Assembly: GCA_024400935.1 (NCBI GenBank)
Contig: JAKSLZ010000012.1
Coordinates: 1 to 48,943 of the forward strand
Reading direction: 5' to 3'
From: Muribaculaceae bacterium
GTDB taxonomy: Bacteria; Bacteroidota; Bacteroidia; Bacteroidales; Muribaculaceae
Length of the DNA: 48,943 bases
The position numbers were made by a program, and so were the translations under genes. Of the stretch, positions 1 to 48,943 are shown piece by piece (the first letter of the stretch is position 1; every line of letters starts with the position of its first letter). Under the pieces are notes generated by a model. That model saw only the letters and a program-made list of their open reading frames with translations. It was not told the origin of the DNA and ran no database searches.

Positions 1-210
1 CATCTTCTCATAATAGGAATTGTCGTCACCACGATAGATGATTGACTCATTCTTGTCCTTCTTGATTTTCTTTTCCTTTACGAGACGTGCTTTTTCTGCT
101 CTAATTTGTTCAAGCAGAACTGATGCAGGTTCATCGTTTGGGTCTTGGGGGACCAGTTTGCCTTGTATTGCCCACTGGAGTATGCTGTTTTTAAGTTGTT
201 TTCCTGTCAT
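1..210 (-). CDS. hsdS: Type I restriction-modification specificity subunit HsdS, N-terminal part (runs off the window)
   Basis: The reading frame starts at the ATG complementary to 208-210 and stays open to the window edge, giving 70 residues. It begins MTGKQLKNSILQWAIQGKLV and continues with PQDPNDEPASVLLEQIRAEK, the typical N-terminus of many HsdS proteins. HsdS recognises the two half-sites of the target DNA and directs both methylation by HsdM and translocation and cleavage by HsdR. Neither target recognition domain lies in the window, so specificity cannot be judged. The gene starts 14 bp after the hsdM stop on the same strand, so it is the third gene of the operon. Whether it is intact beyond the edge is unknown. 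Identification rests on this N-terminus plus the hsdM/hsdR context. Confidence 0.85.
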   Translation of the reverse strand, partial: MTGKQLKNSILQWAIQGKLVPQDPNDEPASVLLEQIRAEKARLVKEKKIKKDKNESIIYRGDDNSYYEKM

Positions 211-224
211 ACTATAGACAATTT

Positions 225-1739
225 TTACTTCTCTATGGTTATACCTAACAATTCTTGTATTTCAGAAAGAGTTTTATCAATCTCTTTGTCGAGAGCTGCG
301 CGCTTCTTGTAGTAGTCGGCAAGAAGTTCGGCAGGTGGCAAAATTTCTTCTTCATCTTTGGGGAACTTACACTGGTCGAAGTTGCAGTCCATATCAAGCA
401 ATTCTTGTGCAGTAAAACACTTTGCCTTAATGTCGCTATCATCCACAATTATTTCCTTGCGGTCGTTCCACCATTCGGTAATGGGAGCAGTGTGTTCGAG
501 ACGCATAGGTTTAGTCTTGCTGAAGTGCTTATAGCCCTCAGGCATATCAAGGCGGTAGAACCATGTTTCACGAGTTCGGAAGCCCTCGGGAGCATTGTCA
601 GCAGCTTCGTTGTCGAAGAACAGAATATTGGTAGCAATAGAGGTATAAGGTGAGAAGATACTGCCTGGTAAACGTATAATGGTGTGTAGATTAAACTTGC
701 GCAAAAGGTTTTCCTTGATTGCGCGCTTTGCACCATCAGTACCAAATAAGAAACCATCAGGGATAATCACGCCAGCACGACCGCCAATTTTGAGGCGGTA
801 CATGATAAGAACGAGGAACAAGTCAGCGGTTTCGCTTGACTGGAACTGCGAAGGGAAATTACCTTTTACCGAAGCATCGGTACTACCACCGTAAGGAGGA
901 TTCATACCGATCACATCGACCTTGTCAGACTCCTTGAAATCCGACATGTTTGTGCCCAAAGAATCACAGTGACGAATGTTTGGTGCTTCAATATCATGTA
1001 CAAGAAGGTTAGTTATCGAGAGCAGATAAGGCAGAGGTTTCCACTCTTGACCAACAACAGCCTTTTGCAGTTTTTCTTGATCGGCAGCTGATTTTACCGA
1101 AGGAGCCATAAAGTTAAGTGCCGATGTAAGGAAGCCACCTGTACCAGAAGTGAAATCACCAAAGGTCTCTCCTAATTGTGGATGGAGCTGCTGAACGATA
1201 AAGTCAGTGAGCGCACGGGGTGTGTAGAACTCACCGGCGTTACCCGCTGACTGGAGGTCTTTGAGCAAACCCTCGTAAATATCCCCGAAAGTATGACGAT
1301 CCTCTGCGTCATCAAACTCAATCTCATTTACGATGTTGATGATTTGGCGAAGGAGTGTACCATTTTTCATGTACTGGTTTATATCCTGGAAAACCTCATG
1401 TACAATGCTCATGTGTCGTGGGGTTTCGGCAGTTACAGGAAGTTCCTTAAGAGCAGGGAATAATTCTTCATTTATGAATTTAAGCAATACGTCGCCAGTC
1501 ATTGCAGAACCATCTTTCTCGTCAACAGCCCAGTTGCGCCAACGGAGTTTTTCAGGAATAATCGACTTATATTCCTTTTTGTCACGATAGGCATTGTATT
1601 CCCATGTTTCTTCTTGAGTGTCATACACTTTGAGGAAGAACATCCAGACCATTTGCTCGATGCGCTGAGCGTCACCGTTGATACCCGCATCAGAACGCAT
1701 GATGTTCTGAATACGCTTGATTATATTATTTACTGCCAT
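225..1739 (-). CDS. hsdM: Type I restriction-modification DNA adenine methyltransferase HsdM
   Basis: This 504-residue protein is the N6-adenine methylase subunit of a type I system; with HsdS it forms the modification enzyme and with HsdR the nuclease. An N-terminal helical region (about 1-140) precedes the methylase core. The core shows AGEFYTPRAL at 168-177, an AdoMet-binding motif I variant DFTSGTGGF at 195-203, and the catalytic NPPY motif at 280-283. Length matches EcoAI/EcoEI-type (type IB) HsdM. The start codon overlaps the hsdR stop by one base (TAATG), so translation is probably coupled. hsdS follows after 14 bp. No frameshift or missing motif was seen, so the modification half looks functional as far as visible. 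Confidence 0.96.
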   Translation of the reverse strand: MAVNNIIKRIQNIMRSDAGINGDAQRIEQMVWMFFLKVYDTQEETWEYNAYRDKKEYKSIIPEKLRWRNWAVDEKDGSAMTGDVLLKFINEELFPALKELPVTAETPRHMSIVHEVFQDINQYMKNGTLLRQIINIVNEIEFDDAEDRHTFGDIYEGLLKDLQSAGNAGEFYTPRALTDFIVQQLHPQLGETFGDFTSGTGGFLTSALNFMAPSVKSAADQEKLQKAVVGQEWKPLPYLLSITNLLVHDIEAPNIRHCDSLGTNMSDFKESDKVDVIGMNPPYGGSTDASVKGNFPSQFQSSETADLFLVLIMYRLKIGGRAGVIIPDGFLFGTDGAKRAIKENLLRKFNLHTIIRLPGSIFSPYTSIATNILFFDNEAADNAPEGFRTRETWFYRLDMPEGYKHFSKTKPMRLEHTAPITEWWNDRKEIIVDDSDIKAKCFTAQELLDMDCNFDQCKFPKDEEEILPPAELLADYYKKRAALDKEIDKTLSEIQELLGITIEK

Positions 1740-4060
1740 TATGCTACTTTATAAATTTCTGTTTCAAGTTCTTTAATTGCTTGTTCAAATCCTGCAGGAC
1801 CGCCAAACAGTTTGATAATCTTTGTTGGTTTGCCGATGAGATTGAACGGTGGAATCTCTAAGATGCCTGCTTTCTCAAAGTCAAGGATGCCATTTTCGGC
1901 ATACTTGTCGAGCAATGCTTCAAGTACCTCGCGAGCCTTGCCTTCATACTTGCCGAAATAGTTGCGCTTCTTTACATTATTAGCTCGCTCACGGCGAGTA
2001 AGTGGCTTTTGGTCATAAGCCACATGGCAAATAATGTCGAATATATCAGCATCCTTCAGTGCAGGATTAGCATCCCTTACAGCATCGATAAGAATTGCAT
2101 ATTCTTTGAGTTCATCAAGGATAGCCTGTTTTTTATCGGCCTCAGACCACTTTTGAATGAAGTTGTCAAGAGATTCAAAATGGCGTTGTATATGTTTGCG
2201 GGCAAATGATGTAACCGACTCAGTTTTCATCGTTTTGCCATCTTCTCCCAAAACAGATACAATTTCAGATTGGATTTTGATATTTACGCCATCTACAATA
2301 TATTTGTCATGCTTTGGTTCTCCTGCCGTACTTGTATTGCTTCCGTCTTCTCCGTTATTGATTTTATATTTTCGGGGAGAAGGGATTTTTGGCACAGGAT
2401 CGCCATCAAATTCCGGGTCACGGAATTTTGCTGTTGCATTTCTGAAATCAAGAATTTCAAGATGCCATTTGCCTTTGTCTGGGCGAAGGCGCGTGCCACG
2501 GCCAACAATTTGCTTAAACTCAGTCATGCTGCCTATTTCCTTATCAATAACGATAAGTCCGCAGGTTTTACAGTCAACACCAGTTGACAACAACTCACTT
2601 GTCGTGACAACTGTGGGATATGGTTCATCGACAGAGATGAAATTGTCAAGTTGCTTCTTGCCTTCTTTGTCCTCGCCAACAATACGAGTTACATAGTATG
2701 GTGATTTTTTAACAAGATCAGCATTCATATTGATTAGCAGCTGACGCATTTCTGCAGCTTCTTCAATGTCTGAGCAGAAAATGATTGTTTTCGTCATTCG
2801 ACCAATCTCGTGCAGCATTTGGGTGATGCGATGTGCTACAATTTTTCTGCGAAGTTTAAATGCTAATTCTCTACCGATATTCTGTCTTTGGTATAGTTTC
2901 TGCTCAATTTCTTGCCCAAGGAGGTCTTTTTCTCCAGCATCAGGAGTCCAGCCCTCTAAGTCAACATTTATGAACGAGTTTGTCACACGATATGGAGCAA
3001 GAAATCCGTCTTGAATACCTTGCAAAAGAGAATATGTGTAAACTGGCTTGCCGAAATACTCCAAGTTATTAGCACCTTCATCCGATTTTGGTGTTGCCGT
3101 CATACCAATCTGAGTCGCAGAATGGAAATACTCAAGCACTTTACGCCACGCAGAATCATCCTTAGCACTTCCTCGATGACACTCATCAATGACGATAAGG
3201 TCAAAATAGTCTGGAGAAACTTCCTGGAATGGGTCAGGCTGTCCTTCTCTGCCCACCAGCTGGTGGTATAATGCCATATATATTTCAAAAGCAGTATCAA
3301 TCTTTGGTGTGCCCTCTGCCGTTGATGTAACCTTTGTCATGAACTTCTTGAACGGTTTGAAATCCTGGGCAATGGTTTGGTCGATAAGGATATTTCTGTC
3401 TGCAAGATAAAGGATTTTCTTTTTTGCTTTTGATTTATGAAGACGATGAATTATTTGGAAAGCAGTATAGGTTTTACCTGTACCTGTCGCCATAACCACA
3501 AGAACACGTTGCTGACCTTTCGCTATCGCTTCGACAGTACGGTCAATAGCAATGCGCTGATAGTAGCGAGGTTCATGAGTGTAAGCGTCGTAATAATATG
3601 GCGTTTCTACAATCTCCTGTTGCTCGACTGTGAGATTCTTACTATCTATGAGACGATTATACAATTCATCTTCGGTTGGAAATTCTTCTAAACTAAGCTC
3701 CGTCTCTTTACCTGTGATGAAATCGTGTTCAAGAAAACCATCACCGTTACTACTATAAGCAAATTTCAAGTCGAGAATACGAGCATAGTCTATTGCTTGC
3801 TGCATACCTGCACCCAGGGCATGAACATTGTCCTTTGCCTCGACTACGGCAATTGGTTTACCTTTATGGAACAAAAGGTAATCGGCTTTTTTACCCTTTT
3901 CTTGCGAATGCTCTTTTCCATACACAAGAATGCGACCTGCCGTGAAGTAATATTCTTCACGCATGTTTGTAGGCACTTGCCAGCCTTTTGCGACAAGAGC
4001 AGGACTGATGAACATGGTTCTTATCTCCTGTTCTTTCAAAGATTTCTTGTCAACGTTCAT
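1739..4060 (-). CDS. hsdR: Type I restriction enzyme motor/nuclease subunit HsdR
   Basis: This 773-residue subunit uses ATP to translocate unmethylated DNA and cleaves it. An N-terminal HSDR_N nuclease domain contains the D...ExK signature (D60, and E74-A-K76 in AVVEAKD). A superfamily 2 helicase motor follows: Walker A MATGTGKT at 190-197, Walker B DECH at 292-295, motif III TATP at 321-324 and a motif VI-like QIVGRGTRLRP further on. The C-terminal region resembles the EcoEI_R_C domain, and the compact length fits type IB rather than the roughly 1100-residue type IA enzymes. All motifs are intact. It lies 8 bp downstream of a lipoprotein gene and overlaps hsdM by one base, giving the order lipoprotein-hsdR-hsdM-hsdS. 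Confidence 0.96.
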   Translation of the reverse strand: MNVDKKSLKEQEIRTMFISPALVAKGWQVPTNMREEYYFTAGRILVYGKEHSQEKGKKADYLLFHKGKPIAVVEAKDNVHALGAGMQQAIDYARILDLKFAYSSNGDGFLEHDFITGKETELSLEEFPTEDELYNRLIDSKNLTVEQQEIVETPYYYDAYTHEPRYYQRIAIDRTVEAIAKGQQRVLVVMATGTGKTYTAFQIIHRLHKSKAKKKILYLADRNILIDQTIAQDFKPFKKFMTKVTSTAEGTPKIDTAFEIYMALYHQLVGREGQPDPFQEVSPDYFDLIVIDECHRGSAKDDSAWRKVLEYFHSATQIGMTATPKSDEGANNLEYFGKPVYTYSLLQGIQDGFLAPYRVTNSFINVDLEGWTPDAGEKDLLGQEIEQKLYQRQNIGRELAFKLRRKIVAHRITQMLHEIGRMTKTIIFCSDIEEAAEMRQLLINMNADLVKKSPYYVTRIVGEDKEGKKQLDNFISVDEPYPTVVTTSELLSTGVDCKTCGLIVIDKEIGSMTEFKQIVGRGTRLRPDKGKWHLEILDFRNATAKFRDPEFDGDPVPKIPSPRKYKINNGEDGSNTSTAGEPKHDKYIVDGVNIKIQSEIVSVLGEDGKTMKTESVTSFARKHIQRHFESLDNFIQKWSEADKKQAILDELKEYAILIDAVRDANPALKDADIFDIICHVAYDQKPLTRRERANNVKKRNYFGKYEGKAREVLEALLDKYAENGILDFEKAGILEIPPFNLIGKPTKIIKLFGGPAGFEQAIKELETEIYKVA

Positions 4061-4068
4061 AGAGGTAA

Positions 4069-4668
4069 TTATTTATAAGGTTTTATTGAATCAATTTCAA
4101 AAAGCATTTCACCTAGATTGATATTGTATTCATCAGTATATTCTTTAGATAGTCCAATCTGGTTTGTATATGCCATACCATTCGAATATTGTTCAAATTC
4201 CGAATGAAGAATAAATCTTTTAAATCTACCATTAATAAGATAGTATTGTTTGTCTTTTACTTTATCTACAAAAGATTCAGGAACTTCAGCGACAATGTCA
4301 AAACAAACGTCATTTAATACGTTATCTTTGAAATATAAGTTATATGGCTTAATCCAACTTTGGAAATGAATTCGACAAGTCCCCGGTTTCCAACTTTTTA
4401 TACCTTCACATCTAATTGGTAAATCTTCTAGAAGCCAATTAGAATTATTTAAAGAATCAACAATCTCTTTTGCAAATTGCTCATTCATTTTTTCTTTCTT
4501 CACATCATTGTCAAATCCATCAGGGAATCTGGCTCTAAATTTGTGGAAATATTGCTCAATGTGAAGAGTGTCATTAATAGGTGCTGTAGTTGAATTTTGT
4601 ACTCCATCACATGAACACAAAACAAAAAATAAGCCTAAAATAGGAAAAAGTATCTTTTTCATAATCAA
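4069..4668 (-). CDS. Small lipoprotein of unknown function at the head of the hsd operon
   Basis: The 199-residue product has a lipoprotein signal (MKK start, hydrophobic core, LCSC lipobox with the acylated Cys near position 20). The mature part is hydrophilic, has no transmembrane segment, and shows no motif I recognise. It contains mixed Tyr/Phe-rich segments that could be a beta-rich domain. Its stop lies only 8 bp before the hsdR ATG, so it is probably cotranscribed with the restriction genes, an unusual partner for a cytoplasmic DNA enzyme. A TATCTTTG element about 120 bp upstream could be the operon promoter. The gene and its upstream region are distinctly AT-rich. An unrelated cargo gene merely adjacent to hsdR is the main alternative. 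Confidence 0.75.
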   Translation of the reverse strand: MIMKKILFPILGLFFVLCSCDGVQNSTTAPINDTLHIEQYFHKFRARFPDGFDNDVKKEKMNEQFAKEIVDSLNNSNWLLEDLPIRCEGIKSWKPGTCRIHFQSWIKPYNLYFKDNVLNDVCFDIVAEVPESFVDKVKDKQYYLINGRFKRFILHSEFEQYSNGMAYTNQIGLSKEYTDEYNINLGEMLFEIDSIKPYK

Positions 4669-5147
4669 ACTATATAAATCCTTTAATCTTTTTATAATCG
4701 TACCTCAATCAAAGAATGTGTTAATAAATTCGTATTGTCTTTGTTTTTTTAGACCAGATATACAAAGTATATCTCGGCATAATACGCAAAGATACAAAAA
4801 AAAGTATAATGAAGGGCGTTTCTGCGTTGATTTTTATAAAAATTTGATATCGCAGAAACATAACGCGCGCAAATATAACTCGAGGTTATCTCAAATCATG
4901 GGAGAAGTAAAAGAAAAAACATGTGTATCACAACAGTAAGAACCCGTTTATAGTCATTGAAGTCCTACGCACTTCTACATTGCCTTGGCACAATATAAAT
5001 CCACACAAGTTTAAGTCAACGGATAATTATGTGTTTAGAATGGAGCACAAACTGGTATATATTGGAATTGATGTGCGTTTATTGTGGCTTTATGGTGCTA
5101 TTTAGTGTTTTTTATGTAACTTTACAGCCATATTAAACTTTATTACT
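4669..5147. other. AT-rich intergenic region with an inverted repeat
   Basis: This spacer of about 480 bp separates the leftward lipoprotein/hsd genes from the rightward gene at 5148. It is strongly AT-rich. It holds a leftward -7 element and a 9-bp inverted repeat, GTTTCTGCG at 4818-4826 against CGCAGAAAC at 4851-4859, with an AT-only style loop. A 60-codon open frame at 4923-5105 has no convincing ribosome binding site or recognisable composition, and I do not call it a gene. Confidence 0.5.
4787..4794 (-). promoter_or_regulatory. Possible Bacteroidota -7 element for the lipoprotein-hsd operon
   Basis: On the minus strand this reads TATCTTTG, a match to TAnnTTTG, about 120 bp upstream of the lipoprotein start. 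No clear TTTG is found 19-20 bp upstream of it, so the assignment is tentative. Confidence 0.4.
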
Positions 5148-5618
5148 ATGAAAGCTCTAATTATTATTGGCCCAATTCTTTTTGGTTGTGTAATCGGTTG
5201 GTTAGCTGTTTATTTTATACGATTGTACAAAGAACACAACTCTACTAATTTTACAAAAACTTGTTATGCTTTTTTAGGCGGATTAGGGGTCTCCTGTCTA
5301 TCTCGTTTTATGAGTGCAGAAGATATGGTATATAGCGTAACTTCGTATCTTACAGGTATTGGCATAGGTGCTTTTGCGCATCTAATATACCAATACTTTG
5401 TTGCTCGTTCATTGTCAGCGAGATTTGTGAGTCCGCGCAGTAGATACATGCTATTATCAACATGCAATTTAACAGCAGAGCAGGCGACTGCAAATATCGC
5501 ACTCAACTACAAACTCGAGAAATTGTATAACGCCTATCAATTATTGAAAAAAGGCAAAATTAACGATGAAGAATTCAAAACTTTTATTTCTAAATGCGGT
5601 ATATCTAAACAAAAATAA
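5148..5618 (+). CDS. Membrane protein with SHOCT-like C-terminus
   Basis: The 156-residue product has an N-terminal hydrophobic helix (about 3-25), a second hydrophobic stretch around 45-60 and a third around 65-85. A soluble tail follows. The last about 30 residues, LEKLYNAYQLLKKGKINDEE followed by FKTFISK, have the L..L..L...G.I...EF...K pattern of the SHOCT short C-terminal domain, which is often an oligomerisation or interaction tail on membrane proteins. A near-consensus -7 element TAACTTTA lies at 5117-5124. The gene is AT-rich like the hsd island and faces away from it. The frame after the TAA stop stays open for 33 further codons of protein-like composition, to 5720. Function is unknown. 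Confidence 0.7.
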   Translation: MKALIIIGPILFGCVIGWLAVYFIRLYKEHNSTNFTKTCYAFLGGLGVSCLSRFMSAEDMVYSVTSYLTGIGIGAFAHLIYQYFVARSLSARFVSPRSRYMLLSTCNLTAEQATANIALNYKLEKLYNAYQLLKKGKINDEEFKTFISKCGISKQK

Positions 5619-5849
5619 GACAGTTTAGATATTTATGACATTAGCAACTTGCTTGATTCTGAATTATCTGCATTTATAATCGCAAAAGGTTATGACGAAT
5701 TATTTTGTATAAGCCGTTAAATTCAAAAAAGGGTTCTCAAAATAGAATCAATTGCGTAAAAAAAAATTACAAGTTAATTATAATAAATAGGAGTATGTAT
5801 TAAAGTCTTCTTTGATTACGCCTAAATATCTCGGCAGAAAATCGGCAAT

Positions 5850-5897
5850 TTTATAAAAGAAAATCGCTAACCAAGTTGTTTACAACTGATTAGCGAT
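5850..5897 (-). terminator. Rho-independent terminator of tRNA-Arg
   Basis: ATCGCTAA (5863-5870) pairs with TTAGCGAT (5890-5897), with a second inner stem AGTTGT/ACAACT. Read leftward, the stem is followed by TTTTCTTTT. It sits directly after the 3' end of the leftward tRNA gene. Confidence 0.85.
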
Positions 5898-5905
5898 CCT
5901 TCTTG

Positions 5906-5979
5906 TGATTCCGTTGGGATTCGAACCCAAGACCCACAGCTTAGAAGGCTGTTGCTCTATCCAGCTGAGCTACGGAACC
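5906..5979 (-). tRNA. tRNA-Arg (anticodon TCT)
   Basis: On the minus strand the gene begins GGTTCCG and ends CGGAATC plus discriminator A, which pair as the 7-bp acceptor stem with one G-U. The anticodon arm ACAGC-CTTCTAA-GCTGT gives anticodon TCT, reading AGA/AGG. The T arm contains the standard GGTTCGAATCC. CCA is not encoded. A possible -7 element TACCTTTG lies at 6120-6127 on the same strand, and a terminator follows immediately. The 3' end points at the AT-rich hsd region, the usual geometry for tRNA-targeting genomic islands, but no integrase or duplicated tRNA 3' end is visible in the window. Confidence 0.95.
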
Positions 5980-6145
5980 ATCGTCTTCGTTGGGAGGTGT
6001 CGCCGGGTGCCTGCCTTGTCCTCGTTGGGCTTGCCTGTAATGGGGTCATGGACCTGTTGTGAGGGCAAGTTTGTTGGGCTGTCGGCTGGCTGCACGAGCG
6101 TTTGTCCCAATTTGCGGTGCAAAGGTACAACTTTTTTTCTATAAA

Positions 6146-6826
6146 TCACGCATTTGTGGCAACTTTTTTCACTGTATGGGCTTCACAGCGATATTCTGTG
6201 GCGGGGAATGCGTCTATTAATGTCCTATTGTGGGTTGCCATGAGCACTGCTGTTCCTGATGCGGCGATGCTTTTAAGCAGTGTCATGATTTCGCGGGATG
6301 TGGCCTGGTCAAGGTTGCCTGTGGGTTCGTCGGCAATGATGAGCTGTGGTGTATTAAGCAGTGCTCGTGCTATGGCGATGCGCTGCTGTTCTCCTCCGGA
6401 GAGGCGATGCGGCATTTCGTAGGCTTTGTTCACCATATCCACTTGTGTTAGAGCCCATTCTATGCGCTGAGCCATGACATCCTCTCCCTGCCATCCTGTA
6501 GCCTTTAGCACAAACTTGAGGTTGTCATAGACGTTGCGGTCCATGAGCAACTGGAAGTCCTGGAAAACGATTCCCAGGCGGCGTCTCAAATATGGGATGT
6601 CGCGCTGTCTGATGGCGGTGAGGTCATAGTCGAGCATGTGGGCCTCGCCTTGTGCTATGGGCAATTGGGCATACAGTGTCTTGAGCAGCGTGGTCTTGCC
6701 GCTGCCCACACGACCGGTGAGATAGGCCATCTCGCCCTCTCGCACGGTGATGGTGACGTCGCTTAGCACTGCTGTGCCACCGCGCTCTATTGTAACGCCG
6801 TTATATTCAATTATCCTTTTTGTCAT
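6146..6826 (-). CDS. ftsE: ABC transporter ATP-binding protein, FtsE-like
   Basis: This is an ABC ATPase of about 226 residues with Walker [10 protein letters not shown], a Q-loop in [10 protein letters not shown], signature [15 protein letters not shown], Walker [13 protein letters not shown] and the switch His in ATHN. The EPTGNLD sequence and short length are typical of FtsE, which with the membrane partner FtsX controls peptidoglycan hydrolases at the division site. FtsX is not in the window, so a related LolD/MacB-type ATPase remains possible. I chose the ATG at 6824-6826 ([10 protein letters not shown]) because it overlaps hisIE by only 20 bp and has AAAGAG just upstream. An ATG at 6859 would add 11 residues. 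It is the last gene of the leftward his run. Confidence 0.85.
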
Positions 6827-7433
6827 ATTGCTCTTTGGGCTTGAGGTGTCGCTGCTCAAGTGCTGCGGCTATATCCTCTATGCGATACCCCTTAGAGGTG
6901 AGCAGGACGATGAGGTGATAAAGCATGTCGCTGGCTTCGTAGATCATGCGTCCGTCGGTGCCGTTGGTGGCTTCGATCACGGTCTCTACGGCTTCTTCGC
7001 CCACCTTTTGCGCCATGCGGTTGACGCCGCTCTGGAACAATGATGTGGTGTAGCTACCCTCGGGCATCTCCTTGTAGCGCTTGTCGATGAAGTCCTGGAG
7101 CATGCTCAGGAACAGGACGCCCATCTCGTTGCTGTCTTCAAAGCATGTCTTTGCTCCGGTGTGGCACACGGGTCCCACGGGGTTAACCTTGATGAGCAGG
7201 GTGTCGTGGTCGCAGTCTTCCTGGATTGAAACAACGTTGAGGAAGTTGCCGCTCTCCTCGCCCTTGGTCCATAGTTTGTTGCGAGTGCGGCTCCAGAAAG
7301 TCACCTTACCTATTTCAAGGGTTTTCTCATAGGCTTCCTTGTTCATGAAACCCAGCATGAGGACGTTGCGTGTGACAGCGTCTTGTATGATGGCGGGGAT
7401 GAGTCCGCCCATTTTGTCAAAGTCTAAATTCAT
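6807..7433 (-). CDS. hisI: Histidine biosynthesis bifunctional protein HisIE
   Basis: This 208-residue fusion catalyses two consecutive steps of histidine synthesis. The N-terminal HisI half (about 1-115) is phosphoribosyl-AMP cyclohydrolase, with [16 protein letters not shown], the metal-binding DCDHDTLL and [10 protein letters not shown]. The C-terminal HisE half (about 120-205) is phosphoribosyl-ATP pyrophosphatase, with [13 protein letters not shown] and the acidic helix [14 protein letters not shown]. Length is normal for the fused form. It lies 12 bp after hisF and overlaps ftsE, so it is part of one transcription unit. The bifunctional assignment is firm. Confidence 0.97.
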
Positions 7434-7445
7434 ATACTGTTGTAT

Positions 7446-8201
7446 TTATAATCTTACGGGTATGTTGCAATTGTGTAAGTATCGTTTCAACTCGTCGATG
7501 GGTATCTCGTTGAAGTGGAACACGCTGGCGGCCAGTGCGGCATCGGCATGGCCTATCTCGAATGCGTCCTTGAAGTGCTCCATAGCGCCACAACCGCCGC
7601 TGGCAATGACCGGTATGGACAATGCATCGTGCAGCTGGTTAAGGGCCTCGCATGCAAATCCTTGCTTAACTCCGTCATGGTCCATGCTGGTGAAGAGTAT
7701 CTCCCCTGCCCCACGGTCTTGGGCCTCAAGCGCCCATTCCACAAGACGACGCGATGTGGGCTCATGGCCGCCTTTGACATAGCATATCCACTCGCCGTCG
7801 ACACAGCGGGCATCGATGGCCACCACACACACCTGACGGCCGAAACGGCTTGCAATCTCGCTGATGAGCTCGGGGCGGCGCAGTGCCGACGAGTTGATGG
7901 ATATCTTGTCGGCCCCGGCATTGAGCAGAGTGTCGACGTGCTCCACGCTGCTGATGCCGCCGCCCACGGTGAACGGGATGCTCACGTTGCGGGCCACACG
8001 GCGCACGAGATCGACAAAGGTGTCGCGCCCCTCGAGCGAGGCGGTAATGTCGAGGTAAACCAGTTCGTCAGCGCCCTCGTCGCTATAGCGTTGTCCCAGT
8101 TCCACCGGGTCACCGGCATTGCGGAAGTTGACAAAGTTAACCCCCTTGACGGTGGCGCCGTCCTTGACGTCGAGACACGGGATGATGCGTTTAGCTAGCA
8201 T
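7446..8201 (-). CDS. hisF: Imidazole glycerol phosphate synthase cyclase subunit HisF
   Basis: This 251-residue (beta/alpha)8-barrel enzyme uses ammonia delivered by HisH to turn PRFAR into imidazole glycerol phosphate and AICAR. The N-terminus [15 protein letters not shown] carries the catalytic Asp of the CLDV motif; the second catalytic Asp is expected in the TSMDHDG strand. FTVGGGI and [11 protein letters not shown] are the phosphate-binding loops. It follows hisA across a 50-bp spacer that holds a hairpin, and precedes hisIE by 12 bp. Confidence 0.98.
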
Positions 8202-8217
8202 ATTACTTTATTATTGA

Positions 8218-8238
8218 CGATGCAGTCGAGCTGCATCG
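8218..8238. promoter_or_regulatory. Hairpin in the hisA-hisF spacer
   Basis: CGATGCAG at 8218-8225 pairs perfectly with CTGCATCG at 8231-8238 across a 5-nt loop. In the transcription direction it is followed by a mixed AT stretch rather than a run of T, so it is more likely an mRNA processing, stabilising or weak attenuating structure than a full terminator. It lies in the longest spacer between the his genes here. Confidence 0.45.
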
Positions 8239-8251
8239 AGTCGAACATTTT

Positions 8252-8983
8252 TTATTGTCTTATTTTATTGAAGGCGAGGAGGTCATGGAGGGTGATGTGG
8301 TTCTCGTAAATTGCCTTGCCCACAATCACCTCGGGGACACCGATGGCATCCAGAGCCTCGATGTGCGACATGTCGCCCACTCCACCGCTGGCAATGAGGT
8401 GTATACCAGCGACCTTTAGCAAAATCTCTTTATACAGGTCGACGCTGGGTCCCTGCAGCATGCCGTCGCATGCAATGTCGGTACTGATGACCTTGGTCAC
8501 ACCCTGCTCCTGATAGTGCTGGATAAACGGCACCACGCTCTTGTCGCTGTCGTTGAGCCATCCCTGCGTGGCAATGTAGCCACCGCGTGAGTCGGCACCC
8601 AGGATAATGCGGTCAGCGCCATACTTGGAGAGCCATGCCATGAACACATCAGGATGAGCCACGGCAATGCTGCCTCCGGTCACCATAGCGGCACCACTCT
8701 CAAAGGCGATGCGCAGGTCGTCGTCACTCTTCAGTCCGCCGCCAAAGTCCACCGTCAGCCCTGTATGTCCGGCAATAGCCTCCAGCACCCGGTAGTTGAC
8801 GATGTGATGCGAGCGTGCACCGTCCAGGTCAACGAGATGCAGACGGGTGCAGCCACAGTCCTCAAAAGCACGAGCCACGTCCAGAGGGTTCTCGTTGTAA
8901 ACCTTCTTCTGGCCATAGTCGCCCTGCGAGAGGCGCACACACTTGCCGTCGATGATGTCAATAGCAGGAATAATGTTTATCAT
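8252..8983 (-). CDS. hisA: Phosphoribosyl-ProFAR isomerase HisA
   Basis: This 243-residue TIM-barrel enzyme isomerises ProFAR to PRFAR, the substrate of His[22 protein letters not shown] contains the catalytic Asp and the substrate loop. [12 protein letters not shown] and [15 protein letters not shown] are the two phosphate-binding loops, and [13 protein letters not shown] contains the second catalytic Asp. The start overlaps the hisH stop by 4 bp (ATGA), indicating coupling. hisF follows. Confidence 0.97.
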
Positions 8984-9573
8984 AACTCAAGGAATTTGCG
9001 CAATATCAATTCGCCCACGTCACCGCTCTTTTCGGGGTGGAACTGTGTGGCATAGAAGTTGTCGCGATGCAGCACAGCACTGAAGGGGACAATGTAGTGT
9101 GTCACCGCCTCGGTGTGGCAACACGGCTCAGCATAGTAGCTGTGCACATAGTAGACATGGCGGCCGTTAACGCCGTCGTCAACAAGCCGGCAATCGCTCA
9201 CAGCCTCAACCGTGTTCCATCCCATGTGCGGCACTTTGCACTGCGGGCACGACGAGTTGTCAAATCGCTTGACAACGGTGTCAAAGATGCCCATGCCGTC
9301 CACGTCGCCTTCCTCGCTGTGGCGGCACAAGAGCTGCATGCCTATGCATATGCCCAGCACAGGCTGCTTGAGCCCGGCAATGACCTTGTCCAGACCCTTG
9401 TCACGCAAGTAACCCATCGCTGCAGCGGCCTCTCCCACTCCGGGAAATATCACCTTATCAGCGGCACGCAGCGTGTCAGGATCATCAGTGACAACGGCAT
9501 CAACGCCCAGGCGCTGCAATGCACAAGTGACCGAGAACACATTGCCCGCGTTATATTTTACAATTGCTATCAT
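8980..9573 (-). CDS. hisH: Imidazole glycerol phosphate synthase glutaminase subunit HisH
   Basis: This 197-residue class I glutamine amidotransferase supplies ammonia to HisF. The nucleophile Cys is in GICIGMQLL and the His-Glu pair is in FHPEKSGD near the C-terminus; [13 protein letters not shown] forms the oxyanion-hole region. It is the first of the his genes here. hisG, hisD, hisC and hisB are not in the window, so the pathway is split between loci. A small exported-peptide gene lies 21 bp upstream on the same strand. Confidence 0.97.
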
Positions 9574-9594
9574 TGTATGGACTTTAGCTACCCA

Positions 9595-9816
9595 TTAATA
9601 ACATTTCAAGCACGGTGTGCGTTTATATTTACCAGTTGCGTCACTCAGGCTGACGGACTTTATTTCAGAGCCACACTGTTTTAGCCCTGAGCAATTGGTT
9701 GTTTTATGGTACCTCTTAGAACTAGGTCCCATACAGATGTATACAAGGCTGTCGCTAGCCGATAGGAAACAAGCAGCCAGCAAAGTAACTGCCAATAATC
9801 TCATGTGTTTTTTCAT
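9595..9816 (-). CDS. Small exported Cys-rich protein (73 aa)
   Basis: The product has a clear signal peptide (MKKHMRLLAVTLLAACFLSA) and a mature part of about 50 residues that opens SLVYICMGPSSKRYHKT and continues with CSGLKQC and a terminal TPCLKCY. The pattern of YxC, a His, two further Cys pairs and a terminal CxxCY resembles a family of very short exported proteins that I associate with Bacteroidales. The Cys could form disulphides or bind a metal or haem, but this is not established. It lies 12 bp after the DUF4296 gene and just before hisH, in the same leftward run. The signal peptide and Cys spacing make it unlikely to be a chance frame. Confidence 0.75.
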   Translation of the reverse strand: MKKHMRLLAVTLLAACFLSASDSLVYICMGPSSKRYHKTTNCSGLKQCGSEIKSVSLSDATGKYKRTPCLKCY

Positions 9817-9828
9817 TTTTCTTAAATA

Positions 9829-10854
9829 TTATTTTTGTGATTGTTGTGGCAAGTGCTGGGCATTGGGTGACTGAGTCACGTGGGGCTGAGCACTTGATTT
9901 ATTAACGCCAGCCTTGGGCTTGAAATGTCCCTGGGGCAAAGCTTTAGACGAATCAGCCTTAGGCACCGTAGCCTCAACTGCAGGCCGTGCTGCAGGTTGT
10001 GCTGGCACGGGTGCGGGTGCGGCAGCAGGTTTGTTGCGCTCAATGACCTTAGCCATGGGGGCTGCCATGTAAGTGTGGGTGTCAAGATGAGTGCGCAGCA
10101 GAGCCAAGCTGTCGACATAGGCGATGTCGCCTTGGGCTATATTATAATATACATAGCCATATATTCTCTTGACCTCTCGTGTAGAGTCGCTCTGCAGCAA
10201 CATTGAGTTCCAGCCATCGCTGCAAGAGAAGCGGTGGATATAGGCCGTAGCTCCGTCGTTATAGTCAATTGCAAAGAACACCCTGATGTTGCTCCTCACA
10301 GGCTTAACCTTGAGTTGCAGCTCATATCGGTCGCCACGGGCATATTCCCCATCAGGATCAAAGTCAAATGTGGCAAATCCGTTGCGCATGGCAGTGGTGA
10401 ACATCCAGCGACGCGGTCCCTGCCATATGTCGGCAGTGTCGCCAGTGGCGGCATAAGAATGACGTTGAGTTTGCTGCATATCCCGGCCTGCCATGGGCGA
10501 CGGAGCCGATGACGACTCCTTGTTAGTCTTGTCGCGCATCGAAGTGAGGCGCTCGATGACATTGTCATATACCTTTATATACACCTCCATGTTGCGCGCA
10601 TACCACACCAGCGACGTGTCATACATCTCGGGGGTGACTCCATGTTTCAAAAATATAGACTGCTTGAGAGCCAGTCGTGAAGAGTCGTTGGAGTATTCAT
10701 CGTTGTGTGAGTCGATATAGGCATCAGCGAGTTCCAGGTCAACAAGCAGTTTTTCCATCTTGCTCTCAGGAATCACGCCATCAGGAGCCTGGTCGCAAGC
10801 AACAACCAGACACACCATAACCGATGCACAAAATATCGCCAGTAACTTTCTCAT
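9829..10854 (-). CDS. DUF4296 domain lipoprotein
   Basis: The 341-residue product starts with a lipoprotein signal (lipobox VVAC, Cys20). Residues about 25-110 match the DUF4296 pattern: PESKMEKLLVDLELADAY, then KQSIFLKHGVTPEMYDTSL and a helix YARNMEVYIKVYD. The middle (about 140-260) looks like a beta-rich domain. The tail from about 265 is Pro/Ala/Gln-rich, low complexity and probably disordered. DUF4296 lipoproteins are common in Bacteroidota and have no established function. The start overlaps the lspA stop by one base, so the product is encoded directly after the peptidase that matures lipoproteins like itself. Confidence 0.9.
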   Translation of the reverse strand: MRKLLAIFCASVMVCLVVACDQAPDGVIPESKMEKLLVDLELADAYIDSHNDEYSNDSSRLALKQSIFLKHGVTPEMYDTSLVWYARNMEVYIKVYDNVIERLTSMRDKTNKESSSAPSPMAGRDMQQTQRHSYAATGDTADIWQGPRRWMFTTAMRNGFATFDFDPDGEYARGDRYELQLKVKPVRSNIRVFFAIDYNDGATAYIHRFSCSDGWNSMLLQSDSTREVKRIYGYVYYNIAQGDIAYVDSLALLRTHLDTHTYMAAPMAKVIERNKPAAAPAPVPAQPAARPAVEATVPKADSSKALPQGHFKPKAGVNKSSAQPHVTQSPNAQHLPQQSQK

Positions 10855-11516
10855 TATTCAGTTTCAGTAGTGTTGTCGTCAACAACCTCGGCATCGTCGG
10901 CCTTCTTGTCGGGTGACGCCAGATATTTAGAATAGAACAATATGAGCACCACCACGCTCACACTGAGCGAAGCGTCGGCAATGTTAAAGATGGGCTGGAA
11001 AAAGATAAAGTGGTTTCCACCCACCACAGGCATCCATGCAGGCCAGTTCCACTCGCACAGCGGGAAGTAGAGCATGTCGACCACACGACCGTTAAACAGC
11101 GTCTGGTAGCCGCCTTCGGGCGGGAACAGCTGTGCAATCTCGGGATAAGGCGGAGCATTGAAGATGGTGCCATAAAAGATACAGTCAATGACATTGCCCA
11201 GAGCACCGGCTGTAATCATCGATATGCACACGATGTAGCCCTTAGGAATATCGGTGCGCACACGCAACTTGCACAGATAATAAATGAACAGAGCCACAGC
11301 AATGATGCGGAACCAGGTGAGAAACACTTTGCTTCCCAGTTCCATGCCGAATGCCATGCCGTTATTCTCTATGAACTGCAATTTGAACCAGCTGGTAATC
11401 TCATAGTCCTCTCCATAGTAGAAATGAGTCTTCACCCATATCTTGAGAACCTGGTCAATGATGATGACCAGAGCTATGACTATGGTTGCGAGCCAACCGT
11501 TAGAAATCTTCTTCAT
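10854..11516 (-). CDS. lspA: Lipoprotein signal peptidase (signal peptidase II)
   Basis: This 220-residue inner-membrane aspartyl protease removes the signal peptide from prolipoproteins after diacylglyceryl transfer. There are four hydrophobic helices. The first conserved block is ENNGMAFG after the first periplasmic loop. The catalytic Asp residues are in GALGNVIDCIFYG and FNIADASLSV. It is slightly longer than the usual 160-180 residues because of an extended periplasmic loop (about 120-160) and an acidic tail DDAEVVDDNTTETE, as often seen in Bacteroidota. It overlaps both dksA upstream (4 bp) and the DUF4296 gene downstream (1 bp). Confidence 0.97.
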   Translation of the reverse strand: MKKISNGWLATIVIALVIIIDQVLKIWVKTHFYYGEDYEITSWFKLQFIENNGMAFGMELGSKVFLTWFRIIAVALFIYYLCKLRVRTDIPKGYIVCISMITAGALGNVIDCIFYGTIFNAPPYPEIAQLFPPEGGYQTLFNGRVVDMLYFPLCEWNWPAWMPVVGGNHFIFFQPIFNIADASLSVSVVVLILFYSKYLASPDKKADDAEVVDDNTTETE

Positions 11517-11887
11517 CTTTTACGCTTTTGCTCTATTTCCTTCCCTTCGACCGAGGTTGTGGCATGGGGCACTGCGAGCAGTCGCCCCTTAGGGATAAGT
11601 TTGCCGGTAACACGGCACACGCCATAAGTCTTGTTCTCAATGCGCACCAGTGCGGCCTTGAGCTTGTTAATATATTCAATCTCACGTTGTGCCCGCTGTC
11701 CGGCACGGTCGCGGCTCACATCGTCGCCGCTGTCTTCCATCGTGTCGCGGAATGTATCCTCAGCGACCAGACGGGCCTTGAGATTTTCATAATTCTCTTT
11801 AGCAGTCTCAATTTTCTCGAGAATCAACTGCTTAAACTCCTGCAACTCAGCGTCAGAGTATCTTATCCTTTCGTTCTCGGTATTCAT
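11513..11887 (-). CDS. TraR/DksA-family protein lacking a complete zinc finger
   Basis: The 124-residue protein has the N-terminal coiled coil of DksA-like factors (about 10-85, ending in REIEYINKLKAALVRIE) and the C-terminal signature YGVCRVTGKLIPKGRLLAVPHATTS. In classical DksA four Cys bind zinc; here only the Cys of GVC remains while the GxLI...RL.A.PHA frame is kept. This degenerate form is common in Bacteroidota. DksA-family proteins bind the RNA polymerase secondary channel and modulate initiation with ppGpp, but the role of this version is inferred. It is the first gene of the dksA-lspA-DUF4296 run, after the ileS terminator. Confidence 0.88.
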   Translation of the reverse strand: MNTENERIRYSDAELQEFKQLILEKIETAKENYENLKARLVAEDTFRDTMEDSGDDVSRDRAGQRAQREIEYINKLKAALVRIENKTYGVCRVTGKLIPKGRLLAVPHATTSVEGKEIEQKRKR

Positions 11888-11920
11888 GGGGAAGGTATTT
11901 AATGGTTAATATATAAAAGT

Positions 11921-11949
11921 GGATAGAGGAGACCGGGTCTCCCCTATCC
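11921..11949 (-). terminator. Terminator after ileS
   Basis: GGATA...GGAGACC (11921-11934) pairs with GGTCTCC...TATCC (11936-11949). Read leftward, the stem is followed by ACTTTTATATATT. It lies between the ileS stop and the dksA start and probably separates the two transcription units. Confidence 0.7.
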
Positions 11950-11966
11950 CGATAGTTTACGGTAAT

Positions 11967-14900
11967 TTATACCTTATCAACGGTCATCTGCACCTTGAGG
12001 TCGTCCTTCTCAGGATCAACGGTGTCGTCGTGGTCTACTGCCACCACCTCAACGCTCACGGCGAGAACCTGGTTGGCAATGTAGTCCTTGAAGTCGGCAA
12101 CAGCATCGTTGACGCGCTCGTCAGGGTTAATCTTGACAATGACACGGTCAGTGATGTCGAAGCCTTTCTTCTTGCGGATGTTCTGGATGCGGTTCACGAG
12201 CTCACGTGCCATACCCTCGCGGAGCAGTTCCTCGGTCAGAGTGATGTCGAGAGCCACGGTGAGGCTGCCCTCATTAGCCACGAGCCAGCCGGGGATGTCC
12301 TCGCTGATGATTTCCACATCGGTCTTCTCGACCACAGCTTCCTGTCCTGCGACATTGAGAGTGATCGAACCAGCCTTCTCAAACTCGATGATAGCGGGCT
12401 GAGGCAGTGAAGTGAGCTCAGCTGCCAGGGCCTTCATTATCTTACCGAACTTGGGACCAAGTTTCTTGAAGTCGGGTTTAACGCGCTTAACGAGCACGCC
12501 TTCGTCGCCACCCACAAGCTTGATTTCCTTAACGTTGACTTCGCCCTTGATAAGGTCGGCAACGGCTTCGATGTTAGCGCGTTGCTCATCGTCGAGCACA
12601 GGCACCATGATAGACATGAGCGGCTGACGCACCTTGAGGTTCTGCTTGCGGCGCAGTGCCAGCACCATCGAGGTGATGTCCTGAGCCACCTGCATGCGTT
12701 GCTCAAGCTGCTTGTCGATGACTGTCTCGTCCACTGTGGGATAGAGAGCCAGGTGAACCGAGTTCGCGCTGCCGGTGAGGTCGCGGTAGAGCTTGTCGCT
12801 GAAGAAGGGAGAAACCGGTGCCATGAGCAGTGAAATGGTCTTGAGGCAGTGATAGAGGGTCTGATAAGCAGCAAGCTTATCCTCGTTACCCTCGAGCTTG
12901 CCGCCCCAGAAACGCTTGCGGTTCAGGCGCACATACCAGTTGCTCAGGTGGTCGCCCACAAACTCGCTGATAGCGCGGGCCGCACGGGTGGGCTCATAGT
13001 CGTCGAGGTTAGCCTTAACCTCGGCAACGAGGCTGTTGAGCAGTGAGATGATCCAGCGGTCAATCTCGGGACGCTTCTCTACGGGCACCTCGGGCATTGC
13101 GGGGTCAAAGCCGTCAACGTTGGCATACAGTGCGAAGAATGAATAAGTGTTATACAGAGTACCGAAGAACTTACGCGATACCTCTACAACGCCTGCCTCG
13201 TCAAACTTGAGGTTATCCCAGGGCGAAGAGTTGCTGATCATGTACCAGCGCAGGGGGTCGATACCATATTTCTCGATTGCACCGAAGGGGTCAACTGCGT
13301 TGCCCAGGCGCTTACTCATCTTGTTGCCGTTCTTGTCGAGAACGAGACCGTTAGAGATCACACTCTTGTAAGCCACGCTGTCAAATACCATTGTAGCGAT
13401 TGCGTGCAGTGTAAAGAACCAGCCACGGGTCTGGTCCACACCCTCGGCGATGAAGTCGGCGGGATAGAAGCGACCGCTGTCCACGAGTTCCTTGTTCTCA
13501 AACGGATAGTGGAGCTGAGCATAAGGCATTGAGCCGCTGTCAAACCACACGTCGATGAGGTCGAGCTCGCGCTTCATGGGCTTGCCTGTGTCGCTCACCA
13601 GGGTGATGTAGTCTACATAGGGACGGTGCAGGTCAATCTTCTCGTAGTTCTCCTTGCTGTAGTCGCCGGGAACGAAGCCTTTGTCCTTGAAGGGATTGCT
13701 CTCCATCAGACCAGCAGCAACAGCCTTGTCGATCTCATTGTAGAGTTCTTCAACGCTGCCTATGCACTTCTCCTCGCCGTCCTCGCTGCGCCAAATGGGA
13801 AGCGGAGTGCCCCAGTAGCGGCTGCGGCTCAGGTTCCAGTCGTTGAGGTTCTCGAGCCACTTGCCGAAGCGGCCGGTACCGGTGTGCTCGGGTTTCCACT
13901 TGATGGTCTTGTTGAGTTCCACCATGCGGTCTTTGCAAGCGGTAGAGCGGATGAACCAGCTGTCGAGGGGATAGTAAAGGACGGGCTTGTCGGTGCGCCA
14001 GCAGTGGGGATAGTTGTGCACGTGCTTCTCAATCTTGAAGGCAGTGCCAGCCTGCTTCATCTTGATGCACAGATACACGTTGAGGTCCTCGGCCTTGGCG
14101 GCAGCCTCTTCGTCAAACTTGCCGTTAACGGTGTACTTGGGATCGTAAGCGTTCTTTACCCAAGCACCTGCATATTCCTTGTAGAGCTCCAGGTCCACAC
14201 ACTTCTCAACGAATTCCTCGTCGAGGTCCTCAAGCAGGTAGTACTTACCTGCGAGGTCAACCATGGGACGTGTCTCGAGCTTCTTGTTGATCATGAACAG
14301 TGAGGGGATGCCTGCGGCACGTGCCACAGCGGCATCGTCGGCACCAAATGTGGGCGCGATGTGAACGATACCGGTACCGTCCTCGGTTGTTACGTAGTCG
14401 CCGGGGATAACGCGGAAGCCGTTATCGTTGACCTCAAACTTGTCGCCAACCTTGTCAACGGGCTTAACCCAGGGGAAGAGCTGCTTGTAGTGCAGGCCCA
14501 CGAGGTCGGCACCCTTGAACTCAGCGATAACCTTGTAAGGAATCACCTTGTCGCCCTTAGTGTACTCATCGAGAGCCTTCTCGGCGCCTTCAGCCTTGAA
14601 GTAAGCGTTGACACGAGCCTTGGCCATGATAAAGGTTGCGGGCTCACCGTTATAGGGATTGTAGCTCTCTACTGCCACATAGTCAATCTTGGGACCAACG
14701 CACAGCGCGGTGTTGCTGGGCAATGTCCAGGGAGTGGTTGTCCATGCCAGGGCGGCAATGTTCTCAAAGCCCTTGTCCTGGGCAGCCTTGATGGCGGCGA
14801 TTACCTTGTGGTCATCCTCAACCACTGCAAACTGTGCAGTAGCGGTCTGGTCCTTGACGTCGCGGTAACAACCGGGCTGGTTGAGCTCGTGCGAGCTGAG

Positions 14901-15473
14901 GCCGGTGCCTGCTGCGGGCGAATAGGGCTGGATGGTGTAGCCTTTATAGAGGAGTCCCTTGTTGTAGAGCTGCTTGAGCAGCCACCACAGGGTCTCGATG
15001 TAGTCGTTAGTGTAAGTGATGTAGGGAGCCTTCATGTCCACCCAGTAACCCATCTTGTGAGTGAGGTCTTCCCACTCGCGAGTGTACTTCATCACCTCCT
15101 TGCGGCAAGTGGCGTTGTACTCGTCAACGGTAACCTTCTTGCCGATGTCTTCCTTAGTGATGCCAAGCGCCTTCTCAACGCCCAGCTCCACGGGCAGACC
15201 GTGAGTGTCCCAGCCAGCCTTGCGCATAACCTGGAAACCCTGCATAGTCTTGTAGCGGCACACGATGTCCTTGATGGTGCGGGCCATCACATGATGGATG
15301 CCGGGCATACCGTTAGCTGAGGGAGGACCCTCAAAGAATACAAATGAAGGAGCACCTTCGCGCTCACTGATACTGCGGGCAAACACGCCCTCCTGATCCC
15401 ACTTCTCAAGGACCTCTTTATTGATGTCCGAGAGGTTGAAGTTGTTATATTCGTTAAACTTTTTCATAGTCAC
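11967..15473 (-). CDS. ileS: Isoleucyl-tRNA synthetase (long, eukaryote-like type)
   Basis: This 1168-residue class I synthetase charges tRNA-Ile and edits misactivated valine. The HIGH-type motif is in ANGMPGIHHVMARTIKD (about 53-69) and KMSKR lies at 718-722. The editing domain lies between them, with GWDTHGLPVE before it. The C-terminal anticodon-binding and extra domains run to residue 1168. The length and the GMPGIHH form match the long IleRS type found in eukaryotes and Bacteroidota, a type often less sensitive to mupirocin; sensitivity here is not known. It is monocistronic between a Bacteroidota promoter and a terminator. Confidence 0.98.
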   Translation of the reverse strand: MTMKKFNEYNNFNLSDINKEVLEKWDQEGVFARSISEREGAPSFVFFEGPPSANGMPGIHHVMARTIKDIVCRYKTMQGFQVMRKAGWDTHGLPVELGVEKALGITKEDIGKKVTVDEYNATCRKEVMKYTREWEDLTHKMGYWVDMKAPYITYTNDYIETLWWLLKQLYNKGLLYKGYTIQPYSPAAGTGLSSHELNQPGCYRDVKDQTATAQFAVVEDDHKVIAAIKAAQDKGFENIAALAWTTTPWTLPSNTALCVGPKIDYVAVESYNPYNGEPATFIMAKARVNAYFKAEGAEKALDEYTKGDKVIPYKVIAEFKGADLVGLHYKQLFPWVKPVDKVGDKFEVNDNGFRVIPGDYVTTEDGTGIVHIAPTFGADDAAVARAAGIPSLFMINKKLETRPMVDLAGKYYLLEDLDEEFVEKCVDLELYKEYAGAWVKNAYDPKYTVNGKFDEEAAAKAEDLNVYLCIKMKQAGTAFKIEKHVHNYPHCWRTDKPVLYYPLDSWFIRSTACKDRMVELNKTIKWKPEHTGTGRFGKWLENLNDWNLSRSRYWGTPLPIWRSEDGEEKCIGSVEELYNEIDKAVAAGLMESNPFKDKGFVPGDYSKENYEKIDLHRPYVDYITLVSDTGKPMKRELDLIDVWFDSGSMPYAQLHYPFENKELVDSGRFYPADFIAEGVDQTRGWFFTLHAIATMVFDSVAYKSVISNGLVLDKNGNKMSKRLGNAVDPFGAIEKYGIDPLRWYMISNSSPWDNLKFDEAGVVEVSRKFFGTLYNTYSFFALYANVDGFDPAMPEVPVEKRPEIDRWIISLLNSLVAEVKANLDDYEPTRAARAISEFVGDHLSNWYVRLNRKRFWGGKLEGNEDKLAAYQTLYHCLKTISLLMAPVSPFFSDKLYRDLTGSANSVHLALYPTVDETVIDKQLEQRMQVAQDITSMVLALRRKQNLKVRQPLMSIMVPVLDDEQRANIEAVADLIKGEVNVKEIKLVGGDEGVLVKRVKPDFKKLGPKFGKIMKALAAELTSLPQPAIIEFEKAGSITLNVAGQEAVVEKTDVEIISEDIPGWLVANEGSLTVALDITLTEELLREGMARELVNRIQNIRKKKGFDITDRVIVKINPDERVNDAVADFKDYIANQVLAVSVEVVAVDHDDTVDPEKDDLKVQMTVDKV

Positions 15474-15508
15474 TTTTGAGTGTCTAGCAACATAATACTA
15501 TCAAACTG

Positions 15509-15540
15509 CAAAGTTACTCATTTTTCGCCACAATAGCAAG
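15509..15540 (-). promoter_or_regulatory. Promoter of ileS
   Basis: On the minus strand CTTG (15537-15540), a 20-bp spacer and TAACTTTG (15509-15516) match the Bacteroidota housekeeping promoter. It lies about 40 bp upstream of the ileS ATG. Confidence 0.75.
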
Positions 15541-15691
15541 AAAACAGCAAGATTTAGAACACAACATGTGCACCCAAGGCCGATTTTAGCGTTCTCTGTA
15601 TTAATTGAAATAATTGTTTCTTCAGTTAAAAAATATTATGGATCAGAGCTGGGACCATGCAAAAATACAATTGTAGCTCAGTTACAACTAC

Positions 15692-15901
15692 AGTGTAACT
15701 ATACAGCAATAGGACTATCTCGTGCAAATCTCGCTCTAACTGACAGAAATTAAAAGAAATTTGAAGAAATTTTTTTACTTCGTATTCTTATTCAGACTAA
15801 AAGAACATAAAAGACACGAATTTTAATTTTAATTTCTTTAAATTTCTGTAAGTTTTAAGCCTGGTTTTGCCCATTGGAACCCATTGGTGTATAGTTACAC
15901 T
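15692..15901. repeat. Nested inverted-repeat element of about 210 bp, MITE-like
   Basis: AGTGTAACTATACA at 15692-15705 and its exact reverse complement at 15888-15901 bracket this stretch. Inside, ACAGAAAT at 15743-15750 is mirrored by ATTTCTGT at 15842-15849, and the similarity continues inward for about 20 bp through an A/T-rich imperfect repeat with a GAAATT-like period. No gene lies inside. This could be a small non-autonomous element or a large extruding palindrome. I saw no clear target-site duplication and no second copy in the window. Confidence 0.55.
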
Positions 15902-15976
15902 ACAGTACAAAATAGTTAATTATTGCTAAATATTCTTAAGACACGTTACCCCCCCCTAAATTTTGCTTTTAATGTG

Positions 15977-15984
15977 TAATTTTG
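15977..15984 (+). promoter_or_regulatory. Possible -7 element for the 1541-aa protein gene
   Basis: TAATTTTG matches TAnnTTTG. It would give a leader of about 120 nt that contains a 7-bp closing stem around 15999-16035. No good TTTG is found at the expected distance upstream. Confidence 0.45.
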
Positions 15985-16109
15985 CACGATTTTATTAATT
16001 CCCTATAATTTATAGTACCGACGTACACTAGGGAAATCTTATAACAGGGCATGTGCTAATTATTGCACAGACAGAATTTTAACTATATTACTATACCACT
16101 ACTAAAAAA

Positions 16110-19100
16110 ATGGAAAAACTTTTCACTTTATGCACTATTGCTGTGCTCGCACTGACGAGTTTCACAGCCAATGCCAAGATGTACATCTTCTTTGGCGGAA
16201 TGAACAATGGTGACCAGAAGTTAATGGCCGAGGATGCACCGGGCGTGTACACCTACACGTTTGCCGAGAGCGGAGGCTATCACCGCTTCTTTTTCACAAC
16301 CACAAATTCCAGCAACTGGGACGAAGTCTGCGCTAACCGCTATGGTTCAGGCCAAGGACACGACGTGAGCATTAATCTCGGTCAAGCGTTACCAGTTGTC
16401 CAAGACAACACAGGCTATGGATGCTATAGCTACACCAGCCAGGGCCGACTCAACACCATCACCTACGATACTAACAATGGAACTGTGAATATAGACATCA
16501 GTCCACTCTATGTGTGGAATTCTTTGACACGGGAATGCACAAAGATGAAAGAGGAGGAATCTGGTATAAAGAGCCACTCCGCTTTATATAATAGCGCTTC
16601 TTACTTTGTCTTCACCACTAAAGCCGGCAACTGGGACGACGTGAAAGACAATTACCGCATCGCACCAAACACCGGCGACAACTACGAGGTGACCGAGAAC
16701 ATTGCTGCTCCCGCCGTCAAGGACAACACCGGCAACGGAGGGTACCATTTCAACGGCAACGGAATTCGCTACACCATCAAGTACAACCCCAAAACAGAGC
16801 AAATCACCGTAGTGCCTGCCGAGAAACAAGACGTATATCTTTACGGCTCTTTTGACTGGACAGCAGGACACCAGCGCAAAATGACCGAGACTGCTCCTGG
16901 CGTATATACTATCAACGTATCGTTCAACGCCGGAGGAAGCTTCTATTTCACAACTTCAATGTCAGGCATTAAAGACGTTATCGACAACTACCGATATGGC
17001 CCCGACAGGAATGACATCACAGCAGGCGAAGTCCTGCAGCTCACGATGGGGTCTCCCGCAGCAGTGACAAAAACGCAAAAGGGCGATTTGGGCAAATTCC
17101 AATTAGCCGAAGCAGGTAACTACAATATCACCTACGACACCAACAAGGGCACCGTGGTGGCCGTGCCAAGCAATAAGAAGGAAATGTATTTCTACACCAG
17201 CCTCGACAACTGGTTGGCTGGCTCACAGCACCAAATGACCGAGATTGCTCCCGGCGTGTTTAAATACACTTTCACTGCCACTGATGGAGCAGCATTCTAT
17301 TTCACCGAGGTCAATTCCGCCGACAAGGCGTTAATGGACATGTACCGCTATGGCGCAGGTTCTGATGTGACCCTGGAAATGGGAGTGGCACAAAACTGCG
17401 TGAAGGTTAACCCCGGCACAGGAGCTTACTATGTGCAAGGCGCTGGCACCTACACAGTGACTTTTGACACAAACACCGGCAAGGTGCTGGTTCTCACCGG
17501 AACCGACATGTACATACGCCTTGTGGACGACACCGACTGGACTAAAACCCACCTCGAGAAGATGACCGAGACGGCACCTAATGTGTTCACCTACGACATT
17601 GAACTCAACAGCGGTGTCTATCAGCGATTCAACTTCTACACCACTGGCGTTGCCGACGATAACCAGCGCTATGGAGGTAACACCGGCAGCGATGTCACCG
17701 TGGCAGCAAGCACCGAATATAATGTGGTAAAAGACACCCACAGTGCAGGATGCTACACCTTCACCAACAGCGAATCTATCCCTTATAGCTACACCGTCAC
17801 CTACGATGCCAACCGCGGCAAACTCACGGTTACACCCCGCGTGAGCCAGAAGATGTATGTCTACACACAGAGTGCCATGGCAAGCAACGGTTACTCACAA
17901 GAGATGACCGAGACCGCTCCCGGCGTGTATAGCATCACAGGGGATTTCTCGGGATGGTTCTATCTCACAAATGTTTACTCTAACGACAAGAACCTCATTG
18001 ACCGATACCGCTATGCAGCGGGCCAAGGCGTTGAGTCGATGGTCACACTCGACGAGGCACAGCCGGCAGTAAGAATTGACGTGAGCAGCGGCAGCTACGG
18101 CAAATACAACTTCCAGCCGGGCATAGCTGGCACTTACACTATCACCTACAATGCCAATAACCAAACAGTAGTGGTAACACTTCCTTATGAAGCCGGCAAA
18201 CAGTTTGACTACGCCTCAAAGACCTACACATGGTATGATGCCGACGGCGGCATTCACACCAGTGCACTCACCGACAGGGCTACCGACCCACTGCAGATGA
18301 TGGCACTGCTCAACAAGGTTTATACCGACCACACCATCCCCGGCAGCCGCAACGTGGACGGAGAGGATGGCGACGATTTCATCTACAACGATGAATATGA
18401 GAGACTGCCCTACTTCGACCAAGGTTTCATTCCCCAGCCAGAGGAAGGTTTCACCGCCTTGTTGGTAGAAATGAAAAACAAAGAGAGCGAAACTGACATA
18501 CAGCATGTTCCGTTCTCTGCCGAGGATTTCAAGAAAAATATCAAGTCAATCCAGCTCATCAGCAACGTCACCGAGTCAGACAAGGCATATGTAATGTCTA
18601 TTTCGGGTTCGTTCGACCGCTTCTATATCATCGGCAAGGGCAAGGCCCGCTACCGTCTTAACTCGGGAGAACTTGCACCCTCAGCACTCTGGGCCAGCGC
18701 AGGATTTGAACGTCTGAGTCCCACCGGTAACGGCGAGGTAGCCGGCTCACCCGACCTCTACCCGCGACTCATGGCAGGTGAGTCTTACAGGATCACCCAC
18801 GACTGTGCCGACCTACTCGACCTGGGGCACTACATGCTCATCAACCCTGGAGAAGGTAATGATCCTTATCTCAAGAACATCACCCTCTACGTGCCCAAAG
18901 ACCGCATGAGATACTGGGATGAGAACACCCCATGGGTAGACGAAAACGGTGTGACACACGACGGCGGTTTTGTATGGCCCAACTCAAGCGGAGAAAGCCG
19001 TGACAGCAACGGCAGGTACACATGGTACAACCCCAACACTTGCCCCATGCTGGCACTCTATCAGGCACAACTGCAGGGTAATATCAGCACGCCCAACAAC

Positions 19101-20735
19101 GGCCAGTGCACCGTCAACCTCGACTGGATATCAACATTGAAAAACAGCTTTGACTGGGACGGTGGCGAAACCTACGAAGTGTACATTGTTCTTCCCGACG
19201 GCACACGTCAACTGCTCACAATGCAAAACGACGACACCTACTACAGCTACATGGTGGACCAGCAGGAACAGAGCTATACCATCCAGTATGAAGTAGTGTG
19301 CTACCCCACCGACAGCAAGGGCAACAAGGTAGGTCCCGCGGTGACCAACATAGTGACACTCACAGTTCCAGGCACCGGCGACGACTTCAAAATAACCCAT
19401 TTCTACCGCTCACGATTCAACGTGGCTTCACTGCTTAACAGCTACAAGAACCGCATCGTGCTCACACCTTACAACTTCACAGCACCAGCTTCGGGCGAAG
19501 CAACCCGCAAGGTGATGCGCATGAAACAGGACGGCAGCGACGTGAAAGAAATCGCCACAATCACCATCAAGGCCGACGAGACCTATGCCATCTCTTACAA
19601 CAACGCCATGGCTACCGATGCCAGCTGGCGATATGACAAAAATCCTCTCGAGACCAGCGGTAGCATCACTAACGGCAACAGCATCGCTATCATAGACTAC
19701 TTCCTGGCATCAACAGCCCAAGGCGGTGACCTTGCTGGCAGCTACATCTACTACATCACTGGTGGCAAGCAAAGCGGACAGGTAGAGGTTCCTGTATACA
19801 GCAGCAACCTCAACAGTTCTTACGTCAACGAATACACCGTCGATATGATTGACAGTGATACCGACCGTTCATTAAACCTTAATGACAAGGCTAATGTGGC
19901 ATTTGACGACAAGAGCGGCGACGCTAAATACAACGCAGTGAACTCTTGGGATATCTACCAGGGTAAAACTATCACGTTCCTGGCTTCACAATCGGTTAAC
20001 ATTGACCTAACAAATAATGAGCTCAACAGCTACACTGGCCAAATGACCGTCAATTCACAGTATGGTACCAATACTTACGGCACTAACACCACACACGTGC
20101 AAGGCGCTATGGTAGAACTTGTGGGCCAACCCTACTGGAACACCTACAACAAGGCGGGATACACCGACACCAATGTGTATGGCGCCGAGTTGATGATTAC
20201 ACCTTATGTTGCCGACGAGGTAGCTCCCTACGTGCTTTACTACCGCATTTGGAGAGAAGAGACTGATGACAACAAAACCACCATCCTCAACAATTTGAAA
20301 GACAGTGAAAGCATCTGGTCGGGAACTAATTACAACAGTATCGAAACTATTTATCCTGACATGAGCGAAAACTTCACATTAAGAGAAGTTTACCTTGCGC
20401 CTAGCTACAATCATTACAATGGAGGCAAAAAGCATGTGACCTACACCCTGCGCATGTATTGCACAACACAACCCAAAGCAAACCAAGGTGGCAACAACGC
20501 ACCTGCAAATGCAAACATGGCGAAGATGTATATAACCGAGACATCTCACACCATCGAATACCGCGACGGTATGATTGTAACCGGCATCAGCGATGTAGAG
20601 CACGAAAGCAACATACTGGACGTAACCTACTACAACATGACGGGCATAGCGTCTGACAAGCCGTTCAGCGGCATCAACCTCCAGGTGACACGCTACACCG
20701 ATGGTACAACCAAAACCTCCAAAGTAATCAAGTAG
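16110..20735 (+). CDS. Large exported protein with six N-terminal repeats and a T9SS-type C-terminal tail
   Basis: The 1541-residue protein starts with a signal peptide (MEKLFTLCTIAVLALTSFTANA). Six diverged repeats of roughly 110 residues follow, beginning near residues 24, 130, 243, 358, 466 and 580. Each has the skeleton K/DMY.Y......W...MTETAPGVYT....F...G.FYFTT....D..D.YRYG...G and ends in a YDTNKGTV-like strand. The region from about 690 is non-repetitive and beta-rich, with a fibronectin-like stretch in the middle. The end (YYNMTGIASDKPFSGINLQV, then a basic TSKVIK tail) fits a type A sorting domain for type IX secretion. The repeats resemble small beta-sandwich carbohydrate-binding modules such as those of SusE/SusF, but this is inference. 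A strong terminator follows. Confidence 0.85.
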   Translation: MEKLFTLCTIAVLALTSFTANAKMYIFFGGMNNGDQKLMAEDAPGVYTYTFAESGGYHRFFFTTTNSSNWDEVCANRYGSGQGHDVSINLGQALPVVQDNTGYGCYSYTSQGRLNTITYDTNNGTVNIDISPLYVWNSLTRECTKMKEEESGIKSHSALYNSASYFVFTTKAGNWDDVKDNYRIAPNTGDNYEVTENIAAPAVKDNTGNGGYHFNGNGIRYTIKYNPKTEQITVVPAEKQDVYLYGSFDWTAGHQRKMTETAPGVYTINVSFNAGGSFYFTTSMSGIKDVIDNYRYGPDRNDITAGEVLQLTMGSPAAVTKTQKGDLGKFQLAEAGNYNITYDTNKGTVVAVPSNKKEMYFYTSLDNWLAGSQHQMTEIAPGVFKYTFTATDGAAFYFTEVNSADKALMDMYRYGAGSDVTLEMGVAQNCVKVNPGTGAYYVQGAGTYTVTFDTNTGKVLVLTGTDMYIRLVDDTDWTKTHLEKMTETAPNVFTYDIELNSGVYQRFNFYTTGVADDNQRYGGNTGSDVTVAASTEYNVVKDTHSAGCYTFTNSESIPYSYTVTYDANRGKLTVTPRVSQKMYVYTQSAMASNGYSQEMTETAPGVYSITGDFSGWFYLTNVYSNDKNLIDRYRYAAGQGVESMVTLDEAQPAVRIDVSSGSYGKYNFQPGIAGTYTITYNANNQTVVVTLPYEAGKQFDYASKTYTWYDADGGIHTSALTDRATDPLQMMALLNKVYTDHTIPGSRNVDGEDGDDFIYNDEYERLPYFDQGFIPQPEEGFTALLVEMKNKESETDIQHVPFSAEDFKKNIKSIQLISNVTESDKAYVMSISGSFDRFYIIGKGKARYRLNSGELAPSALWASAGFERLSPTGNGEVAGSPDLYPRLMAGESYRITHDCADLLDLGHYMLINPGEGNDPYLKNITLYVPKDRMRYWDENTPWVDENGVTHDGGFVWPNSSGESRDSNGRYTWYNPNTCPMLALYQAQLQGNISTPNNGQCTVNLDWISTLKNSFDWDGGETYEVYIVLPDGTRQLLTMQNDDTYYSYMVDQQEQSYTIQYEVVCYPTDSKGNKVGPAVTNIVTLTVPGTGDDFKITHFYRSRFNVASLLNSYKNRIVLTPYNFTAPASGEATRKVMRMKQDGSDVKEIATITIKADETYAISYNNAMATDASWRYDKNPLETSGSITNGNSIAIIDYFLASTAQGGDLAGSYIYYITGGKQSGQVEVPVYSSNLNSSYVNEYTVDMIDSDTDRSLNLNDKANVAFDDKSGDAKYNAVNSWDIYQGKTITFLASQSVNIDLTNNELNSYTGQMTVNSQYGTNTYGTNTTHVQGAMVELVGQPYWNTYNKAGYTDTNVYGAELMITPYVADEVAPYVLYYRIWREETDDNKTTILNNLKDSESIWSGTNYNSIETIYPDMSENFTLREVYLAPSYNHYNGGKKHVTYTLRMYCTTQPKANQGGNNAPANANMAKMYITETSHTIEYRDGMIVTGISDVEHESNILDVTYYNMTGIASDKPFSGINLQVTRYTDGTTKTSKVIK

Positions 20736-20782
20736 CAGTCCGTCACCATCCACAAGAATTCATTTAGCCGTGAATATTAGAA

Positions 20783-20832
20783 TTTGTCCCGGAACCTGTC
20801 AATTATCGACAGTTTCGGGACAAATGATTTTT
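20783..20832 (+). terminator. Terminator after the 1541-aa protein gene
   Basis: TTTGTCCCG (20783-20791) pairs with CGGGACAAA (20816-20824), with an inner stem CTGTC/GACAG, followed by TGATTTTT. The remaining spacer to 21037 contains only a -7 element and no gene. Confidence 0.88.
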
Positions 20833-20997
20833 GATGCACCGATAAATTTATGTAATTCTGTAAGCATAATTTTACAGCTTAGCAATGAATCGCGAGAAGC
20901 CTGATCATCAATCCCAATCTCGCGCGCTAAAGCCATGAGTTACACCACCATTTATATAATTAACATATTTTAACGAATTCTGCTTGAATAAATTATA

Positions 20998-21005
20998 TAA
21001 CTTTG
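20998..21005 (+). promoter_or_regulatory. -7 element of the amidohydrolase gene
   Basis: TAACTTTG followed by CA is the classic Bacteroidota -7 sequence, 32 bp before the ATG. The -33 region is not clear. Confidence 0.55.
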
Positions 21006-21037
21006 CATGAAAAATTTATAAATTTAAGATTTTGAAC

Positions 21038-22780
21038 ATGAAAAAGATTTTATTACCTTTCCTGGCACTTGCCATGCTGTGTAGCTGCAGCAACATCCCC
21101 AGCGGCGGCGCCGACCTGGTGGTTATAGGAAACATCTACACCTCAGACCCGTCGGCTCCCACAGCCGAGGCATTTGTAGTGCATGAAGGCAAGTATATCT
21201 ACGTGGGCACTCGCGAGGATGCAATGAAGTATGTAAAAGAGGGAAAGACCCAAGTGATTGACTCGGACGCTGCCATGATCATGGCAGGATGCACCGAGGG
21301 CCACGGGCATTACATCACCGAGGCAATGTTCAAGCAGCTGTGCTACCTCAAGTCTGACTCGTTTGAGGGCTGCGTGAAGGAAATCAAAGATTACTATGAG
21401 GCCAACAAAGGCCAAGTAAACCAGATATTTGGCTACGGATGGTTTGAGGCCAACATGGAAGACCGTCTCCCCGAATTCCGCAAGGCTCTTGACAACATCA
21501 CGACCGACATCCCCATCTTCATTTGCGACCGCGAGATGCACCAGGGATGGGTAAACTCCAAGGCCCTCGAGATGGCCGAACTGAAGGACGACAGCAGCAA
21601 GAAAGAAGTGGACATGGAGAGCATCCCCGGAGGAACCGTTTACCGTGACAGCCAGGGTGTGCTGCTGGGACGCGTCCAGGACCAGGCCTGCGGTTACCTG
21701 AGAAAAGCCGCTTTCGGCGCTCTGGTAAACCATGAACGAAGCCTCGATGCAACAAAGGATGCCCAGAACACCTTGCTCGCCATGGGATATACCAACTACC
21801 AAGACGCATGGCTGAGCTATGACAACACCGACGACGCCTACAAAGCGCTGCACGAGCTGGATAGCCTCAATCAACTTCACATGAACGTGGTGGGATGCTA
21901 TGAGATAGACAGTTACAAGATAAAGAGCGCTAGCGACTATGAGAAATATGTGGCCGAGGCGCTGTCATGGAAAAATATGTATAGCTCTACTCACTTCATG
22001 CCTACCTCGGTGAAACTGTTTGAGGACGGCTGTACCGAGAGTTTCAAGGGCTATGTCATTGCCCCCTACCCTGCAACCAACGACCACGGCTCGCACAACT
22101 GGGAGCAGACCATGCTCAACGACATCGTGAAACACATCAACTCCAAGGGGCTGCTGGTCCACACCCACTGCTATGGCGACTCGGCCGTGAAAGCCGTGGT
22201 AGACGCCTACGTGGCAAGCTACGATGCCGGCAACCACATGCGCAACAGCCTGGGACATGCAGCCAGCGTGACCGACGAAGACATGAAGCGCATCGCACAG
22301 TACGGCATCGGCGTGGCCGAGAACTTCTGCTGGCACACATACAGCTCTGACGAGATGCCCTTGGACACAATTTACAAGAAACTGGGCAAGGACCTGTACG
22401 AGAGCATGTACCCCATGAAGCGCTTCTATGACAACAACATACAGGTATGCTCATCGACCGACGCGCCCTGCAGCGTGGGCTACCCCTCTGACCCCTTTGG
22501 AATCATGGAGATGATGGTTACAGGAATTAACCCGCTCGAGAGACACGACCCCCGCAACCCCGCCGACTGCATGGACATCAAGCAGGCCATCGACGCCTTC
22601 ACCATCAACGGCGCCTGGAACCTGGGGCTTGAGAAAGAGCGAGGAAGCATAACCGTGGGCAAGTATGCCGACTTCATCTTCCTAGACCAAGACTTGCTGA
22701 AGGTCAAGCCCAACGCGCTGCACGACACCCACGTCACCAGCACCTACTTCGAAGGCAAACCAGTCTATCAAAGGAAGTAA
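21038..22780 (+). CDS. Amidohydrolase-family lipoprotein (YtcJ-like, Amidohydro_3)
   Basis: The 580-residue protein has a lipoprotein signal (LCSC lipobox near residue 17). ADLVVIGNIYTSDP and a GCTEGHGHY metal-binding motif (the family's HxH) follow. Later blocks are HTHCYGDSAVKAVVDAY, SLGHAASVTD and STDAPCSVGYPSDPFG, which carry further metal and catalytic positions of the YtcJ-type amidohydrolases. The C-terminus GSITVGKYADFIFLDQDLL is the conserved beta-sandwich closing segment. These enzymes hydrolyse amides or N-formyl compounds; the substrate is unknown. The lipid anchor places it on the periplasmic or surface side. I start at the ATG at 21038; a TTG two codons upstream gives the same frame but a poorer start. 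A RAYT-like gene follows after 32 bp. Confidence 0.9.
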   Translation: MKKILLPFLALAMLCSCSNIPSGGADLVVIGNIYTSDPSAPTAEAFVVHEGKYIYVGTREDAMKYVKEGKTQVIDSDAAMIMAGCTEGHGHYITEAMFKQLCYLKSDSFEGCVKEIKDYYEANKGQVNQIFGYGWFEANMEDRLPEFRKALDNITTDIPIFICDREMHQGWVNSKALEMAELKDDSSKKEVDMESIPGGTVYRDSQGVLLGRVQDQACGYLRKAAFGALVNHERSLDATKDAQNTLLAMGYTNYQDAWLSYDNTDDAYKALHELDSLNQLHMNVVGCYEIDSYKIKSASDYEKYVAEALSWKNMYSSTHFMPTSVKLFEDGCTESFKGYVIAPYPATNDHGSHNWEQTMLNDIVKHINSKGLLVHTHCYGDSAVKAVVDAYVASYDAGNHMRNSLGHAASVTDEDMKRIAQYGIGVAENFCWHTYSSDEMPLDTIYKKLGKDLYESMYPMKRFYDNNIQVCSSTDAPCSVGYPSDPFGIMEMMVTGINPLERHDPRNPADCMDIKQAIDAFTINGAWNLGLEKERGSITVGKYADFIFLDQDLLKVKPNALHDTHVTSTYFEGKPVYQRK

Positions 22781-22812
22781 CAGCAACAAAAACCAGACAG
22801 GGAGCATCTGCA

Positions 22813-23829
22813 ATGAATCGCGACGAAGCCATAGCAAGAGGCATAGAGGTGAAAGAAACACAGCACTCTATGAAACGGAGGAGTCCTTGGCACGACTATC
22901 ACCGTAAAGGTGTCTATATGCTCACTCTTGTGGTAAACAGACGCATGCCGCTGCTTGGCAAGTTGAAGGGCGATGTAGACTCCCCCAGGGTTAAGTGCTC
23001 CGAATTAGGTAATGCTATTCTCAATGAGGAGATTCCCAAGATCAATAAGTACTACCCTCAGGTGACCGTGTGGAAAACATGCATCATGCCCGACCACATC
23101 CACTTGATTGTGAGTGTAAAAGAAGACATGCCACCCGGCAAGCACCTGGGGATGGTGGTTGCCGGGTTTAAAGGGGGCTGTTCAAAGGCGGCAATGCACC
23201 TTAGCGTTACCGTTCCTTGTGCGTTCGCACAAGGTGATAACCAGAGCGGACGCTCTGGGAACGGTGGCAATGTAGTTCCCCTCTTCGAGAAAGGTTACAA
23301 TGACAAGATACTCTTGCACGAGGGGCAGCTTAACAACTGGAAAAGATACCTTGACGATAACCCTCGGCGATTGCTCCTTAAGCGCTTGAACCCGCAGTTT
23401 TTCACCGTGTTACACAACATGGAGATTGCCGGGCACAAGTGCCAGGTGGTGGGCAACCGGTTCCTGCTTGACATTCCTGACAAGGTTGCTGTCATCGTGC
23501 ATCGTCGATACAGCATAGAGGAGAATGCTCGCTTGCGTGAAGAGTGGCTGGCATGCGGCGAGCGAGGTGGTGTGCTGGTGAGTGCAGCCATTGCACCCAA
23601 GGAAAAAGATGTGCTGCGCGAAGCGATGAACCGAGGATACCGCATCATCCTGTTGCGAGAAAACGGCTTCCCCGAGCTATACAAGCCATCGGGCGAAAGC
23701 TTTGATGCCTGCTCTCAAGGGTTGCTGCTTCAAATAAGCCCATGGGCACATCACATGGAGAAGAAAGCAATAACCCGCACCCAGTGCCTTGAACTTAATG
23801 CACTGGCCGAGAAGATAGCTTGCCCTTAA
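22813..23829 (+). CDS. RAYT-like Y1/HUH transposase fused to a DprA/SLOG-like domain, copy 1
   Basis: The 338-residue protein has an N-terminal Y1_Tnp domain. The HUH motif is D94-HIH in CIMPDHIHLIV, and the probable catalytic Tyr179 lies in RYLDDNPRR, the Y..NP form seen in REP-associated tyrosine transposases. A variable linker at about 133-158 separates these motifs and is encoded by clustered palindromes. The C-terminal part (about 212-336) has the features of a DprA-like SLOG fold: GNRFLLDIP, GGVLVSAAIAPKEKDVLREA, GYRIILLRENGF, a G-LLLQISPW strand and ITRTQCLELNALAEKIA. A paralogue with identical length lies at 33764-34780. The gene has no flanking inverted repeats and sits 32 bp after an amidohydrolase, like a single-copy resident. 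It may act on hairpin DNA; no target is proven. Confidence 0.85.
   Translation: MNRDEAIARGIEVKETQHSMKRRSPWHDYHRKGVYMLTLVVNRRMPLLGKLKGDVDSPRVKCSELGNAILNEEIPKINKYYPQVTVWKTCIMPDHIHLIVSVKEDMPPGKHLGMVVAGFKGGCSKAAMHLSVTVPCAFAQGDNQSGRSGNGGNVVPLFEKGYNDKILLHEGQLNNWKRYLDDNPRRLLLKRLNPQFFTVLHNMEIAGHKCQVVGNRFLLDIPDKVAVIVHRRYSIEENARLREEWLACGERGGVLVSAAIAPKEKDVLREAMNRGYRIILLRENGFPELYKPSGESFDACSQGLLLQISPWAHHMEKKAITRTQCLELNALAEKIACP
23209..23265. repeat. Palindrome cluster inside RAYT-like copy 1
   Basis: CCTTGTGC (23215-23222) pairs with GCACAAGG (23227-23234) around a GTTC loop. CCAGAGCG (23241-23248) pairs with CGCTCTGG (23251-23258) around two bases. ACCGTTCC (23209-23216) pairs with GGAACGGT (23258-23265), enclosing both hairpins as a three-way-junction-like fold. 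The first hairpin encodes P-C-A-F-A-Q-G in frame. Confidence 0.85.
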
Positions 23830-23831
23830 AA

Positions 23832-23875
23832 AACACTAAGCACGGGGGCCCAGTGACGGATCCCGTGCTTGTGTT
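23832..23875. terminator. Bidirectional terminator between RAYT-like copy 1 and thiL
   Basis: AAGCACGGG (23838-23846) pairs with CCCGTGCTT (23862-23870), extended by AACAC/GTGTT. It lies between convergent genes and can serve both, with A-rich and T-rich flanks on the two sides. Confidence 0.8.
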
Positions 23876-23899
23876 TATTGTATCGTTGAGTAATAGTTT

Positions 23900-24934
23900 T
23901 TACTCGGTGAAGGCGTTCCAGCCCTGGGCGCGGATTTCCAGCTCAGAGTCGTCACGGGTCACCATGTAGGCGCCCAGCTCGGGCTTGGTGATGCGGCCTA
24001 TGAGCTTGACATCCTTCAGTTGCTCGATCTTGTCGTGCTCAGTAAGGGGCACAGTGAAGAGGAGCTCATAGTCCTCGCCGCCGTTCATCGCCGCAGTAAC
24101 GAGGTTCATGTTGAGTTCCTCGGCCATGATAGCGGTCTGGTAATCAATGGGAATGCGGTCTTCATAGACACGGCAGCCCACTCCCGAACTCTGGCAGATG
24201 TGGAGCAGCTCGCTCGAGAGGCCGTCGCTCACGTCCATCATCGATGTGGGATGGATGTCGAGCTCAGCAATCTGGGCAATGACATCGCGTCGTGCCTCAG
24301 GCTTGAGCTGGCGCTCGATGATGTATTCCTTGCCGGCAAAGTCGGGTTGGAAATCCTCTACACCCTGACCCGCCTCACGCTCACGCTCAAGCAGTTGCAG
24401 TCCCATATAGGCCGCACCCAGGTTGCCGCTCACGCATATCAGGTCGGTATCGCGGGCGCCACTGCGTTTCACGGTCTTGCCCTTGACACCCTCGCCCACG
24501 CAAGTGATGCTGATGATGAGTCCTGTGACCGAAGCACTGGTGTCGCCTCCCACAAGGTCCACGCCATACTCCTCGCATGCAATGCGAATGCCGTCGTAGA
24601 GCTCGGCAATGTGCTCAATGGTGAAGCGCTTGCTGATGCCCACCGACACGGTGATCTGCTTGGGTACACCATTCATTGCATACACATCGCTGAAGTTGAC
24701 CACGCATGCCTTGTAACCCAGGTGGCGCAAAGGCACATAAGTGAGGTCAAAGTGTATGCCCTCGAGCAGCAGGTCGGTAGTGACGAGAGTCTCGGTGTCC
24801 TCTCCGCTATAGTCAAGGATGGCACAATCGTCGCCCACACCCATCACACTGCTCTTGTGCTTGAGTGAAAAGTTCTTAGTAAGTTCTTTAATCAGGCCAA
24901 ATTCGCCCAGTGTAGAGATTTCGGTTTCGTTCAT
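23900..24934 (-). CDS. thiL: Thiamine-monophosphate kinase
   Basis: This 344-residue enzyme phosphorylates thiamine monophosphate to the active cofactor thiamine diphosphate. The N-terminus has FGLIKELTKNF, then the metal/ATP-binding GVGDDCAIL and VTTDLLLEGIHFD. LVGGDTSAS and MMDVSDGLSSELLHIC are the other conserved Asp-rich blocks, and NGGEDYELLFTV closes the core. Length is normal. It is the last gene of the leftward sppA-lpxK-punA-thiL run, separated from punA by a spacer that holds a 9-bp periodic CTAGA array. Confidence 0.96.
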   Translation of the reverse strand: MNETEISTLGEFGLIKELTKNFSLKHKSSVMGVGDDCAILDYSGEDTETLVTTDLLLEGIHFDLTYVPLRHLGYKACVVNFSDVYAMNGVPKQITVSVGISKRFTIEHIAELYDGIRIACEEYGVDLVGGDTSASVTGLIISITCVGEGVKGKTVKRSGARDTDLICVSGNLGAAYMGLQLLEREREAGQGVEDFQPDFAGKEYIIERQLKPEARRDVIAQIAELDIHPTSMMDVSDGLSSELLHICQSSGVGCRVYEDRIPIDYQTAIMAEELNMNLVTAAMNGGEDYELLFTVPLTEHDKIEQLKDVKLIGRITKPELGAYMVTRDDSELEIRAQGWNAFTE

Positions 24935-24949
24935 AACGTAATATAAAAA

Positions 24950-24996
24950 GAATATCTAGAAATTCTAGAAACACTAGAAAGTCTAGATATTCCAGA
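24950..24996. repeat. 9-bp periodic CTAGA array (punA-thiL spacer)
   Basis: CTAGA begins at 24956, 24965, 24974 and 24983, with a degenerate CCAGA at 24992: an exact 9-bp period. The ends also pair: GAATATCTAGA (24950-24960) is the reverse complement of TCTAGATATTC (24982-24992). It fills most of the 75-bp spacer between punA and thiL. A longer array with the same period and core is found at 39570-39709. Confidence 0.85.
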
Positions 24997-25009
24997 CTAT
25001 TGTTTTCAA

Positions 25010-25849
25010 TTAGAGTTCTTCGAACTGGTTGATGATTTCCTTCATGAGGAAACTCATGACGGGCTGAGCTTTGGCAGCGGCAGCCTGTACCTCTTCGTGT
25101 GTAGCCTCCTCGACAACGCCCTCGGCACCTATGTCGGTGATAACTGACATACCGAATACTTCCATGTCGGCGTGGTTAGCCACGATAACCTCGGGCACTG
25201 TGCTCATACCCACTGCATCGCCACCGATGCGCCAGAAGTAACGATACTCGGCGGGAGTCTCAAATGTGGGACCCTGTGTACCCACATACACACCCTCAAC
25301 GACGCGGATGTCATTAGCCTTAGCAATCTCGCGGCACTTCTCGATGAGGCGGGGGCTGTAAGCGTCCACCATACCGGGGAAGCGGGGGCCGAGCTCCTCG
25401 TAGTTCTTGCCACGCAGGGGATGCTCGGGGAAGAGGTTGATGTGGTCAGTGATAATCATGAGGTCGCCAATCTTGAAGTCGGGGTTCATGCCACCGGCAG
25501 CGTTAGAAACGAAGAGGGTCTTTACGCCCACAGCCTTCATCACGCGCACGGGGAATGTGCTCTCCTTCATTGAGTAGCCCTCATAGAAGTGGAAACGACC
25601 CTGCATGGCCATGATATACTTGGTGCCCAGTGTACCGAAGATGAGACGACCTGAGTGGCCCTCAACTGTTGACACGGGGAAGTTAGGAATCTCCTCATAG
25701 GGGATAGAAACCTCTATATTAATGTGGTTAACGAGATCACCAAGTCCTGTACCCAGGATGATGGCAGTCTTGGGCATCTTGCCCACGCGCTCCTTAAGGA
25801 AGGCAGCGGTTTCATTTATGCGTTCAAGCCAATTGATTTCTTGTACCAT
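25010..25849 (-). CDS. punA: Purine nucleoside phosphorylase (trimeric PNP type)
   Basis: This 279-residue enzyme cleaves purine nucleosides with phosphate to the base and ribose 1-phosphate for salvage. Conserved blocks are ILGTGLGDL, VEGHSGRLIFG, MQGRFHFYEGY (phosphate and sugar binding), FVSNAAGGMNPDFKIGDLMI and GPTFETPAEYR. MSTVPEVIVANH carries the Met and the active-site region typical of the low-molecular-mass trimeric class. Length is normal. It lies between lpxK and thiL on the same strand. Confidence 0.95.
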   Translation of the reverse strand: MVQEINWLERINETAAFLKERVGKMPKTAIILGTGLGDLVNHINIEVSIPYEEIPNFPVSTVEGHSGRLIFGTLGTKYIMAMQGRFHFYEGYSMKESTFPVRVMKAVGVKTLFVSNAAGGMNPDFKIGDLMIITDHINLFPEHPLRGKNYEELGPRFPGMVDAYSPRLIEKCREIAKANDIRVVEGVYVGTQGPTFETPAEYRYFWRIGGDAVGMSTVPEVIVANHADMEVFGMSVITDIGAEGVVEEATHEEVQAAAAKAQPVMSFLMKEIINQFEEL

Positions 25850-25905
25850 AATCGTATTTAAATGAGTTATAAATAAGTATTTAGAAGTTAAAATTTATCT
25901 CTTTT

Positions 25906-27030
25906 TCAGATGCCAGTGTCACTGGTGCCGTTGATGCAATTGACCACCTCAGTGACAAAGTCATGGTTCTCCTCCTCCAGGAAGCCCACCTTGATGGGGA
26001 TAAAGTAGATGCTCTCCTGCAATGTGGGAGGATAGTAGGGATTGTTGAGGATGCGCACCGAGTCTTTCTCAGTGGTGATGATAAACTTGCGGTTGCCCTC
26101 CAGTCCGTCAAATATATTGAAGATGTAGTCAAAGTCGCTGCGCGTGAAATAATGATGGTCGTCATAGTGGATGACCTTGACCTTAGCATTGAAGCGACGC
26201 AGATACTTTACCAGCGGCTTTGCATTGGCAATGCCTGTGACACACAGCAACACGTCATCGGGCTGCAGCCAGTTGAGCGACGTGAGCTGGATGTTGCGTA
26301 TGGGGAACACCGGCACAGGGTCGGCATAGCGTATGTTAGAGAAAAACAGCTTTTGCGACGGGTACAGACCCAGGTTTTCCTTCACCTCACGCTTGTCCAT
26401 GGGGCGTATGTCAGAGGGGCACTTGGTCACTACCACGATGTCACACTCGAGCAGACAATGCAGGGGCTCACGCAATGTGCCCAGCGGCAACAGGTTGTCG
26501 CGATAAGGCGGACGCGTGTAGTCGACCAGCACAATGTTAGCCTTGGGCTTTACATAGCGGTGCTGGAAGGCATCGTCGAGCAAGATGAGGTTGATTTCAG
26601 GATTGATGCGCAGCATCTCCCTGATGCCGGTGCGGCGGCTCTCGCACACAGCCAGCTTGATCAAACCGTTGTACTTGTGGAAAATCTGGTAGGGCTCGTC
26701 GCCTATATCCTTGGGCGACAAGGTGTCGGTTGCAAGGATAAATCCCTTAGTCACGCGCTTGTAACCACGGCTCAGCACACCTATATTATAGTAGCGGCAC
26801 AGCGAGTCGATGATATACTCCACATGCGGTGTCTTGCCGGTACCACCCACAGTGATATTGCCCACCGACACTACAGGAACGTCAAATTCCTCGCGCGGCA
26901 GTATCCCCATGTTGAAGGCAGTGTTGCGTAACCACACGCCAGCACCATACAGCCATGAGAACGGCGTGAGTATGGCATTGACGATAGCCTTGCGCTGCTG
27001 CTTGTTCAGTACCTTGGTGAAATCTATCAT
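25906..27030 (-). CDS. lpxK: Tetraacyldisaccharide 4'-kinase LpxK
   Basis: This 374-residue inner-membrane-associated kinase adds the 4'-phosphate to the lipid A precursor. The N-terminus has a hydrophobic segment (LTPFSWLYGAGVWLRN). The P-loop is VGNITVGGTGKTPHVEYI, followed by YNIGVLSRGYKR and LILLDDAFQHR with the catalytic Asp/His region. Length is slightly above the Gram-negative average and fits Bacteroidota. It follows sppA by 48 bp and precedes punA, so it is in the same leftward run. Confidence 0.96.
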   Translation of the reverse strand: MIDFTKVLNKQQRKAIVNAILTPFSWLYGAGVWLRNTAFNMGILPREEFDVPVVSVGNITVGGTGKTPHVEYIIDSLCRYYNIGVLSRGYKRVTKGFILATDTLSPKDIGDEPYQIFHKYNGLIKLAVCESRRTGIREMLRINPEINLILLDDAFQHRYVKPKANIVLVDYTRPPYRDNLLPLGTLREPLHCLLECDIVVVTKCPSDIRPMDKREVKENLGLYPSQKLFFSNIRYADPVPVFPIRNIQLTSLNWLQPDDVLLCVTGIANAKPLVKYLRRFNAKVKVIHYDDHHYFTRSDFDYIFNIFDGLEGNRKFIITTEKDSVRILNNPYYPPTLQESIYFIPIKVGFLEEENHDFVTEVVNCINGTSDTGI

Positions 27031-27078
27031 TGCGGACTAAGCAAAAGTGTTGTTATCTAAAATATCTCGTTATTTAAA

Positions 27079-28860
27079 TCACTTGATGACAGGGCGTTCC
27101 ATGATGCACAGCACGTAATCACGGTTGAGCAGGCCTGTCAACTGCATGTAGTAGTCATAGAAGAATCCCAGCTGCTGCTTGAGGCGAGCATCGTTTTGAG
27201 CATTCAGGCTCTTCATGAGTGAGTTGAACTCACTGTTGGGATCGGGATAGTTCTGAGTGCTGTAGTCGCCGTCTTTAAGCTTTGCCTTGTCGGCAGCCCA
27301 CTTGATAGCCTGCTTCAGGCCACCCATTTCATCCACCAGACCTATCTTGAGTGCGGCAGCGCCATCCCACACGCGACCCTCGGCAATCACCTTGATAGAG
27401 TCTTGTGTAACGTGGCGACCGTCGGCACAACGCTTGGTAAACAGTTCATAGCCGTTATTTATATACCTTTGCATCGCAGCCTGTTGCATGGGGGTCATGC
27501 GCTTAGTGCTAACGCTAAAGTCGGCATTCTCATTAGTTTTTACAATAAAGGTGCTCACACCCAACTTATTCTCGGCCAAATCCTGGAAACAAGGGATGAC
27601 ACCAAAGATGCCTATACTGCCTGTAAGGGTTGTGGGCTCGGCAAAGATGCGGTCAGCGCCACACGACATGTAGTAACCACCCGAAGCAGCATAGTCGCCC
27701 ATCGAGACAACGAAGGGCTTGCCGCTCTTCTTGAAGTCGTCTAATGCCTTCCACATCTGTTCTGAACCAAAGGCACTGCCACCGGGAGAGTTGACGCGAA
27801 GCACTAATGCCTTGACATCGTCATCCTTAATGAGGTCATACACGGTCTCTACAATCAGTTTGCTGTCAATACCTGTTGACTGTCCCATGCGTGACTGGGC
27901 TCCGTCAATTTCACCCTCGGCATAGAGCACAGCCACCTTGCTGCCCGAAGCAACCTCTTCAAGGTTGCCAGCCAAGGTGCTTGGAGAAACAAGATTGAGT
28001 TCCTCGTCGTCCTTGACCTTAGTGAGAGCCTTGAGACGGTCTTCCATCTCTTTGCTATAGCACAGGCGGTCCACCAGCTTGTTCTTGACGAGCGAGTCGG
28101 CAGGCATCGACAACACCAGGCTGTCAGCGAGGCTGTTAAACACCTCAGGCGAAATCTTGCGGCTTGCAGCCATACTGTCAGACTCAAACTTCCAGATGTT
28201 GTTGAGATAAGCCTCGGTCTGCATGCGGTTTGCCTCGCTCATCTCCTCCACCATGTAAGGCTCTACAGCGCTCTTGTATGTGCCCACGCGCAACACTTGC
28301 ATCTCCACGCCCAGTTTGTCAAGCAATCTTTTGGGATAAGTAACGGCGCTAACGTGACCATGGATGTCAACCATTCCCACAGGATTCAGGAAGATGCTGT
28401 CGGCCACACTTGCCACATAGTAATCATCCTGTGCATAGGCATCAGCATAGGCATATACAAACTTGCCGCTCTGTTTGAAATCGCTCACGGCATCACGTAT
28501 CACCTTGAGGGTTGCTGAAGATGCATCTACGCCTTCACACTCTATATAGAGGCCGTCGATGTTCTTGTCGTCCTTGGCCTTGCTGAGTCCAGCAACAATC
28601 ACATCCAATCCGGTAGACTGCATCTGAGTGCCCTGCATCATTCCAACGAAATCAGCGCTGGTGTTTGACGCACGCTCCTCAATTGTGCCAGCAAGATTGA
28701 GATGAAGAATCGAGTGCTCGGACACTGCCTTGGAACCACCCGAAGCAGCCATGCCGATAACCGCAAAGGCAAACAATATGGAAATGAATGAAAACACTAA
28801 CATTGCCAACCACATGCCCACGAATGAACCGCAGACGATGAGCAAGAATTTTTTCATCAT
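27079..28860 (-). CDS. sppA: Signal peptide peptidase SppA, 67-kDa type
   Basis: This 593-residue membrane-anchored serine protease degrades signal peptides left after export. One N-terminal transmembrane helix is followed by two tandem S49 domains. The catalytic Lys is expected in VLRVGTYKSAVEPYM in the first domain. The nucleophilic Ser lies in GDYAASGGYYMSCGAD in the second, followed by PTTLTGSIGIFG. Length agrees with the long form of the family. It heads the leftward run that continues with lpxK, punA and thiL. A TATCTTTG element at 28948-28955 is about 90 bp upstream. Confidence 0.96.
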   Translation of the reverse strand: MMKKFLLIVCGSFVGMWLAMLVFSFISILFAFAVIGMAASGGSKAVSEHSILHLNLAGTIEERASNTSADFVGMMQGTQMQSTGLDVIVAGLSKAKDDKNIDGLYIECEGVDASSATLKVIRDAVSDFKQSGKFVYAYADAYAQDDYYVASVADSIFLNPVGMVDIHGHVSAVTYPKRLLDKLGVEMQVLRVGTYKSAVEPYMVEEMSEANRMQTEAYLNNIWKFESDSMAASRKISPEVFNSLADSLVLSMPADSLVKNKLVDRLCYSKEMEDRLKALTKVKDDEELNLVSPSTLAGNLEEVASGSKVAVLYAEGEIDGAQSRMGQSTGIDSKLIVETVYDLIKDDDVKALVLRVNSPGGSAFGSEQMWKALDDFKKSGKPFVVSMGDYAASGGYYMSCGADRIFAEPTTLTGSIGIFGVIPCFQDLAENKLGVSTFIVKTNENADFSVSTKRMTPMQQAAMQRYINNGYELFTKRCADGRHVTQDSIKVIAEGRVWDGAAALKIGLVDEMGGLKQAIKWAADKAKLKDGDYSTQNYPDPNSEFNSLMKSLNAQNDARLKQQLGFFYDYYMQLTGLLNRDYVLCIMERPVIK

Positions 28861-28947
28861 AAGGCGTATATCTTTTAAATATTTGTATTTCAGTAATTTG
28901 CGTTAGCCACCCAACAGATACTGCAACAGCACCTATTCAGTAACTTA

Positions 28948-28955
28948 CAAAGATA
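28948..28955 (-). promoter_or_regulatory. Possible -7 element for the sppA run
   Basis: Minus-strand TATCTTTG matches TAnnTTTG about 90 bp before sppA. No convincing -33 element is present. Confidence 0.4.
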
Positions 28956-29028
28956 GGTAATATTTTGCAAAAGATGAACAGTTTTGCCGTTTTTTTTCAA
29001 AAAAACAATGCACTGGCACAAAAACAAA

Positions 29029-29067
29029 GCAGCAGAATATCACTGCACAACCAGTGACTTCTGCTGC
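29029..29067 (-). terminator. Terminator after the 953-aa surface protein gene
   Basis: GCAGCAGAA (29029-29037) pairs with TTCTGCTGC (29059-29067), with an inner stem CACTG/CAGTG. Read leftward it is followed by TTTGTTTTTG. The rightward flank also carries TTTT. Confidence 0.85.
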
Positions 29068-29129
29068 TTTTCAGTATTCAGCGATGGCCCGTGAATGATT
29101 CACGACAGGCCATCATCAAGCGTTTCCAA

Positions 29130-31991
29130 TTACTTCACGAGCACCTTCTTGCCGTCGATGATGTTGATGCCCTTGACGGGAGCGTTGAGCTTGCGGCCCA
29201 TGATGTCATAGATGCCGGTGTGCTTGCGCTCAACAGTGATGTTGCTGATGCCGGTTGAAGGATCGTCATAGCTCATGACAGGTGCAAGACACATCGATAC
29301 GGGCTCATCGATACTCTCATACCATGTGCAACCCTCTGTGCTAGCCTTAACCATGGGGCTGTAGTCGTTAGTGAGCAGATGGTAAGCAGTGTTGCGGTTA
29401 CCCTCTCCACGTGCCACGCACAGCAGGTTAACGTTGTCGTTGTAGCCAGTGTTGGGGAAGCCCTCGATAACCACGAAGAACTCACCGTCGATCACAACAG
29501 TCTCGTCAAATTTGAACTCAGTGGGCAGAACATCGGTTGCGCTATATGCAAGTTCGCTAACCTTGTGGCTTGCAGTAGCAACAGTCTGTCCGGGCATACC
29601 TGCTGCGTCGGGCAGGCAGATGCTTACTGTGATTTCAGCGTCCTGGTCATCGGCAGTAACATTGTCGAAGTAAGCCGATACGCCGCTTACATAAGCAGTG
29701 GCAATGGGCTTGCAGAACTTCTCGCCGAATGCTTCCATACCCAGCCAGTTAGTACCGGCATAGCTGCCATACCAGCCGAGGGTAACACTGCCAATCTGGT
29801 CAATCTCCTCGGGAGCGATGTTCCATACCTCCTGCTCGCCACCGGCCTGGATAGCCTCAACGAGGAAGTCGCGGTCTGTGCCAGCGGCATTCTCTACTAC
29901 GAGCTCCATGCCATACTTGCCTGCCTCAGTATAAGTTACAGTGGGGTTCTGCTCGGTGCTGGTAGCAACGTCGGTACCCTCAAATTTCCACTTCCATGAT
30001 GTGGGGTTGCCAGTAGACTTGTCCATGAATGTCATGGGCACGTCAGTGGGAACGAATGCGTAAGCATAGGGTGAGTAGTAAGCGCCCTCGGGAAGACCGA
30101 TGTGAGCCTTGGGAGCAGCAGCGCTAACCACTACATACTCAGCCTTAACAGCCTCTGAAGTCTCAGCGCCCTTAGAAGCGACGAGCTTCACGGTGTACTT
30201 GCCGGCCTTGTTGAAGGTCATGACGGGGTTCTGCTCGGTGCTGGTGAGTGTCTCAGCGCCCTCGGCAGTCCAGTTCCATGCAGTGGGATGACCCAGTGAC
30301 ATGTCCTTGAAGTGTACCTGCTCGCCCTCGAAGATGGTGATCTTGGCATCCTCGCCGCTTGCAGTGTTCTTAACCTTGAAACCGTCAATTGCAATGTTGT
30401 CGCCATATGTACCCTCATAGATGAACTCGAAGGTGCACTTGTGGCCGGCATACTTAGCCAGGTCAAAGCTGAACTGTTCCCAGCTGGGACCGGTGAACTC
30501 GTTGTCCTGAGCCCACTTGAATGCGCTGAACTCCTGAGTCTGAGTACCGGCAGTGAGGTCATTAACATAGAACTTAAGGTCGGCAGCATGCAGCCACACG
30601 CCGCTGAATGCCATGTAGAACTCTACAGTGCTGTTGTCCTTAATCTCAACCTCGGGCGAAACAGCGCGCTCACGCTGCTTGCTGTTAGCATAGAAGATTG
30701 TGAGCGAGTAGTTGCTCTTGGGGTCGATGGTGTTGAAGGGCTTGATATTGTCGAGCTGGGGAGTCTCGGCCATTGTCCATGTCTGGTCGTTGATGCCATA
30801 GTAGTGCCATGTAGAGGCCTCGTCCATGGTGTCCCAACCCATCTCATAATATGCCTGTGAGCTCTCGGCAGCAGTGAAGTCGGCCTTCAGGGCGATGTTG
30901 AACTTGAACTCGCCTGTAGTGGGCAGACCCACGTTGTTGTCGCCCACGGCTACTGCCAGCAGTGTGCAGTCCTCATCGAGGGTAACGGTAGCCATGTTGC
31001 CGGGAACGATGATAGTTTGATCGTCATAACCCAGGTCGTCAACGTCGGTGATAGTAGTGCTGTACCAGATGGCCTTGCACAAGGGGTCGTCGCTTGTGAT
31101 AGTGACGGTTACGGGCTCAGTGAATGTGCCGCCTGCAGGGGTCATTGTGGGAGCAGCGATCACGGGCTTCTCCTTCACGATGAGGGTGTAAGATGCACTG
31201 CCTGCCTTGAAGTCGTCGTTACCGGCAAACGAAGCGGTTACAGTAGCCTGACCCACCTTCTTGCCTGTAGTGAAGATGTCACCGTTGCTGTTGATGGCAG
31301 CGAGCTCGGGATCAGAGCAAGAGTAAGTGATGGGGCTCAACTTGTTGGGGTTGTTGAGATAGTTGGCATAAGCGTTGTCGCCGCACTCAACCTCCACAGT
31401 CTGCAGGGGATAACTCAGACCGGCATCCTTGGGCTCGGGCTTAACGGGGCCGGGGCCGTCATAGGTGATGGTCATCTTGTAGAAGTAGATGATACCCACA
31501 GTCTCGCTGGTCTGGTCCATAGTGATGACGATGTCACCGTCCTGGGCATCGGCGGCGGGCTCATAGGTATAGGCAGTGCGAGTAGTGTTGAGACTCTGCG
31601 CATCGCCATAGTTCACGCCATTAACGCTAACGCCCACAGCTACTTCCTGAGCGGCATCCTTAGTCTTAGCCTCGATGGCAACTGAAAGAACCTTGCTGCC
31701 CTTGAGGCCACTGGTTGTGAGAGTTGCATGCTTCACCGGGCTCTTGGCCGAGCCGAAGTACTGCCCTGCGCTTGCAGTGTAGGCGGTTACCGATGTGTTA
31801 CCGCTGTAGGTCCATTCAAGACCTTTGAGAGTGGTGGTCTGTGTTGTCTCGTCGTTGTCGGTGATGTGGTAGAAACCTTCACCGCCACTTGCCTTCGAGA
31901 CATTCCACTCGTGTACCCAGGTACCTGTCTGGGCCCATGATACGATGCTCACCAGCATCAGCATCATGGCTAACATTCGTTTTAATGTCAT
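29130..31991 (-). CDS. Modular surface protein with Ig-like, chitobiase-C-like, choice-of-anchor and PKD domains and a T9SS-type tail
   Basis: The 953-residue protein has a signal peptide ending SIVSWAQ. After a beta-rich N-terminal domain (about 22-180) comes an Ig-like module (about 195-275). A segment starting TPAGGTFTEPVTVTI (about 283-370) resembles the chitobiase/hexosaminidase C-terminal module. A choice-of-anchor J-like jelly-roll follows (about 375-590, with WEQFSFDLAKYAGHKCTFEF). Two PKD repeats at about 595-720 share TSTEQNPVMTFNKAGKYTV-type strands. The end (GIYDIMGRKLNAPVKGINII, then a basic KVLVK tail) is a type A T9SS sorting signal. It has no visible catalytic domain, so adhesion or glycan binding is more likely than hydrolysis; this is inference. 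It is monocistronic. Confidence 0.88.
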   Translation of the reverse strand: MTLKRMLAMMLMLVSIVSWAQTGTWVHEWNVSKASGGEGFYHITDNDETTQTTTLKGLEWTYSGNTSVTAYTASAGQYFGSAKSPVKHATLTTSGLKGSKVLSVAIEAKTKDAAQEVAVGVSVNGVNYGDAQSLNTTRTAYTYEPAADAQDGDIVITMDQTSETVGIIYFYKMTITYDGPGPVKPEPKDAGLSYPLQTVEVECGDNAYANYLNNPNKLSPITYSCSDPELAAINSNGDIFTTGKKVGQATVTASFAGNDDFKAGSASYTLIVKEKPVIAAPTMTPAGGTFTEPVTVTITSDDPLCKAIWYSTTITDVDDLGYDDQTIIVPGNMATVTLDEDCTLLAVAVGDNNVGLPTTGEFKFNIALKADFTAAESSQAYYEMGWDTMDEASTWHYYGINDQTWTMAETPQLDNIKPFNTIDPKSNYSLTIFYANSKQRERAVSPEVEIKDNSTVEFYMAFSGVWLHAADLKFYVNDLTAGTQTQEFSAFKWAQDNEFTGPSWEQFSFDLAKYAGHKCTFEFIYEGTYGDNIAIDGFKVKNTASGEDAKITIFEGEQVHFKDMSLGHPTAWNWTAEGAETLTSTEQNPVMTFNKAGKYTVKLVASKGAETSEAVKAEYVVVSAAAPKAHIGLPEGAYYSPYAYAFVPTDVPMTFMDKSTGNPTSWKWKFEGTDVATSTEQNPTVTYTEAGKYGMELVVENAAGTDRDFLVEAIQAGGEQEVWNIAPEEIDQIGSVTLGWYGSYAGTNWLGMEAFGEKFCKPIATAYVSGVSAYFDNVTADDQDAEITVSICLPDAAGMPGQTVATASHKVSELAYSATDVLPTEFKFDETVVIDGEFFVVIEGFPNTGYNDNVNLLCVARGEGNRNTAYHLLTNDYSPMVKASTEGCTWYESIDEPVSMCLAPVMSYDDPSTGISNITVERKHTGIYDIMGRKLNAPVKGINIIDGKKVLVK

Positions 31992-32047
31992 AATAATACG
32001 GGTTGTTAAGAATTATACTAAAATTTAATTGTAATGTAGTTATTGTG

Positions 32048-32055
32048 CAAAGTTA
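32048..32055 (-). promoter_or_regulatory. -7 element of the 953-aa surface protein gene
   Basis: Minus-strand TAACTTTG followed by CA is a perfect -7 element, 57 bp upstream of the ATG. An ATTG lies 22 bp further upstream, slightly off the usual spacing. Confidence 0.6.
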
Positions 32056-32156
32056 AGCATAAAACCATAATAAATAGCAATAATCTGTTATAAAATGCCT
32101 TTCCGGGCCCTTAAATGGATAAATACGGTATATCTATGCAATCTCTAGGGCTAGCA

Positions 32157-33044
32157 CTATTGTTTGCAGTCAGGTTCTAGATTCCTTACTTTTTTTATAT
32201 AAAATGCTATGACACCTGCAGTTGCAACAGCACTTGCAATCGCAAGCACCGGGACGCCACCGTCTTGAGCCAAGCCTATGCTTTCAATCTGCTTTTCCTG
32301 CAAGACTCCTATGTTGACCAGGTAAGACGATATCACTACCACACTGTTGTTGAGCGCATGGGCAATGACAGGCACCCACAACGAGCGGGTCCACATCAGC
32401 AGGTAGCCAAGCCAAGCACCCAGAAGCATGCGGGGAAAGAAGCCCAAGAACTGCATGTGGAATGCGCTGAAGGCTATTGCCACCGCCCATATAGCCATGT
32501 GGCTGTTGCCGTTGCTGCCGGTCATGCGCAAAGCGCAACCGCGAAAGAAGAATTCCTCGCTCACACCGGCCATGACACCCACTATGAACAGCACGCACAG
32601 CATGGGCAGCAGCGTGGTTTCGCTCAACAGCATCTTAGTCAACTGCTGCGCAGCTTCCTCGGCATCACGCATCTGCTGCTCCAGGGCGGCCATCGATTGC
32701 GGCAGGTGAAGGTTTTCGTTCCAGTCAACCAGCCAGTTGAGTGCCGGCATCGACACCACACACACAACCAGGGCCAGCACCACCCCACTCCACGACGGAG
32801 CACGGTCGATACCCATCTGTTGCCACGGTTTCTTATAGAATATCATCATGACTAAAACCGCAGGCAGGATAAACACAAATACATCCTGGAAAAACAATGT
32901 CAACATTGTGACATGAAACTTAGACAAATGCGTTAAACAAAATGCCAGGACAGTTGTGACGATGAGGCCCAGCAAAGCAAACATCAACAGAGCGATGAGT
33001 CGCCAGCCCACAGATGATTTAATCTTTTTATTATCGTTAACCAT
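32157..33044 (-). CDS. CPBP-family intramembrane metalloprotease (Abi/Rce1-like)
   Basis: The 295-residue protein has about seven or eight hydrophobic helices. The three CPBP motifs are present: VSEEFFFRGCAL (the EExxxR motif), FSAFHMQFLGF (motif 2 His) and VPVIAHALNNS (motif 3 His and Asn). This family contains CAAX-type prenyl proteases and bacterial enzymes linked to bacteriocin processing or immunity. The substrate cannot be told from sequence. The short tail after the last helix is basic. It is transcribed alone and divergently from the DUF4251 gene; the intervening 130 bp hold two back-to-back promoters. Confidence 0.92.
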   Translation of the reverse strand: MVNDNKKIKSSVGWRLIALLMFALLGLIVTTVLAFCLTHLSKFHVTMLTLFFQDVFVFILPAVLVMMIFYKKPWQQMGIDRAPSWSGVVLALVVCVVSMPALNWLVDWNENLHLPQSMAALEQQMRDAEEAAQQLTKMLLSETTLLPMLCVLFIVGVMAGVSEEFFFRGCALRMTGSNGNSHMAIWAVAIAFSAFHMQFLGFFPRMLLGAWLGYLLMWTRSLWVPVIAHALNNSVVVISSYLVNIGVLQEKQIESIGLAQDGGVPVLAIASAVATAGVIAFYIKKVRNLEPDCKQ

Positions 33045-33063
33045 AATTTAATTTATTATGGTA

Positions 33064-33094
33064 CAAAGTTACTACAAATCGTAAAAAAAACAAA
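33064..33094 (-). promoter_or_regulatory. Promoter of the CPBP protease gene
   Basis: Minus-strand TTTG (33091-33094), a 19-bp spacer and TAACTTTG (33064-33071) match the Bacteroidota promoter perfectly, 20 bp before the ATG. Confidence 0.8.
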
Positions 33095-33109
33095 ATATGC
33101 CACAAAAAC

Positions 33110-33140
33110 TTGCATGTGTTGAGTTCTTTGTATACTTTTG
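33110..33140 (+). promoter_or_regulatory. Promoter of the DUF4251 gene
   Basis: TTG (33110-33112), 20 bp and TACTTTTG (33133-33140) match the consensus. It supports the start at 33176, not an in-frame ATG at 33110 that would lie within the promoter. Confidence 0.75.
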
Positions 33141-33175
33141 GCGCCATATTTACTGACCTATTAAACCATAAAGTT

Positions 33176-33751
33176 ATGAAAAGAATTATTTTAAGCTTGA
33201 TTATCACTTGTTTAGCATGGTCAGGGCTTGCAGCTCAAGACCTCTACGACGACTATAACACTCCTAAGCAGGAGCAAGTTTCTAAGAAAGAGCGCAAAGA
33301 AAAAGAAAAGCGACTCAAGGCTGCCAATGACAGCGCCGACTTCAAGTTTGCCTGCGCTGCATTGCGCAAGGGGCATTTTGTTCTCATGGCGACACGCGTA
33401 GAACTGGGCAACATGGGAGCCATGGAATATGGCCTGGACGACCACACCAACTTTGTGTACCAGGTGGCAAATGAGGGAGTAGCGCAAATCGCATTAAACA
33501 ACGGCATGATGGGACTCAACGGATTTGGCGGCGTGACCTGCCAGGGCAACGTGAGCGGCACAAAGTTCTCAACTGACAAGAAGGGCAACGCCTTGTATGA
33601 GTACAACATCAACGGCACAGGCCTCACAGTGCGCGTCAACATCACCGTCTATGCCGGCACCAAGCAGGCCATCGCCTACGTAGAGCCCATCCTGGGCAGC
33701 AGCTGGAGTTCAATCACCCTCCACGGCGAACTCATCCCCTACAACAAATAA
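33176..33751 (+). CDS. DUF4251 domain exported protein
   Basis: The 191-residue protein has a signal peptide ending SGLAAQ and then a highly charged Lys-rich linker (KKERKEKEKRLKA). The DUF4251 domain follows from about 60 to the end, with FVLMATRVELGNMG, a GGVTCQGNVSG strand pair and a C-terminal SSWSSITLHGELIPY. The family is common in Bacteroidota and has no established function; the fold is probably a beta barrel or sandwich in the periplasm. The start at 33176 is set by the promoter and signal peptide. The stop lies 12 bp from the stop of the convergent RAYT-like gene with no clear terminator between. Confidence 0.9.
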   Translation: MKRIILSLIITCLAWSGLAAQDLYDDYNTPKQEQVSKKERKEKEKRLKAANDSADFKFACAALRKGHFVLMATRVELGNMGAMEYGLDDHTNFVYQVANEGVAQIALNNGMMGLNGFGGVTCQGNVSGTKFSTDKKGNALYEYNINGTGLTVRVNITVYAGTKQAIAYVEPILGSSWSSITLHGELIPYNK

Positions 33752-33763
33752 AAAATCTATAAG

Positions 33764-34780
33764 TCAAACTGTTGCAATAGATTCAGCCATTGAATTGAGA
33801 ATCAGACACTCTTGACGTGTGATTTTCTTTTTTACACTGCTATATTCCCACGGACTTAACTGAAGCAGTTGTCCTCTGTGGCAGGCATCAAAACTCTCAC
33901 CTGAAGGTTTATACATAGGAGGGAAGCCATGGTCTCTAAGTAGGATTATTCTATATCCTAATTCCATGGCTTCTCTTATTATCTTTTTTTCCATTGGCGC
34001 AATAGCGGTTCCCACCAGCACACCACCAGCTTCACCCACTGCAAGCCATTGTCTTCGCAGGCGTGCACAGTCATCCAGTGTGTAATGGTGGTGAATGATT
34101 ACTGCCACTTTTTGCGGGATACTCAAAAGAAACATATTGCCAATAGCTTGACATGCGTGCCCCGCTATGTCAATACTGTGGAGCACAGTAAAATATTGCG
34201 GGTTATTGCGCTTGATGAGCAGCCGGCGTGGGTTGTCATCAAGATAGTGTTTCCAATTATCAAGTTGACCATATCGCAACAGTATCTTGTCATTGTACCC
34301 AGGAGTAAACAAAGGCTCTTCTCCCGCGGTAGAAGCCGCGGGCACCTTGCTGTTTTGCAAGGAACCATGCAGCTGGGTGCCCTGCGCTTTTACGCAGGGG
34401 TTCATACGCCACCATGCACGAGAACAACCACTCTTGAACCCCCTTATTACCAAGCCCAGATGCTTGCCTTGTGGCAAATCGTCCTCAACACAAAGTATCA
34501 TGTGTATGTGATCAGGCATAATACACACCTTCCACACTTTCACCATGGGATAGAACTCTTCTATCTTAGACACTTCTTCATTAAGAATAATCTCTCCCAG
34601 TTGCGATAATACAACACGTGCATTAGATTCATCTCCAGAGAGTGTACCCAATATAGGCTGTCGGTCTTTTATGGTGATAGTCACCATATAATGTCCCTTT
34701 AAATTATAGTCGTGGCATGAGCACCTGCGTTGCATAGATGCTACTGTCTCTCTCCGTATATGAGATTTATCTTCGCGCAT
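33764..34780 (-). CDS. RAYT-like Y1/HUH transposase fused to a DprA/SLOG-like domain, copy 2
   Basis: This 338-residue paralogue of the protein at 22813-23829 keeps the same layout. The HUH motif (H91-I-H93 in CIMPDHIHMIL) is followed by a variable linker at about 125-157, Tyr179 in HYLDDNPRR, and a SLOG-like C-terminal domain with GNMFLLSIP, GGVLVGTAIAPMEKKIIREA, GYRIILLRDHGF, YKPSGESFDAC and ITRQECLILNSMAESIA. Identity with copy 1 is high around the HUH motif and in the C-terminal domain but the linker differs almost completely. The linker is again encoded by a chain of palindromes. It starts 13 bp after the ligA stop on the same strand and could be cotranscribed with it. No terminal repeats mark it as a recently mobile element. 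Confidence 0.85.
   Translation of the reverse strand: MREDKSHIRRETVASMQRRCSCHDYNLKGHYMVTITIKDRQPILGTLSGDESNARVVLSQLGEIILNEEVSKIEEFYPMVKVWKVCIMPDHIHMILCVEDDLPQGKHLGLVIRGFKSGCSRAWWRMNPCVKAQGTQLHGSLQNSKVPAASTAGEEPLFTPGYNDKILLRYGQLDNWKHYLDDNPRRLLIKRNNPQYFTVLHSIDIAGHACQAIGNMFLLSIPQKVAVIIHHHYTLDDCARLRRQWLAVGEAGGVLVGTAIAPMEKKIIREAMELGYRIILLRDHGFPPMYKPSGESFDACHRGQLLQLSPWEYSSVKKKITRQECLILNSMAESIATV
34323..34399. repeat. Palindrome chain inside RAYT-like copy 2
   Basis: CCCGCGG/CCGCGGG (34323-34342), CCTTGC/GCAAGG (34345-34362) and CCCTGCG/CGCAGGG (34380-34399) are perfect hairpins. GGGCACC (34340-34346) also pairs with GGTGCCC (34376-34382) around the middle one. On the coding strand the hairpin at 34380-34399 encodes P-C-V-K-A-Q-G, matching the hairpin-encoded P-C-A-F-A-Q-G of copy 1. 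Confidence 0.85.
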
Positions 34781-34793
34781 AAAATTTTTTCTT

Positions 34794-36800
34794 TTACTCT
34801 TCGAGCAGGGCGAGGAAGTCGTCTTCGCCTATGATGGGGATGCCCAGTTTGCGGGCTTTTTCGAGCTTGGCGGGGCCCATGTTGGCGCCGGCAAAGACAT
34901 AGTCGGTGGCTCCTGATATTGAGCCCACGTTCTTGCCGCCGTTCTTCTCTATCATGGCTTTATATTCCTCGCGTGAGTGGCGGGTGAAGACGCCACTGAT
35001 GACGATTTTCTTGCCGGCCAGCTTGTCGCTGCGCGATGCTAGCTCTTCCTCGCTGATGGCCATCTGCAGGCCGGCAGCACGCAGGCGTTCCACTATCTCA
35101 CGGTTCTTGTCTACGGCAAAGAACTCGACAATCGACTCGGCTATCTTCGCTCCGATCTCGGGGATAGTGGCCAGCTGATCGGCCGGAGCAGTCATGAGGT
35201 TGTCGATGTTGTGGAGATGATTGGCCAGCATCTTGGCCGTAGCCTCGCCCACAAAGGGTATTGAGAGAGCAAAGATAACACGATAAAACGGCACTTGCTT
35301 AGACTCCTCGATGCCGCGCAAAATGCGGTTAGCCATCTTTTCCTGGAAACGGTCGAGCGACACTAATTGCTGGAACGTGAGGTCGTAGAGGTCGGCAACG
35401 TCATGAACTAAATCCTCGTTGTAAAGCCTGATTGCCATCTCCTCGCCTATGCCGTCGATGTTCATCATGTGACGGCCCACAAAGTGCTCTATGCGGCCAT
35501 AGATTTGCGGCGGACAGGTCCATTTGTTAGGACACACCCATGCAGCCTCGCCCTCTACACGCACAAGCGGCGTGCCGCACACGGGGCAGTTTTTCTTGAA
35601 AACAATGGGTTGAGCACCTTCACGGCGCTGCTTAGCATCCACACCCACGATCTGCGGGATGATCTCGCCGGCTTTTTCCACATACACCATGTCGCCGTCG
35701 TGGATGTCGAGCGAGCGAATGATATCCTCGTTGTGCAGCGAAGCGCGCTTGACGATGGTGCCCGAGAGGAGCACGGGGTCAAGGTTTGCTACAGGAGTGA
35801 TGACGCCCGAACGGCCCACCTCGAACGACACGCTCTCGAGCTTGGTGCACTCGCGCTCGGGGGCAAACTTATAGGCAATGGCCCATCGGGGCGACTTGGC
35901 TGTGGCGCCCAGGTTGAGCTGCTGGCGCAAGGAGTTAATCTTGAACACCAGGCCATCGGTGGCCACTGGCAGTTTCTTGCGCTCCACATCCCAGTGGTCG
36001 ATGAAGTCCTTAACCAGGTCTATAGAGTTGAGTACGGTGAGTTCGCCGGTCTTGAATCCCCAGCGCTTTAGTGCCTCGATGCTCTCGTAGTGAGTTTCAA
36101 ACGGCAGGTTGTCACCCAGCATGAAGTAGAAATAAGCGTCAAGGCCACGGCGTGCCACCTCGGCGCTATTCTGCAGCTTGAGTGTGCCCGCAGCGGCGTT
36201 GCGGGGATTAGCAAACAGCGGTTCCTCGTTGAACTGGCGTTCCTGGTTGAGACGTTCAAACGAAGCCCAGGGCAACAGTATCTCGCCTCGCACCTCAAAC
36301 TTCTCAGGATAGTCCAGCCCCTCGGGCAACTGCAACGGCACGCTCTTGATGGTGATGACATTGTTAGTCACGTCATCGCCCTGAGTGCCATCGCCACGGG
36401 TCACGGCACGCACCATGCGGCCGTTCTCGTAAGTCACTGAGATGCTGGTGCCGTCATACTTCATCTCTCCCACAATCTCACACGCCTCGCCACCCAGGCC
36501 GTCCTGTGCGCGACGCAAGAAATCCTGCACCTCGTCGATGTTGTAGCTATTGGCCAGCGACATCATGGGGCGCTCGTGGGTCACCTGCTTGAATGCCTTG
36601 TTGATGTCGCTTCCCACTCGCTGGGTGGGCGACAGCGGGTCGCCATACTGCGGATAGCTCTCCTCAAGGTCCTGGAGTTCACGCATCAGGGCGTCAAACT
36701 CCTGGTCGCTGATGGTGGGATTGTTGAGAACGTAGTAGTTATAGTTGTGTTCATTGAGTTGCTTGCGCAATTCCTCAATGCGCATTTGAAACATGTCCAT
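34794..36800 (-). CDS. ligA: NAD-dependent DNA ligase LigA
   Basis: This 668-residue ligase seals nicks in replication and repair using NAD. The Ia region (HNYNYYVLN) binds NMN. The adenylation motif is [10 protein letters not shown], with the catalytic Lys near residue 115, followed by [14 protein letters not shown]. The OB fold, the four-Cys zinc finger (CPVCGTPL...[10 protein letters not shown]), the helix-hairpin-helix region and a C-terminal BRCT domain (from about 588, [13 protein letters not shown]) are all present. Length is normal. A RAYT-like gene follows closely downstream. Confidence 0.98.
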
Positions 36801-36895
36801 ATCAAGTAATTGTTTTTACAGCGCTAAATTACAAAAAAAAATCCAAATCATCAACAAAAAAAAGCCCACAGCAGGAAACGGCACGATACAATTAT

Positions 36896-36926
36896 TTTGC
36901 CGTAAGACAAGAAATGGTTAACTTTG
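36896..36926 (+). promoter_or_regulatory. Promoter of the clpS-clpA-aat cluster
   Basis: TTTG (36896-36899), 19 bp and TAACTTTG (36919-36926) match the Bacteroidota consensus, 20 bp upstream of the clpS ATG. No further promoter of this type is seen before clpA or aat. Confidence 0.85.
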
Positions 36927-36946
36927 CATCACAATAATTATAGTAT

Positions 36947-37255
36947 ATGGCAAAAAATAATTCACAAAGCGGAATTAAAGAGCGCGTGGCATTGCGCGTG
37001 AAGACACCTCGCAAGTACAAGGTGATACTCCTGAACGACGACTTCACCCCCATGGACTTTGTGGTAATGGTCCTCACCCAAATATTCAGAAAAAACGAAG
37101 CTGAGGCCACAGCCATCATGCTCGAGGTGCACCACAAGGGACAGGGCGTGGCCGGGGTCTACACCCTAGACGAAGCACTCACACGCAGCAACCGCGCCAT
37201 GCAGTGGGCACGCGACGAGGGTTTTCCCCTGAGAGTGAAATGCGAGCCCGAATAA
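36947..37255 (+). CDS. clpS: ATP-dependent Clp protease adaptor ClpS
   Basis: This 102-residue adaptor delivers proteins with destabilising N-terminal residues to ClpA-ClpP. The N-degron pocket is recognisable as LLNDDFTPMDFVV and VHHKG, with GVYTLDEAL and a C-terminal LRVKCEPE strand. The N-terminal tail needed to engage ClpA is short and basic. It is followed 35 bp later by clpA and then by aat, which makes N-degrons, so the recognition, unfolding and tagging functions are clustered. ClpP is not in the window. Confidence 0.96.
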   Translation: MAKNNSQSGIKERVALRVKTPRKYKVILLNDDFTPMDFVVMVLTQIFRKNEAEATAIMLEVHHKGQGVAGVYTLDEALTRSNRAMQWARDEGFPLRVKCEPE

Positions 37256-37290
37256 CACACACTTTTTTCAACTACTGAGAACAGCAGAAT

Positions 37291-39569
<2,279 letters not shown>

Positions 39570-39573
<4 letters not shown>

Positions 39574-39709
39574 AGAACCCCTATAGCCTCTAAAGCCTAG
39601 AGAGCCTAGAGAGCCTAGAGAGCCTAGAGAGCCTAGAGCCCCTAGAAAACCTAGAGAGCCTAGAATGCCTAGGATGCCTAGAGAGCTTATAGAGCCTATA
39701 AAACCTACT
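39570..39709. repeat. 9-bp tandem array with CTAGA core (clpA-aat spacer)
   Basis: About fifteen units of exactly 9 bp run from 39570. The best units are CTAGAGAGC, with CTAG cores at 39597, 39606, 39615, 39624, 39633, 39642, 39651, 39660, 39669 and 39678, and degenerate units at both ends. The first unit overlaps the clpA stop codon. Because 9 is a multiple of 3, the array puts repeated TAG codons in the clpA frame. The array ends about 10 bp before the aat start. It shares core and period with the array at 24950-24996. Confidence 0.92.
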
Positions 39710-39718
39710 ACTACAATT

Positions 39719-40366
39719 ATGATATACCGCCTCCCCAAGGAACTCATATTCCCCGACCCCCATTACGGTGAGCCCGACGGACTCATCGCCGTGGGCGGTG
39801 ACCTGAGCGTAGACCGCCTGCTGCTGGCCTACAGCAACGGTATCTTCCCGTGGTTCTCGTTCCGCGACTGGGACGAGCCCGCCTGGTACTGCCCCCTGCA
39901 GCGCTTCGTGATTTTTCCCAGCGAGATACACGTGTCGCACTCCATGAAGTCGCTCATCAACAAGGAGCAATATCGCGTCTCCATCAACGAGGACTTCCAC
40001 GGCGTGATAAACGGATGCCGCACCGTCGACAACCGTTATGACATGCCCGGTGCATGGCTGGGGCCCGACATCGTCAAGGCTTACACCGCACTGCACAACC
40101 TGGGCATGGCGGCCAGCGTGGAGGTGTGGGACGGCGAGGAACTCGTGGGAGGGCTGTATGGCGTTACCATTAACGGTGTGTTCATAGGCGAAAGCATGTT
40201 CTCGCGTGTGCCCAGTGCGTCCAAACTGGCACTCATAGGCCTGTCGCGCCACCTCGAGAGCCTGGGGTGGAAAATGATTGACTGCCAGCTCGAGACGCCT
40301 CATCTCAAGTCGATGGGGGCACGATACATCTCTTATGAGGAATACATGGAAATTTTGCAACGATGA
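39719..40366 (+). CDS. aat: Leucyl/phenylalanyl-tRNA-protein transferase
   Basis: This 215-residue enzyme adds Leu or Phe from charged tRNA to N-terminal Arg or Lys, creating N-degrons read by ClpS. Hallmarks are IFPDPHYGEPDGLIAVGGDL, LLLAYSNGIFPWFS, WYCPLQRFVIF, GLYGVTINGVFIGESMFSR and DCQLETPHLKSMGAR. I start at ATG 39719 (MIYRLPKEL); an ATG at 39665 would add residues encoded by the 9-bp repeat array and lacks family support. It overlaps the next gene by 4 bp. Confidence 0.96.
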   Translation: MIYRLPKELIFPDPHYGEPDGLIAVGGDLSVDRLLLAYSNGIFPWFSFRDWDEPAWYCPLQRFVIFPSEIHVSHSMKSLINKEQYRVSINEDFHGVINGCRTVDNRYDMPGAWLGPDIVKAYTALHNLGMAASVEVWDGEELVGGLYGVTINGVFIGESMFSRVPSASKLALIGLSRHLESLGWKMIDCQLETPHLKSMGARYISYEEYMEILQR

Positions 40367-40707
40367 AAATAGACAAAAAGAAAACAGCCATGATTGCCGG
40401 GGCTATAGTCGCCCTGCTATTGCTGCCGTGGGGCTGCAACACCTATTACTGCTGGCACTACGAGAAACAGGCACAGCCCCTCATCAACATCGTGGAGCAG
40501 TATAAGAAAACCACGGGCAAGCTGCCACGCACGTCGGCCGAAGTGGGATTTAACGAGGGAGAGTTCAGTGCGGGGCCGTTCTACCAGTATGTCGACAGCA
40601 CGCACTATCAGGTGTTCTATGCCGATGAGTTCCACAACTTCTACATCTATGACTCATCCACCGGCAAGTGGCGATCGATGACCGATGCCCCCATGCTAGT
40701 CAAGTAA
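40363..40707 (+). CDS. Small single-pass membrane protein coupled to aat
   Basis: The 114-residue product has an N-terminal basic stretch and one transmembrane helix (IAGAIVALLLLPWGCNTYY region, about 9-32). A soluble domain of about 80 residues follows, with YKKTTGKLPRTSAEVGF, a Tyr-rich strand pair and DSSTGKWRSM. The sequence from the helix to the beta-rich tail loosely recalls pseudopilin-like small domains, but I do not assign it. The ATG overlaps the aat stop (ATGA), so it is translationally coupled to the N-degron cluster. A possible partner role in that pathway is only suggested by position. Confidence 0.8.
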   Translation: MKIDKKKTAMIAGAIVALLLLPWGCNTYYCWHYEKQAQPLINIVEQYKKTTGKLPRTSAEVGFNEGEFSAGPFYQYVDSTHYQVFYADEFHNFYIYDSSTGKWRSMTDAPMLVK

Positions 40708-40727
40708 CTGCTACTCCCCAACACATC

Positions 40728-40764
40728 AAGCACGGCACAGGCGATACCCGCCCATGCCGTGCTT
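40728..40764. terminator. Hairpin between convergent genes, probable bidirectional terminator
   Basis: AAGCACGGCA (40728-40737) pairs perfectly with TGCCGTGCTT (40755-40764). T-runs are weak on both sides. It separates the rightward N-degron cluster from the leftward 150-aa protein gene. Confidence 0.65.
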
Positions 40765-40789
40765 AATGTATCTATTACCTTGCAGTATA

Positions 40790-41242
40790 TTAGGGAGCAT
40801 CGTGGCACACAATGAGGCCATAGTGACCGCCAGAGTAGCCCTCAGTAAAGCTGAAAGCGGTGATGTCGATGCGATACTCGCCATCGGTCTTGGGAGAAAC
40901 CGATACAAGCGCAATTGAGCTCTCGTCGTCGTCTGATGCTACTTCCTTCCACTGTCCGCTTGATGTCTTGCGGTAAACCTTAACATCGATATCCTGGAAA
41001 CGATAATCGCCAAATGCGACGATAGAATAGGTCCAGCTTGCCGAGAGATTGCGATAGGTTGACTTTGTAGTTGTCAAGATGTCAAATTCCATTCTCACAA
41101 TTTCCTGAGCCTTGTCGTCTTCAAGAATCTGCACAAGTTCGTTGGCCCTTTGCATGATAGGAGTCATTGACGTTCCGTCATCGGCCTTAGAATTAAATGC
41201 ACAAGCAACTGCACATACAATCAAAAATAGAATCTTTTTCAT
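40790..41242 (-). CDS. Small exported protein of unknown function (150 aa)
   Basis: The product has a signal peptide (MKKILFLIVCAVACAFNSKA) and a mature domain of about 130 residues with MTPIMQRANELVQILEDDKA as an N-terminal helix. Alternating beta-strand-like segments follow (SASWTYSIVAFGDYRF, IDVKVYRKTSSGQWKEVASD, GEYRIDITAFSFTEGYSGGH). The strand order SWTY...G....D.DV.VY suggests a jelly-roll or PPC-like beta domain, but I cannot name a family. It follows the GNAT gene by 30 bp on the same strand and ends the leftward mla run. Confidence 0.75.
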   Translation of the reverse strand: MKKILFLIVCAVACAFNSKADDGTSMTPIMQRANELVQILEDDKAQEIVRMEFDILTTTKSTYRNLSASWTYSIVAFGDYRFQDIDVKVYRKTSSGQWKEVASDDDESSIALVSVSPKTDGEYRIDITAFSFTEGYSGGHYGLIVCHDAP

Positions 41243-41272
41243 ACTAATAATTATTTTATGGTTAATAAATTC

Positions 41273-41836
41273 TTACTTCACCGGGCAAGTCATGCGCAGG
41301 TAGTCTTCGCCGAAGATGTGCAGATGACCGTCCTCCACAAATCCCAGGCTGGTATATAACCTGTAAGCACCGGTGTTGCCGGGGTCGCACGCCAGTATGG
41401 GCAGCAGGCCACGCTCACGGGCCTGTTTCACACCATATTCTATAATGTAGCGGCCTATGCCCTGCCCTCTAAACCGGGGCAACACTGCCGCGCTGTCGAG
41501 GTAGTACTCGCCCTCACGCGTCTCATCGTCCATCGCCATGGGGTCAAACGAGAGGCGGTCGCGTATGGGTGCAAAGGTGCGCACCTTTACCTCGTGATAG
41601 CCGTTGCCGTCATAAGCGATGAGGCCGCCCACCGGCTTGCCGTTAAGTTCAAAGATGGTGGCATTGCGGTAGCTATAGAGAGTCTCGGTGCTCAGGCAAG
41701 TAGCCGTCAGGTCATCGCCGGGCATCTCGCCGCGCTCCATGAGGTCATAGCCCACGGCTTCCATCATCACCAGCGCCACAAAGCGTGCATCGGCAGGTGT
41801 AGCAGGACGATATGTCAACGCTGCACCATCACTCAT
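41273..41836 (-). CDS. GNAT-family N-acetyltransferase
   Basis: The 187-residue enzyme opens with LTYRPATPADARFVALVMME, the usual GNAT strand-helix start. It carries the acetyl-CoA-binding motif VLPRFRGQGIGRYIIEYGV and the closing block NTGAYRLYTSLGFVEDG. The acceptor substrate is unknown. The start overlaps the stop of the upstream RsiV/DUF3298-like gene by 4 bp (ATGA), so the two are coupled. Length is normal for a single-domain GNAT. Confidence 0.9.
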   Translation of the reverse strand: MSDGAALTYRPATPADARFVALVMMEAVGYDLMERGEMPGDDLTATCLSTETLYSYRNATIFELNGKPVGGLIAYDGNGYHEVKVRTFAPIRDRLSFDPMAMDDETREGEYYLDSAAVLPRFRGQGIGRYIIEYGVKQARERGLLPILACDPGNTGAYRLYTSLGFVEDGHLHIFGEDYLRMTCPVK

Positions 41837-42753
41837 TTTCTCTTGACTATGAGGTTATACTGTCCCTCGGCTCCACTGCCTATAGAATAGGGGTAATAGT
41901 AAAACAGCAGTCCCTCATTGATGATAGCACAGCCCGATACCTGGTCAAACAGCTCCTTACCAGTCAAAGCACTCGGGGTATCATTAAAAGATTTACAAGT
42001 CTTGACATAGGCGCTGCGCAACTGCGTTTCTACCGTCTTTCTGGGTAACTTCACCAGGTCAGCCTTAGTGAGCAGTTTGCCGGTTTTCTTTTCATAGGTA
42101 TAATAAGACGACCTGCTGGGGCATCCGTTAGTGCCATGGAAATTGTAAGACTCGCACAGGATATAAGTCACCAATTCATTGTCTTCATACACTTTGTGGG
42201 CCACTACGCAAAAGCGTGAATGGGGTATTTCAGTATATTGAACACCTGCACGGGGAGCCAATCCCTTTGTGATCACGTTAAACAAAGCGGCTGCAAACGG
42301 GAGAGAACCTTCATCCTTCACGCTACTTAGGAGTGCTTTGTCGACGTCAAAGTCTGATTCTTTTCCACCATCGATATGATCAAAGCAACAGAATATACCT
42401 GAATAGTTGAACACAGTGGTGTCTACCGCCATGGTGACACGCTCCTTGACAACCTGAGTGGGAAATGTTTTGTCGACATAGAGTCCCAATGAAGTTTTCC
42501 AGCATGTAGTGTCTGAATCACAGGCACACACCGCTTTGAGTTCCTGCTTGGCCACGTCAGGCAGATTCTCAAACTCGGGAGCGCTGAAGGCATAGTCATA
42601 GGTTTCAGATTTTTCATCATAATCCATGCCATAAAACAGGCTCAGGGGTGTAGTAGCCTTGCTGGCGGTTGATTTGTGGTGCTTACTCTTTGCCACACAC
42701 AATGTGGAAGAGGCAACCAGTAAAAAAATAGCGGCAAAAATACTTTTTTTCAT
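41833..42753 (-). CDS. Exported protein with RsiV/DUF3298-like domain
   Basis: The 306-residue protein has a signal peptide (MKKSIFAAIFLLVASSTLCVA) and a basic KSKHHKSTASK linker. Two pairs of closely spaced Cys occur in the mature N-terminal half (CACDSDTTC). The C-terminal part has YTYEKKTGKLLTKADLVKLP and ends GLLFYYYPYSIGSGAEGQYN, the pattern seen in DUF3298 and RsiV-like extracytoplasmic domains. In RsiV such a domain senses lysozyme, but no anti-sigma region or transmembrane helix is present here, so that role should not be transferred. It follows mlaF by 21 bp and overlaps the GNAT gene by 4 bp. Confidence 0.75.
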   Translation of the reverse strand: MKKSIFAAIFLLVASSTLCVAKSKHHKSTASKATTPLSLFYGMDYDEKSETYDYAFSAPEFENLPDVAKQELKAVCACDSDTTCWKTSLGLYVDKTFPTQVVKERVTMAVDTTVFNYSGIFCCFDHIDGGKESDFDVDKALLSSVKDEGSLPFAAALFNVITKGLAPRAGVQYTEIPHSRFCVVAHKVYEDNELVTYILCESYNFHGTNGCPSRSSYYTYEKKTGKLLTKADLVKLPRKTVETQLRSAYVKTCKSFNDTPSALTGKELFDQVSGCAIINEGLLFYYYPYSIGSGAEGQYNLIVKRK

Positions 42754-42774
42754 AACATAATTATATTTATTGTT

Positions 42775-43575
42775 TTACTTTTCAGGTACGGTGCGCTTGT
42801 AGCCGTGCACAAGGCGATACTTGCGCACATCGCGGAAGAGGTCGGTCGCATAGACAAAGTTGTTCAGGTCATCGTTGTCCTGGTCATATATCTCGTCCTT
42901 AGTGCCGTTCCAGCCCAGGTGTCCCTTGTTCACAAAGATGATGTTCTCCCCTATTCCCATCACCGAGTTCATGTCGTGGGTGTTGATGATGGTGGTGATG
43001 CCATACTCATGGGTGATGTCGCTGAGCAACTCGTCGATGACGATGCTGGTCTTGGGGTCAAGGCCTGAGTTGGGTTCATCGCAGAACAGATATTTGGGGT
43101 TCAGAGCAATGGCGCGTGCAATGGCGGCACGCTTCTGCATACCTCCCGATAGCTCGCTGGGAAACTTGTTCTCGCTGCCGGTGAGGTTGACACGGTCGAT
43201 GCAGAACTGGGCACGTTCACGCATCTCGGCATAACTCATCGACGAGAACATCTTGAGAGGGAACATGACGTTGCCCAGCACAGTCTCGCTGTCAAATAGC
43301 GCCGAACCCTGGAACAGCATGCCTATCTCCTTGCGCAACTCCTTGAGCTGCTTCTTGTCCATCAGCGTGATGTCGCGTCCGTCATAGAGTATCTCACCCT
43401 CGTCAGGCTTGAACAGGCCCACGATGTTCTTTACAAGCACAGTCTTGCCCGAGCCGCTCTGGCCGATGATGAGATTAGTCTTGCCGTCATAAAACTTAGC
43501 GTTGATGCCAAAGAGCACCTGGCGCATTGAGTTACCGTCCTTAAACGATTTCTTTAAATTCTTTACCTCGATCAT
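42775..43575 (-). CDS. mlaF: Phospholipid/ABC transport ATP-binding protein MlaF
   Basis: This 266-residue ATPase powers the Mla-type system that moves phospholipids between inner and outer membrane. It has Walker A GQSGSGKTVLVKN, Q-loop MLFQGSALFDSETV, signature LSGGMQKRAAIARAI, Walker B YLFCDEPNSGLDP and a switch His in NTHDM. The FQ-G-ALFDS and DEPNSGLDP sequences are characteristic of MlaF. The start overlaps the mlaE stop by 4 bp. The MlaD-type substrate-binding protein is not adjacent and not in the window. Confidence 0.94.
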   Translation of the reverse strand: MIEVKNLKKSFKDGNSMRQVLFGINAKFYDGKTNLIIGQSGSGKTVLVKNIVGLFKPDEGEILYDGRDITLMDKKQLKELRKEIGMLFQGSALFDSETVLGNVMFPLKMFSSMSYAEMRERAQFCIDRVNLTGSENKFPSELSGGMQKRAAIARAIALNPKYLFCDEPNSGLDPKTSIVIDELLSDITHEYGITTIINTHDMNSVMGIGENIIFVNKGHLGWNGTKDEIYDQDNDDLNNFVYATDLFRDVRKYRLVHGYKRTVPEK

Positions 43576-44321
43576 TGCAGCATTAATTTGGTTAAAATAA
43601 CGTCTACCACGAGTATCATGATGTTGCTCATCACCACGGCGTTAGTACTTGCCTTGCCCACCTCTACCGAGCCGCCTTTGACATGATAGCCAAAGTAGGC
43701 CGAAATGCTCGAGATGATAAACGCAAAGAACAGCGACTTGATGAGGGCAAACCACACATACCACTCGATGAACATCGTCTGGATGCCATACACATAGGTG
43801 TCTACATCCACGATGCCCGTGAGCACACACACCAGGTAGCCGCCCAGCAGACTGGTGAACATACATATCACCACCAGCACCGGCAGGATGGTGATGAGTC
43901 CCAGAATCTTGGGCAGCGCAAGGAAGTTGGCCGAGTTGATGCCCATGATGTCGATGGCGTCAATTTGCTCGGTCACACGCATGGTGCCTATCTCGCTGGC
44001 GATATTTGACCCTATCTTGCCGCTGAGGATGAGACACAAGATTGAAGACGAGAACTCCAGCAGGATGATCTCGCGCGTGGTCATACCCACAACATATCGC
44101 GGCAACAACGGGTTGTTGATGTTGAGCTTGATGAGGATGGTGCACAGGGCACCGATGAACACACTCACAATGAGGATGAGCGGTATCGAGTCAATGCCCA
44201 ACTTAGATATTTCATTAGTATATCGCTTGAAGAACTCGCGCCACTTCTCGGGCACACCAAAGGTGTTCCACAAGAACACACAGTATTCTCCAAAACCATT
44301 AAGCGCCTTAGTCAGCATCAT
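43572..44321 (-). CDS. mlaE: Phospholipid ABC transporter permease MlaE
   Basis: This 249-residue permease of the MlaE/YrbE family has about five membrane segments. The conserved cytoplasmic block EIGTMRVTEQIDAIDIMGIN carries the coupling helix for MlaF. VGMTTREIILLEFSS and GSVEVGKASTNAVVMSN are other family blocks. It heads the leftward run mlaE-mlaF-DUF3298-like-GNAT-150aa. A TATCTTTG element at 44364-44371 lies about 45 bp upstream. Confidence 0.95.
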   Translation of the reverse strand: MMLTKALNGFGEYCVFLWNTFGVPEKWREFFKRYTNEISKLGIDSIPLILIVSVFIGALCTILIKLNINNPLLPRYVVGMTTREIILLEFSSSILCLILSGKIGSNIASEIGTMRVTEQIDAIDIMGINSANFLALPKILGLITILPVLVVICMFTSLLGGYLVCVLTGIVDVDTYVYGIQTMFIEWYVWFALIKSLFFAFIISSISAYFGYHVKGGSVEVGKASTNAVVMSNIMILVVDVILTKLMLQ

Positions 44322-44363
44322 AATATTTCTCAGTACTATAATTTATATTAAACTACTAAACTG

Positions 44364-44371
44364 CAAAGATA
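44364..44371 (-). promoter_or_regulatory. -7 element for the mlaE run
   Basis: Minus-strand TATCTTTG followed by GC matches TAnnTTTG, about 45 bp before the mlaE ATG. No clear -33 box is present. Confidence 0.5.
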
Positions 44372-44556
44372 ACATTTTTTTTTGATGCATGATTGCTTTT
44401 GACTATAAAGAACAAAAAAAAAATCTGAATGCGTGAAAGAGTTCACTACGCAACCCCAAACCCGTTATTACATGTCATTATGCCACCATTTACGGCGTTT
44501 TACGTGCATTTTGTCAAAAGAAAAGCAAAAATAATTATCATTATGTTTAAATAATA

Positions 44557-44588
44557 TTTGGATTATGTGACATTTTGTTATAACTTTG
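44557..44588 (+). promoter_or_regulatory. Promoter of asnA
   Basis: TTTG (44557-44560), 20 bp and TAACTTTG (44581-44588) match the Bacteroidota promoter consensus, 50 bp before the ATG. Confidence 0.85.
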
Positions 44589-44638
44589 CACCGTAATCGA
44601 ACATTTTGTCAAACAAATAAAACATAACATATAACATT

Positions 44639-45673
44639 ATGGCACTTATCATTCCTAGCAACTACAGACAACGTCTGCTCCCCGAGACCACCGAGGTGGC
44701 CATCAAGATGGTCAAAGATTCATTCCAGCGTCAGCTCTCACGCGCCCTCAACCTGCGACGCGTCACCGCTCCGTTATTTGTACTCTCAGGCACAGGTATC
44801 AACGACAACCTCAATGGTGTGGAAACTCCGGTAAACTTCACCATCGACTGCATGGGCGGAGCACGTGCCGAGGTTGTGCACTCGCTGGCTAAGTGGAAAC
44901 GAGTGAAACTGGGAGCATACGGCATCGCCCCTGACTACGGACTGTACACCGACATGAACGCCATACGCACAAGCGAAGACCTCGACAACCTGCACTCGCT
45001 CTACGTGGACCAGTGGGACTGGGAAAAGGTAATCCTGCCACAAGACCGCACACTTGAACACCTGGTGGCCACCGTGCGCAAGATATATGCAGCACTGCTC
45101 GAGACTGAGCAACTGGTTTATGAGGCTTTCCCACACATCACACCACGCCTCCCCAAAGAAATCAAGGTGATACACACCGAGGAACTGCTTAAGGAATACC
45201 CCACCCTCACACCACGCGAGCGAGAGGCCGAGGCCGCACGCAAGTACGGAGCCATCTTCCTGGTGGGCATTGGAGGCAAACTGAGCAACGGCGAGCCACA
45301 CGACGGACGTTCACCTGACTATGACGACTGGAGCACTCCAAACAGCGACGGTTACACCGGACTCAACGGCGACATCATCGTGTGGGACAGCATTCTCAAC
45401 TATCCGTTCGAACTGTCATCAATGGGCATACGTGTCGACAAGGCCGCAATGCTGCGACAGCTAGAGCTGGCAGGAGAGATGCAGCGCACTGAGCTCGCAT
45501 TCCACAAAGCACTGCTGGCCGACGAGCTGCCTCAGTCGATGGGCGGCGGTATAGGCCAGAGCCGCCTGTGCATGTTCCTGCTCCAAAAGGCCCACATAGG
45601 CGAAGTACAGGCCAGCATATGGCCCGCCGACCAAGTGGAGCAATGCCGTAAAGCAGGCATCATCCTCATGTAA
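44639..45673 (+). CDS. asnA: Aspartate-ammonia ligase (asparagine synthetase A)
   Basis: This 344-residue enzyme makes asparagine from aspartate, ammonia and ATP; its fold is related to class II tRNA synthetases. Conserved blocks are RVTAPLFVLSGTGINDNLNG, AEVVHSLAKWKRVKLGAYG, LHSLYVDQWDWEKVI, GIGGKLSNGEPHDGRSPDYDD given here in parts, and the C-terminal SMGGGIGQSRLCMFLLQK. Length agrees with the family. It is monocistronic between its own promoter and a strong terminator. Confidence 0.97.
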   Translation: MALIIPSNYRQRLLPETTEVAIKMVKDSFQRQLSRALNLRRVTAPLFVLSGTGINDNLNGVETPVNFTIDCMGGARAEVVHSLAKWKRVKLGAYGIAPDYGLYTDMNAIRTSEDLDNLHSLYVDQWDWEKVILPQDRTLEHLVATVRKIYAALLETEQLVYEAFPHITPRLPKEIKVIHTEELLKEYPTLTPREREAEAARKYGAIFLVGIGGKLSNGEPHDGRSPDYDDWSTPNSDGYTGLNGDIIVWDSILNYPFELSSMGIRVDKAAMLRQLELAGEMQRTELAFHKALLADELPQSMGGGIGQSRLCMFLLQKAHIGEVQASIWPADQVEQCRKAGIILM

Positions 45674-45695
45674 CACACTGTCAATAGCAAATAAA

Positions 45696-45743
45696 CAGCA
45701 CCCCGTGTCATCCACAATGGTTAACGGACGACACGGGGTGCTG
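45696..45743. terminator. Strong bidirectional terminator
   Basis: CAGCACCCCGTGTC (45696-45709) pairs perfectly over 14 bp with GACACGGGGTGCTG (45730-45743). It lies between convergent asnA and the membrane transferase gene. The A-rich left flank gives a T-run for leftward transcription. Confidence 0.85.
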
Positions 45744-45808
45744 CCACTTAATCAAGTGCCTTGTGTGTTACACTCTGGCAAGCGGCACTGTCCCAGAGAG
45801 GGATGGGG

Positions 45809-47596
45809 TTATTTCTTCTCGGTGGCCATGATTTCGTCATAGTAGGCACGGCCGTAGACTTTGCGCTTGGTAGGCTTGTAGTTGGGGCTGATGATGTCGT
45901 GTTCGGGATTGTAGTAAGGAGACTTCACCTGTCCCAGCGTGAGGAGCAGGTGTCCCACGATATCGGTCATAAACGGACGGTCGAGCGAGGCCTTGATGCG
46001 CTCCACAATCTCAGGGTGCGACTGCTTGTAGGCATCAGAGCACCACACCACAAACGGCGACTCGTTCTGGTATCGCAGCTGCTGAGGCTTGGGGGTGCGT
46101 GACACCAGGCGTCCGCGATAGTCACGATAGTCGTATATCTCCTCACCGTGGTCGCTCATGTAGACCATCACCGCATTCTTGTTGCGGTAGTGGTCAAAGA
46201 GTTCCTTCATCACTGCATCGTTGTAGTGTGTGGCGTTGTCATACTGTGCGATAACCTTCTTCTTGCTCTTGTCAAGATATTTCTCAGTGCGCTTGATGTC
46301 GGCCTCGGTAAACACACCGCAATCCTTGGGATAACGCTGGTCATAGGCAATGTGCTGGCCCATGAAGTGCAGCACCACCAGGTTGTGCTTGGCTGGAGTT
46401 TTTTCTTTGAGAAAGTTGTCAACCAGACCGCCGTCATATCCATAGCGCTTCTTGTTGCAAGCCGTGTAAGAAAGCTGCATCATGTCTTTGTTGTAAAGGT
46501 AGGCATTCACCGTGATGGTATAGAGTCGCTTGGTCATGAACTCTCGCTGCATGTCCCACATCCACACGTCATAGCCGCTGCGCTTGAACACGGTGACAAA
46601 ACTGGGGAAGTCAAACCATCGCTCTCCAGCCCCTATACTGTTGAGGCTGAACACATTCTTCTCCATAACCGATGTGTAGTTCTCATAGGTCACGGCATCG
46701 TTGAAAACATAGAGGTTGCCGCTCTCCACCTCATGCTCCATGGCAGGCGTGGTGGGCAGTTCATAGCCATAGATGGACGCGTGGTGCTTGTTGTAGCTCT
46801 CGCCCAGCACATATATCACGGTGAGCGAGTCATTCTCGGTCACCGTGGCCTCGGTGTTATAGACATCGCGGGTGGCCTTGATGGCATAGTCGATATCGTT
46901 GGCACTGTCGCGCAGCGAGTTGAGGCTGTGCATGGTTTGAGTGAGCGGGTCCATGGCGTTGTGCGGGAAATAGCGGCGCCACTTGTACAGTTCCTCGCTG
47001 TTAGAGCACGAGAACAGGAACACATAGCTCCCCAGCGCCCACAGCACAGCCACTGTAGCTATTGAACCCACAACAGCATCTCGGACACCCGCCCCGGGCA
47101 CCCTGGCCAGCGCGCGCGCGATGGCCTTGCGCTTCCACTCGGCCAGCACAATCACTGCGGCTACAGCAAGGTCTATGGCATAGCCCCACAGGCTGTCGGC
47201 ATTGAGCATATAAGTGTGTATGAACTCGTTGCTTTCCTTGGGATTGGTCTCGGCAAGGATCGTGAGCGGCTGCTGCGATATGTTTTGGTTGAAATTAAAC
47301 TCCAGGAAAATGGTGGCAACCATGAGGAACCAGAAGAAGAAGTACATCAAGCCCTTGACCCACTTGCTGCGGCACTTGTACACAAGCGCTGTGGCGGCAT
47401 AGACCACGCCACATTCCACAAACAGGCCCTGTACAAAGGTGGCTATCTGACGGCCCCAGTCCTCGCTAGAGGTGAATATCCAGCTGATGGGCTGGTGTAT
47501 CAACATCAAGTTGACGAGGATGAAAAATACTATCTCGGCCTTCACAGGCTTAGACATCGACCTCATGAATTTTGTTATTTTGCCACAAGCATTCAT
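45809..47596 (-). CDS. Membrane phosphoethanolamine-transferase-like enzyme (sulfatase/alkaline phosphatase fold)
   Basis: The 595-residue protein has about five N-terminal hydrophobic helices (to about residue 190) and a large periplasmic catalytic domain. YVLGESYNKHHASIYGY is the nucleophile and metal region. Later blocks are LHFMGQHIAYDQRYP and YMSDHGEEIYDYRDYRG, whose Asp-His are metal ligands of the fold. The family (EptA/OpgE/CptA-like) transfers phosphoethanolamine to lipid A, core sugar or glycans. Which acceptor is used is unknown, and LtaS-like phosphoglycerol transfer is an alternative. I start at ATG 47596 because a full promoter lies at 47620-47651; a longer frame from 47659 would begin upstream of that promoter. 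Confidence 0.88.
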   Translation of the reverse strand: MNACGKITKFMRSMSKPVKAEIVFFILVNLMLIHQPISWIFTSSEDWGRQIATFVQGLFVECGVVYAATALVYKCRSKWVKGLMYFFFWFLMVATIFLEFNFNQNISQQPLTILAETNPKESNEFIHTYMLNADSLWGYAIDLAVAAVIVLAEWKRKAIARALARVPGAGVRDAVVGSIATVAVLWALGSYVFLFSCSNSEELYKWRRYFPHNAMDPLTQTMHSLNSLRDSANDIDYAIKATRDVYNTEATVTENDSLTVIYVLGESYNKHHASIYGYELPTTPAMEHEVESGNLYVFNDAVTYENYTSVMEKNVFSLNSIGAGERWFDFPSFVTVFKRSGYDVWMWDMQREFMTKRLYTITVNAYLYNKDMMQLSYTACNKKRYGYDGGLVDNFLKEKTPAKHNLVVLHFMGQHIAYDQRYPKDCGVFTEADIKRTEKYLDKSKKKVIAQYDNATHYNDAVMKELFDHYRNKNAVMVYMSDHGEEIYDYRDYRGRLVSRTPKPQQLRYQNESPFVVWCSDAYKQSHPEIVERIKASLDRPFMTDIVGHLLLTLGQVKSPYYNPEHDIISPNYKPTKRKVYGRAYYDEIMATEKK

Positions 47597-47619
47597 ATTT
47601 ATATTTAAATTTAACTCGG

Positions 47620-47651
47620 CAAAATTACTTATTTCCCGCACAACGACCAAA
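47620..47651 (-). promoter_or_regulatory. Promoter of the membrane transferase gene
   Basis: Minus-strand TTTG (47648-47651), 20 bp and TAATTTTG (47620-47627) match the consensus. It fixes the start codon at 47594-47596. Confidence 0.75.
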
Positions 47652-47704
47652 TTTAGCACCGTTTTTTGTCACTCAACGGCACAAGCTTTTGTGCCAACGG
47701 GGCG

Positions 47705-48658
47705 TCAGCCCATGAGGCAGCGCTTGTCGATGAGGTCGTTGGCTATAGCATAGATGGTGAGTCCGGCAAGGGAGTGAATTTGCAGCTTGCGGGCAATGTT
47801 GCGGCGGTGGGTAATGACGGTGTTGACCGAGATAAACAGGTGTGCGGCAATCTCTTTGTTGCTCATCCCCTGCACCAGGCACACAATGATTTCCTTCTCA
47901 CGCTCTGAGATGGCCTCAGTGCCTTCGCTGCTATTGATCATGCTCGAGATGCGTGCCGAGACGTCGTCGCTCTTCACCTTCTGCTCCAGCAGTCGGATGG
48001 CGGGCACAAAAAGCACATCCTCCACGTTGCTGTGGTTGCTCAGCCACTCCTCATTGCTGTAGATGTCATAGATGGCAGCCGTGAGCTGGTTGTTGGTCAA
48101 GCCGTCCTGCGGCAGATACTTGATGATGATGCTCTTGAGCTCGTGGAACTTGCCTGTGATGTCGTCGTGGTGCTTAGAGTAAATCTCAACATTATAGTTA
48201 GGCCTCTGCTCGCCCTGCAGCAAGGCGTTGACATAGGGGAACAAGGTCTTCTCTTCATACTTCATGTGCAGCTGGATGTCGTGGGCATACTCGTCATAGA
48301 GCCTCAGGATGAGCATAGCCATGCTGTCGCCATGAGAGAGTGCCTCCTCCAGTTTCTTGCGTATAGAGGGCAGCTGGTAGTCGAGGAAGAAACGGTGCGA
48401 AGCCTGCAGGTAGCCCAGCAGCGTCTTCACCGAGATGCGCTCGTCGGTCTCCTTGGGGGCATAGCCGTTGATCAGGAAATTCACAACAACCAGGAATGTG
48501 TAGCAGTCAACGCCCTGCTCACTGCACACCTCGCTCACAGTCTTGTCGCCAAAACCCAAACGGATGCCAAAGGAGCTGAGTCCCTGTAGCATACTGTAGT
48601 TGTCGCTGATGAGGTCTATCATCTTGTCATCAGCCTCATATAGTTTCATCCTTTTCAT
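47705..48658 (-). CDS. Transcription regulator: RIC/YtfE-like di-iron (hemerythrin) domain fused to a LuxR-type helix-turn-helix
   Basis: The 317-residue protein starts with a ScdA_N/DUF542-like segment (about 10-65: MIDLISDNYSMLQGLSSFGI then GFGDKTVSEVC). A hemerythrin-like four-helix domain follows (about 80-230). It keeps candidate di-iron ligands H88, H131 with E135 (LHMKYEEKTLFP), H163/H164, and H209 with E213 (NHSNVEDVLFVPA), in the order found in RIC (YtfE/ScdA) proteins. Residues about 248-312 are a LuxR-type HTH (ISEREKEIIVCLVQGMSNKE, then VNTVITHRRNIARKL). RIC proteins respond to nitric oxide and damaged iron centres, so this is probably a one-component NO-, oxygen- or iron-responsive regulator. 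It lies divergent to an exported-protein gene at 48892, a candidate target. Confidence 0.88.
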   Translation of the reverse strand: MKRMKLYEADDKMIDLISDNYSMLQGLSSFGIRLGFGDKTVSEVCSEQGVDCYTFLVVVNFLINGYAPKETDERISVKTLLGYLQASHRFFLDYQLPSIRKKLEEALSHGDSMAMLILRLYDEYAHDIQLHMKYEEKTLFPYVNALLQGEQRPNYNVEIYSKHHDDITGKFHELKSIIIKYLPQDGLTNNQLTAAIYDIYSNEEWLSNHSNVEDVLFVPAIRLLEQKVKSDDVSARISSMINSSEGTEAISEREKEIIVCLVQGMSNKEIAAHLFISVNTVITHRRNIARKLQIHSLAGLTIYAIANDLIDKRCLMG

Positions 48659-48680
48659 ATTCTGGTACTTTTTTCATCTG

Positions 48681-48688
48681 CAAAGTTA
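48681..48688 (-). promoter_or_regulatory. -7 element of the RIC-LuxR regulator gene
   Basis: Minus-strand TAACTTTG followed by CA, 23 bp upstream of the ATG, is a perfect -7 element. The -33 box is unclear, which would fit a regulated promoter. Confidence 0.6.
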
Positions 48689-48834
48689 CATCATTTTTCC
48701 CTAACGAGGAAATACCTATATGTAAGTATTAGGTTTTTTGTTACTACAAATCAGTAATAAATATGCAGTATGCAAGTAATAAAATGTTATGATAAATTGT
48801 ATAAAACACACTAACTGAATCAACATTTTAGTGT

Positions 48835-48866
48835 ATTGCCTTGTCAAAATAACGGGTTTACCTTTG
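48835..48866 (+). promoter_or_regulatory. Promoter of the partial gene at the right edge
   Basis: ATTG (48835-48838), 20 bp and TACCTTTG (48859-48866) match the consensus, 25 bp before the ATG at 48892. Confidence 0.65.
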
Positions 48867-48891
48867 CAATCAAAAACACAAAATACACAAA

Positions 48892-48943
48892 ATGATAAGA
48901 AAACTTACTTTATGCATCATGCTGATAATTGCAGCAGCAACGG
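48892..48943 (+). CDS. Start of an exported protein gene (runs off the window)
   Basis: The first 17 codons read MIRKLTLCIMLIIAAAT, a basic start followed by a hydrophobic core, which is a signal peptide. The rest is outside the window, so the product is unknown. A well-placed promoter and the divergent arrangement with the RIC-LuxR regulator support a real gene. Confidence 0.7.
   Translation, partial: MIRKLTLCIMLIIAAAT

Follow-up and report, generated by a model that had tools for sequence, protein, structure and literature searches.

Quentin et al. (2018, PMC6006769) described in-frame REPs inside the tnpAREP genes of subclass 2.4, as a rule located between the HuH and Tyr motifs and besides the flanking REPs, and intragenic REPs are known from various other genes (Di Nocera et al. 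2013, PMC3733652). In group 3 TnpAREP, as characterized in PMC8266576, REPs are short and generally perfectly palindromic. Here we analyse two genes for REP-associated tyrosine transposases (RAYTs), copy 1 and copy 2, in the window (the whole stretch of 48,943 nucleotides that was analysed, from a Muribaculaceae bacterium). Their family resembles subclass 2.4, which as outlined in PMC6006769 includes Bacteroidetes, in that REP-type hairpins lie in frame between HuH and Tyr, and in that the insert varies in length and contains short DNA repeats while the frame is kept. Because the in-frame REPs of subclass 2.4 are of the same kind, the in-gene habit is already published for a related subclass and the basic finding is not new; the RAYT branch with a DprA-like domain and the evidence at the DNA level appear to be new.

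Several features nevertheless set the copy 1 family apart from subclass 2.4 as that source portrays it (PMC6006769). Copies 1 and 2 carry the signature motifs DHIH, LFE (or LFT) and YLDDNP where subclass 2.4 has NH[IFV]H, WQ and YIxNNP; the insert sits at aC-b4 instead of b3-aC; most hairpins carry a tag close to MACRGTGGC, apparently in place of a GT[AG]G foot; the protein is extended at its C-terminus by about 140 residues of DprA-like fold; and many genes with a filled loop have no matching flanking hairpin. The likeness to REPINs and BIMEs lies in two tagged, inverted hairpins with a spacer, but the copy 1 element is inside a RAYT frame and is single in its genome, as opposed to hundreds of copies. 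As in RAYTs with flanking REPs, in the description given by Nunvar et al. (2010, PMC2817692), a Y1 nuclease gene is accompanied by hairpins in cis that differ between homologues yet stay palindromic; unlike there, the hairpins of copies 1 and 2 are inside the gene, and no matching hairpin, and hence no flanking inverted REP, was found within 400 bp of either copy. Intragenic REPs and rickettsial palindromic elements are likewise read in frame and, in the account of PMC3733652, presumed to be accommodated in loops or linkers, whereas here the host gene is the transposase itself and the same site is used across many homologues.

Two RAYT genes with palindromes in frame

The protein encoded by copy 1 has a Y1 HuH nuclease domain (HuH at aa 94-97, Tyr 179), which is the fold of the REP-binding transposases, followed by a DprA-like C-terminal domain (aa 197-338). 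Residues D94, H95, Y179, N183 and P184 are identical in all 40 aligned sequences and H97 in at least 90% of them; all 40 match the NCBIfam model REP_Tyr_transpos at E <=0.01, copies 1 and 2 with 31 bits against a curated cut-off of 80. The insert (approximately aa 130-158) is located between helix 112-129 and strand 163-166, that is, aC-b4 in our own assignment of element names, with the HuH strand at 95-102, and this site is close to a region for which PMC6006769 reports a role in REP recognition (subclasses 2.2 and 2.6). The loop is disordered in its centre (pLDDT <50 at 140-150) and, as had been claimed from the sequence of the two genes, is the least conserved part of the protein, with the lowest conservation in a seven-sequence alignment. 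The features of the two genes are as follows.

22813..23829, plus strand: RAYT copy 1, 338 aa
23206..23268, plus strand: REPIN-like in-frame element of copy 1, two tagged hairpins, inverted, tags outward
23206..23214, minus strand: tag of hairpin 1, GTTACCGTT on the plus and AACGGTAAC on the minus strand
23215..23234, minus strand: hairpin 1, CCTTGTGC-gttc-GCACAAGG on the plus strand, perfect 8 bp stem, written CCTTGTGC-gaac-GCACAAGG in tag orientation
23241..23258, plus strand: hairpin 2, CCAGAGC-ggac-GCTCTGG, perfect 7 bp stem
23260..23268, plus strand: tag of hairpin 2, AACGGTGGC
33764..34780, minus strand: RAYT copy 2, 338 aa, 60% identical to copy 1
34323..34399, minus strand: in-frame palindrome cluster of copy 2, three hairpins
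34380-34399, minus strand: hairpin CCCTGCG-taaaag-CGCAGGG
34345-34362, minus strand: middle hairpin CCTTGC-aaaaca-GCAAGG, 6 bp stem
34323-34342, minus strand: hairpin CCCGCGG-cttcta-CCGCGGG

Every palindrome named in the original prediction was found in the two copies, and the peptides PCAFAQG (copy 1) and PCVKAQG (copy 2) are exactly those it had given. The three hairpins of copy 2 sit precisely inside the span proposed for them; those of copy 1 are where they had been placed, although the element as a whole slightly exceeds 23209-23265. What had been taken for an enclosing stem in copy 1 does pair, but actually consists of two inverted copies of one tag, GTTACCGTT and AACGGTGGC, such that the element reads tag, hairpin, spacer, hairpin, tag. 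In an orthologue 79% identical to copy 1, hairpin 2 is CCAGGGC/GCCCTGG as against CCAGAGC/GCTCTGG in copy 1, and pairing is thus kept. The outer two hairpins of copy 2 look inverted relative to each other (purine versus pyrimidine loop) and each is followed on its inner side by CACC; their tag match is weak, and copy 2 is for this reason absent from the 22 genes oriented by tag below. With DNA parameters, the fold z is -4.45 for copy 1 (1 of 200 shuffles equally good) and -2.98 for copy 2 (0 of 200), and when synonymous codons were shuffled, two or more loop hairpins of 7 bp arose with P 0.001 in copy 1 and P 0.009 in copy 2.

Hairpins in filled and empty loops of homologues

Homologues were collected from the window's own genome, its genus and named genomes, many of them Prevotellaceae. 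From the initial 117 we dropped three whose loop was not covered (L157, L167, L168), one that is the same gene as L010 (L089), one that is divergent with a short loop (L165) and nine with identical loops, which left 103 non-redundant sequences, the partial genes L014, L140, L154, L156 and L162 among them. Divided at 19 aa, 50 loops are short or empty (<=19 aa) and 53 are long or filled. A hairpin of at least 7 bp is present in 46 of the 53 long loops and in 2 of the 50 short ones, counts that come from related genes and hence not from independent data points. Synonymous shuffling of the long-loop genes yields a loop hairpin in a mean of 6.7 genes (maximum 15). Outside the loop the same genes have 34 hairpins, which is also above the null (16.8, maximum 30), and the density is 9.2 per kb in long loops versus 0.68 per kb in the rest of the genes. 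Homologues without palindromes at this position, which had been named in advance as counting against the proposal, do exist: 55 of the 103 have no 7 bp loop hairpin. Only seven of these are among the 53 long loops, however, and most have short loops that look like empty sites. On a tree built without the loop, the filled and empty states require 13 changes, and well supported branches force at least six of them.

The held-out set consisted of 38 genes from the window's genus (40 minus two duplicates); here a hairpin was found in 16 of the 20 long loops but in 2 of the 18 short ones. Ten of these 20 filled genes belong to the TGTTGCGTT subclade, which was present in the first set; outside it, 7 of 10 long loops have a hairpin. 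Some paralogues have hairpins elsewhere, namely L007 at codon 87 and L015 and L030 near the C-terminus. In the latter two the same stem occurs twice per RAYT gene, at codons 134 and 373 of L030 and at codons 152 and 341 of L015; the first of each lies in the central loop and the second close to the C-terminus, and the two copies in L030 have matching flanking bases. The search of the genus returned up to 13 matches per genome (G015, G051), some of which may be fragments; this is a high number, given that PMC8266576 describes the gene as mostly single-copy.

Pairing of the arms extends to synonymous positions. In 37 of 42 windows with the peptide motif, which was picked after the loops had been seen, the wobble positions of both arms are complementary (null 3.4, maximum 10), and the looser motif P.....G gives the same picture in loops; outside the loops of filled genes, P.....G windows also exceed the null for both pairs (16 of 101, null 8.3, maximum 15). 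The compensatory change that the original prediction had read from copies 1 and 2, and proposed to check by covariation, recurs in many homologues. In 16 hairpins of nine sister-gene pairs (15 pairs were formed, the others having no comparable hairpin), 98 base pairs are the same, 20 are compensated and 10 are unpaired in one or both genes. Half of the compensated pairs (10 of 20) stem from one distant gene pair, L091/L138, whose hairpins are perhaps not homologous; without it the counts are 93, 10 and 9. Tandem arrays occur in 21 of the 53 filled loops, several of their units being made of the 3' arm plus the tag, so that selection and repeated insertion, conversion or amplification cannot be told fully apart. 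One such array lies in the central loop of the RAYT on contig 107 of the own genome (L005), where a 24-bp unit corresponding to half a REP is repeated in frame, in 4.2 copies, next to one complete hairpin.

With the hairpins aligned by orientation, the information beyond the stem is mostly one-sided and gives the tag approximating MACRGTGGC. Scored as at least 7 of 9 and at least 2 above the opposite side, the tag is present in 44 of 64 hairpins, whereas random positions of the same genes reach 7 in 2.6% of cases; the filled loops served both to derive the consensus and to score it, while the scans of flanks and of the own genome use other sequence. GT[AG]G does occur in 21 of the 44 strong tags, but at a distance of four bases, to the 3' side when the strand is read in tag orientation. 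A GTTC or purine-rich hairpin loop had been expected; GTTC is not conserved, but in tag orientation 38 of 44 loops are purine-rich, the copy 1 loop reading GAAC. Two oriented hairpins are present in 22 genes, L093 and its near-copy L154 among them, and in 21 of these the first and last hairpins are opposite; the (-,+) order of copy 1 and its orthologue is the rarer one, and copy 1 thus holds the two inverted REP hairpins of a REPIN. The innermost base pair is common to both hairpins of a gene in 21 of the 23 cases scored (null 7.1; L154, as a near-copy of L093, excluded). The scan for 8-4-8 hairpins behind these tag, orientation and base-pair counts, which is blind to the 9-3-9 type of TGTTGCGTT, matches in 37 of the 53 filled genes. 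Because of the one-sided tag and the near-universal inverted pair in two-hairpin loops, we regard the insert as REPIN-like and read in frame.

Hairpins beside the genes and elsewhere in the genomes

Other RAYT members of this family do have tagged hairpins in their flanks. In the first set these accompany 40 of 50 empty but 10 of 53 filled loops, the reversed control matching in 0 empty and 5 filled genes, and for genes whose two flanks each reach 250 bp or more the figures are 36 of 45 and 9 of 48 (Fisher 2.4e-9). Several empty-loop genes have their tagged flanking hairpins as an inverted pair just 3' of the stop codon. Internal and flanking hairpins tend to exclude each other in this set (Fisher 4.6e-4), with neither in 24 of 93 genes and both in 7, and across six independent contrasts on supported branches a mean of 4.8 run in the opposite direction (median p 0.06). 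This mutual exclusion was not replicated in the 38 held-out genes of the window's genus (flanking hairpins in 5 of 18 empty versus 6 of 20 filled), and the flank scan missed the downstream pair of the filled gene L093. That each gene keeps one hairpin pair in cis, either beside or inside, is thus at most a trend of the first set. An internal hairpin matches a flanking one of its own gene in 8 of 28 genes, where permutations give a mean of 1.9, seven of the eight belonging to one subclade.

In one subclade, identical hairpins lie inside the gene, beside it and between other genes. Its hairpin, TGTTGCGTT-gNc-AACGCAACA, occurs inside the gene plus just upstream or downstream and lies inside a RAYT in at least 16 genomes; of the 101 genomes of the genus, 30 have it (0 matches for the reversed control pattern). 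Of 21 hand-picked sites away from RAYT genes in five genomes, with ORFs crudely called, 17 are intergenic and 4 are at most about 50 bases from an ORF start. One genome, G031 (89% complete), has six TGTTGCGTT hairpins and no RAYT of this family detected at E 1e-10; therefore, the linkage between hairpin and RAYT is not absolute.

A genome-wide enrichment of the palindromes had been suggested as a further check, and its outcome is divided: tagged hairpins recur in the own sequence and the TGTTGCGTT hairpin is dispersed, but the exact copy 1 and Prevotella-type hairpins are not. The exact copy 1 hairpin was found at no other site in its own genome (G000). With up to two mismatches there are nine sites versus three for the reversed pattern, and five of them are the CCTTGAGC hairpin, so that even this relative reaches just five copies, well short of the high copy number of REPINs. 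This hairpin, CCTTGAGC-gwca-GCTCAAGG, has a matching tag; four of its sites are intergenic and one is in a doubtful 130-codon ORF. A diverged relative with similar outer bases, CCAGGAGC-gata-GCTCCTGG, lies in the loop of the contig 107 RAYT. We counted 14 tagged hairpins in 354 kb of own sequence, chosen partly around known hits and RAYT contigs and hence giving no genome-wide density; the reversed control gave none. Of the 14, five belong to the CCTTGAGC family, three sit inside RAYT loops, two are next to RAYT genes and four are others.

No exact CCYTGCG (Prevotella-type) hairpin was found outside RAYT loops in four genomes. Allowing two mismatches, a search in which exact sites fell only in RAYT loops, the counts against control are 19 versus 8 in P. 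communis, 12 versus 13 in G103 and 5 versus 6 in G105, an empty-loop genome included for comparison. High-copy dispersed REPs as the origin of the copy 1 hairpins were looked for and not found, and the non-dispersal of the exact hairpins of either type gives no sign of a recent high-copy spread. The tag pattern by itself gave 32 matches on both strands of ten genomes versus 20 in the control, and of 20 such sites read, only 7 kept 7 or more of the 8 stem pairs, including two in a RAYT loop; therefore, the pattern is weak evidence for dispersal. One site (L183), inside an ORF taken by eye for an esterase, was regarded as chance.

Origin and maintenance of the palindromes

Several explanations can perceivably account for hairpins at this position. 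One, which we find unlikely, holds that the loop merely tolerates insertions, and that REPs of this or another RAYT land in it without function, as with other intragenic REPs and the rickettsial palindromic elements. The disorder of the loop, the 13 changes between states on the tree and the hairpins elsewhere in L007, L015 and L030 are all compatible with this, but pairing and the common inner base pair last through much divergence, and the sampled TGTTGCGTT sites away from RAYT genes were intergenic or near an ORF start, as against the many genomes with a copy inside a RAYT. A regulatory mRNA structure acting on translation, decay or elongation of the RAYT transcript would be consistent with the stable folding of both regions, calculated though it was with DNA parameters. 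It is nonetheless highly improbable, given that tag and purine loop change strands between the two hairpins of a gene (coding strand in one, template strand in the other), an arrangement that mRNA would not need, that the copy 1 hairpins are some 400 nt away from the start of the gene, and that more than half of the homologues have no such hairpin.

The recurrence of similar heptapeptides (PCxxAQG and the like) raises the question of whether a repeated peptide is selected, with the palindromes as a by-product of coding. We give this hardly any credence, because the complementarity of the arms at synonymous positions is far above synonymous shuffles and some hairpins use other reading frames; the wobble test led us to reject selection at the peptide level. 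Even less can be said for chance palindromes in a GC-rich, low-complexity loop: some loops are indeed low-complexity tandem repeats, but the one-sided tag and the synonymous shuffles speak against it, and on the latter we rejected both chance and codon bias.

The explanation that we favor, and that we consider probable as a whole, is an in-frame REPIN-like element that is the cognate target of its own gene product and is kept by co-evolution. Each cluster would be such an element, usually with two inverted REP-type hairpins that each bear a one-sided tag. It sits in frame in a loop that is disordered, and the Y1 domain of the surrounding RAYT has the fold that binds such hairpins as single-stranded DNA. 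The hairpins probably represent the cognate single-stranded substrate of the surrounding protein, could have entered the loop via RAYT-mediated transfer or local gene conversion, and may then have been amplified locally within a permissive loop. Presumably, the loop tolerates inserts because it is unstructured and the reading frame is kept, and co-evolution of hairpin and protein specificity would maintain the pairing. Counting against this explanation are the non-dispersal of the exact hairpins, the matches between internal and flanking hairpins that come almost all from one subclade, the seven long loops with no 7 bp hairpin, the single distant gene pair behind half of the compensated base pairs, and the six TGTTGCGTT hairpins of G031. 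Of the two readings offered originally, in-frame REP-like palindromes are well supported by the tag, the inverted pairs, the dispersed copies of one subclade, the tagged intergenic relatives and the empty homologues; a recognition or regulatory structure of the gene's own survives solely as a likely cognate recognition site, to which the inner base pair shared within genes points.

We would go further only tentatively, and with some doubt, in proposing that the DprA-like RAYT branch keeps its cognate REPIN in its own frame, that the internal pair can replace the usual flanking one, and that the half-REP arrays of the loop are by-products of an enzyme that acts on its own gene. A single gene would then carry both an enzyme and its co-evolving single-stranded DNA substrate. 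Provided that the internal hairpins are cognate, protein specificity and DNA target could be read gene by gene across many homologues, which would supply natural enzyme-substrate pairs for the study of RAYT hairpin recognition and of how REPs spread. It would also be a clean case in which DNA structure shapes a coding sequence at synonymous sites.

Further hairpins were seen in the window and its genome. At 47678-47704 of the window, between the minus-strand ORFs 45809-47659 and 47705-48658, the hairpin GGCACAA-gctt-TTGTGCC is followed by AACGGGGCG. The own genome has a ninth, distant Y1-like match on contig 77 (L084:4116-5041), which lies amid GTAG-tagged hairpins, GGACGACAC/GTGTCGTCC. Short, varied palindromes with CTACGAAACG (GTAG on the opposite strand) between them form intergenic clusters at L071:1190-1240, L075 (about 9400-9498) and L078 (about 10330-10381), and are perhaps a second REP-like family of this genome.
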